Under the pieces are notes generated by a model, which was given only the letters and a program-made list of their open reading frames with translations, searched no databases and had not been told where the DNA came from. The translations under genes were made by a program, and so were the position numbers. A DNA stretch of 64,000 bases from Antedon mediterranea (Eukaryota > Echinodermata > Crinoidea > Comatulida > Antedonidae): assembly GCF_964355755.1 (NCBI RefSeq), contig NC_092670.1, positions 21,699,201 through 21,763,200 on the forward strand, read 5' to 3'. This document shows, one piece after another, positions 1 to 64,000 of the stretch. Positions within the stretch are counted from its first letter, which is position 1, and the number at the start of each line of letters is the position of its first letter.

Positions 1-90
1 TAAGCACTGTATATTTTGTTTTCCATTGCGCCACACTCTTACTCAGATTAGGATTTTCCTTTATCACGCCAGAAATTGCAAAGGAGGCCT
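1..90 (-). pseudogene. duplicated fragment of a NOL11 exon and its donor
   Basis: Bases 1-90 nearly repeat 1243-1333, which covers the 3' end of a NOL11 exon, its splice donor and the start of the following intron. This copy has lost about 13 bp inside the exon part relative to the intact one and has a few substitutions; the donor-like GTAAGAG is kept. It lies downstream (to the left on the minus strand) of the next true exon at 205-267, so it is out of order and is probably a pseudo-exon left by a local duplication. The left limit lies outside the window. Confidence 0.7.
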
Positions 91-204
91 TAGGTTGATC
101 TAGGAGCATTTAGTACCCTAATATCTGTTCTATGCAACAGCGTAAACTAGACCTATAACAAGGGCTTGGGAAACTATTAGCCTAAACAATATAATTTAAC
201 TCAC

Positions 205-3200
205 CTTCTGCTTATCCATTGCTTCTTTCAGTAGCTTTTCTTTAACAGCAATTTTTTCTTCAGCTCTCTGAATGTATAAAAGTAATTCTCAATAATACTT
301 GATCAAGATATCTAGTACATTTTAATGTATTGTATTGATATTTTAATGTTTTTTTTTTTGGGTTTTTTTTTTAAGTATCAAGGAAAATCAATTTCATGTT
401 CGCCTGGTTGTGTTCAAGACAATAAAGATTTATCTTATCTTATCTTATTTAGATACATTCCACAAATATAAAAAATTAAATTAAACAATTGATGTGCTTT
501 GTGATTGTTAATTAACATTGACCAAAACATTGTTAAATATTTTGTTATTTTTACAAATAGATGATTGAAAGTTTCTTAGTACTGTATGATAATTTAAACA
601 TTATAAGCAAATTTGGTAATTGGTGTGTTTTATGTTAAGGTTTAGGTTAGAATATGATACTGCACCAGTTATGCTGTATGTAATGCTGTATGTGATACAG
701 TACAGGGATCAGGTGGAATGTGGTGGAGATTGCTAGCTTACCGCAGCCATAGGCTTCCAATCCGCTTGTACTGTTATAGTATTTTCTGAATCTTTGTTTC
801 GTAGGCACCCAAGCGCACCAGCTAAACTAGCATTTGGGCAACTGAATCTATAAGCAACAATTTTATCCCCCCTTGACAATAGAATGGTATCTTCGAAGGA
901 AGCAATTTTTGCTGTGTTAGTATCCGTGTCTGGCAATTCCATTTTCGCTTGAAGGGTAATAAATTTTGAATCCCATATCGTGAGAAATTCTATGAAATAA
1001 AAAATCAAAAAGGATGAGATTAAGAATACGGTATAAAGCATGTCATTTTTGACTAGCAAATTGGCAAATGGGCTAGTAAAATCAAGTTTGAGGCTAGTGA
1101 GAAAATTATTATTTTTATACTGAAAATACTAAAGCTTTGTCTACACTATCAAACTTTATATGCCCATACATACATGGAGATGATGATGGCATATCACTAC
1201 CATATTTGGGCACAAACTAGTTGATAGTGTAGACAGAGCTTTAAGCACTGTATATTTTGTTTTCCATTGCACCACACTCTTACCCAGATTAGGATTTTCT
1301 TTATCTATGCCTTTCACGCCAGAAATTGCAAAGTAGTCCACTCCAAGCCAAGTCACAGCCGCAGATTGGGATTTTACTGTCAATAGAGGGCGGCATTCTA
1401 CATATTCATCAGTCGTTAAGAATGGAATTACAGACAGGCACACATTTCCATTGTTCCCTGCAATTTTAAGACAAAAACATATTTTTAATCAATCTATGTA
1501 CTAGTGTTACTATTGATTTTTGTAGCTTGCACCAAATTGCGACAGGTACTTACATATTGTTATAACATGGATACTGCCCTCTACTGGTAACAAACTGTAA
1601 GTTACTATAAAAGCATCGTTATCTTCATTTCTAAATACCAATTGTTTGCCTGGATTTTCACTTCCTTTGTCAAAAACAAATATTCTCCATATTTTATCCT
1701 GAAAAAAAAAAACGTCAAAATTCGTTATTAGTAATTTTTATGTATGCTGAATGCAGATATGTATTTTTTACTTATTACTTATTTTGTATATTAATCTTAT
1801 TTTCATAAAAACTTTCATTTGCAGACCCTGTTAAAAGTTGACAACCTAAATTGTCTAAATTCAACATTGTTTTTGAAAGACACCATAAAGGTAATTATGA
1901 ATTATTATATCTCAAATCAAAGTTTTTAAAATGTTCATTTCAAATTACCAAAAATGTCAAATAATTATTACTGTATATTTTTTAAAACATTTTTAGAAAA
2001 CAAAATAATGGCAAAAAAAACCTTTTGATTTTGTGCCAAGAGGCAAATTTTCCTTTGGTTACCATGGTGAAAAGAAGCAGAACCTTTCAGGTCGACATTT
2101 TTAGGTAGAGTGCTGGGTCGGTCAGCTTTTGGATGATTTAGGACATGTTCTAAATCAGCAACAGCGCCATCTTCAAAAACAACTAACGCTGAAGTGTCGT
2201 CTGCTAGAAGACTGTAAACCGCAGTAGACAATAGAACAGGTTTTACTTTCACCAAATCTGTTGTTTCTTTACTCCACTTAATTAGGTTCTAGATTTTGAA
2301 AGAAGACAAATATAAAACAGTAAAGTTATTTTATTTTTTTATTTTAACAAAAATACATAAAATAAATGATTGAATATCTTCTGTAGTACTTTTTCAAATT
2401 ATCTGTATTGTTTAGAAAATTTAAATAAGATATTACATTGGTAATCCATTACATTAACTGTATAATGAATTTTAATCATGTTAAAACATTTTAATGTTTT
2501 AACGTGATTAAAATAAAAAATTTTGAAATAGTTTCCACAATCACAATACTATAAGTAAGCCTTAATTGGCATGTGTTACCTTGTGTTTCTTAACAGCAAC
2601 ATAATTGCCACTTTGTTGGTCATAAACCGCAGAGGACGTCAAAGGAGAATTTTGTCGTACTGACCAGCTATGGACACACTTATAATCTGTTAACTAAAAG
2701 ACATGGAAATACATAGTATAAATATTTAAGAATAAGAAGATCGAATGTGTTTACACAAAATATAACAGATAGTTATATTTGTTTTGTAATGCATAAAAAA
2801 TGCATTGATGGTTATTTCAATGCGAAATCCACAACATGTATGGTGTGACAAGTGGTTGTGTAGCAAAATTAGACCTACTGTAGTTAGACTGTTGACATTG
2901 TTATGTTACCTAAATAAGAGTAGCGCCTGGTTCTGGTACTATTTATTTTTTAATACTCAGCTAGGAATTAGTTTTAGGCTTTAACTTGGATTGGATCTAC
3001 ATTTGGAAAGTTTACAGTATATGAAATGAACATGAACTTAGTACTAGTGAGTAGAGTAGGCTGCGCCTATTTTATAATTTTAGGCCTATTAAAGTTCTCT
3101 ATTGCTAGAGAGTAGAGTACAGTAGTAGGGCGCAGTTTTGCACCTAAAAGTGAGTGAGTGGTCAAGCGGTTAAGACAATGGAGCCGTAATCCATGTATAA

Positions 3201-4486
3201 CATCGGCAAGGGTTCGAGTCTCACTCGCTCTATGGTTCTGGTGGTAGTCTTCTCGGATAAGGACTATAAATCGTAGGTTCCGTGTACACACATTGCTTGT
3301 GTGCATTTTAAAGGGCCTAGTAGTACATCTTTTGAGACGAGTAGGTGGTTACCCAGGTGTACTAGTTTACACTCAGCCACGTTGTCATGATGATGAGAGA
3401 GCACCTTAATAATAGTGGCTGCACTGACATGACGTAGCCCTTGGGGGAGAAGCATGTAGTTGAAAAGTGTAACATCTGAATCCACATCGCATAGAGACTA
3501 GTTGTATTTTGCACGTGCTATACAAATTTAAAACCATTAATCACCATTAACCATATAAATAAGACTTCAGGGTCACTAACCATCACCGCCGCGCAGCGGA
3601 TGAATGTTTTTAAATTGGGTACTCAAGAGATGCGAATCAGAGAGTCTAGTAGGTTTTTTTTTCTCTTTTGTGGGGGAAACTACACTTTTATTGCAATGAT
3701 AAACAATATGGTAAAGGTCAATGAATATTTAGGTTATTCTTTACTCCATGATTTAGGTGATACTGAGGTTAAAAGATTATATAAAATATTTTGATATTGT
3801 GTTGAAATCTAGATAATACAAATATGTATACAGAGCAAATTTATATTAAAAGAGCTAAAACAATATAATAAGATAATTGATATTCAGTATTAAAAATTGA
3901 GATTTGATATAATAATGATAAAATGGTATATTGCATTATTATAAGATTGTGTTTTGTTTAAATACTTTAATAAAATTATATAGTTTTACATTTTTAACAT
4001 AATATTGCTTTTATTATTTACATGAATTATATTGTAAAATAACAAACTAATAAATATTGCGTCTAGTAGTTAGAAGGAGCTAGTAGTGCTAGTACCTAGA
4101 ATTAGAGGCCTCCATCATAGGCTAGCAAGGTCCTTGGACTAGGCTAGTAGTACCTATATATACAAGCAAGGGCATGCCTATCTACTACTAGGGCTAGGCT
4201 TAGGTCCTACTTGCATCATAGATTAGTAGGTCTAGGCCTAGCCTCCTAGGCATACTATGAATATATATCAATCATCCACACTAGAGTAGGCATGTAAGGT
4301 TTCAGGACAGTGGCAGTTAGGCCTAGCTAGCTTAATGCTAAAAAAACAACTTACAGAGTATGTAGACACCCGGGTAGCATCCGTTAAAATCGAATGTTGT
4401 TTACTATAATCACGTTCATAGCCTAATACTCGATTATTCTCACATAAAGTAATTTCAACACCGTTTTCTAGTCGTGTTTTCGCCAT
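205..4486 (-). CDS. NOL11: nucleolar protein 11 (5' part, seven exons; 3' end outside the window)
   Basis: NOL11 is a metazoan t-UTP/SSU-processome component needed for rDNA transcription and pre-18S rRNA processing in the nucleolus. Coding exons on the minus strand: 4486-4355 (ATG at 4486), 2693-2580, 2288-2022, 1698-1554, 1457-1284, 989-742, 267-205. All junctions are GT-AG with matching phases (0,0,0,1,1,0); the donor after 2022 (GTTTTT) is weak. Recognised blocks include HSWSVRQNSPLTSSAVY, LLSTAVYSLLADDTSALVVF, WDSKFITLQAKMELP and PNASLAGALG, which align in order with vertebrate NOL11 (AEVYRIL...VLFKEGAV, WNIKFQTLQ, SLAGALG). The first 44 residues (MAKTRLENGVEITLC...) fit the family N-terminus. 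The start codon sits one base from the 9-bp target duplication of the giant foldback element, so the native 5' UTR is now displaced beyond 17250. Intron 1 carries a SINE, and a MITE lies between the 1284 donor and the 989 acceptor. The last visible exon is short and lysine/glutamate-rich. Confidence 0.93.
400..452 (+). repeat. LINE-type 3' tail
   Basis: The segment ends in ACAATAAAGATTTATC followed by repeated TTATC units, the kind of short terminal repeat seen at the 3' end of CR1/L2-like non-LTR elements. It lies in a NOL11 intron. No upstream reverse-transcriptase sequence is visible. Confidence 0.35.
1131..1242. mobile_element. MITE family A, copy 1
   Basis: A 112-bp element whose ends are inverted repeats of about 22 bp (AAAGCTTTGTCTACACTATC and its complement GATAGTGTAGACAGAGCTTT). 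The flanks are compatible with a TA target duplication, as for Tc1/mariner-derived MITEs. The interior carries imperfect ACCATATTTGGGCAC-like units. Related copies are at 56073-56200 and, partial, at 52520-52660. It lies in a NOL11 intron, just downstream of the GTAAGAG donor. Confidence 0.8.
3149..3560 (+). mobile_element. tRNA-derived SINE, family A, full-length copy
   Basis: The head (about 3152-3231) is tRNA-like, with an A-box region GTGGTCAAGCGGTTAAGA and B box GGTTCGAGTC inside inverted GAGTGAG/CTCACTC ends, resembling a class II (Leu/Ser-type) tRNA. A body follows (TAGTCTTCTCGGATAAGGAC, then a GAGACGAGTAGG block), and the tail contains CATAGAGACTAGTTGTATTTTG and ends in ACCATTA repeats. 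The same head and body occur inverted at 30983-31214 and the same tail at 60125-60185. It sits in NOL11 intron 1. Confidence 0.8.
4040..4262. repeat. CTAG/AGGCCTAG-rich tract
   Basis: Dense short palindromic words (CTAGTAG, AGGCCTAG, GCCTAG) with no open frame. Similar tracts occur at 19830-19910 and 57570-57660. They appear to be a compositional feature of this genome rather than a discrete element. Confidence 0.4.
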
Positions 4487-4657
4487 GTGTGGATTGGCTT
4501 GTGTCAAGCTAGCCGACAATAAGCCAGCCGACAATAAGCCAGCCCACTTTTATTTTTTCCAGCCGACAATAACTATGAAACGCCGTTTGTGTATTTTTCA
4601 CATTTTCAGTATTGCTTAAGGTTTTTATAGTATTAGAAATTCAATATTTGTGAGAAA

Positions 4658-7600
4658 ATGGCGGATTGCTCCTGGGAGTCACTTGGTGGGATTATACTAG
4701 GGTACCTCCTTAGTCGTCCAGTATAAGTTAGAGTAGGACCGCTGGTCCTGTTTACTCAGCCCTCATCTTTTAAATCTGAGTGTAACTCAATTACGATTTT
4801 TAATATTATAGTGAAATTTGATATTGTATTTGTGAGAAAATGGCGGATTGCTCCTGGGAGTCACTTGGTGGGATTATACTAGGGTACCTCCTTAGTCGTC
4901 CAGTATAAGTTAGAGTAGGACCATTGGTCCTGTTTACTCAGCCCTAATCTTTTAAATCTGAGTGTAACTCAATTACGATTTTTAATATAGTGAAATTTGA
5001 TACTGTATTTGTGAGAAAATGGCGGATTGCTCCTGGGAGTCACTTGGTGGGATTATACTAGGGTACCTCCTTAGTCATCCAGTATAAGTTAGAGTAGGAC
5101 CGCTGGTCCTGTTTACTCAGCGCTCATCTTTTAAATCTGAGTGTAACTCAATTACGATTTTAAATATTATAGTGACATTTGGTACTGTATTTGTGAGAAA
5201 ACGGCGGATTGCTCCTGGAAGTCACTCGGTGGGATTATACTAGGGTACCTCCTTAGTTGTCCAGTATAAGTTAGAGTAGGACCGCTGGTCTTGTTTACTC
5301 AGCCCTCATCTTTTAAATCTGAGTGTAACTCAATTACGATTTTTAATATTATAGTGAAATTTGATACTGTATTTGTGAGAAAATGGCGGATTGCTCCTGG
5401 GAGTCACTTGGTGGGATTATACTAGGGTACCTCCTTAATCGTCCAGTATAAGTTAGGATGGGACCACTGGTCCCGTTTACTCAGCCCTCATCTTTTAAAT
5501 CTGAGTGTAACTCAATTACGATTTTTAATATTATAGTGAAATTTGATACTGTATTTGTGAGAAAATGGCGGATTGCTCCTGGGAGTCACTTGGTGGGATT
5601 ATACTAGGGTACCTCCTTAATCATCCAGTATAAGTTAGAGTAGGACCACTGGTCCTGTTTACTCAGCCCTCATCTTTTAAATCTGAGTGTAACTCAATTA
5701 CGATCTTTAATATTATAGTGAAATTTGATACTGTATTTGTGAGAAAATGGCGGATTGCTCCTGGGAGTCACTTGGTGGGATTATACTAGGGTACCTCCTT
5801 AGTCGTCCAGTATAAGTTAGAGTAGGACCGCTGGTCCCGTTTACTCAGCCCTCATCTTTTAAATCTGAGTGTAACTCAATTACGATTTTTTATATAGTGA
5901 AATTTGATACTGTATTTGTGAGAAAATGGCGGATTGCTCCTGGGAGTCACTTGGTGGGATTATAATAGGGTACCTCCTTAGTCGTCCAGTATAAGTTAGG
6001 GTGAGACCACTGGTCCCGTTTACTCAGCCCTCATCTTTTAAATCTGAGTGTAACTCAATTACGATTTTTAATATTATAGTGAAATTTGATACTGTATTTG
6101 TGAGAAAATGGCGGATTGCTCCTGGGAGTCACTTGGTGGGATTATACTAGGGTACCTCCTTAGTAGTCCAGTATAAGTTAGATTAGGACCGCTGGCCCTG
6201 TTTACTCAGCCCTCATCTTTTAAATCTGAGTGTAACTCAATTACGATCTTTAATATTATAGTGAAATTTGATACTGTATTTGTGAGAAAATGGCGGATTG
6301 CTCCTGGGAGTCACTTGGTGGGATTATACTAGGGGACCTCCGTAATCATCCAGTATAAGTTAGAGTAGGACCGCTGGTCCCGTTTACTCAGCCCTCATCT
6401 TTTAAATCTGAGTGTAACTCAATTACAATTTTTTATATAGTGAAATTTGATACTGTATTTGTGAGAAAATGGCGGATTGCTCCTGGGAGTCACTTGGTGG
6501 GATTATACTAGGGTACCTCCTTAGTCGTCCAGTACAAATTAGAGTAGGACCGCTGGTCCTGTTTACTCAGCCCTCATCTTTCAAATCTGAGTGTAACTCA
6601 ATTACAATTTTAAATATTATAGTGACATTTGGTACTGTATTTGTGAGAAAACGGCGGATTGCTCCTGGAAGTCACTCGGTGGGATTATACTAGAGTACCT
6701 CCTTAGTTGTCCAGTATAAGTTAGAGTAGGACCGCTGGTCTTGTTTACTCAGCCCTCATCTTTTAAATCTGAGTGTAACTCAATTACGATTTTTAATATT
6801 ATAGTGAAATTTGATACTGTATTTGTGAGAAAATGGCGGATTGCTCCTGGGAGTCACTTGGTGGGATTATACTAAGGTACCTCCTTAGTCGTCCAGTTCA
6901 AGTTAGGGTGGGACCACTGGTCCCGTTTACTCAGCCCTCATCTTTTAAATCTGAGTGTAACTCAATTACGATTTTTAATATTATAGTGAAATTTGATACT
7001 GTATTTGTGAGAAACTGGCGGATTGCTCCTGGGAGTCACTTGGTGGGATTATACTAGGGTACCTCCTTAGTCATCCAGTATAAGTTAGAGTAGGACCACT
7101 GGTCCTGTTTACTCAGCCCTCATCTTTTAAATCTGAGTGTAACTCAATTACGATCTTTAATATTATAGTGAAATTTGATACTGTATTTGTGAGAAAATGG
7201 CGGATTGCTCCTGGGAGTCACTTGGTGGGATTATACTAAGGTACCTCCTTAGTCGTCCAGTATAAGTTAGAGTAGGACCGCTGGTCCCGTTTACTCAGCC
7301 CTCATCTTTTAAATCTGAGTGTAACTCAATTACGATTTTTAATATTATAGTGAAATTTGATACTGTATTTGTGAGAAAATGGCGGATTGCTCCTGGGAGT
7401 CACTTGGTGGGATTATACTAGGGTACCTCATTAGTCATCCAGTATAAGTTAGAGTAGGACCACTGGTCCTGTTTACTCAACCCTCATCTTTTAAATCTGA
7501 GTGTAACTCAATTACGATCTTTAATATTATAGTGAAATTTGATACTGTATTTGTGAGAAAATGGCGGATTGCTCCTGGGAGTCACTTGGTGGGATTATAC

Positions 7601-10600
7601 TAGAGGACCTTCTTAATCGTCCAGTATAAGTCAGAGTAGGACCGCTGGTCCCGTTTACTCAGCCCTCATCTTTTAAATCTGAGTGTAACTCAATTACGAT
7701 TTTTTATATAGTGAAATTTGATACTGTATTTGTGAGAAAATGGCGGATTGCTCCTGGGAGTCACTTGGTGGGATTATACTAGGGTACCTCCTTAGTCGTC
7801 CAGTATAAGTTAGGGTGGGACCACTGGTCCCGTTTACTCAGCCCTCATCTTTTAAATCTGAGTGTAACTCAATTAAGATTTTTAATATTATAGTGAAATT
7901 TGATACTGTATTTGTGAGAAAATGGCGGATTGCTCCTGGGAGTCACTTGGTGGGATTATACTATGGTACCACCTTAATCATCCAGTATAAGTTAGCTTAG
8001 GACCACTGGTCCTGTTTACTCAGCCCTCATCTTTTAAATCTGAGTGTAACTCAATTACGATCTTTAATATTATAGTGAAATTTGATACTGTATTTGTGAG
8101 AAAATGGCGGATTGCTCCTGGGAGTCACTTGGTGGGATTATACTAGGGTACCTCCTTAATCGTCCAGTATAAGTTAGGATGGGACCACTGGTCCCGTTTA
8201 CTCAGCCCTCATCTTTTAAATCTGAGTGTAACTCAATTACGATTTTTAATATTATAGTGAAATTTGATACTGTATTTGTGAGAAAATGGCGGATTGCTCC
8301 TGGGAGTCACTTGGTGGGATTATACTAGGGTACCTCCTTAATCATCCAGTATAAGTTAGAGTAGGACCACTGGTCCTGTTTACTCAGCCCTCATCTTTTA
8401 AATCTGAGTGTAACTCAATTACGATCTTTAATATTATAGTGAAATTTGATACTGTATTTGTGAGAAAATGGCGGATTGCTCCTGGGAGTCACTTGGTGGG
8501 ATTATACTAGGGTACCTCCTTAGTCGTCCAGTATAAGTTAGAGTAGGACCGCTGGTCCCGTTTACTCAGCCCTCATCTTTTAAATCTGAGTGTAACTCAA
8601 TTACGATTTTTTATATAGTGAAATTTGATACTGTATTTGTGAGAAAATGGCGGATTGCTCCTGGGAGTCACTTGGTGGGATTATAATAGGGTACCTCCTT
8701 AGTCGTCCAGTATAAGTTAGGGTGAGACCACTGGTCCCGTTTACTCAGCCCTCATCTTTTAAATCTGAGTGTAACTCAATTACGATTTTTAATATTATAG
8801 TGAAATTTGATACTGTATTTGTGAGAAAATGGCGGATTGCTCCTGGGAGTCACTTGGTGGGATTATACTAGGGTACCTCCTTAGTAGTCCAGTATAAGTT
8901 AGATTAGGACCGCTGGCCCTGTTTACTCAGCCCTCATCTTTTAAATCTGAGTGTAACTCAATTACGATCTTTAATATTATAGTGAAATTTGATACTGTAT
9001 TTGTGAGAAAATGGCGGATTGCTCCTGGGAGTCACTTGGTGGGATTATACTAGGGGACCTCCGTAATCATTCAGTATAAGTTAGAGTAGGACCGCTGGTC
9101 CCGTTTACTCAGCCCTCATCTTTTAAATCTGAGTGTAACTCAATTACAATTTTTTATATAGTGAAATTTGATACTGTATTTGTGAGAAAATGGCGGATTG
9201 CTCCTGGGAGTCACTTGGTGGGATTATACTAGGGTACCTCCTTAGTCGTCCAGTACAAATTAGAGTAGGACCGCTGGTCCTGTTTACTCAGCCCTCATCT
9301 TTCAAATCTGAGTGTAACTCAATTACAATTTTAAATATTATAGTGACATTTGGTACTGTATTTGTGAGAAAACGGCGGATTGCTCCTGGAAGTCACTCGG
9401 TGGGATTATACTAGAGTACCTCCTTAGTTGTCCAGTATAAGTTAGAGTAGGACCGCTGGTCTTGTTTACTCAGCCCTCATCTTTTAAATCTGAGTGTAAC
9501 TCAATTACGATTTTTAATATTATAGTGAAATTTGATACTGTATTTGTGAGAAAATGGCGGATTGCTCCTGGGAGTCACTTGGTGGGATTATACTAAGGTA
9601 CCTCCTTAGTCGTCCAGTTCAAGTTAGGGTGGGACCACTGGTCCCGTTTACTCAGCCCTCATCTTTTAAATCTGAGTGTAACTCAATTACGATTTTTAAT
9701 ATTATAGTGAAATTTGATACTGTATTTGTGAGAAACTGGCGGATTGCTCCTGGGAGTCACTTGGTGGGATTATACTAGGGTACCTCCTTAGTCATCCAGT
9801 ATAAGTTAGAGTAGGACCACTGGTCCTGTTTACTCAGCCCTCATCTTTTAAATCTGAGTGTAACTCAATTACGATCTTTAATATTATAGTGAAATTTGAT
9901 ACTGTATTTGTGAGAAAATGGCGGATTGCTCCTGGGAGTCACTTGGTGGGATTATACTAAGGTACCTCCTTAGTCGTCCAGTATAAGTTAGAGTAGGACC
10001 GCTGGTCCCGTTTACTCAGCCCTCATCTTTTAAATCTGAGTGTAACTCAATTACGATTTTTAATATTATAGTGAAATTTGATACTGTATTTGTGAGAAAA
10101 TGGCGGATTGCTCCTGGGAGTCACTTGGTGGGATTATACTAGGGTACCTCATTAGTCATCCAGTATAAGTTAGAGTAGGACCACTGGTCCTGTTTACTCA
10201 ACCCTCATCTTTTAAATCTGAGTGTAACTCAATTACGATCTTTAATATTATAGTGAAATTTGATACTGTATTTGTGAGAAAATGGCGGATTGCTCCTGGG
10301 AGTCACTTGGTGGGATTATACTAGAGGACCTTCTTAATCGTCCAGTATAAGTCAGAGTAGGACCGCTGGTCCCGTTTACTCAGCCCTCATCTTTTAAATC
10401 TGAGTGTAACTCAATTACGATTTTTTATATAGTGAAATTTGATACTGTATTTGTGAGAAAATGGCGGATTGCTCCTGGGAGTCACTTGGTGGGATTATAC
10501 TAGGGTACCTCCTTAGTCGTCCAGTATAAGTTAGGGTGGGACCACTGGTCCCGTTTACTCAGCCCTCATCTTTTAAATCTGAGTGTAACTCAATTAAGAT

Positions 10601-11466
10601 TTTTAATATTATAGTGAAATTTGATACTGTATTTGTGAGAAAATGGCGGATTGCTCCTGGGAGTCACTTGGTGGGATTATACTATGGTACCACCTTAATC
10701 ATCCAGTATAAGTTAGCTTAGGACCACTGGTCCTGTTTACTCAGCCCTCATCTTTTAAATCTGAGTGTAACTCAATTACGATCTTTAATATTATAGTGAA
10801 ATTTGATACTGTATTTGTGAGAAAATGGCGGATTGCTCCTGGAAGTCACTCGGAGGGATTATACTAGGGTACCTCCTTAGTTGTCCAGAATAAGTTAGAG
10901 TAGGACCGCTGGTCTTGTTTACTCAGCCCTCATCTTTTAAATCTGAGTAACTCAATTACGATTTTTAATATTATAGTGAAATTTGATACTGTATTTGTGA
11001 GAAAATGGCGGATTGCTCCTGGGAGTCACTTGGTGGGATTATACTAGGGGACCGCCTTAATCGTCCAGTATAAGTTAGAGTAGGACCACAGGTCCCGTTT
11101 ACTCAGCCCTCATCTTTGAAATCTGAGTGTAACTCAATTACTATTCTTAAAATTATAGTGAAATTTGATACTGTATTTGTGAAAAAATGGCGGATTGCTC
11201 CTGGGAGTCACTTGGTGGGATTATACTAGGGTACCTCCGTAGTCGTCCAGTATAAGTTAGGGTGTGACCATTGGTCCCGTTTACTCAGCCCTCATCTTTT
11301 AAATCTGAGTGTAACTCAATTACGATTTGTTATATAGTGAAATTTGATACTGTATTTGTGAGAAAATGGCGGATTGCTCCTGGGAGTCACTTGGTGGGAT
11401 TATACTAGAGGACAGCCTTAATCGTCCAGTATAAGTTAGAGTAGGACCGCTGGTCCTGTTTACTCA
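4658..11466 (+). repeat. left arm: about 37 direct copies of a 182-bp satellite
   Basis: The units run head to tail, each beginning ATGGCGGATTGCTCCTGGG and containing GGACCACTGGTCC or GGACCGCTGGTCC, a KpnI-like GGTACC and TTTAAATCTGAGTGTAACTC. The period is 182 bp, with a shorter variant of about 178 bp where TTTTTTATATAG replaces TTTTTAATATTATAG. Short open frames of 60-74 codons recur in some units but are interrupted in most by a TAG or TAA and are not conserved, so they are not called as genes. The last unit is cut off after GTTTACTCAG at the palindrome centre. Confidence 0.95.
5342..10783 (+). repeat. 2,721-bp tandem segmental duplication inside the left arm
   Basis: Blocks 5342-8062 and 8063-10783 are two adjacent copies, each of 15 satellite units, offset by exactly 2,721 bp. 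Unit-specific variants (for example GTACAAATTAGAG, AGAGGACCTTCTTAATC, ATGGTACCACC) recur in the same order in both. I noticed one substitution (about 6349 versus 9070: ATCATCCAG versus ATCATTCAG), so the event is very recent or was created during assembly. Confidence 0.85.
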
Positions 11467-14400
11467 GGAGCAATCCGCCATTTTCTCACAAATACAGTAT
11501 CAAATTTCACTATATAAAAAATCGTAATTGAGTTACACTAAGATTTAAAAGATGAGGGCTGAGTAAACGGGACCAGCGGTCCCACCCAAACTTATACTGG
11601 ACGACTAAGGAGGTCCCCTAGTATAATCCCACCAAGTGACTCCCAGGAGCAATCCGCCATTTTCTCACAAATACAGTATCAAATTTCACGATAATATTAA
11701 AGATCGTAATTGAGTTACACTCAGATTTAAAAGATGAGGGCTGAGTAAACAGGACCAGTGGTCCTACTCTAACTTATACTGGACGACTAAGAAGGTACCC
11801 TAGTATAATCCCACCAAGTGACTCCCAGGAGCAATCCGCCATTTTCTCACAAATACAGTATCAAATTTCACTATAATATTAAAAATCGTAATTGAGTTAC
11901 ACTCAGATTTAAAAGATGAGGGCTGGGTAAACAAGACCAGCGGTCCTACTCTAACTTATACTGGACAACTAAGGAGGTACCCTAGTATAATCCCTCCGAG
12001 TGACTTCCAGGAGCAATCCGCCGTTTTCTCACAAATACAGTACCAAATTTCACTATAATATTTAAAATCGTAATTGAGTTACACTCAGACTTAAAAGATG
12101 ATTGCTGAGTAAACAAGACCAGCGGTCCTACTCTAACTTATACTGGACAACTAAGGAGGTACCCTAGTATAATCCCACCAAGTGACTCCCAGGAGCAATC
12201 CTCCATTTTCTCATAAATACAGTATCAAATTTCACTATACAAAAAATCGTAATTGAGTTACACTCAGATTTAAAAGATGAGTGCTGAGTAAACGGGACCA
12301 GCGGTCCTACTCTAACTTATACTGGACGATTAAGGAGGTCCCCTAGTATAATCCCACCAAGTGACTCTCAGGAGCAATCCACCATTTTCTCACAAATACA
12401 GTATCAAATTTCACTATAATATTAAAGATCGTAATTGAGTTACACTCAGATTTAAAAGTTGAGGGCTGAGTAAACAGGACAAGTGGTCCTACTCTAACTT
12501 ATACTGAACGACTAAGGAGGTACCCTAGTATAATCCCACCAAGTGACTCTCTGGAGCAATCCGCCATTTTCTCACAAATACAGTATCAAATTTCACTATA
12601 ATATTAAAAATCGTAATTGAGTTACACTCAGATTTAAAAGATGAGGGCTGAGTAAACAAGACCAGCGGTCCTACTCTAACTTATACTGGACAACTAAGGA
12701 GGTACCCTAGTATAATCCCACCAAGTGACTCCCAGGAGCAATCCTCCATTTTCTCATAAATACAGTATCAAATTTCACTATACAAAAAATCGTAATTGAG
12801 TTACACTCAGATTTAAAAGATGAGTGCTGAGTAAACGAGACCAGCGGTCCTACTCTAACTTATACTGGACGATTAAGGAGGTCCCCTAGTATAATCCCAC
12901 CAAGTGACTCTCAGGAGCAATCCACCATTTTCTCACAAATACAGTATCAAATTTCACTATAATATTAAAGATCGTAATTGAGTTACACTCAGATTTAAAA
13001 GTTGAGGGCTGAGTAAACAGGACAAGTGGTCCTACTCTAACTTATACTGGACGACTAAGGAGGTACCCTAGTATAATCCCACCAAGTGACTCCCTGGAGC
13101 AATCCGCCATTTTCTCACAAATACAGTATCAAATTTCACTATAATATTAAAAATCGTAATTGAGTTACACTCAGATTTAAAAGATGAGGGCTGAGTAAAC
13201 AAGACCAGCGGTCCTACTCTAACTTATACTGGACAACTAAGGAGGTACCCTAGTATAATCCCACCGAGTTACTTGCAATCCGCCGTTTTCTCACAAATAC
13301 AGTAGCAAATTTCACTATAATATTTAAAATCGTAATGGAGTTACACTCAGATTTAAAAGATGAGGGCTGAGTAAACGGGACCAGCGGTCCTACTCTAACT
13401 TATACTGGACGACTAAGGAGGTACCCTAGTATAATCTCACCAAGTGACTCCCAGGAGTAATCCGCCATTTTCTCACAAATACAGTATTAAATTTCACTAT
13501 ATAAAAAATCGTAATTGAGTTACACTCAGATTTAAAAGATGAGGGCTGAGTAAACGGGACCAGCGGTCCTACTCTAACTTATACTGGACGATTAAGGAGG
13601 TCCCCTAGTATAAACCCACCAAGTGACTCCCAGGAGCAATCCGCCATTTTCTCACAAATACAGTATCAAATTTCACTATAATATTAAAGATCGTAATTGA
13701 GTTACACTCAGATTTAAAAGATGAGAGCTGAGTAAACGGGACCAGCGGTCCTACTCTAACTTATACTGGACGATTAAGGAGGTCCCCTAGTATAATCCCA
13801 CCAAGTGACTCCCAGGAGCAATCCGCCATTTTCTCACAAATACAGTATCAAATTTCACTATAATATTAAAGATCGTAATTGAGTTACACTCAGATTTAAA
13901 AGAGGAGGGCCGAGTAAACAGGACCAGTGGTCCTACTCTAACTTATACTGGACGACTAAGGAGGTACCCTAGTATAATCCCACCAAGTGACTCCCAGGAG
14001 CAATCCGCCATTTTCTCACAAATACAGTATCAAATTTCACTATAATATTAAAAATCGTAATTGAGTTACACTCAGATTTAAAAGATGAGGGCTGAGTAAA
14101 CGGGACCAGTGGTCCCACCCTAACTTATACTGGACGACTAAGGAGGTACCCTAGTATAATCCCACCAAGTGACTCTCAGGAGCAATCCGCCATTTTCTCA
14201 CAAATACAGTATCAAATTTCACTATAATATTAAAAATTGTAATTGAGTTACACTCAGATTTAAAAGATGAGGGCTGAGTAAACAAGACCAGCGGTCCTAC
14301 TCTAACTTATACTGGACAACTAAAGAGGTTCCCTATAGTATAATCCCACCGAGTGACTTCCAGGAGCAATCCGCCGTTTTCTCACAAATACAGTACCAAA

Positions 14401-17095
14401 TTTCACTATAATATTTAAAATCGTAATTGAGTTACACTCAGATTTAAAAGATGAGGGCTGAGTAAACAGGACCAGCGGTCCTACTCTAACTTATACTGGA
14501 CGACTAAGGAGATACCCTAGTATAATCCCACCAAGTGACTCCCAGGAGCAATCCGCCATTTTCTCACAAATACAGTATCAAATTTCACTATATAAAAAAT
14601 TGTAATTGAGTTACACTCAGATTTAAAAGATGAGGGCTGAGTAAACGGGACCAGCGGTCCTACTCTAACTTATACTGGACGATTAAAGAGGTCCCCTAGT
14701 ATAATCCCACCAAGTGACTCCCATGAGCAATCCGCCATTTTCTCACAAATACAGTATCAAATTTCACTATAATATTAAAGATCGTAATTGAGTTACACTC
14801 AGATTTAAAAGATGAGGGCTGAGTAAACAGGGCCAGCGGTCCTACTCTAACTTATACTGGACGACTAAGGAGGTACCCAAGTATAATCCCACCAAGTGAC
14901 TCCCAGGAGCAATCTTCCATTTTCTCACAAATACAGTATCAAATTTCACTATAATATTAAAAATCGTAATTGAATAACACTCAGATTTAAAAGATGAGGG
15001 CTGAGTAAACAGGACCAGTGGTCCTACTCTAACTTATACTGGACGACTAAGGAGGTACCCTAGTATAATCCCACCAAGTGACTCCCCCCATTTCTCACAA
15101 ATACAGTATCAAATTTCACTATAATATTAAAAATCGTAATTGAGTTACACTCAGAATTAAAAGATGAGGGCTGAGTAAACGGGACAAGCGGTCCTACTAC
15201 TCTAACTTATACTGGACGATTAAGGAGGTCCCCTAGTATAATCCCACCAAGTGACTCCTAGGAGCAATCCGCCATTTTCTCACAAATACAGTATCAAATT
15301 TCACTATAATAATAAAGATCGTAATTGAGTTACACTCAGATTTAAAAGATGAGGGCTGAGTAAACAGGGCCAGCGGTCCTGCTCTAACTTATACTGGACG
15401 ACTAAGGAGGTACCCAAGTATAATCCCACCAAGTGACTCCCAGGAGCAATCCGCCATTTTCTCACAAATACAGTATCAAATTTCACTATAATATTAAAAA
15501 TCGTAATTGAGTTACACTCATATTTAAAAGATGAGGGCTGAGTAAACAGGACCAGTGGTCCTACTCTAACTTATACTGGACGACTAAGGAGGTACCCTAG
15601 TATAATCCCACCAAGTGACTCCCAGGAGCAATCCGCCATTTTCTCACAAATACAGTATCAAATTTCACTATAATATTAAAAAGTCGTAATTGAGTTACAC
15701 TCAGATTTAAAAGATGAGGGCTGAGTAAACAAGACCTGCGGTCCTACTCTAACTTATACTGGAAGACTAAGGAGGTACCCATGTATAATCCCACCAAGTG
15801 ACTCCCAGGAGCAATCCTCCATTTTCTCACAAACACAGTATCAAATTTTACTATAATATTAAAAATTGTAATTGAGTTACACTCAGATTTAAAAGATGAG
15901 GGCTGAGTAAACAGGACCAGTGGTCCTACTCTAACTTATACTGGACGACTAAGGAGGTACCCTAGTATAATCCCACCAAGTGACTCCCCCCATTTCTCAC
16001 AAATACAGTATCAAATTTCACTATAATATTAAAAATCGTAATTGAGTTACACTCAGATTTAAAAGATGAGGGCTGAGTAAACGGGACAAGCGGTCCTACT
16101 CTAACTTATACTGGACGATTAAGGAGGTCCCCTGCTATAATCCCACCAAGTGACTCCTAGGAGCAATCCGCCATTTTCTCACAAATACAGTATCAAATTT
16201 CACTATAATATTAAAGATCGTAATTGAGTTACACTCACATTTAAAAGATGAGGGCTGAGTAAACAGGGCCAGCGGTCCTACTCTAACTTATACTGGACGA
16301 CTAAGGAGGTACCCAAGTATAATCCCACCAAGTCACTCCGATCCCAGGAGCAATCCGCCATTTTCTCACAAATACAGTATCAAATTTCACTATAATATTA
16401 AAAATCGTAATTGAGTTACACTCAGATTTAAAAGATGAGGGCTGAGTACAGGACCAGTGGTCCTACTCTAACTTATACTGGACGACTAAGGAGGTACCCT
16501 AGTATAATCCCACCAAGTGATTCCCAGGAGCAATCCGCCATTTTCTCACAAATACAGTATCAAATTTCACTATAATATTAAAAAGTCGTAATTGAGTTAC
16601 ACTCAGATTTAAAAGATGAGGGCTGAGTAAACAAGACCTGCGGTCCTACTCTAACTTATACTGGACGACTAAGGAGGTACCCTAGTATAATCCCACCGAG
16701 TGACTTCCAGGAGCAATCCGCCGTTTTCTCACAAATACAGTACCAAATTTCACTATAATATTTAAAATCGTAATTGAGTTACACTCAGATTTAAAAAGAT
16801 GAGGGCTGAGTAAACAGGACCAGCGGTCCTACTCTAACTATACTGGACGACTAAGGAGGTACCCTAGTATAATCCAACCAAGTGACTCACAGGAGCAATC
16901 CGCCATTTTCTCACAAATACAGTATCAAATTTTACTATAATATTAAAAATCGTAATTGAGTTACACTCAGATTTAAAAGATGAGGGCTGAGTAAACAGGA
17001 CCAGCGGTCCTACTCTAACTTATACTGGACGACCAAAGAGGTACCTTAGTATAATCCCACCAAGTGACTCCCAGGAGCAATCCGCCATTTTCTCA
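11467..17095 (-). repeat. right arm: about 31 inverted copies of the 182-bp satellite
   Basis: The same units as in the left arm, read on the minus strand. This arm is about 1.2 kb shorter and more divergent, with its own higher-order repeats: one with a period of about 542 bp (three units; for example 12181 and 12723) and one of about 904 bp (five units; 15080 and 15984, marked by the variant TGACTCCCCCCATTTCTCAC). The arms are therefore not exact mirror images. Confidence 0.93.
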
Positions 17096-17249
17096 CAAAT
17101 ATTGAATTTCTAATACTGTAAAAACCTTAAGCAATACTGAAAATGTGAAAAATACACAAACGGCGTTTCATACTTATTGTCGGCTGGAAAAAATAAAAGT
17201 GGGCTGGCTTATTGTCGGCTGGCTTATTGTCGGCTAGCTTGACACAAGC

Positions 17250-17689
17250 TGTGGATTGTTTGCTGCTAGTAAAAACAAAATAGCGCCACCAATTCATTGC
17301 ACAACCACTGTGTGCACCACGTGTGCACCCACGGTGGCACCACACACCGTTGTACTGTAGCGCATGGCCCACACGCATCGGCTTCACACACAAAAAAGAA
17401 CGGATGATTTCATTAATCAATGAACCTGGCGAACGACGATCGGTCAAGTGTGTTTTTATCCAACCTAAGAATTTTTAAGCATGTATTAATGATTAAAAAT
17501 GTCTTTCTGAAATAATAATTATGTTCACTTTTTTTGTTGTTCTTTGTCGATGGTCTCCGATATCCTAGCTGTATCTTCTCTGCTCCCCCATACCACGTGT
17601 CACAAGCGCAATCCGCTTCCTTTTATTTTATTAGACCCAGCTAGCCAGATAAGAAAGAGGCATGCAATTTCTTTTTGTACGATTAAAGC
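17250..17689 (-). promoter_or_regulatory. displaced 5' flank of NOL11 (proposed)
   Basis: This is the sequence beyond the right target duplication. Removing the element and one duplication copy would join it directly to the NOL11 ATG, so it is the likely ancestral 5' UTR and promoter. No TATA box, CpG cluster or open reading frame of note was seen. The role is inferred from position only. Confidence 0.35.
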
Positions 17690-17998
17690 AATAATAATAA
17701 TACCACATTTATATAGCGCCCTTTTCATGAGTAATCATGCTCAAAGGCGCTTTACAAGCATTATTACCCCAGTATTTTTTGGGATCAAACACGTATGGAA
17801 ACATACTCCCATAATGCAGCCGGTAACCAGCGCAAAGTTGATCTAACTGGGTACCCATTTATACACCTGGGTGGAGAGAGGCAACGTAAGTAAAGTATCT
17901 TGCCTACAAGCAATGCGCCGAGAGTTGGATTGAACCTAGGTCTGACGATCGGTAGTCCAACGTCCAACACACTGCACCACACGCCCTTGGAATTAAAC
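17690..17998 (-). mobile_element. tRNA-derived SINE, family C
   Basis: On the minus strand it starts with a tRNA-like head: GGGCGTGTGGTGCAGTG, then GGACTACCGATCGTCAGACC, then a perfect B box GGTTCAATCC. The body carries the GGGTACCCAGTTAG block, and the element ends in TGTAAAGCGCCTTTGAG, a TATATAGCGC-containing stretch and an (ATT)n tail at 17690. The same general body and tail design is widespread in marine invertebrates. Confidence 0.75.
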
Positions 17999-18109
17999 CG
18001 ACTACAGGCCACGTCTAGTACTAGCTAGACTCAGAGTACGAACCTATAAGCACAGGGAGGTAAGTAAGAAGAGAGAAAAAAAGAATATTTACTGTCTTAT
18101 TGAAAAACT

Positions 18110-19360
18110 AGATGTGCCGGGCCGCGATTTTTTTTTTTCGTACATAAGTTGGGGACCCCCTCATGAAACGTCACAAAATAAACATGAATAATTCATCAAT
18201 TAAATTTTCTTGTTCCGTGTGCACCCAAGCGTATAGCAACAAGAAGTGATTACACAAGTGCGGTACGATTCTAGGCCTATCTCCGCTGTTGAAGAATAGC
18301 GGCGTTTTGTGTGGATTGTCGAAATAATCGGCCTTTAGTTTATGGTGTTTTTAATATAATTTATTACTAAAGAATTACGTGTTAAAATTATAGTTTCTAT
18401 TAATACTATTAGGCCTAATTATTAGTCTCTAAACCCATGTCTATTCTAGTAGTAGCTGTGTGGATGTGTGTGACGTGTGTGTGTGTTAGGTATGACCAAA
18501 GATAGTTACACTATCTTTGGTAATAGTCACACTATCTTTGGTATGACACAATCCGAGTAATAAGTCTGCAAAATTAAACAATAAACATTACACAAAAATA
18601 CATTTTTTATTCTCGTGGGTCAAATCTTCCCATCTCATGTGTTCATATACGCGCATTTTTAAAGTTCCTTTGAGTACATTGCATATTGTTTGATAATTGA
18701 TAGCAGAATTTAAAAAATACAGTACACAAATTATACACATTCTTTATTCTTGTGGGTCTAAGCTTTCTTTGGGCTATGTCCAAGAACGCTTGGGTGCACA
18801 CGGAACAACAACTGCGATACGATTCTTTCTACAATAATAGGCCTAGGATTCTAGGTCAATTCACGTGATTGCCTTCGCGCACTCTTCTTCACACACACGT
18901 CCACTATGCAAAATGTGTCGAGGCTAATCGACAGCTAGGCAAAACATTAAACTAAGTAGTAATTGGACATAGCCCAAAGACACAAGTCACACACACCCAC
19001 ACAGCTACTACTAGAATATACAGGGGTTTAGAGACTAGTAATTAGGCCTAATAGTATCAATAGAAACTATAATTTTAATTCGTAATTCTTTAGTAATAAA
19101 CTATATTAAAAACACCATAAACTAAAGGCTGATTATTTCGACAATCCACACAAAACTCCGCTATTCTATTATGAAATCAGCGGAGATAGGCCTAGAATCG
19201 TACCGCACTTGTGTAATCACTTCTTGTTGCTATACGCTTGGGTGCACACGGAACAAGAAAATTTAACTGATGAATTATTCATGTTTATTTTGTGACGTTT
19301 CATGATGGGGTCCCCAACTTATGTACGAAAAAAAAAATCGCTGCCGGGCCGTCTAGCTAG
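18110..19360. mobile_element. 1.25-kb element with 370-bp inverted repeats
   Basis: Segment 18110-18480 recurs inverted at about 18970-19360, including GTGACGTTTCATGA, GGAACAAGAAAATTTAA and a poly-A/T run next to CGTAC. The centre (18500-18960) contains a further copy of the CGCTTGGGTGCACACGGAACAA block (about 18787) and two related ATTCTYGTGGGTC segments, so it has rearranged internally. The outer ends are CCGGGCC-rich. I could not find a convincing target duplication; CTAG at both edges is the best candidate. No coding capacity. Confidence 0.7.
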
Positions 19361-20089
19361 GGCCAGGCCTAATGAATGTAGCCTCTAAATAGCTTTTAAT
19401 CGCTTCCTTAAATTGGCTCCCCCCTCCTCCCTAATCCAAACTAGGCCTAGAGTAGAGTATATCACCAGTACCACCTCCTGTGGAGAGGTTGGCCTTAAAT
19501 TACTAAACCTTTAAAATAAACAATTTTATTAAATTTCGAAAATGAAAAGTTTTATGCATAACTTGCATTCAATATATAATATGATTCTATGAATAATTCA
19601 TGATTTAAAATCCTGGCGGAATCATTCAACCGGAGCGACACATGTACTGTACTGTCTCGGTGTTGTGTGCGTGTTTTGTGCTGTTTTACTACTGTTGCTA
19701 TACTGAAATAATATATGAAAAAAGAGGTAAATTTTTGGAATTCATTTACTAGATGGGATATAGGAATATCATAAAATAATTTCGTACCTACTACTACTAG
19801 CCTACTACCTCTAGACACCACTTATACGTGATTAAATTAAAACTTAGCTAGCTAGCCTAGGCCTACCTTTTTAGGCCTAGCTAGGCCAAGATGAGAATAC
19901 TCAATAGGCCTAGTCAGAATTGTCTTCACGGATACTATTACTGGTAGGAACCGGTTTACTGTCACAATCATGGGAATGTTTGTGTAGCACTAGGCTATAG
20001 GAGGCTTAGGCTAGAATCATTCCAAAGGCCTACGCAGTTATTTATTTAGTTAGAGTAGAGGTCTAATTCTTGATTCTGTTTATTCAATT
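19361..20089. other. intergenic, no gene recognised
   Basis: Between two inverted-repeat elements. It contains an AGGCCTAG-rich tract near 19830-19910 and only short open frames without recognisable similarity. It is probably part of the ancestral NOL11/TXN2 intergenic region. Confidence 0.5.
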
Positions 20090-20098
20090 ATTTTAATA

Positions 20099-21103
20099 CG
20101 CTGTGGCTAAAGATACGGTACCGTATCCTAACTTCATTTTGCTAAAGGTACGGTAAAATTGAATTACGTCATAATCAGCCAATGGGGTGCTGGTACGTGT
20201 GTGACGTCATCGTATAAGGACTTGGGATTTTTTTCACATCGCGAAAACAGTGATCAACCGGCAGCTTAACATTTTCTTTATGCTTCATTTATCGCTAATA
20301 TCCCAGACGTGTGACAAAAACTAAATGTAGCCTAGGCCTACGTCTGTTATTATTGATAGGCCAAAACATGTTGATTTTAATTCTAGAATACAGAAATTTA
20401 CCGTTTCAAAAGAGGCCTACTACATACTAATAACCATGGCTGCTATCACCTATAGCCTCGGTATATGAGTTTGTTTGCCAGGCTGGGGCCAGCTGCATGT
20501 GTGCGCTGATTTCTGTAACTAAAACCTGAGGCTAGGTCTATTGTCTAAATCATAGTATTTGAGGACGTTTATTAAAAAATATAGGCCTAAATAGGAATAA
20601 AAATAAAACCGTCATCGTAACCATGGACGAATGAACTAGACGCAATCAATATATATTTGACGCAACACAATTTCCAACATTGAATTATAATTCCTTTACT
20701 TCTAATTTGGCTATCAACATATTTCAACTGTAGTGTAGTGTATAATGTTGTATAATGAAATAATATTTCAGATTGAGAGTGCATGTTTTAAATTAAACGC
20801 TTTATGTAACGTCCACCAATCACATGAACTTGCTCTGTTACTACAGCATCGACGATTCTGGATTCAACATTGCTAGGTCTACCCCCGAGGCTGAGTCACA
20901 GAATCATCAGCGAACACATTCATGCAGCCTGGCGCCGTCAATAGGCATTCTCTACAGACGCGATGTGAAAAAAAAAAACAAAGTCCTTATACGATGACAT
21001 CACACACGTACCAGCACCCCTGGCTGATTATGACGTAATGCAATTTTACCGTACCTTTAGTAGACGGAAGTTATGATACGGTACCGTATCTTTAGCCACG
21101 GCG
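20099..21103. mobile_element. 1.0-kb foldback-type element with 9-bp target duplication
   Basis: Inverted repeats of about 145 bp (20099-20245 and 20960-21103) start CGCTGTGGCTAAAG / CGCCGTGGCTAAAG and contain the palindrome GATACGGTACCGTATC, TAAAGGTACGGTAAAATTG and CGTATAAGGACT. They are flanked by a perfect 9-bp direct repeat ATTTTAATA at 20090-20098 and 21104-21112. The interior of about 700 bp has no recognised coding sequence. The right end lies 68 bp upstream of the TXN2 start codon, so the element may have replaced or altered proximal promoter sequence. Confidence 0.88.
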
Positions 21104-21171
21104 ATTTTAATATCAATATGAATGAATTATGTATTTTAAATCAATTTTTTTGTACCACCACCAGCATAAAA

Positions 21172-24100
21172 ATGTCATTGAGCACTGTCTTGCAGCAATC
21201 TAGTCGGCATGTTCTGCGACAATTTGTAAAATCAAAAAAGTTTACACAAGTTTCTTACAGGTAAAATTTTAAAAATATGAACATATTGACAAAATGATGT
21301 TATAATTTATTGTACTGATAGATGTAAAATAATAATATCTCTTTTTGTTTACAGATCTTGTCTTTTGCACACTTCAACTACTCAGCAAATATCTTTTAAT
21401 GTACAAGATGAGGAGGATTTTAAAGCAAGAGTGTTGGAAAGCAACAAACCAGTACTAGTTGATTTTCATGCAAAGTAAGGCTTTTAGAGTGGGGTGGAGT
21501 AAGATTCACATTAAGTAGTAAAGTAATACTTTATTTCAAATAAAAACATAAGAATGTAACAAACATTCCTCAGCATATGCAGAGCAAAACAAGACAACAA
21601 ATACAAAACACTTAAAATAAGAAGTAAAAATACATCCAAAAGGCATAACATTCAGATTGTTATAAAAATGTACAGTTAGAAATTACATTTTTAGGGAACA
21701 GTTTTCCCATTGTCGGTTTAAATAAATGGAACAGGGGGAAATATTTTTTTTCCTATGTAATTAAGGCAGAAATCATAAATAATTCATTACCTTAATTATT
21801 TTCTATTATAAAGAATTGCAGGTTCTAGGACACCTACCCCCTAGACAGTTACCCCCCAGATGTTTACCACCCGGACAACTACCCCCTTAGGACAACTACC
21901 CCCTTAGGACAACTACCCCCTTAGGACAACAACCCCCTTAGGATAACAACCCCCCGGACAACTACCCCCCGGACAACCACCCCCTTAGGACAACTACCCC
22001 CTTAGGACAACTACCCCCCCCCCCCCACAATCTAAAAGTAGACAAATATATAGGACCGGTTTCTGTAAAAATGAAATCATCTGTTTTTAACGGGTGTTTC
22101 GAAACTAGAGACCCGAGACCAGAGACCTGACACGAGACCCAATACGAAAAGGGAGACCTATATTTGGGTCTCCCTTTTCGTATATTAGGGTCTCCCTTTT
22201 CGTATAGTGTGGTCTCTTTTTTCGTATATTTGGGTCTCCCATTTCGTATATTTGGGTCTCCCTTTTCGTATATTTGGTCTTCCTTTTCGTATATTTAGGT
22301 CTCCCTTTTCGTATATTAGGGTCTCCCTTTTCGTATAGTGGGGTCTCCCTTTTCGTATAGTGGGGTCTCCCTTTTCGTACGTGGGTCTCCCTTTTCGTAT
22401 ATTTAGGTCTCCCTTTTCGTATTGGGTCTCGGGTCTCATGGTCTCTGGTCTCGGGTCTCTAGTTTCGAAACACCCGTTTTTAACCGATTATTCTGTTTAA
22501 CAGCACGCTAGGCCCTAGATGTGCTAGATTTAAAGTACCGTATTTATTGAAAAAAACGGCCTGGGCTGTTTATTGTTTAGGTGGTTTTTAGGTGGACATT
22601 TATTGGAAGAAAGTTGTTTATTCAATGGGAGGGGGTATAATCTAATGGAAATAGACGCCGATTATTCCATATGATGTGTCATGAGAGTGACATGTTCACC
22701 GTTTATTTGAGGGGAATTTATTTAAAGATCGCCGTTTATTCGGTGAGTGAACATTAAGGTCAAATATCAAAAGTGATATTATTCTTCAAGTGTACAAAAA
22801 TACAAATGACAAATTTGAGACAAAAATTAATTCTTTTAAGACCAGTGGTTATCGAAGCATTGTCCTGACGCAAAAATTATTATTATTATTAGCGAACCCA
22901 GTCTTTACAGTAAATACAGGGAGTACTATATAATACGTTCGACTATCCTATGATCATGTGTGACAATCTTCAGTTTATACCAGGCTATATTTATGTTCAA
23001 TCTTTTTCTTTTGTTTACAATAATGAATAGTAATTCGTCAAAGTAACGAATTAAAATATAGTTATTAATTCCTATTATACGCTGTTGCAGAGTCAGGTTG
23101 TTGAATGGTCTGGGTGGTAGTTGTCCGTCCGGGGGGTAGTTGTTCTAAAGGGATAGTTTTCTGGGTGGTAGTTGTCCAGGGGTTAGTTGTCCTACGGAGT
23201 TAGTTGCCCTCGGAGTATTGTCCAGGTCCAGGAGGTAGTTGTCCTACGGGACGGGGAGTATTGTGTCAGAGGCAGTTGTCCGCGGGGTAATTACCCGGGG
23301 GGGGGGGGGGGGGTAATTGTCAAGGGGTAATTGTTCCTAGGGGGTAGTTGTCCAGGGGTTAGTTGTCCTATGGAGGTAGTTGTCCTAAAAGATTATTTGC
23401 CCTCGGAGTATGGTCCAGGAAGTAGTTGTCCTACGGGGAGTATTGTGTCAGAGGTAGTTGTCCGCGGGGTAATTACCCGGGGAGGAGGGGGTAATTGTCC
23501 GGGGGGTAATTGTTCCTAGGGGTAATTGTCCGGGGGGTAGTTGTCCCTAGGGGTAATTGTCCCGGGGATAGTTGTCCTAAGGGGGTAGTTGTCCTAAGGG
23601 GGTAGTTGTCCTAAGGGGGTAGTTGTCCGGGGGTAGTTGTCCTAAAGGGGTAGTTGTCCTAAAGGGGTAGTTGTCCTAAGGAGGTAGTGGTCCAGGTGGT
23701 GGTTGTCCGGGGGGTAGTTTTCCGGGGGGTAAATGTCCAGGGGGTGAATATCCGGATACGAGAATTGCAAGATAGCTGATCTACTTCCTAAACCTAACCC
23801 TCTAAATAATCTCTCAACTATTAAAAAAAAACATGTTCTTGAAAGACCTCGAACCGAGGGCGCCGGTGTAATAGGTTAAAGCCCTTACCAATAGACCGGG
23901 CAATAGACCAAACATTTTGGTTGGCAAACGCTGTTTACACAAATTATTTAATCTCTCTGCATGCTTATATAGCGCCCTCTATAATGTCCCATATTACATC
24001 ATAATTATTCTAATAAATTATTAATTAATTGCCTAAATTCCATAGGAAAAAAATAATGCGAACTTGGGGTGCTTTTTTTTCTTGCCAAAATATAAATATT

Positions 24101-24388
24101 TCACATTTACTACAGTATTTCTATATTGATGTATACTCATCCAATTTATCTTTCAGTTGGTGTGGTCCATGTAAACTGCTTGGTCCTAGATTGGAAGAGG
24201 TAGTGTCAAAGTCAAATGACAAGGTCGACCTGGCTAAAGTAGATATTGACAAACTGGTGGACCTTGCAATGCATTACAGTGTATCATCTGTTCCTACGGT
24301 GATTGTAATTAAAGACGGGGTCAAAGTTGATCAGTTTATTGGATTACAAGATGCAGAAGTTATAGAGGATATGATCGAAAAAGTCTAA
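21172..24388 (+). CDS. TXN2: mitochondrial thioredoxin (thioredoxin 2)
   Basis: A small dithiol oxidoreductase of the mitochondrial matrix that passes electrons from thioredoxin reductase 2 to peroxiredoxin 3 and other substrates. Exons are 21172-21260, 21355-21474 and 24157-24388 (stop TAA), with phases 2 and 2, giving 146 residues. The first 40 or so residues are rich in Arg, Lys, Ser and Thr with almost no acids (VLRQFVKSKKFTQ), as expected for a mitochondrial presequence. The thioredoxin fold follows, starting ISFNVQDEDDF, with active site W71-C-G-P-C75, then LAKVDIDKLVDLA and the cis-proline loop SVPTV. The order and motifs match vertebrate TXN2 (FNIQDGPDF, WCGPCK, KVDIDDHTDLA, AVPTV). 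An in-frame ATG at 21073 lies inside the upstream transposon, so 21172 is preferred. Intron 2 (2.7 kb) holds two nested foldback elements, a MITE-like segment and a SINE. Possible AATAAA signals lie at 24873 and 24892. Confidence 0.96.
22092..22475. mobile_element. 384-bp nested foldback element with 9-bp target duplication
   Basis: The inverted ends begin GGGTGTTTCGAAACTAGAGA and continue through GACCCGAGACCAGAGACC. The interior is about 14 tandem copies of a unit of about 20 bp built on GGTCTCCCTTTTCGTATA. It is flanked by a perfect 9-bp direct repeat GTTTTTAAC (22083-22091 and 22476-22484). It lies inside the larger foldback element 21821-23760 and so inserted later. An 84-codon minus-strand frame across it is a by-product of the repeat. 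Confidence 0.9.
22536..22750. repeat. degenerate MITE related to the 63294-63728 element
   Basis: It begins TACCGTATTTATTGAAAAA and contains several CGTTTATT/TTTATTCGGTG motifs resembling the CCGTATTTATTCG...GCGTTTATTCG element near the right end of the window. No clean terminal repeat pair is left. Confidence 0.45.
23838..23990 (-). mobile_element. tRNA-derived SINE fragment
   Basis: The minus strand has a tRNA-like segment (about 23912 down to 23840): GGTCTATTGGTAAGGGC as A-box region and GGTTCGAGGTC as B box. On the plus strand a TTATATAGCGCCCTCTATAATG block resembling the tails of other local SINEs follows, in TXN2 intron 2. The two parts may be separate fragments. Confidence 0.45.
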
Positions 24389-27300
24389 ATACCCATCTCA
24401 AGTTTTCCCTGATTGTCTTGCATGTACCCAAGACATTATTTTGTTATTTGAGTGTTATTATTATGTGTATAATTTAAAAAATAATTAATATGACTGCCCA
24501 TCATACAGTTCTTTTTCATACCAGGGCGGTAGCTGGCATGATTGTGGCATAAAATGGTAATTAAACAGTCTAATTGGTACCAATACTTGGTTGAAATCAG
24601 GCCTTAAAGCTCAGGTACAGGCTTGAATTTTAAATATAATATTTGGTTAATTGTACATAAATCAAATATTTGTAACAGAAATCGAGACGAAAAAACATGA
24701 ATTTCCCTTAATATGGTCAAATACAAAATTTGGCAAAATTCTTCTATAAAAACAAGGAAGACTTTTTTTCAGTAGTTAGGTAGTTAACCTAATGTAATAA
24801 CATGTCTGGTGACTCCCTAGACGGTGAAAAAAGATGGTGGATATACAGTGGATAATTTTTGCTATAGCATGAAAATAAAAATCTGAAGTTGAATAAAAAT
24901 ACAGAAATGTAATATTCAAGTTATATTACCTATATTTAGTCATCTGATGACATTTTTTACCACACCATTTATTTTGCATAGCTTTTTAAATTGCCTCTCT
25001 ATTTACAAAATTTGTGTACAAAAGAATAGAGATTTTACTGTGTAATTTGAACTATCCCCCCACTGATAAGAAAGGGCTTATTTTCAACAAGCTCGTGTAA
25101 CACAAATAAAATCAAAAAAATTATGAAACATAGGGGAAACTATAGATCGATAATTATTGGAATGTATGATCAATAGAAATTTTTTGCCCGCACCTGGCCT
25201 TTAATTTAAATTCTTAATCTGGGTAACCTTACCCACCTCTGCCCAGCACAATTACATTATTGCTTAAGTAACTGCAAAATGAATCCTTTATTTATTTAGG
25301 GTGTTATTGATAAAAAAAGGTGAATACTACAAAGAAATGTAAATAAGATAATAAACATTTATAATATGTTTTAACTTATTTGATTTTATTATTTTGTTTA
25401 TGACTTTACACACATATAATGAATGAATAATATTCTTAGTTATGTTATAACCATATTCATATTTATGCAAATAAAGCACCAACTCATTTGAATACTACGC
25501 AAAAGCAAATTACAGCATCTACCTGTTTAATTTAGATTTTGTCAATAAAGAATACATTTACGCAAAATCTATTTTAATTACCACCTGCATCGACATGTGT
25601 ATGCAAATAATATCTACCTTTGATTTGATTAACGTGTCCTTGCACATTTAAAAATTCCTTTTACAGTATATTACCATAATTAATTGGAATACTTTTTACA
25701 ATCTGATGTCTGCCTACAGTATGGTTAAATTGACAAGAGTGTACTGCTTGGTGGTACAGTATTTCAATGAGTTGCGATTGGGCATTAGCATTTACATCTT
25801 GACTCTGTTTCAAAAGGCATTAAGTAGAATACAGTATAGTTGCATTAAATTATTTTTCAATGATTAATTGCATGTTTACTATTAAGGTTTTAATTTTTTA
25901 CTTTGTCTGGTTTTGCCAACATTTATGGTGACCCTATGCTTGCATTTCGCATTTAATAATTATTGAATGCTGCAGCCCGACCATAAAGCAAAACATTTAT
26001 ACAATTATCTGCGCATGCTCACAAACTAATCAGTACTGTGATAGCTACTGATCACTACTGCAACTACCCCATTACAGAAAGGATGAGGCTACTTATACCA
26101 CAGTACAGATTGGTTAGTAAGAGTTCTTTGGTGTTATGCAATCAATTAGTACCTGTTTTTAGTCTATTAAGTAGGGCTCCCATATTTTAAAATAAGTTTC
26201 CTAATATACCACAAAACTAGCAAGGATTTAGTTGCTCTGAATAACAAAATAATCGTATCACATTCAATTACGAGTCTTACACATATGTCCCCAACACTAT
26301 TAAATCATTTACACGATTACATTTATTGCACACAAATCTATAAAAACAGGGGGAGGTGGGATTGGATAATGGTCACACTTGAATGGGCACAACATTATAT
26401 TTTGTTAATACTGTACGCCTAATAATGGTGGGATGTTAATACTAATGATATTTTATACTATAAGTGTTTGTCCGATTAAAGGCCACTTTCATGGCTTAAC
26501 AGCTCTAGTAATTGCCTAATAGAAAACACTAGGCTTACTACTGTACTATGTTCAATAACCGATTCACATGTACAATTCACAAATGTAACAAATTGTAAGG
26601 TACATGGAAGTCTCCTGTGATAGTCTTATTCTTACCAAATCACAGAACCAACATTAGAAAGATCCTTTGCAGGCGGCCTCAAAAGATTACAGACTTGTTC
26701 CAAGATTTTACATTGATTTAACACAGAAATGCTTCTACTACTAATCGTACCAAATTAATTTTGTATGTGTACATCGGGTATAAGAAAAATACATGACAAA
26801 AACATTATAAACAATTAAATAGAACTGAATTGGAATAACAAGTTTCTTCTTCTTATTCTTATAATTTTGTAGGATTTGTTAAATATTTTAAGACAATTTT
26901 TAATAAACATAGCTACCATATATATATACCTATTGCATAAAGTCTACAGTATCTACATGAATTATCAACAAAAAATATATTATTTCTAGCTACCATGGTT
27001 AAAAATCTATACCGTATCTACATAAATGGTTTCATAAGACTGTCAAGCTGGATTAAGTTATGCCTGCCTCCAGTCACAATAATACTCTTTTGAATTACAC
27101 TTCTATGTTTATAAATAATAGTACAGATATATAAATATTTATATCGGGACACACTTTCATTATGAAGTAATAATTAATCTATTAAATTAAACCTAAATAT
27201 TACTCCATGCTTTAATTTAGAACATATATTCTACAAACACAAAGGGATGAAACCATTGTATATTTATATTAAATAATTTGAAACAAAATTAATTTATTTC

Positions 27301-27707
27301 ATTTATCCAAGGTGTATCTGTACAGGCAATGGAACTTATTATATTTGGTACGTTCATTTTAGCAATATTTTAATATAACATAAATTCTTATATGAGAAAC
27401 TGAATACATTAATTATATATTTTAAAATTAATGGTATATTATATTTTATTATATAGTATTCTGTATATAATTCTGTGTGGAATCTTTACTTGCTCTTGGT
27501 AAATATTTACCCCATCCTGTGCAACAAAATGGCTATTTTTACCATTCAAAATTGTTAATAAAATAATTTCTTCTTCTTTCTTAAAATATTTTGTCACCCG
27601 CTAGAATTCTTGATAACCTGTCCATTACATTTATTCCCTGTTCTGAAAAAAAAAACAACATTCACATCTCTTCATTTGTTAAGTTAAAATGAAATTCTAG
27701 AATAAAT
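24389..27707. other. TXN2 3' UTR, intergenic DNA and TBC1D16 3' UTR; no other gene seen
   Basis: AT-rich DNA with stops in all frames and no frame of recognisable protein similarity. TXN2 (+) and TBC1D16 (-) converge here, so the two edges should be 3' UTR; the extent of each cannot be read from sequence alone. No clear transposon ends were found. Confidence 0.5.
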
Positions 27708-30700
27708 TCAATTTATGTGAGGGCAAACATAACCCTCTTCATGGCTGCCTATACATTCCACTTCCGGGACGTGTCCACTATCCCACATTCCAGGTCCACA
27801 TGTCCGGCAGAGACCATTCAACTCGCATGAGATTCTTGGTAGAGTACGGAATTGATAAAGCAGACTACGAGCCTGCAAAAAAAAAATATTTCAATTCATT
27901 TCTTGCAGTAGTTACTCCAAGTAAAACTATATTTCATGGAGCAGAAGTGTTAGGCAGTTATATTATTTAGATTCTTAGTTTTTACGTATATGTAGTAGTA
28001 GTAGTACTGACCTTTTTAAGTACAATATCCCCTGACATCTGCATAGCCAAGTTGCTAAAATGCAGAAGCATTTCATCAGATGGTAATTCCTGAAAGCAAA
28101 TTTATAAAGACATAAACAACATTCGAAGAAAACAAAATACAATATTGTATAACAATCTGCGTAATAGGGAACTTTCGTTTTACGATGATTGATGACAAGC
28201 TATTTCATATTGAGTTGCGTGTCTTTGCTCCTCATCGACACAGGTTTGATGCTTTCTAGTTCCACGACACATCAATTGACCTGACATAGATTGGACATAG
28301 GTCCTTGGTCTCATTAAAGTAGAACTGATTATAAATCACAATCTATTTATTGCTTGAAATGACCTTTCCTCATGGAAATTGGTAGTGTTTAGAAACATTC
28401 ATTAAAAAACTAAAAATGTAATCGGCATTTATAATTGAGTACTGTCTTTAGGACTGACATTTGGGAAGAATCAGGGGGTGTGAGACTACACTGCACTGTA
28501 ATAGAAAATCAAAATAATAAGATTGTTTGGAACAACCTCTTTTCTAGCATATACAATACCTGTTGAATGATATCTTCTCCATAAACTGAGATTATAGCTA
28601 TACAAATAAATAAATGAAAATAATCCGTCTGGAAATGACTCCAACAAGCTTCCCACATCCGAAGTGCTTCTATCTCAGGAAATTCACGCTTAAAACAAAG
28701 CAGGATCCACCTAACACATAAAACACAATAATAATACAATACTTCAAAAATGGTTAGGACAGTTCAAATCTCGATTGGGACAGTTTTTTCACATTCTCAC
28801 ACATTTCCTCATCTTTACCGTTTTAAAATTAATTAATTCTCAGTATATCATCAAGCATTATAATTTCTTCTATGCCTACTGTAAATGTATAATAACAGTT
28901 CATTTTTATACATATAAGCAGGCTCGCAATGAGCTCTACTAAATTGCAGTAAAACTTACCTGTGACAGAATAATAGATCCATGGCATCTCCCAGTTTTTG
29001 CAAATGTTTCCAAAACGGTGGTAACATCAATTCAATCAATGAACGCAAGAAAGACTAGTGGAAACAAACATGTGAGAAAAAGTTGAGAAAAGCGTGGTGG
29101 CACGGCATGCAACAAGATTTGCATGATGGCCATGTGAACTAACGGGTAGTCCACATGCGTTTTTATTTATTAATTTATTTTTTTATTTATTCATTTAGCA
29201 TCCATTAAATAATAATACATTTAAAATACATAACAAAGACAAAATACAAACAGTTGGAATATTAAAATTGAATAAAAGCAAAGTGAATGGATGAAAGGAC
29301 AACACATAAAATCAACATGTCAATTTATTTCCAATGGGGTTGTGCTTAAAGCATTGTGCTTAAAATAAAGAACTTGAACAAGTATGCTGCTTTAATAGCA
29401 TGATATAGGCCAACAGTATAGCACCTATAATATTACTTTAGTGGAAAGTGGTACTCAAATACAAGTACCTTAAGTTATTTATCTATTATTTTCAATTTGA
29501 AAAAAACAAAATCTGTGCCAAGTGTATTATGTATGTGTTTAATTTGTAATTTTAGTTCAGGCTAGCTGGTACACAGTATGGGCTAGAAATATATTAAAAT
29601 CTTACCAGTTGTTTCTCCATATCATCATCTTTGGGTGAACTAAAAAACTGTGTGTTGTGCATTAAACCAGTAAAGCACCAATAAGTATCAGATTCATTTT
29701 GTAACTCAGCTAACACTGGCGCCAACAAGTCAGACATACCTTGTGTGTAACCCATGCTAGGGTTTGCATATGCAAAATTCAGCAATATATTTCTAAAAGG
29801 GAAAACAAATAGAATAATTTAAAGTGTTCATTAAATCTTTAGTCTTTACAGTACATTTATATTATGATCAGGTATGTAAGCCTGATTGGGGGAAATGCAG
29901 GTGAACATTCTTTCACTGAATTCATGAAGTTCAACACCCATCATAAACAACCTCCCAAAATGATGTCTATCCATCCAAATATGCCATAACATTTTCACCT
30001 ACCTCATAACGTCTATATTACGATTGTTTTTCCCGATGTAGTATTTATGTGAACGATCAGTTCTCACAACGTCTTTATCAACAGTGGATTGAATAGTTCG
30101 CCAAAAATGCTCAAATTCAGACTGTGGCATTGATAACCTTAGAATTTAAATGAAAAACAACTTAATCTAAATCAACGAAAGATCTGTGTGTAGCGTTTCA
30201 TTTCTCACAATTTTTTTAGCAGTGGCTTAGCGCAGAGGCCTAAGGCCCCTGGTTTATGAACCCTAAGTGGCCCTACAACACTGGAGACCTCAGGTATTTC
30301 TATATTTATTTTTTTTTTTCATTTTATTTTTATCTTATTAATGCCTCTGGACACTGCTCATTGGCGCGCCCCAAATAAGTTCTGGTGCCCATGGGTTTAG
30401 CCAGTGAGCATGCATAGCCGTTACACCACTGTGTTTAGCCAGTGAGCATGCATAGCCGTTACACCACTGTGTTTAGCCAGTGAGCAGCACGCATAGCCGT
30501 TACACCACTGGGTTTAGCCAGTGAGCACGCATAGCCGTTACACCACTGTGTTTAGCCAGTGAGCATGCATAGCCGTTACACCACTGTGTTTAGCCAGTGA
30601 GCATGCATAGCCGTTACACCACTGTTTTTTAGTATCGTGAATTGTATTTATAGTACAATAGAAATTACCTTTTCATATCAATTTTCTTGTATATCTTACG

Positions 30701-33700
30701 GTGTTCTGTTCGTAGTTCATTTCGGAATTGTCTAGTTGACTGAAAGTCATAGAAATGTAGTAGAAATGGCCAGAGATCTTTGCGTACACACTCATCAATT
30801 CCACCGAAAAAAATGGCCTACAAACAGAAAAGTGATAAGAGTTATAGAGATATATATATATTTATTTATTTTATCTATTCGACTTCTCACTAACACAGTT
30901 AGTGAAGGATCTGGAACAACAGGTGGTAAACACGGTCCAGTCCCAATTTGCACAGTGGCTGTGTGTGACAGTGGCTGTGTTTGTGTGGACTAGTACACCG
31001 GGGTAACCCCCTACTCGTCTCGAAAGATGTACTAGGTTCTTTAAAGTGCGCATGAGCTATGTGTACACTGGACCTACGGTTTATAGTCCTTATCCGAGAA
31101 GACTCGTTCTACCACCAGAACCATGGAGCGAGTGAGCCTCGAACCCTTGCCGATGTTATGGCTACGTAATTACGGTTCCACTGTCTTAACCGCTTGGCCA
31201 CTCACTCGCTCTCTATAGAAGTCACCCTGCAAAGATGGTTGCTTTAAATTGTTGACAACCTAAAAGGCCAATACACAGATGAGCAGTTACGATAAGCGGA
31301 AAAACATGTAAATTGCCCCACGTAGAATATGTATCTATCCTCTGCGGAAACTGCCCTTCCGGTTCATGCTTTGTGTAATGGTCATCTGAATAACATAGAT
31401 TCTATATTTTTATTACCGTTACCACTCATCTGTGTAAATTGGCTACATCCCTATTGTTGTTCTGTTCAGAATAATGTTTTGTCTATGTAAATATAGTTTT
31501 CATTGAATTTTTCCAGATACAGTAATTATTCTTAAATAAAGGACTATGAACAATTAAAGTATCAATAGGAGAAAATGAGAAGAGAAATGTAGCATAATAA
31601 TTCTCTAGCTAGCAAGTTATTTCTGCATGAATATTTTCTAGAGATGAAAACAACAAGATGGCGTATTTCATTAAGACTACGGTAATTCACAACCGTCGGA
31701 TAATGTAAAAATGAAAGAATTCTTGGAAAAACTAGACAAGGTATGTTTTGTAAAAAGTACTGTAGTAGTTGACAGTACCTTTCTCAGGCCAAATTCATCC
31801 TCAATTTGTCCAAAGTCATTGAGGTAGGATAGCCATATCTCTTCTGTTATGACATCATACATTCCTTCTTCAGGATGGCATTCTGATTTCTTCCAATTTG
31901 GACGAACAATTGAGAATTTTTGACACAATCTATTTGTCTCTTCATCTGCATTCTGAAAAAGAACACCAGTGTATTATTGTAGTGGGCGGCATACTGAACA
32001 ACACAATACTTCTTTTTAAATCATTTACACAAATCTTCTGCCTCATTAAACCAATAGATAAAAAATCACTTCAAAATTAAAGTTAAATTTGTGATCACAG
32101 CAAACAATATATAAGTACTGTATAATAAATTGTATAAATACCAACAGTGATGAATGGCAGAGAAATGTGTAGAAAACAAATGTAAACTATTTACTGTGAA
32201 TGATGTCCCTCATTGAAAGCATAATGATATTGTTATTTATAGCAAACTTTCTATTCAATAATAGCATGTTATTGTTATGAATTTCATGAATACCTAAAAA
32301 TAATTCATATTTCGGCAGGAACAAAATGAGATATGATCAAGAGTAAAAGATAAGAACATTTCAGAGAGTGAAAAAAATTAACCTTTTAAAGGGCCTTTCA
32401 CACCTGTTCCGGTACGGTTTTCCGGTCCGGCGAATCCAAATTTCCAATGTTTCGTTTTCACGACACTCCACGCGGCTATGTGCCAATCGATATGCACATA
32501 GCCGCATAAAAGCGAAACATTGATTTGCCGGCGTCCGACAGGAACCGTACCAGAACAGACCCTTTAGTTAATTCCACTCCTTATCTTACCAATAATTTTA
32601 CACCAGATTATATTAATATTATAAACCACCATTAATATACTATTGTCATGGGTCAAATACCCTAATGTACAGTGCATAAGTATTGTATAATTATACCACC
32701 ACATTCTATATTGATCTAGAAAAAAGTTGATGAAAAATTAATGGCAGAAGTTATTTTCAAAAGATTTGAACACAGAATTCTGGAATTGAAAGGTAAGTGA
32801 AACTTAGTTACTATACAGTACCATTAAGCAACATAACAATACAACATATATTAAGCATTTCTACAAAAACATAAAAGAATACAATGGGATATGGAACTTG
32901 TGGACAGTGTGCTTCATCTAATTAAAGTCCTCTCAAGAATTATGAATTTTTTTTAGAAGTTACAGTAAATTAAGGCTTAGGCGTTTCTATTGGAATACAG
33001 TAGGCGCTACGTCGCATTCATAGACGCATCGATTCAGAGTCGCTACATAGAAAGAATACTTCAATAGAACATTTGCAATAATAAGCTTGTTTAACAGGCC
33101 ATGGATTGTCATCAAAAAAGGAATCAAATTTTGAAGAAACATGCATTTATCAGTTGTTTTTAGTTGTCATCCCCTTATATTTAATTTGGTCTCATCATGG
33201 ACGTGGTCTTTAACAGGATGTTACAGCGGTCTTTAATTAGAGAGAAACATACTGATAGCAAACAATTAGTAGGCAACCAGGACACACTGACACAATAAAT
33301 CTTACCAAACAACCTTTGTCAGCAGGAGCGCCGGAAAAGATCCCGGCACCAATAATACCAGCAAACGCAAAGGGCTGCATGTTGAAAAGAACAAAAGGAG
33401 AGAAAGCTCACACTTAGCATGTACACAAAAACATTTCCATCAGACATTGTACCAACAGACATCACTAACAAAGCAATGCACAAAACTCAGGGACTGTGTC
33501 ATAAACTCATTAACTGTAGTATTATTCTACATAGAGTAATTGCCACTGAATTATTTAATATGAAGGCATAGTACACTGTGGTTACATAATCATCATAATT
33601 TACTTTGCTGTACCATTACAGTACAGTGTTACTGTTAGTGTTACTACAGAAATGTTGACACTGTCCCAAAGCAACACACAAGTTTATGGACTGTGTACAA

Positions 33701-35522
33701 AACTGAAGTACGCTACAGTACAGTAGTAGTCATTTTGACAATAAAGCTTGGTTCCTACAAGGACACAATTCAAGAGCAACATAAGCGAATTGAATAATGA
33801 CAAGCGACATTTAAGATAATCCATCGATTGTGATTGGTAAAATTACTCGCATTGAGGTTTACGTCCTTGCATTGCATCCTAGTGGGAACCAAGCTTAAGT
33901 AATACAGTACAAAAACAACAAAACACATACTGTCATTATGCTATGTAACAAGCATTAGACACAATAAAACTCATCTAAATAAAATGGTTAACAGAAAACA
34001 CAAGAAATAGTTTATTTTTATGAATGCATTCTATGATGTGGTGACATGGGGTTTGCATTTTCATGCACATTATAATGTTGACATTCATCCATGATAAATT
34101 AACAAAACTGTAAAATGATAGTTGATGAGGTTGATAAATGATGTGGTGGTGGTAATTAAAGAAAACCTGATGTTTTTTTTTTATTAACTTTACCTTTAAT
34201 GTATTTCGTACGGCATACTTCCAATCTCCAAGGATTTCTGCTAATTTTCCAAGACCTGAATGATGAAAATGAAGCACCTTGTACTGACTCTCTTGACTAG
34301 CAATTACAAACTGACCATTACGCTCCTCTTTATCAGAGAAAAACAACCTCAAAGATCTCATCTCGCCAAGATCAACTGAAAACACCCCGCAGAGTTGATC
34401 CCTGGCTGAACCTTGACCTTGAGAATGTGAAGGGCTATCTGTTGAGTAGCTAACATAATTTGATGGGAATGTCATGTTATACATCGGTTCGTCAGTGCCG
34501 TCTTGATGAAACTGATCATTAAAGGGATCGTCACCAGACGCTGGTGTTGAAGGCAGCGACAGAGGATCTTTGTTAGAAGTTGTTGGAGTAGTCGATGATG
34601 AAAGACTGTCATGGCGTGGTCCTGGTAAATCCAACTCTTTCAACATCTTTCTTAATGGTGAAGTCTGATCACTGGTTGCGTCAGTTGACTCTGAACTGAA
34701 ACTTCTATCATCTGGTTTGGTCTCTACGTCCTCAGAACTCATTGTCAGATCAACTGGACGGTCTGTGCTGCTATCTGTTTCATCTTCCTCTACGGCAACA
34801 AGCGAAGCTAACTGGTCTTCTACCGGGATTTCACCACTTTCAGACGACTCTGTGTCGATGGATTTTTGGTCTTTACCATAATTCACCTGCTTCTCTTTCT
34901 GATTGTCCGATTTATCTACACCAGATGTCTCTCCAGTCAATGTTTCTGTATCCGTTGTTTCCACAACCTCTTCCTGTACTATTTGGATTTCATTTAACTT
35001 TTCAGGAACTGAATTTTGTTCGTTTGGTACAGTCTCGCTAACCTCTATCCCGGACTCTGATTGGCTGATAATCGAACCACTTAAACTTTTTCGATCACCT
35101 TCAGACTCACTAAAGCTTTTCTCTCCACAAAATGCACTGTCCCTACTAGTTCTATCTTCTTTCGACTCTTCATTATCTTCATCTTTTGTATCTGAAGTTT
35201 TATCTTCATGAACCAGTTTTCTATTTGGTTTGGTTTTCGGCGATCCATGTACAGATGAACCACTGGTCTTATTAATCTTAAGAGTAGAGTTTGGAATCCA
35301 AGTAAGAATCAAGGTTGAGCCGGTTTCGCCTTTCTGCTGAGCACGCAATGTTAGATATCCAGGAAAATGTAAAGCATCAGTGGAAAGGTGTGATGGAGGA
35401 TGAACACAGACATTATTCTTACTGTATATAATTTCACCATCAAGAGGCGGTGGCCGACTTGGGTTCGAATCCAAGATGTTCACATTCAGAAAGTCGCTAA
35501 CTCTTCTCAGTATAGATGTCAT
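27708..35522 (-). CDS. TBC1D16: TBC1 domain family member 16 (Rab GTPase-activating protein)
   Basis: A TBC-domain RabGAP that stimulates GTP hydrolysis by Rab proteins on endosomal membranes (vertebrate TBC1D16 is reported to act on Rab4A). Ten coding exons: 35522-34194, 33374-33306, 31952-31779, 30817-30669, 30137-30003, 29792-29606, 29054-28960, 28710-28560, 28089-28012, 27872-27708 (TGA). All are GT-AG with consistent phases; 843 residues against about 770 in human. The N-terminus has the family hallmark GEIIYSKNNVCVHPP, then a long acidic Ser/Glu-rich linker (about residues 90-340, unlike vertebrates), then DQLCGVFSVDLGEMRSLRLF and SQESQYKVLHFHH. The TBC domain follows: AIFFGGID, LWPFLL, arginine finger R599 in VDKDVVRTDR, glutamine finger Q636 in GYTQGMSDL, then FPEIEALRMWEACW and TDYFHLFICIAI. 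Both catalytic fingers are present, so it should be active. Exon 33374-33306 is discussed separately. Confidence 0.97.
28752..28855 (+). mobile_element. SINE family B fragment
   Basis: It matches the 3' half of the tRNA-derived SINE at 40905-41110 in reverse orientation: GTTCAAATCTCGATTGGG (degenerate B box), CACATTCTCACACATTTCC and TTAATTAATT. It lies in a TBC1D16 intron. Confidence 0.6.
30398..30626 (+). repeat. 36-bp minisatellite, about six copies
   Basis: Tandem units containing TTTAGCCAGTGAGCATGCAT followed by AGCCGTTACACCACTGTG, nearly identical, with small length variants (one unit has an added CAG, another ACGC for ATGC). In a TBC1D16 intron. Confidence 0.9.
30983..31214 (-). mobile_element. 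tRNA-derived SINE, family A, 3'-truncated copy
   Basis: The reverse complement of the head and body of the 3149-3560 element: tRNA-like head at 31133-31212 (GTGGCCAAGCGGTTAAGAC, B box GGTTCGAGGCTC), then GTCTTCTCGGATAAGGAC and GAGACGAGTAGGGGGTTACC. The tail is missing. In a TBC1D16 intron. Confidence 0.78.
32386..32575. mobile_element. MITE family C
   Basis: Imperfect inverted ends AAAGGGCCTTTCACACC... and AAAGGGTCTGTTCTGG..., both leading into GTACGGTT, with an inner palindrome around CGGCTATGTGC...GCACATAGCCG and ATGTTTCG/CGAAACAT. A fragment of the same family is at 43050-43115. In a TBC1D16 intron. Confidence 0.65.
33744..33896. mobile_element. MITE family B, copy 1
   Basis: A 153-bp element with inverted ends AAGCTTGGTTCCTAC and GTGGGAACCAAGCTT and an interior ATCCATCGATTGTGATTGG. 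The second copy is at 36616-36731 and shares ATCCATCGCTTGTGATTGG and TAGGTGGGAACCAAG. In TBC1D16 intron 1. Confidence 0.75.
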
Positions 35523-36615
35523 CTTAACTCACCACATTACTACTACACAATGTGGAATTCTCTTCCTCTGCATTCTTTCTATGGAATAATTAAGATGTAA
35601 AAATAATTATTATAATTAGGCCTAGCCTTAAAATCAAGATTAATTCATCAGAATTATGAAATGCATCTCATCTGTACTAGCCTACAGTATATATAAATTA
35701 TAAGTTTGTATACAAACCACATTTTGATTTAGATTAGGCCCCCAGGGGCCCAGTATTAATTGTTTTGTACAAAATTGTATACCAAAAAAAAAAATGCGAT
35801 TACCCTTCCTCTGAACATACAGTGTGAGTGTAAAGTCAATACCCAGTCAAGACAAAGAGATGTACAGAGATGGTAGCCTCCTTTCTCCTTCCACTAACCT
35901 ACAGTCAGTCACTAGGCCTATCTAATGACTTCTGTCATGTGTCAGCCCACCATTGATTGAATAAAGTGCACTCGACCCAGCCTAGCTTTTAATGACGATT
36001 TAATGCCACTAACCATAAAATTAAATTAAACAATCGCATGGTCAGTTAACATTTACTCATCAATTTTACAATAATATGCTAATAATAATTTTTCTTAAAT
36101 AAAATACGTCGATATTTTACCTTTCTTTTTCGGTCGAAATATCAGCAACCTGTTTTCATTATTATGTATGGCGCCCTCTATAGACTGTTTTCCATCATCA
36201 TTATTTATTTAGCTAGACATAAATTTTTCTCATAATATGTACTTATTTCTCCTCTCTTGCACTTTCCCTCCCTCTGTCTTTTTATGCGGTGGGGGATAAG
36301 ATTTCGAAATCATAATGTATATTCTATTTATTGCTGAACTTAACTTTAAGTATATTAAACAAGGAATTAAATTATAACTGAAACATATTCCTGTAGCTGA
36401 TTTTCGCTTTTTATTTTTAAATAATCAGATACAATTTAATTTTTAGTTTACATTTAATTTTCAATTTGAGGAAACCCATAGCATCAAGTCGTAGAAAAAA
36501 ATGTCACGTTCATTTTTTATTACGTCATAAATTCCTAAAATTCATAGTACCGTACTTTAAGTATAGGCCGATACTGATCATATGATGGCATTGTCATCAG
36601 TGGCTCTAGACCTAA
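35523..36615. other. TBC1D16 upstream region, no further gene seen
   Basis: About 1.1 kb upstream of the TBC1D16 start with no extended open frame. It should include the TBC1D16 5' UTR and promoter; no core element was recognised with confidence. Confidence 0.4.
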
Positions 36616-36731
36616 TGCTTGGTTGCCATTAATATATAGTATATATTAGGGAATAATCCATCGCTTGTGATTGGTGACTTGCGTTGCGCTTACGTCGTCC
36701 TTGCGTTGCGAGTCTCTAGGTGGGAACCAAG
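36616..36731. mobile_element. MITE family B, copy 2
   Basis: It starts GCTTGGTTGCCA and ends GTGGGAACCAAG, with the shared interior ATCCATCGCTTGTGATTGG. It lies just downstream of the sulfotransferase stop codon. Confidence 0.7.
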
Positions 36732-36796
36732 TACAGTATATCTAACCATTTAATGGATGACAATCATTGTCGCGTCAATGACGTCATATTAGTTGT

Positions 36797-38091
36797 TTAA
36801 AGTATTGCTTTGCTATAGAGTGGTTTACCAATAAACGTTTCTGATGGATCCATCATAACTGATAGATTTTCTACTTTCTTGTACCCAGCAAGTTCCATAA
36901 ATTTTTCACAATTTGGCAAATTTTGAACGTATTCAACCAATTCTAAAGACATTTTACTTCTCCAGCTTTCGGCATTTTCAGAGGAATTTCTCTTAGTAGT
37001 ATATAACCATGATATTCTTCCAGTTGGGCTAGACAGATGAGTGTTTTCTTCTATCCATGTTTTGACCTTATATGGCACCGACCCTATCCCAAGTTCCGTA
37101 TACAACGCATTGATTGTTTTAACAGGATGCGTTGATACATCTTCATAACGAAGAGCTAAATAATTGTTTTTAAACCGAATCATCTGATGCCCAATTTGCA
37201 TATTCTTCAACCAATTAGAACAATAGTTACGGATTATTGATTTCAAATCGTTAGTTACGTCAGTTATATCATAGAATTTTCTTTTTTCCAAACGCATTCT
37301 CTTCCTTACTAATGGAACCAGAAGCAGTCTGGATGCTATCACTCCTCGAGGATCTCTAATCAAATGCACAACTTTAACATTTTTATTTTGTATTACACCT
37401 CTCAATAAATTTAGGTTATTAATCCGAATAGTTTTTATAACTACGTGTTTCTTGTTGGTACAAACAAGCGATATAAAATGTTTTGAGATTGGTTGACATC
37501 GAATGAAATCGTCTGTCGACGTGTTGTAACCATCGCAAATACCGTTAGTAACTGTTGCCGGTATTTCTAATCGACGAAGAGGGACAGGCATACGGTTTAA
37601 TGCTTTCACATAGAAATCCATATCTGTAAAGCTGCATTGGAATATGTTCGATATTATGTCAAGTAGTTTACTTTCAAGAAGATTTGTAGTGATATTTTCT
37701 CGCTGCAAGTACGTCATAAGCCTCCTCCCTGGCTCATACAAGTAAAATACATCATCATTTTCAGCAATAACTTACCGAGGAAAGAAGAACCTGTCCTCAT
37801 AGCTGCTAACAACAGAATCCGATTTTGTTGTTTACAATTGCAATCTGCACTATCGATTCCATTTGCATCGAAACTGTTTCTTCTGATTGTGGATCTGTCC
37901 AAATTTGAGGCCTGGCAATTGCACTTATGTCCTAGAAATGTCCGAGTGTATATTTCATCAAATTTGGAACCATTAATTGCGTTTTCATCACATATTGATG
38001 CACTGAAGTTTAAAATCACTAATATAACGGCAATAAAAGTCAACAGATACACTTTCTTTTTGAACGAATTCATGTTTGGTAAACAAAACAC
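36797..38091 (-). pseudogene. CHST1/CHST3-type carbohydrate 6-O-sulfotransferase, frameshifted
   Basis: Golgi type II sulfotransferases of this family move sulfate from PAPS to the 6-OH of Gal, GalNAc or GlcNAc in glycans. A single-exon frame from ATG 38091 gives a cytosolic stub, a membrane anchor (residues about 13-30) and the 5'-phosphosulfate-binding loop AAMRTGSSF (R99-S103). Near 37766-37770 the frame slips by one base: the expected continuation AENDDVFYLYEPG is read in another frame, which then runs open to 36797. That part holds the 3'-phosphate-binding motif VKVVHLIRDPRGVIASR and the C-terminal blocks LALRYEDVSTHP, WIEENTH and TTKRNSSENAESWR. No intron is possible there because the gap would be too short. 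Everything else is intact, so either a recent loss-of-function change or a one-base sequencing error explains it. The acceptor sugar cannot be assigned from sequence. Confidence 0.85.
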
Positions 38092-38667
38092 ATGTTCGAA
38101 ACTGATGAAAAATTAATTTCGGTTGGAAAGCATCACTGTGTCATTTCCGATATTAGAGGTCATACGTGTATAAGCTGCGAAATAATGAATTTTCAATATA
38201 ACTGGCTTCCTTTGCGTCAGATCTCTTGAACTTTACCGATATAGCTTTCCGGTAAAACTTGAACCCTTACAGAATGTCACTGTGGCTACCGGATGTAGCT
38301 ACTACACACACACTTTATCAACCCTTTAATTGTAATACCAGTTGGGAAGTAAATTAAATAAATATTAGGCGTGCCAAATACAAATCATTTCAATGTATTG
38401 ACTAAATATAATCACATTCCAATTTATTCATCCACCAATGGCCACCACCAGTATATATTTCAACCAGAAAATAGAAAACACAATAGGCCTAATTTGAGAA
38501 CGGACGAACGCATGCCAACGTGTTTGTGAATATTATTATTATTTGTTTAATTTGAAACTAAAATGTATGGCATCTGTAGAAAAACGATTTTTCGATAGAG
38601 TGATCGATTCGTTACTGTAAGACTAGTTTCATTACAATGCAGGACGGATACTCTTAGTCTGGGTTCC

Positions 38668-38745
38668 AGACGGAGTTTTGTCTTAATATTAGTAAAAAGA
38701 TAAATATTTTGGCACATATGGCGTTTCATACGTATACTAAAAAAA
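38668..38745. repeat. MITE family E fragment
   Basis: CAGACGGAGTTTTG, AGTAAAAAGATAAATATT and GGCACATATGGCGTTTCATA match the left end of the inverted-repeat element at 60841-61299. The other end is missing. Confidence 0.65.
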
Positions 38746-38804
38746 AAACAAAAAACAAATAAAAAAAAAGAAGATAATACAGACTTGGGGTAAGTCTAGG
38801 ATAC

Positions 38805-39067
38805 TCTATGTCTAAGGGATAATACAAGGGATAAATATAAGAATATGTCTAAGGGATAAATATGTCTAAGGGATAAATATGTCTAAGGGATAAATATGTC
38901 TAAGGGATAAATATGTCTAAGGGATAAATATGTCTAAGGGATAAATATGTCTAAGGGATAAATATGTCTAAGGGATAAATATGTCTAAGGGATAAATATG
39001 TCTAAGGGATAAATATGTCTAAGGGATAAATATGTCTAAGGGATAATACAAGGGATAAATATAAGAA
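38805..39067 (+). repeat. 17-bp minisatellite, about 13 copies
   Basis: Perfect tandem copies of ATGTCTAAGGGATAAAT, flanked on both sides by a longer unit containing GGGATAATACAAGGGATAAA (38815 and 39040), so the core was amplified inside a duplicated block. Confidence 0.93.
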
Positions 39068-39349
39068 GCAAACATAAGAACATCTTTGCAAACTGCGAAT
39101 AAAATAGTGAGGCATAATTATGCCTACTTATAGTTACTACAACATGTAGAGTACTACTACTAAATAGAATAAAGATCATTCTTAATTCAGTTTCGATAAT
39201 AGCTAGATATTTACTTCTGAATGTTATCGCGATTACATCAAGAAGGTGGCGTTGCTACTGATATGCCTTGCCTCCAATTGTTTGGTAATATCACAATAAT
39301 ATTAATAATAATGATAATTTAGATTAGAAATCTTAAATTCCATAAAACA

Positions 39350-40110
39350 TCTTCAAATGACGCTACAAAATATATTTAAATTTAACAATAAGATATTTCA
39401 ATAAGTTACGATTCATAATAAAAAGCATGAATGACAATGAAATAGTCAAGGAAAAATGACAAGATATTTAAATTTAACAATAAGATATTTCATACAAATA
39501 AAAATACCCCATGACAGGATTAAAATTGAGCTTAAAAAAGAAAAATGACGCTACAAGATATTTAAATTTAACGACAAGATATTTCATAAAAAGTTAAAAT
39601 GACCCATGACAGGATTAAAATTGAGCTTAATTACAATATGATTCATTATAAAAAGCATGAATGACAAGAAATAGTCAAGGAAAAATGACAAGATATTTAA
39701 ATTTAACAATAAGATATTTCATAAAAAGTTGAAATAACCCATGACAGGATTAAAATTGAGCTTTTTTACAATACAATGTGACAATTAAAAAGTTATGATT
39801 CATTATAAAAGCATGAAAAAAAATGAGATACGGTATAGTCAAGTAACAATGACGCTACAAGATATTTGAATTTAACAACAAAATATTTCATAAAAAGTTA
39901 AAATGACCCATGACAGGACTAAAATATAGCTTAATTACAGTACAATGTGAACATTAAAAAGTTACGATTCATTATAAAAAGCTAAATAAAAATGAGATAG
40001 TCAAGGAAAAATGACGCTACAAGATTTAAATTTAACAATAATGTATTTGATAAAAAGTTAAAATAACCCATGACAGGATTAAAATTGAGTTTAATTACAA
40101 AAACACTTGA
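39350..40110 (+). repeat. degenerate tandem repeat, about six units of 90-170 bp
   Basis: Units share ACAAGATATTTAAATTTAAC, AAGATATTTCATAAAAAGTT, CCCATGACAGGATTAAAATT and ATTCATTATAAAAAGCATGA in the same order, with uneven spacing. AT-rich and non-coding. Confidence 0.85.
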
Positions 40111-40285
40111 TTTAATTTATTCACAAAACGCAAGAATAAAATGAAATACAACAGAACCCCTTATTTGGGAAACCTCTAATTAAGGAACACTTTTCCTATG
40201 AAACGAACAAGAAGAATGTTTTAACCTTCTGTCATTGTAAGGGCTACTGTATATTTATATACATATATAAATAAATAAAATAATA

Positions 40286-40471
40286 GCAGAAAACTTGGTT
40301 ACTTCATTGTTTTAATCACTACAACTACAATCACTTCTATTAAGCACTATGAGACAACTGTGTCACTTATGTTTTATATTTCACCTGAAGATTGCGGCCA
40401 GCTACATGCTGGTCGTACGAAACAAATTTGTAGTGATTAAAACAATGAAGTAACCAAGTTTTCTGCTGTTA
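40286..40471. repeat. hairpin with about 40-bp perfect inverted arms
   Basis: AGCAGAAAACTTGGTTACTTCATTG... (40286-40325) recurs inverted at 40431-40471. Between the arms lies CACCTGAAGATTGCGGCCAGC...GCTGGTCGTACGAAAC, which has a CTGANGA-stem-GAAA layout reminiscent of hammerhead cores in Penelope-like retroelements. The function is not shown. Confidence 0.55.
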
Positions 40472-40539
40472 TTTTATTTATTTATGCTCTACCTTGGTAT
40501 TGAGCACTCTATCCTAACGGTCTGATAATTTCAACCTGA

Positions 40540-40770
40540 GTATATATATATATATATATATGACGTTATCCAAATTCCTTCACTTGCACTGATGAAGGGC
40601 TAGTGTTGCCCGAAAGCTCTGCTAACTTTTCTGGCTGTTTACTCTATCGTTTTGATTTAGCTTTTCGCTTTTTATTTTTGTATCTCCATTGAGATCCAGC
40701 CACTGATACCCACAGCATTGTCATTTTTTTCAGTAATTTGCCTTTGGATTTATATATATATATATAAACA
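40540..40770 (+). repeat. dispersed repeat with a hammerhead-like motif, copy 1
   Basis: Bounded by TA microsatellites. It contains CACTGATGAAGGGC, loop TAGTGTT, then GCCCGAAAGC: a CTGATGA core, a 4-bp stem and GAAA, with one extra A after CTGATGA compared with the hammerhead consensus. It then runs through CAGCCACTGATACCCACAGC to TGCCTTTGGATTTATATA. A second copy is inverted at 43615-43790. Confidence 0.6.
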
Positions 40771-40775
40771 CAATT

Positions 40776-41358
40776 CTCGGCGTGGTACGGTTGGAACACA
40801 ACTAGTCCTCAGTTGTACGCACGCGCACCAGAGATCAAATTGATACGCCCTCATCTATAATTCAGTATATTTATTCACTAAGCGGGATCTCGAGAGATAC
40901 TTTTATATATATATATAAACACAACAGGCATAAAAATAAATTCCAAACCACCCGGTGATACACTGAAAATTATTTAATTAATTTTTGAAACGATAAAGAT
41001 GAGGAAATCTGTGAGAATGAGAAAATGTCGCCCCAACCGAGACTCGAACTCGGACCGTCTGCTTGATATGCAGTTGCCCTAACCATTAGACCACTGAGGC
41101 TTTCATCTCATCATGGAGTAAAGAATATTACTCCATGATCTCATGGTATTGTTCTTTAACTCGATCGGATAACGACCCTTTAACATTCTCGGCGTGGTAC
41201 GGTTGGAACACAACTAATCCTCAGTTGTACGCACGCGCACCAGAGATCAAATTGATACGCCCTCGTCTATAATTCAGTATAATTTATTCACTAAGCGGGA
41301 TCTCGAGAGATACTTTTATATAATATAAACACAATAGGCATAGAAATAAATTCCATAT
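40776..41358 (+). repeat. 170-bp direct repeats flanking a SINE
   Basis: Blocks 40776-40942 and 41189-41358 are nearly identical (TCTCGGCGTGGTACGGTTGG ... GCGGGATCTCGAGAGATACT ... AAATAAATTCCA). They enclose the tRNA-like SINE head, giving a two-unit tandem structure with a period of about 412 bp. Confidence 0.8.
40905..41110 (-). mobile_element. tRNA-derived SINE, family B
   Basis: Minus-strand head (about 41100 down to 41030): CCTCAGTGGTCTAATGGTTA (A-box region), an anticodon-like arm CTGCATATCAAGCAG and a B box GAGTTCGAGTCTCGG. The body contains CATTTTCTCATTCTCACAG and TTAATTAAATAATT. Pieces recur at 28752-28855 and 50298-50390. The head is tRNA-shaped, but its attachment to a repeated body shows it is a SINE, not a tRNA gene. 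Confidence 0.72.
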
Positions 41359-41359
41359 G

Positions 41360-41490
41360 TATTTGTTATATCTTTGTTAATTTTGTATTTTTATATAGTT
41401 TATTTTATTTACTGTTTGTATTGTTTGAGGGTCCCTAATGATCAGCTTTGCTGGATAGATCACCCTCATAAAATATTGTTGAAATAAATA
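41360..41490 (+). repeat. LINE 3' tail
   Basis: TTGAGGGTCCCTAATGATCA and TGGATAGATCACCCTCATAA followed by AATAAATAAAAATT resemble the 3' tail of CR1/L2-type LINEs. No coding part remains. Confidence 0.4.
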
Positions 41491-41614
41491 AAAATTAAAA
41501 AAACACTATGTATGGAAAGCCCCTATTGAGGGGACACCCCTGTTAAGAGGACACTTGGTGGGTTCCTAATATGTTTCTTAATAATAGGGGTTCTACTGTA
41601 ATAAAGAAATACTC

Positions 41615-44600
41615 TTAATCATTCATAGGGCTAATTTCAAAATCTACTTGGGTGTTATCTTTCATCATTTTCAAATGACAACGATGCTTGTAAAAAAATC
41701 CCGTACAGTCCGATTTCTCTAGACACATTATGGCACATCTCGTACTACTCCCGTTTGTGTCCCGAATCAAACCAATGAGTCTTTCAGACGACCGCCGCAT
41801 GAAAACTATTGGAAAACAACGAAAGTCATTATTTACATTTCTGCAGTAACTAATGAAATAGTATTAAAGAATACTCTCTGCACATTGTATTATCGTAGTG
41901 TTAGTCAAGAACAACATTATTATTTCTATCTGTACATCGATAATCGTCTTCACTCGTCGGTGCTGTTCGAGTTGAATCCCGACGAGACGAGTCGTCTTGA
42001 GATAGCGTCGGGCGTAGTTTTTAGGTCGTCGTGAAAACTTTAAACACACAACCTTGCACCGTTCATTATTGGTTTGGACACGTTCCAAATCTAAACATTA
42101 CCTAAGCATCTGTTTAGATATATTTTCTGGCTAATTATTTTAATGAGCAAAGTGTAGTGAATTACGTGTAGGCTTACTTACATTGAGACTTCTTGGTGGT
42201 TTTACAAACTCGTGAACTGATTCCTCGTATCACTAAAATGATCAAATTTGTTACAATTACAATATTACTTTTCATTCATTTAGGCGTATTGCCTGCCTTT
42301 GTTAAGTGCTTAGTTTGGTAAAATTAAGTAAATATGATTACAAAAAAAAATTTCTTTTATATCTGAAATTATTAGCATGATAAATATATTTGGATGGATA
42401 ATGGTTCTTGGATCCCGTGATGCCATTAAACGGTAAAATTTAAAAGTAGGATTATTAGTAAATAAAGTATAGGTATACATTCTTTTCTGATTTCTTGGTA
42501 ACGAGAGCAAATAATAACAAAATGATATTCAACTTCATTTATATTACATATTTTACATAACCTATTACTGCGTTTTGGTGGTTATAGGCTATAAGTTGCA
42601 TAACACTCCCCCGTAGTATTAGTGGTTGACCCTCACATAAGAGTCGCCCAAAGAATCGCTCAAAGTTGTTGCTACTTGTGTATTAACGAAGAAGCTAATT
42701 TTTAGAAGTACTTGCATTTGACTGAAAAAAGAACATCCTTCTCATATCCATGAGTTTGTCTGGCGCCACCGACGTTTTGTGGGCAACAACCGTTCAGATC
42801 AACGCGTATAATGTGGTCACCATTCGCTGAATATACATAGATATATTTCCCGAGAATAATCAGATCAGCTGGATTGCGTAAGTCTGGAAAGGAGGTCGAC
42901 GCTATTATCATCTGAACGCTGGTGAAATTAGTAGTATCACAAGCATAAATAGCATCTGTGTCCTCTCGAGCCCAATAAAGCCGTGAACCTGATGAAATAT
43001 TATAAGTAAACGTTAACTGATGGTATAACATCTGAACATCCTGGACATGGTTTCAGGGTCTTTACACACCTGTTCCGGTCCGGCGCCGGAAAATCCAATC
43101 AATCGAATGTTTCGTTTTCATATTTAACTAATCCGTGCAATTGGGCAACCTAAAAGGCAACAACTCGTGAAATTCGGTAACCTGGGATTCGGTAACCCGG
43201 TATTCGGCAACTGACAACCCATGAAATCAATTCGGCAAAACTCGGGATTCGAAAACTTAAGATTTGACACTACCTAACCCACGGAATTCGCCAACTCAAT
43301 ATTCAGCAATACAGGAAATAAATAAGATTTAAAAGATGGCTTACACTAGTTCATACTTACCTGTTGAATCTAATGCCAGACCAGTAAACTGTGTAGTCGA
43401 TATTAGAAGTTCAAATTCAGTTATTGTGGTGTTCATAGGAAACCGATATAACCCGACATTGAATGCACCGAAAAAGATGTACCTAAGTAAAAACAAAGTG
43501 ATAGGCCTAAATAATAACAAGTTGTAGGAATAGAGAGTATCATATTTGTGGTGGGTATGTTATTAGTTTGTGCACTGTTTGTTTGTAACATCATTATTTT
43601 CTAGTTTATATATTATATAAATCCAAAGGCAATTTACTGAATATTGACAATGCTGTGGGTATCAGTGGCTGGATGTTAATGGAGACACACAATAAAATAA
43701 GCAAAACGCTAAATTAAACAGTCAGCTAAATTAACAGAGCTTTCGGGCAATACTAGCCCTTCATCAGTGCAAGTCTATCTATAGGCCTATATTAGATATA
43801 TACTAACTGGTTATGCTGATCAATTTCTAAGTCAATAATATCATAGTGTGTATGTTTTAATATTAAGAGGTTGTCTCCTGTGTCCAAGTTGTATATACGC
43901 ATCTCTCTGTCATCTCTACTGTTGTAGTACAAGTGCCGTTTTTCACCATCAATCGCCATAGAATAAGTATCTAAATAAAGTAAAAAACATAATAATATTG
44001 ATAATACGGATTTTATTAGTCGTGGCAAAACTGTTATTCCTCACTACAAAAATGCCTGAATTCACTTTGTTACTGCATATAATGTTCTCGGAGAGTATTT
44101 CAAGTGCTGAAGTCCATAAAATGTTATTGAGTTTAACTTTGCAGTAATAATGTAGTACAGGACTACAGTATCATAAAATCACTGACTCGCTATGTTTTCA
44201 TGTTAAACAAATTTCGATTCAAACCCATCGTCACACTAAACTAAACCTTTCTTAATATTTTGTTGAACCATTATTGAAAAAAAAAACCTGAATTTAATCT
44301 TAAATAACAAATTCAAGACAAATTTATTTGGAACTCGGATATTAAATAGTGATAGCCAATGTCTAAATACGATAGTAGCTAAATATCTTAAGTTGGCCTA
44401 CTTACATTAAGGGCGCCGTTAAAAATATTGCTAATTAGTCCCGAACGGCGCCCCGTATACTTACATGGTCCTGACACTGCTATTTCGTGTATAATGCTTC
44501 CATCCAAGCGCGTTCTGTATATTCCTCTATCCCCGTTTTTCACGGAATAGTACACAAAGTCTTCTACGTGATCATAAGCTAAACCTCTCATATATATATC

Positions 44601-45816
44601 GTCATGTAGTTGAAGTAAGTTGTTAGTGATATTCAATGGTTGATTTTCAGACTCTAAACACGTGTAGTAGACAGACTTTTCGTCCAATGTTGTCGACAAT
44701 ACCATGTATTCTGTTAACATTTAAATAGAGAAAATTAATTTATCATGGTCATGATCATGATCATCATCATTAGTGGAAATCATCATTTCCTTTTATTGTC
44801 ATTTGCATATACAGTAAAACAAAATATACATAGAAATTGTGTTTGCTCTGAGATGCAAACTACAGATATAAATAACAAAAAAAAACATCACATCACTCTC
44901 GTACGGTTTCCCAACTAGCATTCAGTGCCCGAATGGCAGCTGGATAGAAGCTGTTGCGAAACCTATTAGTACAAGAAGTAATGGACCGGTAACATCTACC
45001 GCTACGTAAATAACATCTCAAATACAATAATTATGCATGGGATGACTTGAATCTAGCAATATACATGCAATGAAAGATGAAACCAAATGAAATTATTTGT
45101 CCCATTTCACGAATATAAAACATTCATTATTTGTTTTATACACATCTATTCGAGAATTTGGAGCAATGTTGACGGCTTACACTACAGGGTGATGTTCAAA
45201 CGTTTAGCGTTCCGGTTCCTCACTGTTGTTTCACAACAAGAATAATGCACTCTGACGTAGAGTTTAATAGTATGGCTATTTAACATTATGTGACCCACAA
45301 TCCTCCAATCAAATGACAAGAATCTATTCAGGTTTGTTATAAAGTAAGAATAATAATCGCCTTTTGCATTCCGAGATTAATATATCATCATCAAGAATTA
45401 AGGCGTATCTTTTCAAAGTAAAAGACGAAATGATATACCGTATATACACAATTTAAACACATTTCCCAGTATTTTGTTATATTTCGTTTTAAGTCACACA
45501 TACGAAGCGATAACAATTCATCATCTTTTATAGCGCACTTAACAAGACTTCTAAAATCAGAGCGATCATTGGTCAGTGTTGTGCGTAGACTTTTTTTCTT
45601 TTCGTGTCATTCTCTGTTACAGTTTTCAACATTAATATATATTTTTGTTAAAGGTTCATGCAAAATACAGTATAAAAGTACAGTGTAATAGATAATCATT
45701 TGATTGCTAAAAGCATTGTATTGAATTAAGAGCGTTATTAGCATACCTGTACTGAACCCTTTTCTTGCACAATTAAGAAGTAGAATTGTGGTAACGATAG
45801 ATGAATACTTTGCCAT
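41615..45816 (-). CDS. secreted YWTD beta-propeller / PAN-apple-like protein
   Basis: Not identified to a named gene. Exons with matching GT-AG phases: 45816-45747 (signal peptide, MAKYSSIVTTILLLNCARKG), 44710-44465, 43970-43808, 43482-43361, and one starting at 42993 whose end is unresolved. YWTD-type propeller repeats are visible: KSVYYTCLES, DFVYYSVKNGDRGIYRTRLD, HLYYNSRDDREMRIYNLD, YIFFGAFNVGLYRFPMNTT with GLALDSTGSRLYWARED, and ADLIILGKYIYVYSANG, typical of LDLR/nidogen-like propellers. A short exon 42232-42182 and the last exon 41805-41615 encode SERLIGLIRDTNG and CAIMCLEKSDCTGFFYKHRC, the cysteine pattern of a PAN/apple domain. The donor joining the propeller to 42232 is not certain. 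It is probably extracellular. It could be one locus with the EGF exons at 49731-50680, but the separate signal-peptide exon argues for two genes. Confidence 0.68.
43615..43790 (-). repeat. dispersed repeat with a hammerhead-like motif, copy 2
   Basis: Reverse-complement copy of 40540-40770, in an intron of the YWTD gene. It keeps CTGATGAAGGGC, the GCCCGAAAGC partner and CCACTGATACCCACAGC, but stem III-like bases differ (TCTGTTAA for TCTGCTAA). Confidence 0.65.
44780..45015 (-). mobile_element. LINE 3' end, copy 1
   Basis: The minus strand encodes [17 protein letters not shown] followed by a stop and an AT-rich tail ending ATGCAAATGACAATAAAAGG. This is the conserved extreme C-terminus of CR1/RTE-like reverse transcriptases. 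The same sequence, better preserved, is at 53327-53605. Confidence 0.75.
45020..45740. other. first intron of the YWTD gene, nothing recognised
   Basis: AT-rich, with no open frame or repeat that I can assign. Confidence 0.4.
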
Positions 45817-46109
45817 TACACAAACTTTCTGTCAAAAATAATTTATAAACTTTGGCAAATATTTGTAGATATTTGAAGAAAAAAAATGATTATTTAATTT
45901 TATGTGACGCATTACGTACCTGGAATCAGATTTATCAAACTTGCTTATAAAAAAACAAGAAAAAAAACTTAACCACATATATTTTGTGCATGTTGTTTCT
46001 TTAATCTTTCATAATCTTTCTATAATTTAAGTTTGATCAATAATACAAAGCAGTTTTTCTATAGTTAGTTGAAACTAATAAAAATACTGAAAAAATATTG
46101 ATAAATACT

Positions 46110-47880
46110 ATAGCCGACCGTACTTACTGTTGCTGTATCGTACTTACTGTTGCTGTATCGTACTTACTGTTGCTGTACCGTACCTACTGTTTCTGTACCG
46201 TACTTACTGTTGCTGTACCGTACTTACTGTTGCTGTACCGTACTTACTGTTGCTTTACCGTACTTACTGTTGCTGTACCGTACTTACTGTTGCTGTATCG
46301 TACTTACTGTTGCTGTACCGTACCTACTGTTGCTGTATCGTACCTACTGTTGCTGTACCGTACTTACTGTTGCTTTGCCGTACTTACTGTTGCTTTGCCG
46401 TACTTACTGTTGCTGTACCGTACTTACTGTTGCTGTACCGTACTTACTGTTGCTGTACCGTACTTACTGTTGCTGTACCGTACTTACTGTTGCTGTACCG
46501 TACTTACTGTTGCTGTATCGTACTTACTGTTGCTGTACCGTACCTACTGTTTCTGTACCGTACTTACTGTTGCTGTACCGTACTTACTGTTGCTGTACCG
46601 TACTTACTGTTGCTTTACCGTACTTACTGTTGCTGTACCGTACTTACTGTTGCTGTATCGTACTTACTGTTGCTGTACCGTACTTACTGTTGCTTTACCG
46701 TACTTACTGTTGCTGTACCGTACTTACTGTTGCTGTATCGTACTTACTGTTGCTGTACCGTACCTACTGTTGCTGTATCGTACCTACTGTTGCTGTACCG
46801 TACTTACTGTTGCTTTGCCGTACTTACTGTTGCTTTGCCGTACTTACTGTTGCTGTACCGTACTTACTGTTGCTGTACCGTACTTACTGTTGCTGTACCG
46901 TACTTACTGTTGCTGTACCGTACTTACTGTTGCTGTACCGTACTTACTGTTGCTGTACCGTACCTACTGTTGCTGTACCGTACTTACTGTTGCTGTATCG
47001 TACTTACTGTTGCTGTACCGTACTTACTGTTGCTGTACCGTACTTACTGTTGCTGTACCGTACTTACTGTTGCTGTACCGTACTTACTGTTGCTGTACCG
47101 TACTTACTGTTGCTGTACCATACTTACTGTTGCTGTACCGTACTTACTGTTGCTGTACCGTACTTACTGTTGCTGATGTATCGTACTTACTGTTGCTGTA
47201 CCGTACTTACTGTTGCTGTACCGTACTTACTGTTGCTGTACCGTACCTACTGTTGCTGTACCGTACTTACTGTTGCTGTACCGTACTTACTGTTGCTGTA
47301 CCGTACTTACTGTTGCTGTACCGTACTTACTGTTGCTTTACCGTACTTACTGTTGCTGTACCGTACTTACTGTTGCTGTACCGTACTTACTGTTGCTGTA
47401 CCGTACTTACTGTTGCTGTACCGTACTTACTGTTGCTGTACCGTACTTACTGTTGCTTTACCGTACTTACTGTTGCTGTACCGTACTTACTGTTGCTGTA
47501 CCGTACTTACTGTTGCTGTACCGTACTTACTATTGCTGTACCGTACTTACTGTTGCAGTACCGTACCTACTGTTGCTGTACCGTACTTACTGTTGCTGTA
47601 CCGTACCTACTGTTGCTGTACCGTACTTACTGTTGCTGTACCGTACTTACTGTTGCTGTACCGTACTTACTGTTGCTGTACCTACTGTTGCTGTACCGTA
47701 CTTACTGTTGCTGTACCGTACTTACTGTTGCTGTACCGTACTTACTGTTGCTTTACCGTACTTACTGTTGCTGTACCGTACTTACTGTTGCTGTACCGTA
47801 CTTACTGTTGCTGTACCGTACTTACTATTGCTGTACCGTACTTACTGTTGCTGTACCGTACTTACTGTTGCTGTACCTTA
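46110..47880 (+). repeat. 20-bp minisatellite, about 88 copies
   Basis: Tandem TACTTACTGTTGCTGTACCG with scattered T/C and G/T variants and two length slips (around 47175 and 47680). All three forward frames stay open for hundreds of codons because 20 bp is not a multiple of three: each frame cycles through the same 20-residue peptide and no unit contains a stop in any frame. There is no start context, splice structure or similarity to support translation, so it is treated as non-coding, upstream of the YWTD gene. Confidence 0.97.
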
Positions 47881-47917
47881 GTTGCCTTTACTCCGTATAC
47901 TGCTCCTTTTGTTCACG

Positions 47918-48490
47918 TTTCAACTGTATATATAACAATACTTTTATTTCTTGTGTTGATTGTAGATCTACTTATCGTAATGATTCGATTATCAATATCT
48001 AGTTAGGTCATTTGCGATATATTTCAAGAAATAGAAAACTTTTTTTTTTTATATTATGGCGTGATGATCAATATTTTTTAATCAGTTTATGTAACTTCAA
48101 TAAGTGTAAAAATGAGCTAATATTACATTTATTGATAACATTATACACACTCAGTTAATTAGATTAAGAATTTTGGATGAAGAAAATAAGTCTACGCATT
48201 TTATTCACGTTCAACTGTATATATTACAATACTATTATTTCTTGAGTTGATTAGATCTACTTTATATATCCTAATAATTCGATTATCAATATATCTAGTT
48301 AGGTCACTTGCGAGAGGCTACATTTCAGAAGAAATAAAAAAAATGTCATGAAAACATGACTAATCTCTTTTTGATATTATGGCGTGATGATCAATATTTT
48401 TTAATCAGTTTATGTAACTTCAATAGTGTCAAAATGAGCTAATATTACATTTATAGATAACATTACACACTCAGTTAATTACATTTTCCA
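47918..48490 (+). repeat. 280-bp tandem duplication
   Basis: About 47918-48175 and 48208-48490 share CAATACTATTATTTCTTG-like, TTCGATTATCAATAT, CTAGTTAGGTCA, ATGGCGTGATGATCAATATT and ATGAGCTAATATTACATTTA in order, moderately diverged. Confidence 0.8.
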
Positions 48491-48639
48491 ATTTTGGATG
48501 AAGAAATTATGAAGTAGCATTATTGTAGTATGAGGAATGCCTCGAGGTATGTTGTTTATTAAACCAAAAACTAAATTAATTTTTTGATATGTGCATAAAT
48601 AGATCACATAGAAGTTGTTCTGTTGATTTCTTCAAAACA

Positions 48640-49375
48640 GAGTAGGCGCATTCCCTTCGTTTCGCTGCAGACATCTCAACATTTCTCTTCGGCTGTAGAC
48701 CTACTCATCATCACTCTCTTTTATTGCAGACATACTCTTCTACATTCCTCTTTCCTGCAGACCTATTCTTCAACATTCTTGCTGCATATACACTTCTAAC
48801 AATCCTCTTTTGATACAGACCTACTCTTCTACATTTCTCTTTGCTGCAGACGGGGCTGTAGACCTACTCTTCAACAGTCTTTGCTGCAGACCTCTCTTCT
48901 ACATTTCTCTTTGCTGCAGACGGGGCTGTAGACCTACTCTTCAACAGTCTTTGCTGCAGACCTCTCTTCTACATTTCTCTTTGCTGTAGACCTACTCTTA
49001 AACAGTCTTTGCTGCAGACCTCTCTTCTACATTTCTCTTTGCTGCAGACGGGGCTGTAGACCTACTCTTCAACAGTCTTTGCTGCAGACCTCTCTTCTAC
49101 ATTTCTCTTTGCTGTAGACCTACTCTTAAACAGTCTTTGCTGCAGACCTCTCTTCTACATTTCTCTTTGCTGCAGACGGGGCTGCAGACCTACTCTTCAA
49201 CAGTCTTTGCTGCAAACCTCTCTTTTACATTTCTCTTTGCTACAGACGGGGCTGTAGACCTACTCTTCTACATTTCTCTTTGCTGCAGACGGGGCTGTAG
49301 ACCTACTCTTCAACAGTCTTTGCTGCAGATCTCTCTTCTACATTCCTCTCTTCTTGCAGACCTACTCTGTCATCA
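48640..49375 (+). repeat. 68-bp minisatellite, irregular
   Basis: Units combine CTCTTCTACATTTCTCTTTG, CTGCAGACGGGGCTGTAGAC and CTACTCTTCAACAGTCTTTG, with some units lacking the GACGGGGCTG part. Degenerate copies extend left to about 48640. The 135-codon forward frame here is a by-product. Confidence 0.9.
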
Positions 49376-49730
49376 CCTAAACGTTCATCTTCTGCTCAGG
49401 CATATGTTTACACATCCCTCATCTGGTCGGGTCAGGACGCACCTTACACTACCTCTTACATCACCATTCACAAAGCATATTATCATCATTCCTGCTTCAC
49501 CATCACTCACAGTCTTCTCCATCATCTTTAGTTCTACGGCGTAACATATTGATCATCATAAATGCTTGTCTGTTAAAAATAAATATTTTTTATTATTGAT
49601 CTGTCTTTTTGGAAAAACCGTTATGATAAGCCGCAACAAAACGGCGAGTGCCATTTATCCACCAAACAGTCGATATGATGGCAGTACTTTGGCAGTAGGG
49701 CCTACTGTATTTTTGACAGAAAAGAATTAC

Positions 49731-50680
49731 CTGACACTGTTCTCCAGTCCACTCTTCGTTGCAAACACAGTTAATCCGTTCGTCGTCTAGGATACACGTT
49801 CCAGCATGCAGACATGGTTGTTGATCACATGACGTATACGGATCGAACTTTAATGCATTACCTAGAAAATCATAATAATTAATGATTACTTATTTGGACC
49901 AACCTGGAAAGTATGTATGTAAATCATAACAAATTAAAGTAAGTGTGGTTTCCCAAAGGATGGATATTCTTGATAACGTTTATATAGCGCTATTTCGTGT
50001 TCAACAACATTCTAGTACACCGGGGTTTCGTCTCGAAAGATTAATTATGTATAGTGTGAATGCAGGGAACTTACGAACTTCACAACGTATCCCAGTCCAT
50101 GGCGCTAAGCAGACGCATTCCACTACGTCATTTACAATAACGCAAGAACCTCCGTTCACACAAGTCTCTTCAATGCATATGTACGTGTTCGATGTGAACC
50201 CACCTTTAATATTATCCAAACAAATGTGCATTTATTGAAATATATCGTATTACAAATCATATGTTTTACCGGTAAGAAAAAAAGCTATTTTAAAAATGTA
50301 AACGATAATGGATAAGATGAGAAAATCTGCGAGAAAAACAATTTTCTGCTTGATAGGCAGACATATGCTATTATTAGACCAGATTCACACCTACAACACA
50401 AATTTAATATGTAAAACGCTGTTACGCACGTATACGTATGCGCCGATACAACTACGTAATCGTGACGCGATTCAGCAAGATTACCACAGACTTGTTCCGA
50501 AATTTTACATCGATGTGAATCAGGTAGTACAGCATTGATTTTTATAGTACTGTACGTCCATACTATCCCAGACAATAAAATATTGTAAATAAATTACGAA
50601 TTATTTTTTTTTAATGAGAAAGACCAACCTTGGAACACGGTAAATAACATAAAATTCAAAGCTACCAACGTTGGAACCAT
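49731..50680 (-). CDS. secreted EGF-repeat protein, 5' part only
   Basis: Exon 50680-50629 encodes a hydrophobic signal peptide (MVPTLVALNFMLFTVFQ). Exon 50203-50075 gives one EGF-like domain (CIEETCVNGGSC ... ECVCLAPWTGIRC) and exon 49861-49731 a second (CDQQPCLHAGTC ... NCVCNEEWTGEQC). Phases are 1 and 1, and the last exon ends in phase 0. Six cysteines with the CxCxxxWxGxxC ending are present in each, so both domains look intact and disulfide-bonded. The next exon was not found; the DNA to the left is minisatellite. It may be a short gene, a broken gene, or an alternative 5' end of the YWTD gene whose first exon is at 45816. A SINE fragment lies in intron 1. Confidence 0.62.
50298..50390 (-). 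mobile_element. SINE family B fragment
   Basis: GATAAGATGAGAAAATCTGC, CTGCTTGATAGGCAG and TATTAGACCA match the head and body of the SINE at 40905-41110, with the B-box part deleted. Confidence 0.55.
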
Positions 50681-51858
50681 CGTCTCAGAAAATATTAGGT
50701 ACAGGTAGAATAGCTTCTACAGTCTCCAAGGCAAAACCAAATACTGTGAACGTACGTAAAACTAACCTGTATACTTTACACACAATTTATGACAAATACA
50801 AAGATTGCAATCAATATTATTATTAGTATTACAATGTCTGTATTTATAATCGCACATTATTGTTATTTAAATGAATCAACACAAAACAATACCATTTTAT
50901 GGCAGTAGAATATTTTAATAAATTTATAAAGCCTAAAGCTCAAGTAAACAAGGCCATTTTTGTGCAACAATACTTATATTTACTCGATACATTTTTCTTT
51001 TTAGCTCTATGCCTGATCAGATTTCCAATTAGTACAAATAGTATGATTATTTAGAGATTCAGCTTCTATTGAGAGAGTATCTTCTATTATCATCGCTACC
51101 ATCATCGCTATCATCATTGCTATCATCATCGATCTAAAACAAGATTCACAAGAATAATGTACACACTGTGTTGCAGATATCCAACAGGTAGGAATTATAC
51201 TGCGTGTACTGTTACAAATCTCAGATGTACTAGCGATTGATAATAATAAATTGTCGCTTATCATTGGTGAACTTCCGTGTGCTGCATCTCTAGTGGAAAC
51301 CACGCTTTAGAGAGGGCCCTAATAGAAACACACTATTGTACCTAGAATAATTTCTTTATGGTGAAATAAAGTGTGTGCTGAATACTCGTATCGTACTATA
51401 TCATCACTAAATGAAAGCCCCGCTTACAATTCTCATCATCATTACAAATCTCAAGCATTATTATTATTCTAAATTTGAACATCAATAAACAATTTCACAT
51501 AATCTAAATTTTTCCCAAAATATATGCGTGGCAATTAGCTGGATCAACTAAAAAATGAAATAGGTATTTAAGTAAAAAAATATATTTAAAATTGTTCCCT
51601 AATTTGGTAGCACAGTAAAACTAAATTATGCATTGATTCCCTTTTCATGGTAATAAGACACTATTGTATTCCCAAATACTTTTAACATCTGGATCACTTA
51701 ATAATGAATTACTTTAAATTGCTACTGATATCTCTTCTTGGAAAAGACTAATTTAGGAACAAATTAAATTACATAACTAAACGAAACGAATTCCCATAAA
51801 TTATATTCATCCCAGTAAAAACTATGTACGGTGTATTTCTTCTTGGAAGACACTATTT
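50681..51858. other. intergenic and SHMT 3' UTR, no gene assigned
   Basis: One 98-codon minus-strand frame (51303-51007) crosses a low-complexity ATCATCGCT run that yields MMIAMMIAMMV; it has no recognisable domain. The right part should be the SHMT 3' UTR. Confidence 0.4.
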
Positions 51859-54800
51859 TTAAAGAACATCTTTGCCCGGAAGAGGGAACTTAACAGCAAA
51901 TGTTTCCACCTCGTCCCGCAATGTTGCGATTTTCTTTTGATACGTCTCCGATTCCATAGTTGCTATGAACTCCTTTAGCAGAGGACCAGAAGCAGCCTTG
52001 ATTTCCAGTGCAATAGATATGCCTGGAAGAAAACAAACAATTTATTTAATGCTTCTCAATAAATATGAAAACACTCTGAGTGAAGCACTTAAAATATTAT
52101 ATCAAGCAAAACTATATTCGGAGAGGAGGGCTCAATAGGTAATATTTTGGTCCATGATAAAAGAATACAGAGGGCATGCTATTTAATATCTCATATAGAA
52201 GATACAGGTAAGTCATATTTTAATATAAGCTTTTGTGACGTGAAAATCTATAAGCATGTTCTGTAAGTATATACCTAACAATCAAAACCATATAGCTATA
52301 GTGCTAACAATCAAAGTAAGTACTATACTTAGCAAAATTCTATTTTGCCACGTAAAAACACAAACAATAATATTCATTATAAATAACATAAGACAGGGCA
52401 ATCAAAAAGTGAATTAAATCATGGTCGGGTGTTAAACAGTAACCAAGTTAAATAAAAATGTTGATATTCAATATATGTACATTGTAGGAGCATAAAACAT
52501 CAAGACAAATAACTTAAGCGCTGTCTATAAAATGTGACATGCCCAAATACGGTAGTGATAATATGCCCAAACAGGGTAGTGATATGCCCAAATATGGCAG
52601 TGATATGACATCATCATGTCCATGTATGAGCACATCACATTTTTTGTCGCATAAAGTTTGATGAAGATTGATGTATCCCTTAGTAGATAGGAATAATCTT
52701 GACAATGATAACCTAAGGGCATGGGTTCAATTCTTGATCTAGTCCATTACCAACATTTCCAAACACCCCCACCCCACCGAGACCCAAATAATTTTGTTTA
52801 AAAAACCCTTACCTTTATCAATGAAATCAACAACTTTTTCAAAGTCTGCTGCCTTGAGATTACGCGACGTCAAAGCCGGCGTACCAAACCTCAAGCCGCT
52901 TGGTCGGAGGGCGCTCTTATCCCCTGGACATGTGTTCTTGTTACAAGCAATTGAGATTTCTTCCAGAACCTTATCTGCTCGGTTTCCATCCAAACCCTTC
53001 GAGCGAAGATCCAATAAAAGAAGATGAGTATCTGTTCCACCTGCGGAAAGAGAGTTAAAGGTTGAGGTGAAAAAGAATGATTATTCACCATACCTTGAAG
53101 CGAAGCACCGTCGGAACAACAGGCACCACTACCGTGATGCTTGAAGACAGAAAGAACCTTGGATGTTGAGAACTACAAGGCTCGTGCGGCTGATCAATTT
53201 GGAGGGTGACTCTGACAACTAGTTGCAGGGGAAAGAATGAACTGACAAATGTCTAAAGCTAAAGTCAAATCTATGTGTTGTTAAGTATGCATCCCATATC
53301 ATTGGAATTAAGCTTGTTTTAAAAAAGTGATTAAGAAAACACATTCTATATTGCAGGATTCTACTCATCCCATGCATAATGTATTTGAGGTGTTACGTAG
53401 CGGTAGACGTTACCGATCTATCATCTCTCGTACAAATATGTTTTGTAATAGCTTTTATCCAGCTGCCATTCGGGCACTGAATGCTTGTCAGTATACCGTA
53501 CGAGAGGAATGTGACACTTTGTAATTGTTTTTGTTTTTCATTTATCTGTATTTGAGCAAACAAAATTTCTATTTTATAATATGCAAATGACAATGTATGA
53601 ATGATTTGTCGTTTTGACTCAAAAGCTGACATTGAATACTGCAGACATACATTAAATGAAACCTATAAAGAATCTTGGGAGAACAACAAAAAATCAATAT
53701 TTACCAGTGACGATATGATAGCCTCTATCCATGAGACATTTGGCCATTACACGGGCATTCTGTATAACCTCTTTGCCGTAAGCTTTGAATGATGGGTCCA
53801 TGGTTTGTTTCAATGCCACTGCTACCCCTGCAATAGCATGGTTATGTGGTCCTCCTTGAAGGCCGGGGAACACTGCTTCATTTATGGGTTTCTCAAGATT
53901 GTACATCTCCTCATTTCCATTCTTCAATGTCCTTCGCACTCCTGATAAAGTAAACAATGTGTGAATAAATCAAACCCAGTATGGATTTTTAGCCTAAACT
54001 CGCTTTGAACCAAATCTGGGATTCTATAGCATCCTGCAGCAAATGCTACAATATGATTTGATATGATTATACTGCATTGTACCTATTTAGCAATCAATCA
54101 GTATGTATTGATTAAATATCAGACCTTGATTTAAAAGGAGCGCCATGGCGCTGACGCTCCTTGGCGCTCCTGAAAACGATCAAAGGAGCGCCTAAAATAG
54201 CGCTCCCCAACCTGTTACAGTGCGTCATAAAAATATATATAATGATAAGAATATTAACCCCGAATACAACACACAGTCTATATATAGTCGCGCAAACGAT
54301 CTTTGTTATGGCTACCCCCGATAGGCTAGGCGCGCCTACGATCTTTGATGTTGCGAGAAAAATATCGTAGACAATTCATTCTAAATATAGTATCAGAACG
54401 TTCAATCGGTAGCTCAAAAAGACTGCCGTCAGAAGACCGTAATTATACAGACCTAGTTTTTTTGGTCACATGGCATGAAACGCGATACTCTCTGCTTTAC
54501 CGCAACATTTCACATGTTTTTTTTTTAAACTCAGTATGTGAGGGTGGCTGCCGACGATAAACAGTAATTAAGATCGTGTACCTGGATTTTGTGTCACATG
54601 ACATGAAACATAATACTCTCTCTGATCTTAATAACTGCTCACATGTTTTCCCCTCCAAATTCTGGTCGGGCCTTTTCTTATACACATGTCGCCTTTATGT
54701 TAAATCTTATAGTAATTAATATGGAATATATATTTATTTTGCATATATTTTGTTGGTGTCCTAGCCTAGGTGTCGTTGTTTTTATAATTCGCCAACCCAA

Positions 54801-57468
54801 GGTAGGATTAAATAATTTATAGTGTAGGCCGCCGAAACTAGACTAGATAGATAGCCTCGACTCTCTCTCTCTCTCTGCGTGAGCCGAGAGGTCCACGGAC
54901 CCGATGTCGTCTCGTCGGCGGATTTCCATCCAAATTAGGATAACCGATGCGTAGGCCTAGCTAGGGTGGCTACAAAAATTGACGTCTACTATCTTTAGAT
55001 AGGATTTTAATTAGCAAACAATACATTGTTTGTTTGCATTGTCCATGCTTCTAAAGGCGATGACAATGGTGTTTACTAACCCTACGAACCACCCTACGAT
55101 CGACGCGTAGATAATTATCATAACAATACATCGTAGACTACGTTCAGAGAACAATGACCTACGATGAATTTTACGTGCGAGAGTACCATTTCCGGCCATC
55201 TAGAGGTGTCATTTATCAAAATTCGGCTCGCCACAGGCCCAACCATGGTGGGCCTGTGCCTCGAATACTTAATCAAAATAATGGCTCTCCTCAACATATT
55301 GAGGAGAGCCATTAGGAGCTCTCCTCTTATATTTATAAATCAAGGTCTGAAATATAAATAAATTAATGTTTCAGGACCTTTCAGCTTTTCAACCATACGC
55401 CACCTAAAATATACCAACTTTTACTCAATAATAATTCCTTTCATAATAATACAGTATCATAAAACAAAACATAAATTGTTTTAAAAAAATAAAATTCTGT
55501 GGTCTGTAATCAATACTTACAAAATAAAGCATTAAAAAACATACCTCTTCTGAAAAATATGATTCCAGCTCTTGGACCTCGTAGCGTTTTGTGGGTTGTA
55601 CTGGTTACAATGTCACAGTAATCAAATGGGTTTGCAACTAGGCTGGCAGCTACTAGCCCACTGACGTGAGCCATATCGGCAAGCAAGAGGGCGTTGTTTT
55701 CATCTGCAATTTCACGCAATTTCGCATAGTCTAAATTCCTTGAATAGCAGCTGATGCCTAAAATTGTTGTATAAGATGCAAAAATTATATTACAATACAA
55801 ATTTTTTTTTTCAGAAAGATTTTAAGGATAGATGGAGGTCTGATCTGGTCAGAAGTAGTGTTCCAAATCATTGAAGCTGAGCAACAATACCAAAAGAGGT
55901 TAGTAAAGGTAGTTTTCAAATGCAAGGGTCAACGACATGATGCATTTATTAATACATAGTACTGTAGATACATAAATACCATTATGTAAAACAGGTTATT
56001 CTCCAATTAAACATCCTGTAACTTGAATTCTCGCGACCTGTACAGTCTACAACTAACAATCATATAACTCTTAGGCTCTGTCAACACTAACACACTTTGA
56101 GAAGAAAAAAAACGTGATGTGCCCATATATGGACATGATGACATCACATCACTACCATATTTAGGCACATCACACTAGTTTCATAGTGTAGACAGAGCTT
56201 AACACATAATTTTTCTAGGCAATGTGAAAGGGGTATTAGCTTGAATGAGCCTTATTATTCAAATACATAAAATTCAAACAAAGAGATATAAAAAGAATAA
56301 TTTTATGTTAAAAATATTTCTAGACAGCTGTTTACCAACCATCTGGGTAGATTCATAAAATAGTGATCATAAGAATAGTCATATCACAATACTCTATGTC
56401 TAATACCCACCAGCAATAATAAGTTTTGGGTGAAACAACTTGGCATTAACTTGCAACTGCTCGTAATCTATCAGTCCTGTCTGGGGGTCTACCTTATAAG
56501 GCATTGACTCAAAGAAGATGGACGTTGCCGACACTTTCCTTTTATCCGTCATGAAGCCATGTGATAAATGCCCTCCGTCAGGCAAGTCAAGCCCCATTAT
56601 GCGGCCATGTGGTTCGACAAGTGCTGTGTACACGGCAAAGTTGGCAGGTGACCCTGAGTAGGGTTGTACATTGACACCCCATTTTTCGGCAGTTAAGCCA
56701 AATGCTTCACGAGCTCGGTTTTGACAGAGTGTTTCAAGTTCATCTATGAATTTAGTTCCTCCATAATATCTGCGAATGAAATAATAGAATTATATGAATT
56801 AATTTGTGGTGTCGCATCATGAATATAATAACAACAATGATTATGAATTATTATAATTAATAAATAATTTATCATTATAGTTATACAATGATTAGGTTGT
56901 CTTTGATATAAGGTATTGTAGACTGTTAATGATAGGGTTTCCTCTGATTATTTAAGCCTGCCTTGGTTGGGAGTTACAAATTAAACCACAAAATAACACC
57001 AGGCACACTAGACTTAAACGTTACCTTTTACACTCATCAAAGCCATAGCGGAGGAAAACACACAAGGCACAGATGCTTGAAATATAATTATCAATATAAA
57101 ATAGGACGATCTGGGGAATTGGGGTGGGTATTGAAAATGTTTAATGTTAGACGAGGCGATCGCCTTTTCTGCCTCATGCTGGCTATGGCATTGCTCATTT
57201 GAAGTGTTCAAGGGGGAGGGAGGGGGGGAGGGAGAAGGAATCTCATGATTCATCAATACCTTGTTCCAGGGTATCCCTCAGAATATTTATTATTAAGACA
57301 AGATCCAAGAGCTTCCAGCACAGCTTTACTCGCAAAGTTCTCTGAAGCGATCAGTTCTAGGCCTCTTCGCTGTCTATCTTTTTCTTTTAGTATAATGTTG
57401 TAAATTTCTGGATCGTTCTGCTCCAATGGCTCATCACCGAACCATGCCTTTGAATCTCCGTTTGCCAT
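51859..57468 (-). CDS. SHMT1: serine hydroxymethyltransferase, cytosolic type
   Basis: A PLP enzyme interconverting serine + THF and glycine + 5,10-methylene-THF, feeding one-carbon metabolism. Exons: 57489-57260 (ATG at 57468), 56769-56411, 55757-55545, 53941-53705, 53040-52813, 52022-51859 (TAA); phases 2,1,1,1,1. That gives 469 residues, close to the 483 of human SHMT1. Diagnostic blocks in order: [69 protein letters not shown], the PLP-lysine motif [13 protein letters not shown] (K246), [32 protein letters not shown]. All catalytic residues visible are kept. The sequence is closer to SHMT1 than to SHMT2 over these blocks, and this start gives no presequence, so the cytosol is inferred. 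Intron 3 carries a 1.2-kb hAT-like element, intron 2 a MITE and intron 4 a LINE 3' end. See the separate entry for a possible coding exon upstream. Confidence 0.98.
52520..52660. repeat. MITE family A, partial and rearranged
   Basis: GCGCTGTCTATAAAATGTGA, then three copies of a TGCCCAAATAYGGTAGTGAT-like unit and TGACATCATCATGTCCATG, as in the complete copy at 56073-56200. The right end is degenerate (AAAGTTTGATGAAG). Confidence 0.6.
53327..53605 (+). mobile_element. LINE 3' end, copy 2
   Basis: Encodes the C-terminus of a CR1/RTE-like reverse transcriptase: [24 protein letters not shown] and [17 protein letters not shown], ending at a TAA near 53524, then an AT-rich 3' UTR with ATGCAAATGACAATG. 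5'-truncated, as usual for LINE insertions. In an SHMT intron. Confidence 0.82.
54120..55349. mobile_element. 1.2-kb inverted-repeat element, hAT-like ends
   Basis: The ends CAGACCTTGATTTAAAAGG and, inverted, CAGACCTTGATTTATAAAT are terminal inverted repeats flanked by a direct repeat AAATAT (54114-54119 and 55350-55355). CAG-starting ends suggest hAT, whose usual duplication is 8 bp, so the class is uncertain. Near the ends are palindromic GGAGCGCC words and a hairpin ATGGCTCTCCTC...GAGGAGAGCCAT. No transposase is seen. In an SHMT intron. Confidence 0.7.
56073..56200. mobile_element. MITE family A, copy 2
   Basis: Ends AGGCTCTGTCAACACTAAC and, inverted, AAGCTCTGTCTACACTATG; interior TGATGTGCCCATATATGG and ACCATATTTAGGCACATCAC. 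In an SHMT intron. Confidence 0.75.
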
Positions 57469-57738
57469 TGTTGTGTCAGTTCCACAGATCTGCAATAGAT
57501 TTAAAATGATTTTGTTTAATTTATTATCATTCTTTTTCTTTTATGATTATGTCATGCATGAATAAATATATTTTTAGGCCTAGGCCTAGCCCATCACAGG
57601 ATTAGAGGAGGTGGACTAGCCTAGGCTAGGCCTAGGCTATATTAAGTTAGGTAACTCCATGATGGCCTATCTGTATATCTAGTAGCTAGGACTATCCTCT
57701 CTCAGTCTCAGGCTCCTACTCCATACCTAAAATCCTAC

Positions 57739-57906
57739 CTCTTTCTGCTCAGTTTTGGCACGTTTCTTCAGTGGAGAAGATGTTGAGTTTATAAAGTCAC
57801 CGTAGAATTTGATAACCAGCTGTACTGTGTAGTGGGTGTTTATTCTATTGCATTTATCTGATTGAAATCGTACGTAACGTACCGTGTCACTTCTCACATT
57901 TTCCAT
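57739..57906 (-). CDS. possible 5' coding exon of SHMT
   Basis: From ATG 57906 to a GTAGG donor after 57739 there are 56 codons without a stop, ending in phase 0, which joins in frame to the acceptor at 57489 and would add 63 residues before the usual start. The peptide ends SSPLKKRAKTEQKE, a basic stretch that resembles a nuclear localisation signal more than a mitochondrial presequence. It may equally be 5' UTR that is open by chance. The exon-intron structure is well supported; translation is not. Confidence 0.45.
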
Positions 57907-58849
57907 GTGTGGCGCGAAAATATTTAACTAAATAGCGCCACCTATCCAAATAAATTATCAAAACTTTATTTTGTTTTTCGTTTAAAAATTACTATAAATG
58001 TAGTGTTAGGCCTAGCTAGTAGTAGGTATCTGTTAAACAACAGCGTCAGGCATTAACACTATAGTTTAAAACTTTATATTAGAAACCATTAAATTTAATT
58101 ACGGTCAATGAGATTAAATAACAAAATTGATTAGTTATACAGGTATGTTAACTGGAGAGATCATGGTATTTCTGTTTTAAATACTATAGTATTGCCTTGA
58201 CCATTCGTCGTGTGTAGATTAATACAATAATTATTTATGTAACTGATTTAATCTACGTGTCGTAAGGCCAAATCGTGTTTCGTCCGTGTCGAAAAAATAA
58301 TTAGATTAAAGAACCTAAAAAGACAAGACAAAGGAGAACAAACCATTTATGAACAAATGTCTTTAATATATTAATTATAGAAACTAACAAATACGATGTA
58401 AAAAAGACAATCAATTTATACCTCACAAAGAGGACTATACACTGTACAATCATTGTAATCAATATTATATAGGAAAGGAACAGAATGGCTCAGCTTTTGG
58501 GGCTATCCGGAAAATCTTCAATTGTCTCTTATTCTGTAAAGTTAGTAGTTTAAATGTTAAGACTTTGTATGTTTTAAACGATTTGCCAAATTCAAATAAA
58601 TATCTAGCATTTACAACAACAAATGATTTTTTGAAATATAATAACCATATTCATAACTTTTTGTACTATGTTAGCATTATCAATATCTTTTATCAAAACA
58701 CCTTGCCTTGGCTAGACCTAGGCCTAAATGATTTTTCCTGCTCGCGCCTACTTGAGCGCCCACCACTTCCTGCTTTAGTAGTAAACAATTCAACTGCCAA
58801 TTTTCCCGCCGTTGTTCAGTATGCAAGTGTTTGTATTAAATAAATACCG
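57907..58849. other. SHMT upstream region and Rho-gene 3' UTR
   Basis: Between two genes on the same strand. The SHMT promoter should lie just right of 57906. The 92-codon plus-strand frame at 58565-58843 is antisense to the presumed 3' UTR and has no recognisable domain. Confidence 0.4.
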
Positions 58850-61800
58850 CTACAAAACGTTACAAGATTTCTTTTTCTCGTTTGGTTTTAAAAGAATGGC
58901 ATGTTTCATTGCATCGTAAAATACTTGATTTACTCCCTTCCCTGTGATGGCAGAACATTCAATGTATTCAAGAGCCCCAATTTCTTTCTGCATTTCTCGT
59001 CCCTAAAAAGACAGACAGAATGAACATTATTAATCTTCAAAAAAATGTATAAATCTGTGGATTGTTTCTCCCAAGGGACGTGAATACGTTTGAATTTGAA
59101 TTGAATTTGGATTATTCAAAATACAATTTAAATGTTATTATATACTGTAGGTTTAATTTATCAATAAATAAAAATCGATCAAATATTTATTTAATTGAAA
59201 ATCAACACATTGTTATACAAAATAATGTTTATAAGTTGAATAGGGAAAATATTTTAAAGGGTTTAGTCAACTTCAACGGATGACAATATTTCTTCTGTCT
59301 CACTGAACCGTATAAAAATCACGTGCTAAATCAACCAATCAAGTAGCAATACTTCGGGGTATTAACAAGATTATAGTTCAATGATAATATAGAAAAAGAA
59401 ACCTTTGTGGTATAAACATATTCGTGCCCTTTGACCTTTGAGCTTGTATCATCGACCTTGAATAGGATATTTCATAACGTTATAACGATATATTCCTATA
59501 TATCTGAAAACTGACCTGTTCTGTTGTTATAGCTTGATATTCGTCAGTGACTTTTGGCGTTCCATCTTCATTTTCTCTTAAGTCCAGCTTGGTTCCTACC
59601 AAGATGATTGGTGTATCAGGACGATGCTTACTTACCTCAGGATACCAAAATTCCCGTACGTTCGTTAATGAAGTTGTATTTGATAAATCGAAACAAATCA
59701 GAAAAACGTCCTAAAATATATAATAGGAATAGGAACACAAACACAAAGTGTATGCTATAATAAGACCCATATCAACCACCGATCGAAAACAGGGTACTAA
59801 TTATTATTTCAAACACATTCAACAGGAAGGTAACTTGCATATTACCAAGAATGATGAACTATATTGTGCTCTAAACTATAAAGCCAGTGCAGTCTACACT
59901 TTATCGAACTTCTGTTTGCAAACTCCGAGATTTCCACTGTTTGGAAACTAGGATCACAAGCATCACATACCACAAATACTGGTTGATTCACAACTCTCTT
60001 GTCTTGACAAGTTAGTGAAACAGTGTGGTTATGTGAGATTCCGTTTTCGGACTTTTTCTGATGTCTATTTTTTATGCTATTTAGTGGTTTATTTTACATC
60101 AACATTTTCATTTTCACACTTGTGCTAAACAGTGCATGCATAGAGACTATTTGTATTTTGCGCTATATAAATGTAAAACCATTAAACCATCTCAGCAAAG
60201 TGTGTCAAGAATCAAACTCTGAGATTGTCAATGTAGATTCAGGAGTGCAGTAGGCCTCCAGCTAGCCCTTGAATTAACACTGGCACTTTCGGGATTGAAC
60301 CATGGACCTTGGGATGGAAGGCAAGCATGTTAACCAGCGTGACAACTTACAGTGTTTGGGTAGGACAGTGGTCGTAGCCTATCGTAGTCTCCTCGAGTGC
60401 CTGTTGGATCCACTGCATCCATTTCCACATACTTTCCTTCAACATTCATGTCGTGTAAGTAGTTCTTAAACCTGTACATAAACAGAAAGCCTTTGTAAAT
60501 TGACTGGGGTAATACTTTATTTGTAATTTGATGTAAAGAACAAATGGGAACAGAACACCGTTTTCTGCTGTGATAATTCAACGTGAATGAAAGGCTGGCA
60601 GCCCAAAAAAGGCTTGCCAGTGAGATTATCATTTGGTAAATGTTTGTGTTCTCAAAAGGCAAAGGGGGAACGGTTAAACCATGGAGGTATACCATGGTTA
60701 AACCAACCTGACATATTTAGAACAACTTACGGTGGTGGGGCATACGATTCTGGAAACGTTCCTTTGCACTCTCGAATAAAAAGACATGTTTTACCAACAC
60801 CACTGAAAACACAAATGCAATGAAATTGGTGAAATTAGTACAGACGGAGTTTTGATTTAATATTACTGTATTAGTAAAAAGATAAATATTTTGGCACATA
60901 TGGCGTTTCATGCGTATATAATACTTTTATGTAGTAAAATCGAGCTTAAAAGCTCGATTTCAGGTTCAGATAAACACCGAAAAGCCTCGAAATAACTACA
61001 AACTTGGGGCAAGTCTAATTTAGGACGTGCGTAGTTGTTTATAGGCTGTTTACATTATATTATAGGAAGAAGAAAGTAACATTCACAATAATAGAAAAAT
61101 CAATTCAATAATGTTGTGATTTGCAGTCAAACTTGCCCCAAGTCAAATCTGTATTTATTGTCTTTTTTAAAGGTTAGTATAGTCAACTTAGTCGACGTTT
61201 GTTTGTTTTTTTTAATTCGAGCTAAAATATTATACGTATGAAACGCCATCTGCCAAAATATTGATCTTTTCACCAATATTAAGCAGTGCTACCTGTCTAA
61301 CACATTATACTTATTAAGTTATGTGGTCAGGCCAACAATTATCGTATCGTAAATGAAACACAATGAAAGGTGTTCTTGTAAACCGACTTGTTGACATGAT
61401 GATCTTGATCGGGATTAACAATGTTGTTATTTTTATTGTTATTGCGGAATAGGAATTAGAGCCTTATATCCGGGATGTAAAGGCCAACTCTAAGCTTAAT
61501 GCATTATTTAAATCTGTTATATAACCATGGAGGATCCCTCCATTATAACCATGTACAAGTAAATGGTGGTGATTGTGTTTGATGCATACCTTGTTAGGCC
61601 TATATTATGAAAGTGTATTACTCAAATAAGTAGGCCCTATTATCTGTTGTGCGTGCAGAATCTGTGATAATTGACGAAGGTTTTTGATTAATAAATAAAG
61701 AAATTGTTGAAAAAATTAAATTTTAATTGTAAGCCTACATATGAAACAAGCATTACAACATTTTAAGACAGAATATTAGTTTTGAAAACAGCTTTATTTA

Positions 61801-62834
61801 CATGCTTTTTTCTTTAATACTAAGATTTCGGTCCTTCGTCAGAGCCTAATTCTTTAAGTTACGTGGATCTCGTTATTTGGTAAGAATAGGTCAATTAAGT
61901 TGATGTCCTTACAGCTGAAAGGTAATTTGGCTAACACGATTGGATATCAAACACATCTTACTATATTACCTCTAACAAGTAACTTAAATACATATCTATA
62001 AATAGGTGAGATAAGGTCAAAGGTTATTAACATAGCGATGTGTTAACTAATGACACAAGTTAAAGAAGAATGCAATTAATGTAATTTGGAAATGAATATA
62101 CTGGTGGTGTTTTAACCAACGGCAAAACGGTTACTAACGACAACAAACCAAAAACAGTAAATACAAAAATAACATTTTAAACAATGGGCTTGGTTGTTTT
62201 TAATTTAAAGTTCAGGAAACCAACTAAAACGAGATAGATTTAATTGTTCGAATTGTTAACTGATAGACTTCCTTGTAGTAATTCCTTTTTTATTTCTTCT
62301 ACGTTGTCTTAACCACTTCACCGTTTAAATGTAGGCCTTGTGAAATACAAAATGGAAAGTTTGTTATAACCTGGTAGTAACTACATTATAATTAGGTCCC
62401 TTTGTAATAATTGATTCATAAGATCATAAGTAACCCACCCCAACTTTTCCGGTCAGCAATTCATAGCAAATAACAAAACAGTACGAATGTGTTTGAACTC
62501 TAACTTTATTTTATAAACTCAAAAACACTCAATCCTCCCCCTCTAAACGATTCATAATATATATATTTCCTCCATGATAAGATTGAGTCTTTTCCATTCA
62601 CAGCTTCCAAACGTCTTAAATTTGTTATGTTACCGTATGTTATGCAACATTTCGATCAAAAGTGTGATTAATTTCTAAAAGTCTTACATCAAGCACTCAA
62701 ATTAGACGCAATTTAGTCCTAACTAAACACCAATCTAAAAATGAAAACAATAAAAGCCCAACACCTTAGTTGCATTACTTCAAATCTACTTACTTATCAC
62801 CTACAGAAACGCATTTTAGCTTGAAGATCTTCAT
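58850..62834 (-). CDS. atypical Rho-family small GTPase
   Basis: Five exons, all GT-AG with matching phases: 62834-62794, 60802-60731, 60471-60351, 59710-59516, 59002-58850 (TAG); 193 residues, the usual Rho length. G1 loop GDNGVGKT (12-19), G4 motif GTKLDL, G5 motif CSAITGKG, Rho-type [20 protein letters not shown], a polybasic stretch KPNEKKK and a C-terminal CAAX box CNVL, predicting geranylgeranylation and membrane attachment. Compared with Rac1, the switch I Thr35 is Pro (P37 in SYAPPPFKNY), and switch II DTAGQE is DPTGTR, so the catalytic Gln61 is Thr63. GTP hydrolysis and effector coupling are therefore likely altered; this is inference from known Ras/Rho mechanism. The Rho insert helix is represented by DLRENEDGTPKVTDE. 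No orthologue name is assigned. It could be a lineage-specific Rac/Rho duplicate. Confidence 0.92.
60125..60350. mobile_element. SINE pieces in a Rho-gene intron
   Basis: 60125-60185 repeats the tail of SINE family A (CATAGAGACTATTTGTATTT, GCGCTATATAAATG, ACCATTA). About 60290-60345 on the minus strand holds a tRNA-like A-box/B-box pair (CTGGTTAACATGCTTGCC ... GGTTCAATCC) from another SINE. The exon border at 60351 follows directly. Confidence 0.5.
60841..61299. mobile_element. MITE family E
   Basis: The left half (GTAAAAAGATAAATATTTTG, ATATGGCGTTTCATGCGTAT, ACAAACTTGGGGCAAGTCTA) is mirrored by the right half (TTGCCCCAAGTCAAATCTG, ATACGTATGAAACGCCATCT, AATATTGATCTTTTCACC). A small hairpin AATCGAGCTTAAAAGCTCGATT lies near 60940. 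A one-ended copy is at 38668-38745. In a Rho-gene intron. Confidence 0.72.
61300..62793. other. first intron of the Rho gene, no further gene seen
   Basis: AT-rich. On the minus strand at 61842-61826, CTGACGAAGGACCGAAATC has the same CTGANGA-stem-GAAA pattern as the hammerhead-like repeats at 40.4-40.6 kb. Nothing else was recognised. Confidence 0.4.
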
Positions 62835-63291
62835 TATTTAGGCCCCAAAGTTTTGCTCAGTTTAGTGGAAGTTGTCTACCTTTCTATATTCCATTGAATC
62901 ATGCAATATGGAAGAGGAAATGTTGATACCACCTGATTTATTGTTCTTTGATACACCTTTGGTTAAGTCGATATACCGGTAACTTTATTAACGATTACTT
63001 GTGCCGCTTTATAAATAATTTCATTTCCGGACAGCATTTTCTTTACTGCCCTCAGGAGTTAATATTGCTAAAGTCTGATCTCCTGGCATGGATAGCAGTA
63101 TGCAATATTTCAGCCAACAATAATTTTTGATCGAATGAACATTTCGCCGACGTGTTCGGTGGCGCACAAGATGAACTATCGCGATAATTCATTTTGCGTT
63201 CATTTCACATCAACTTAGAAAAAGTCTAATTCATACTCATTTATTTCACAAGATGTGTTTGTCTACTTTTAAAATACCTCAACTATTTTGG
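62835..63291. other. Rho-gene 5' flank, no gene recognised
   Basis: A 60-codon forward frame at 62948 has no similarity that I can name. The promoter of the Rho gene should lie in the left part. Confidence 0.35.
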
Positions 63292-63293
63292 TA

Positions 63294-63728
63294 CCGTATT
63301 TATTCGAATTAACGCTTCGCTTTGAATAAACGCCTTCCTCGAATAAACGCCCCTCATAAAACATCATTTTGAATAAACGCCCCTCGAATATACGCCCAGG
63401 GGACCTTTATTTATTTCCTCGAATAAACGCCCCGCCATATGCGTATAATTATACGCAATATTGTAGGCCTATTAGGCTACTCTATTTGTATTAGAATTCA
63501 TTGATTGACAAGATCTACAATTTACCGAGCATTTTATAATTTTACTGTATTTTATCACTTCTTAATATTAGTTGTGTTGTATTTTTCATATCTAGAGGTA
63601 TTTATTTGATTATACATGTTACCATATTACATAAACGCCTTCCTCGAATAAACGCACCCCCCCCCCCCCGCCCCTTAAAACCCTCCTCAACAATAAACGC
63701 CCCGGGGCGTTTATTCGAATAAATACGG
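63294..63728. mobile_element. MITE family D with TA target duplication
   Basis: The ends CCGTATTTATTCGAATTAACGC and, inverted, CCGTATTTATTCGAATAAACGC are flanked by TA on both sides (63292-63293, 63729-63730), as for Tc1/mariner derivatives. The interior is a string of GAATAAACGCC units. A degenerate relative is at 22536-22750. Confidence 0.8.
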
Positions 63729-63865
63729 TACGTATATCTTCTGTGTACTATATATCATACACAATATGGACACTGAAACATGAATTCGAAGTTATATCGC
63801 ATGCATTATACACAAGATTTTAGTTTTCCCGTCACCATAATTCTTTCTAATATTAACTTATTTAT

Positions 63866-64000
63866 AATTTCAACTTTCCAAGACTGTCAAATTTTAAAAC
63901 TTGAATTAGATTCATATTAAACTCTGATTTTAACTGTGAGTAAAAGTATTCCAGTGCTTTATTGGAAAGTTTGATCATCTGAACTAAAATTTCACCATCC
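63866..64000 (-). CDS. possible 3' terminal exon of an unidentified gene
   Basis: The minus strand is open from the right edge to a TAA at about 63864-63866: 45 codons beginning DGEILVQMIKLSNKALEYFY and continuing SQLKSEFNMNLIQVLKFD. The composition is protein-like (amphipathic, few rare codons), but I recognise no family and the rest lies outside the window. Confidence 0.3.

Follow-up and report, generated by a model that had tools for sequence, protein, structure and literature searches.

A foldback transposon family with 182-bp satellite arms in Antedon mediterranea and a loopless copy directly before the NOL11 start codon

Structure of the NOL11 locus and the inserted element

The window (the whole stretch of 64,000 nucleotides analysed here) contains a gene on the minus strand whose joined exons match the Pfam family NOL11_N with an E value of 6.9e-31, in agreement with the identity proposed in the initial annotation. 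Coding exon 1 (MAKTRLENGVEITLCENNRVLGYERDYSKQHSILTDATRVSTYS) occupies positions 4355 to 4486 and is followed by the donor gtaagt, exon 2 lies at 2580 to 2693, and exon 3 lies at 2022 to 2288. A genome search found no second copy of NOL11, and a PDB search with the NOL11 N-terminus gave no match. The ATG is at 4484 to 4486, and a single base (4487) separates it from the 9-bp sequence TGTGGATTG at 4488 to 4496. The same 9 bp occur at 17250 to 17258, and the perfect duplication encloses an element of 12,753 bp (4497 to 17249). Thus, only one base and the 9-bp duplication lie between the NOL11 start codon and the element.

The two ends of the element are inverted copies of each other. The left terminal segment of 148 bp (4497 to 4644, plus strand) contains repeated CAGCCGACAATAA motifs and carries the GCTTGTGTCAAGC end, and the right terminal segment (17102 to 17249, minus strand) is its inverted copy. 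The ends had initially been described as identical, which is true for the first 76 bp, after which they are 97% identical over about 490 bp. Between the terminal segments lie about 70 units of a 182-bp satellite arranged in two facing arms, close to the original estimate of about 68. The left arm (4645 to 11467, plus strand) comprises 38 inward-facing units, and the right arm (11468 to 17101, minus strand) comprises 30 anchored and about two degenerate units in inverted orientation. The arms abut directly at 11467/11468 with no unique loop between them, as had been claimed, and the sequence across the junction is GTTTACTCAG/GAGCAATCCG (11458 to 11477). The description of the element as a near-perfect palindrome was overstated, since the left and right arms measure 6.97 and 5.78 kb, respectively, and are about 94% alike. 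Furthermore, the left arm contains an internal duplication of 2,721 bp, corresponding to 15 units, with 98% identity. The 148-bp terminal segment and the satellite unit have no more than 7 bp of sequence in common, and the units therefore do not appear to be multiplied end motifs.

The sequence from 17259 onward is likely the old 5' flank of NOL11, displaced by the insertion. The part at 17259 to 17400 (minus strand) contains a CCAAT box at 17289 to 17293 and a CACGTG box at 17338 to 17343, and it may have served as the promoter. Exons resembling a mitochondrial thioredoxin were observed on the plus strand at 21172 to 24385, divergent from NOL11, which suggests that the old NOL11 promoter was located between the two genes. 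The insertion beside NOL11 is real in the assembly, and the allele carrying it may be heterozygous. NOL11 transcription may now start within the element end, or a leader running through the element may be removed by splicing, and the palindrome might also provoke replication stress, as the initial annotation proposed. Human cells and Xenopus need NOL11 to produce rRNA (PMC3420923, PMC4354908), and the insertion offers a natural test of how such a gene copes with a large palindrome beside its ATG.

A family of paired elements with target-site duplications

We searched the genome (354 Mb, 18 contigs) with the end motif, allowing up to 3 mismatches and using the motif read backwards as a control. 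The motif occurred 72 times, whereas the control gave no occurrence. At least 28 paired elements were recognised, ranging from 7.5 to 79 kb and covering 492 kb together. When the ends were cut for the 27 pairs besides the window element, one had no right end, and duplications were present at all 26 pairs with both ends readable: 18 were exact 9-bp duplications, 5 had one or two mismatches, and 3 were exact 8-bp duplications. With the window element included, exact 9-bp duplications numbered 19. A lack of paired ends and duplications in other copies had been named at the outset as evidence against the insertion; both were instead found at other sites in the genome. The presence of the same ends with matching 8- to 9-bp duplications at 26 other places excludes a chance origin of the structure in the window and supports the original proposal that a foldback-type transposon was inserted, with target-site duplication, directly before the NOL11 ATG.

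The ends fell into two subfamilies that differ at several end positions, GCCGACAATAA (subfamily A, to which the window element belongs) and GCCAACAATAA (subfamily B). Several B ends were identical over 500 bp, indicating that subfamily B moved recently. In addition, the dinucleotide CG was over-represented at a distance of three bases from the outer side of the duplication (9 of 48 symmetrised sites from 24 duplications, against a background of about 2), which may reflect a target preference.

A gene-bearing member of the family

A 33-kb member with B ends and the exact duplication ATGTGCGAG was located at C3:8279859-8313032. Its arms of about 10.0 and 7.4 kb enclose a loop of 15.8 kb, in which two open frames, 1,108 and 774 codons long, were found. 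Pfam searches detected a PHD finger in the first frame (PF00628, E value of 3.5e-5, residues 152 to 198) and two domains in the second, UCH (E value of 1.7e-20) and Peptidase_C48 (E value of 9.8e-19). An intron with its donor at 8302122 and an acceptor that ends at 8302464 joins the two frames without a frameshift, and they are thus likely to form one gene. This gene is apparently intact and is predicted to encode a PHD finger, a DDE core, a ubiquitin hydrolase and an Ulp1-type protease. The C3 protein has a DDE-like core with D, D, HxCxxH and E motifs, and distant relatives at C2:17927650, C4:13582253 and C10:11147772 show these conserved motifs as DATG, another aspartate, HxCxxH and, further along, a glutamate. 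It is a plausible guess that the UCH and Ulp1-type proteases counter host silencing or stabilise the transposase.

The C3 transposase core had no Pfam match to the MULE domain (PF10551), and no relatives of it were found among viral contigs. A profile comparison by hhalign with the canonical MULE proteins encoded in this genome gave a weak match (probability of 11%, E value of 0.0028 for one comparison) in which both aspartates were aligned. Only one full copy of the core was found in the genome. It could be asked whether the C3 gene is incidental cargo and the elements are moved by another transposase, such as one of the 36 PF10551 matches in the genome, which include canonical MULE domains with long open frames in several copies. 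However, none of the 36 matches lies inside a paired element, whereas the C3 gene sits between the arms of the family, and both this gene and its relative at C2:17927650 combine a PHD finger with the DDE-like core. We consider movement by another transposase improbable. The absence of a Pfam MULE match and the weak profile match nevertheless count against a Mutator-related family moved by the C3 gene, as does the fact that the C3 copy belongs to end subfamily B and the window element to A.

Transposition of whole palindromes and changes in unit number

Two elements, E1 (C1:21189257-21202419, 13,163 bp) and E2 (C10:3232243-3245223, 12,981 bp), showed only 21 differences over 12,981 aligned bases (99.84% identical), and their duplications differed. 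The difference in length between them was exactly one 182-bp unit. Furthermore, the arm-to-arm junction of the window element (GTTTACTCAG/GAGCAATCC) was also present in the insertions at C3:32277385 and C4:24974957, and the lengths of the three elements were 12.7, 11.7 and 20.9 kb, respectively. The near-identity of E1 and E2 and the junction common to three sites indicate that whole loopless palindromes transpose. Different junctions were observed in E1/E2, C5:19156498, C4:23422530, C4:3743353 and C11:35179. The occurrence of several distinct junctions indicates that loss of the loop, or joining of the arms, took place on several occasions, after which the loopless forms transposed and changed in length by whole units. 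Unequal exchange would be the simplest cause of these changes in arm length. The initial annotation was right about the type of insertion but missed the large family, its transposase-encoding member and the copying of loopless palindromes between chromosomes.

Long palindromes are hard to assemble, and inverted satellite arrays could in principle be artefacts of a hairpin read or of an inverted contig joined in error. The left arm (on the plus strand of the assembly) was indeed longer in 19 of the 25 elements located, despite the arbitrary orientation of the assembly, and array lengths may be distorted; this excess is due to chance or to an effect of assembly on palindromes. However, a hairpin artefact would give an inverted repeat of the outer flank, whereas 27 elements each have two different outer flanks with a duplication directly at the ends, either matching at 7 to 9 of 9 positions or exact over 8 bp. 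An artefactual origin of the inverted arrays is therefore very unlikely.

When up to 3 mismatches were allowed, a 35-base piece of the 182-bp unit was counted 1,672 times genome-wide (1,014 forward and 658 reverse). This number does not exceed the capacity of the paired elements and therefore does not point to a large centromeric array elsewhere, in an assembly of which parts may be missing or collapsed. An alternative to transposition as a unit is that unrelated terminal repeats captured an ordinary satellite array, or that rolling-circle DNA seeded the array at this site. Satellite arrays can spread as extrachromosomal circles, and changes in copy number at the level of units were observed. 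However, the units are always flanked by this one pair of ends and its duplications, the arms of the gene-bearing C3 copy are of the same kind, E1 and E2 correspond over their full length, and the genome count can be accommodated in the paired elements. This alternative is very unlikely. Satellite DNA in this genome moves as a transposon.

Comparison with known foldback transposons and proposed mechanism

The elements have the structure of the foldback class, with long inverted tandem-repeat arms and a loop that is small or absent. FB elements of Drosophila, which occur with NOF, likewise have long inverted arms of tandem repeats, 9-bp duplications and both looped and loopless forms. However, the units of FB are short (tens of bp), as opposed to 182 bp in the present family.

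Arms of satellite units had been regarded as unusual in the initial annotation, but precedents exist in Tetris of Drosophila virilis (PMC4079207) and in Rehavkus-1_TC of Tribolium (PMC10218199). Tetris is a satellite-linked foldback element with tandem units of about 220 bp in its inverted ends and duplications of 8 to 10 bp, and it resembles the present family in all these features. Its arms reach up to 1.7 kb, three complete copies are described, and no autonomous partner is known (PMC4079207). Compared by description, the arms in A. mediterranea are 5 to 10 times longer, the family comprises 28 pairs, and one copy is a candidate autonomous element. Galileo, a foldback element of the P superfamily with a THAP-type transposase and duplications of 7 to 8 bp (discussed in PMC4079207), also has tandem units in long ends. 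Membership of Galileo or the P superfamily is ruled out by the 9-bp duplications and by the C3 protein, which has a PHD finger and in which Pfam detected no THAP domain.

Rehavkus is a Mutator-related group described with a PHD finger, duplications of 9 bp and a mini-satellite close to the end (PMC6446971). Its member Rehavkus-1_TC is a 9.5-kb element with a 164-bp satellite in its inverted termini, mostly in 5 and 8 units (PMC10218199). The family fits the description of Rehavkus in its 9-bp duplications, the PHD finger on the transposase protein and the satellite units in the inverted ends. In contrast to the reported Rehavkus arrays, the arms here reach 15 kb and most copies are loopless. 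The C3 gene also adds UCH and Ulp1 domains, which are not mentioned in the parts of the Rehavkus descriptions available (PMC6446971, PMC10218199). Satellite-bearing foldbacks are already known, and the present family stands apart by its scale, by how common its loopless forms are and by the two added protease domains.

Taken with these comparisons, the window element is very probably a non-autonomous, loopless member of a satellite-armed foldback family that is related to Mutator, most like Rehavkus, and moved in trans. According to this model, a transposase from a looped member would recognise the conserved GCTTGTGTCAAGC ends, move the whole block between them by cut-and-paste and leave a 9-bp duplication. 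The arms would lengthen or shorten by whole 182-bp units through unequal exchange, and palindromes that had lost the loop would still be mobile in trans; one of them would have landed one base before the NOL11 coding start. We infer that the C3 gene mobilises other members of the family, and the manner of loop loss and any effect on NOL11 are likewise only proposed. A more far-reaching version is a tentative possibility that we rate as rather unlikely, namely that this single gene-bearing element, in which a deubiquitinase and a SUMO-type protease are part of the transposase protein, moves entire satellite palindromes larger than 10 kb, that satellite arrays in this genome originate, grow and spread in the form of transposon arms, and that one arm end now serves as the leader or promoter of NOL11.

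It is debated whether transposons give rise to satellites or simply acquire them. In the present family, a gene-bearing element and its loopless relatives carry the same 182-bp arrays, and near-identical 13-kb palindromes at two sites differ by one unit, so that the spread and length change of a satellite by transposition become directly testable. Tetris, the closest published case, has no known autonomous partner, whereas a candidate exists in this family.

Other repeats and unusual members

A segment of 78.9 kb at C6:18981631-19060520 lies between family ends with a duplication matching at 8 of 9 positions, and its interior contains a fibrinogen-like exon as well as a frame resembling a tyrosine recombinase; the segment may represent a composite transposon or the result of nested insertions. 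At C7:23919922-23935255, a second insert with inverted-looking ends and tandem arrays of 97 bp and 193 bp was found inside a family element and is perhaps another satellite-bearing transposon. Older short relatives were observed at C1:26634000-26636000 and C5:10442426-10443573. Their inverted similarity runs past the GCTTG end into AT-rich flanks, which suggests a related family with different termini. In the window itself, about 88 copies of a 20-bp repeat (ACCGTACTTACTGTTGCTGT) occupy positions 46117 to 47877 with a period of 20, and several reading frames are open across them.
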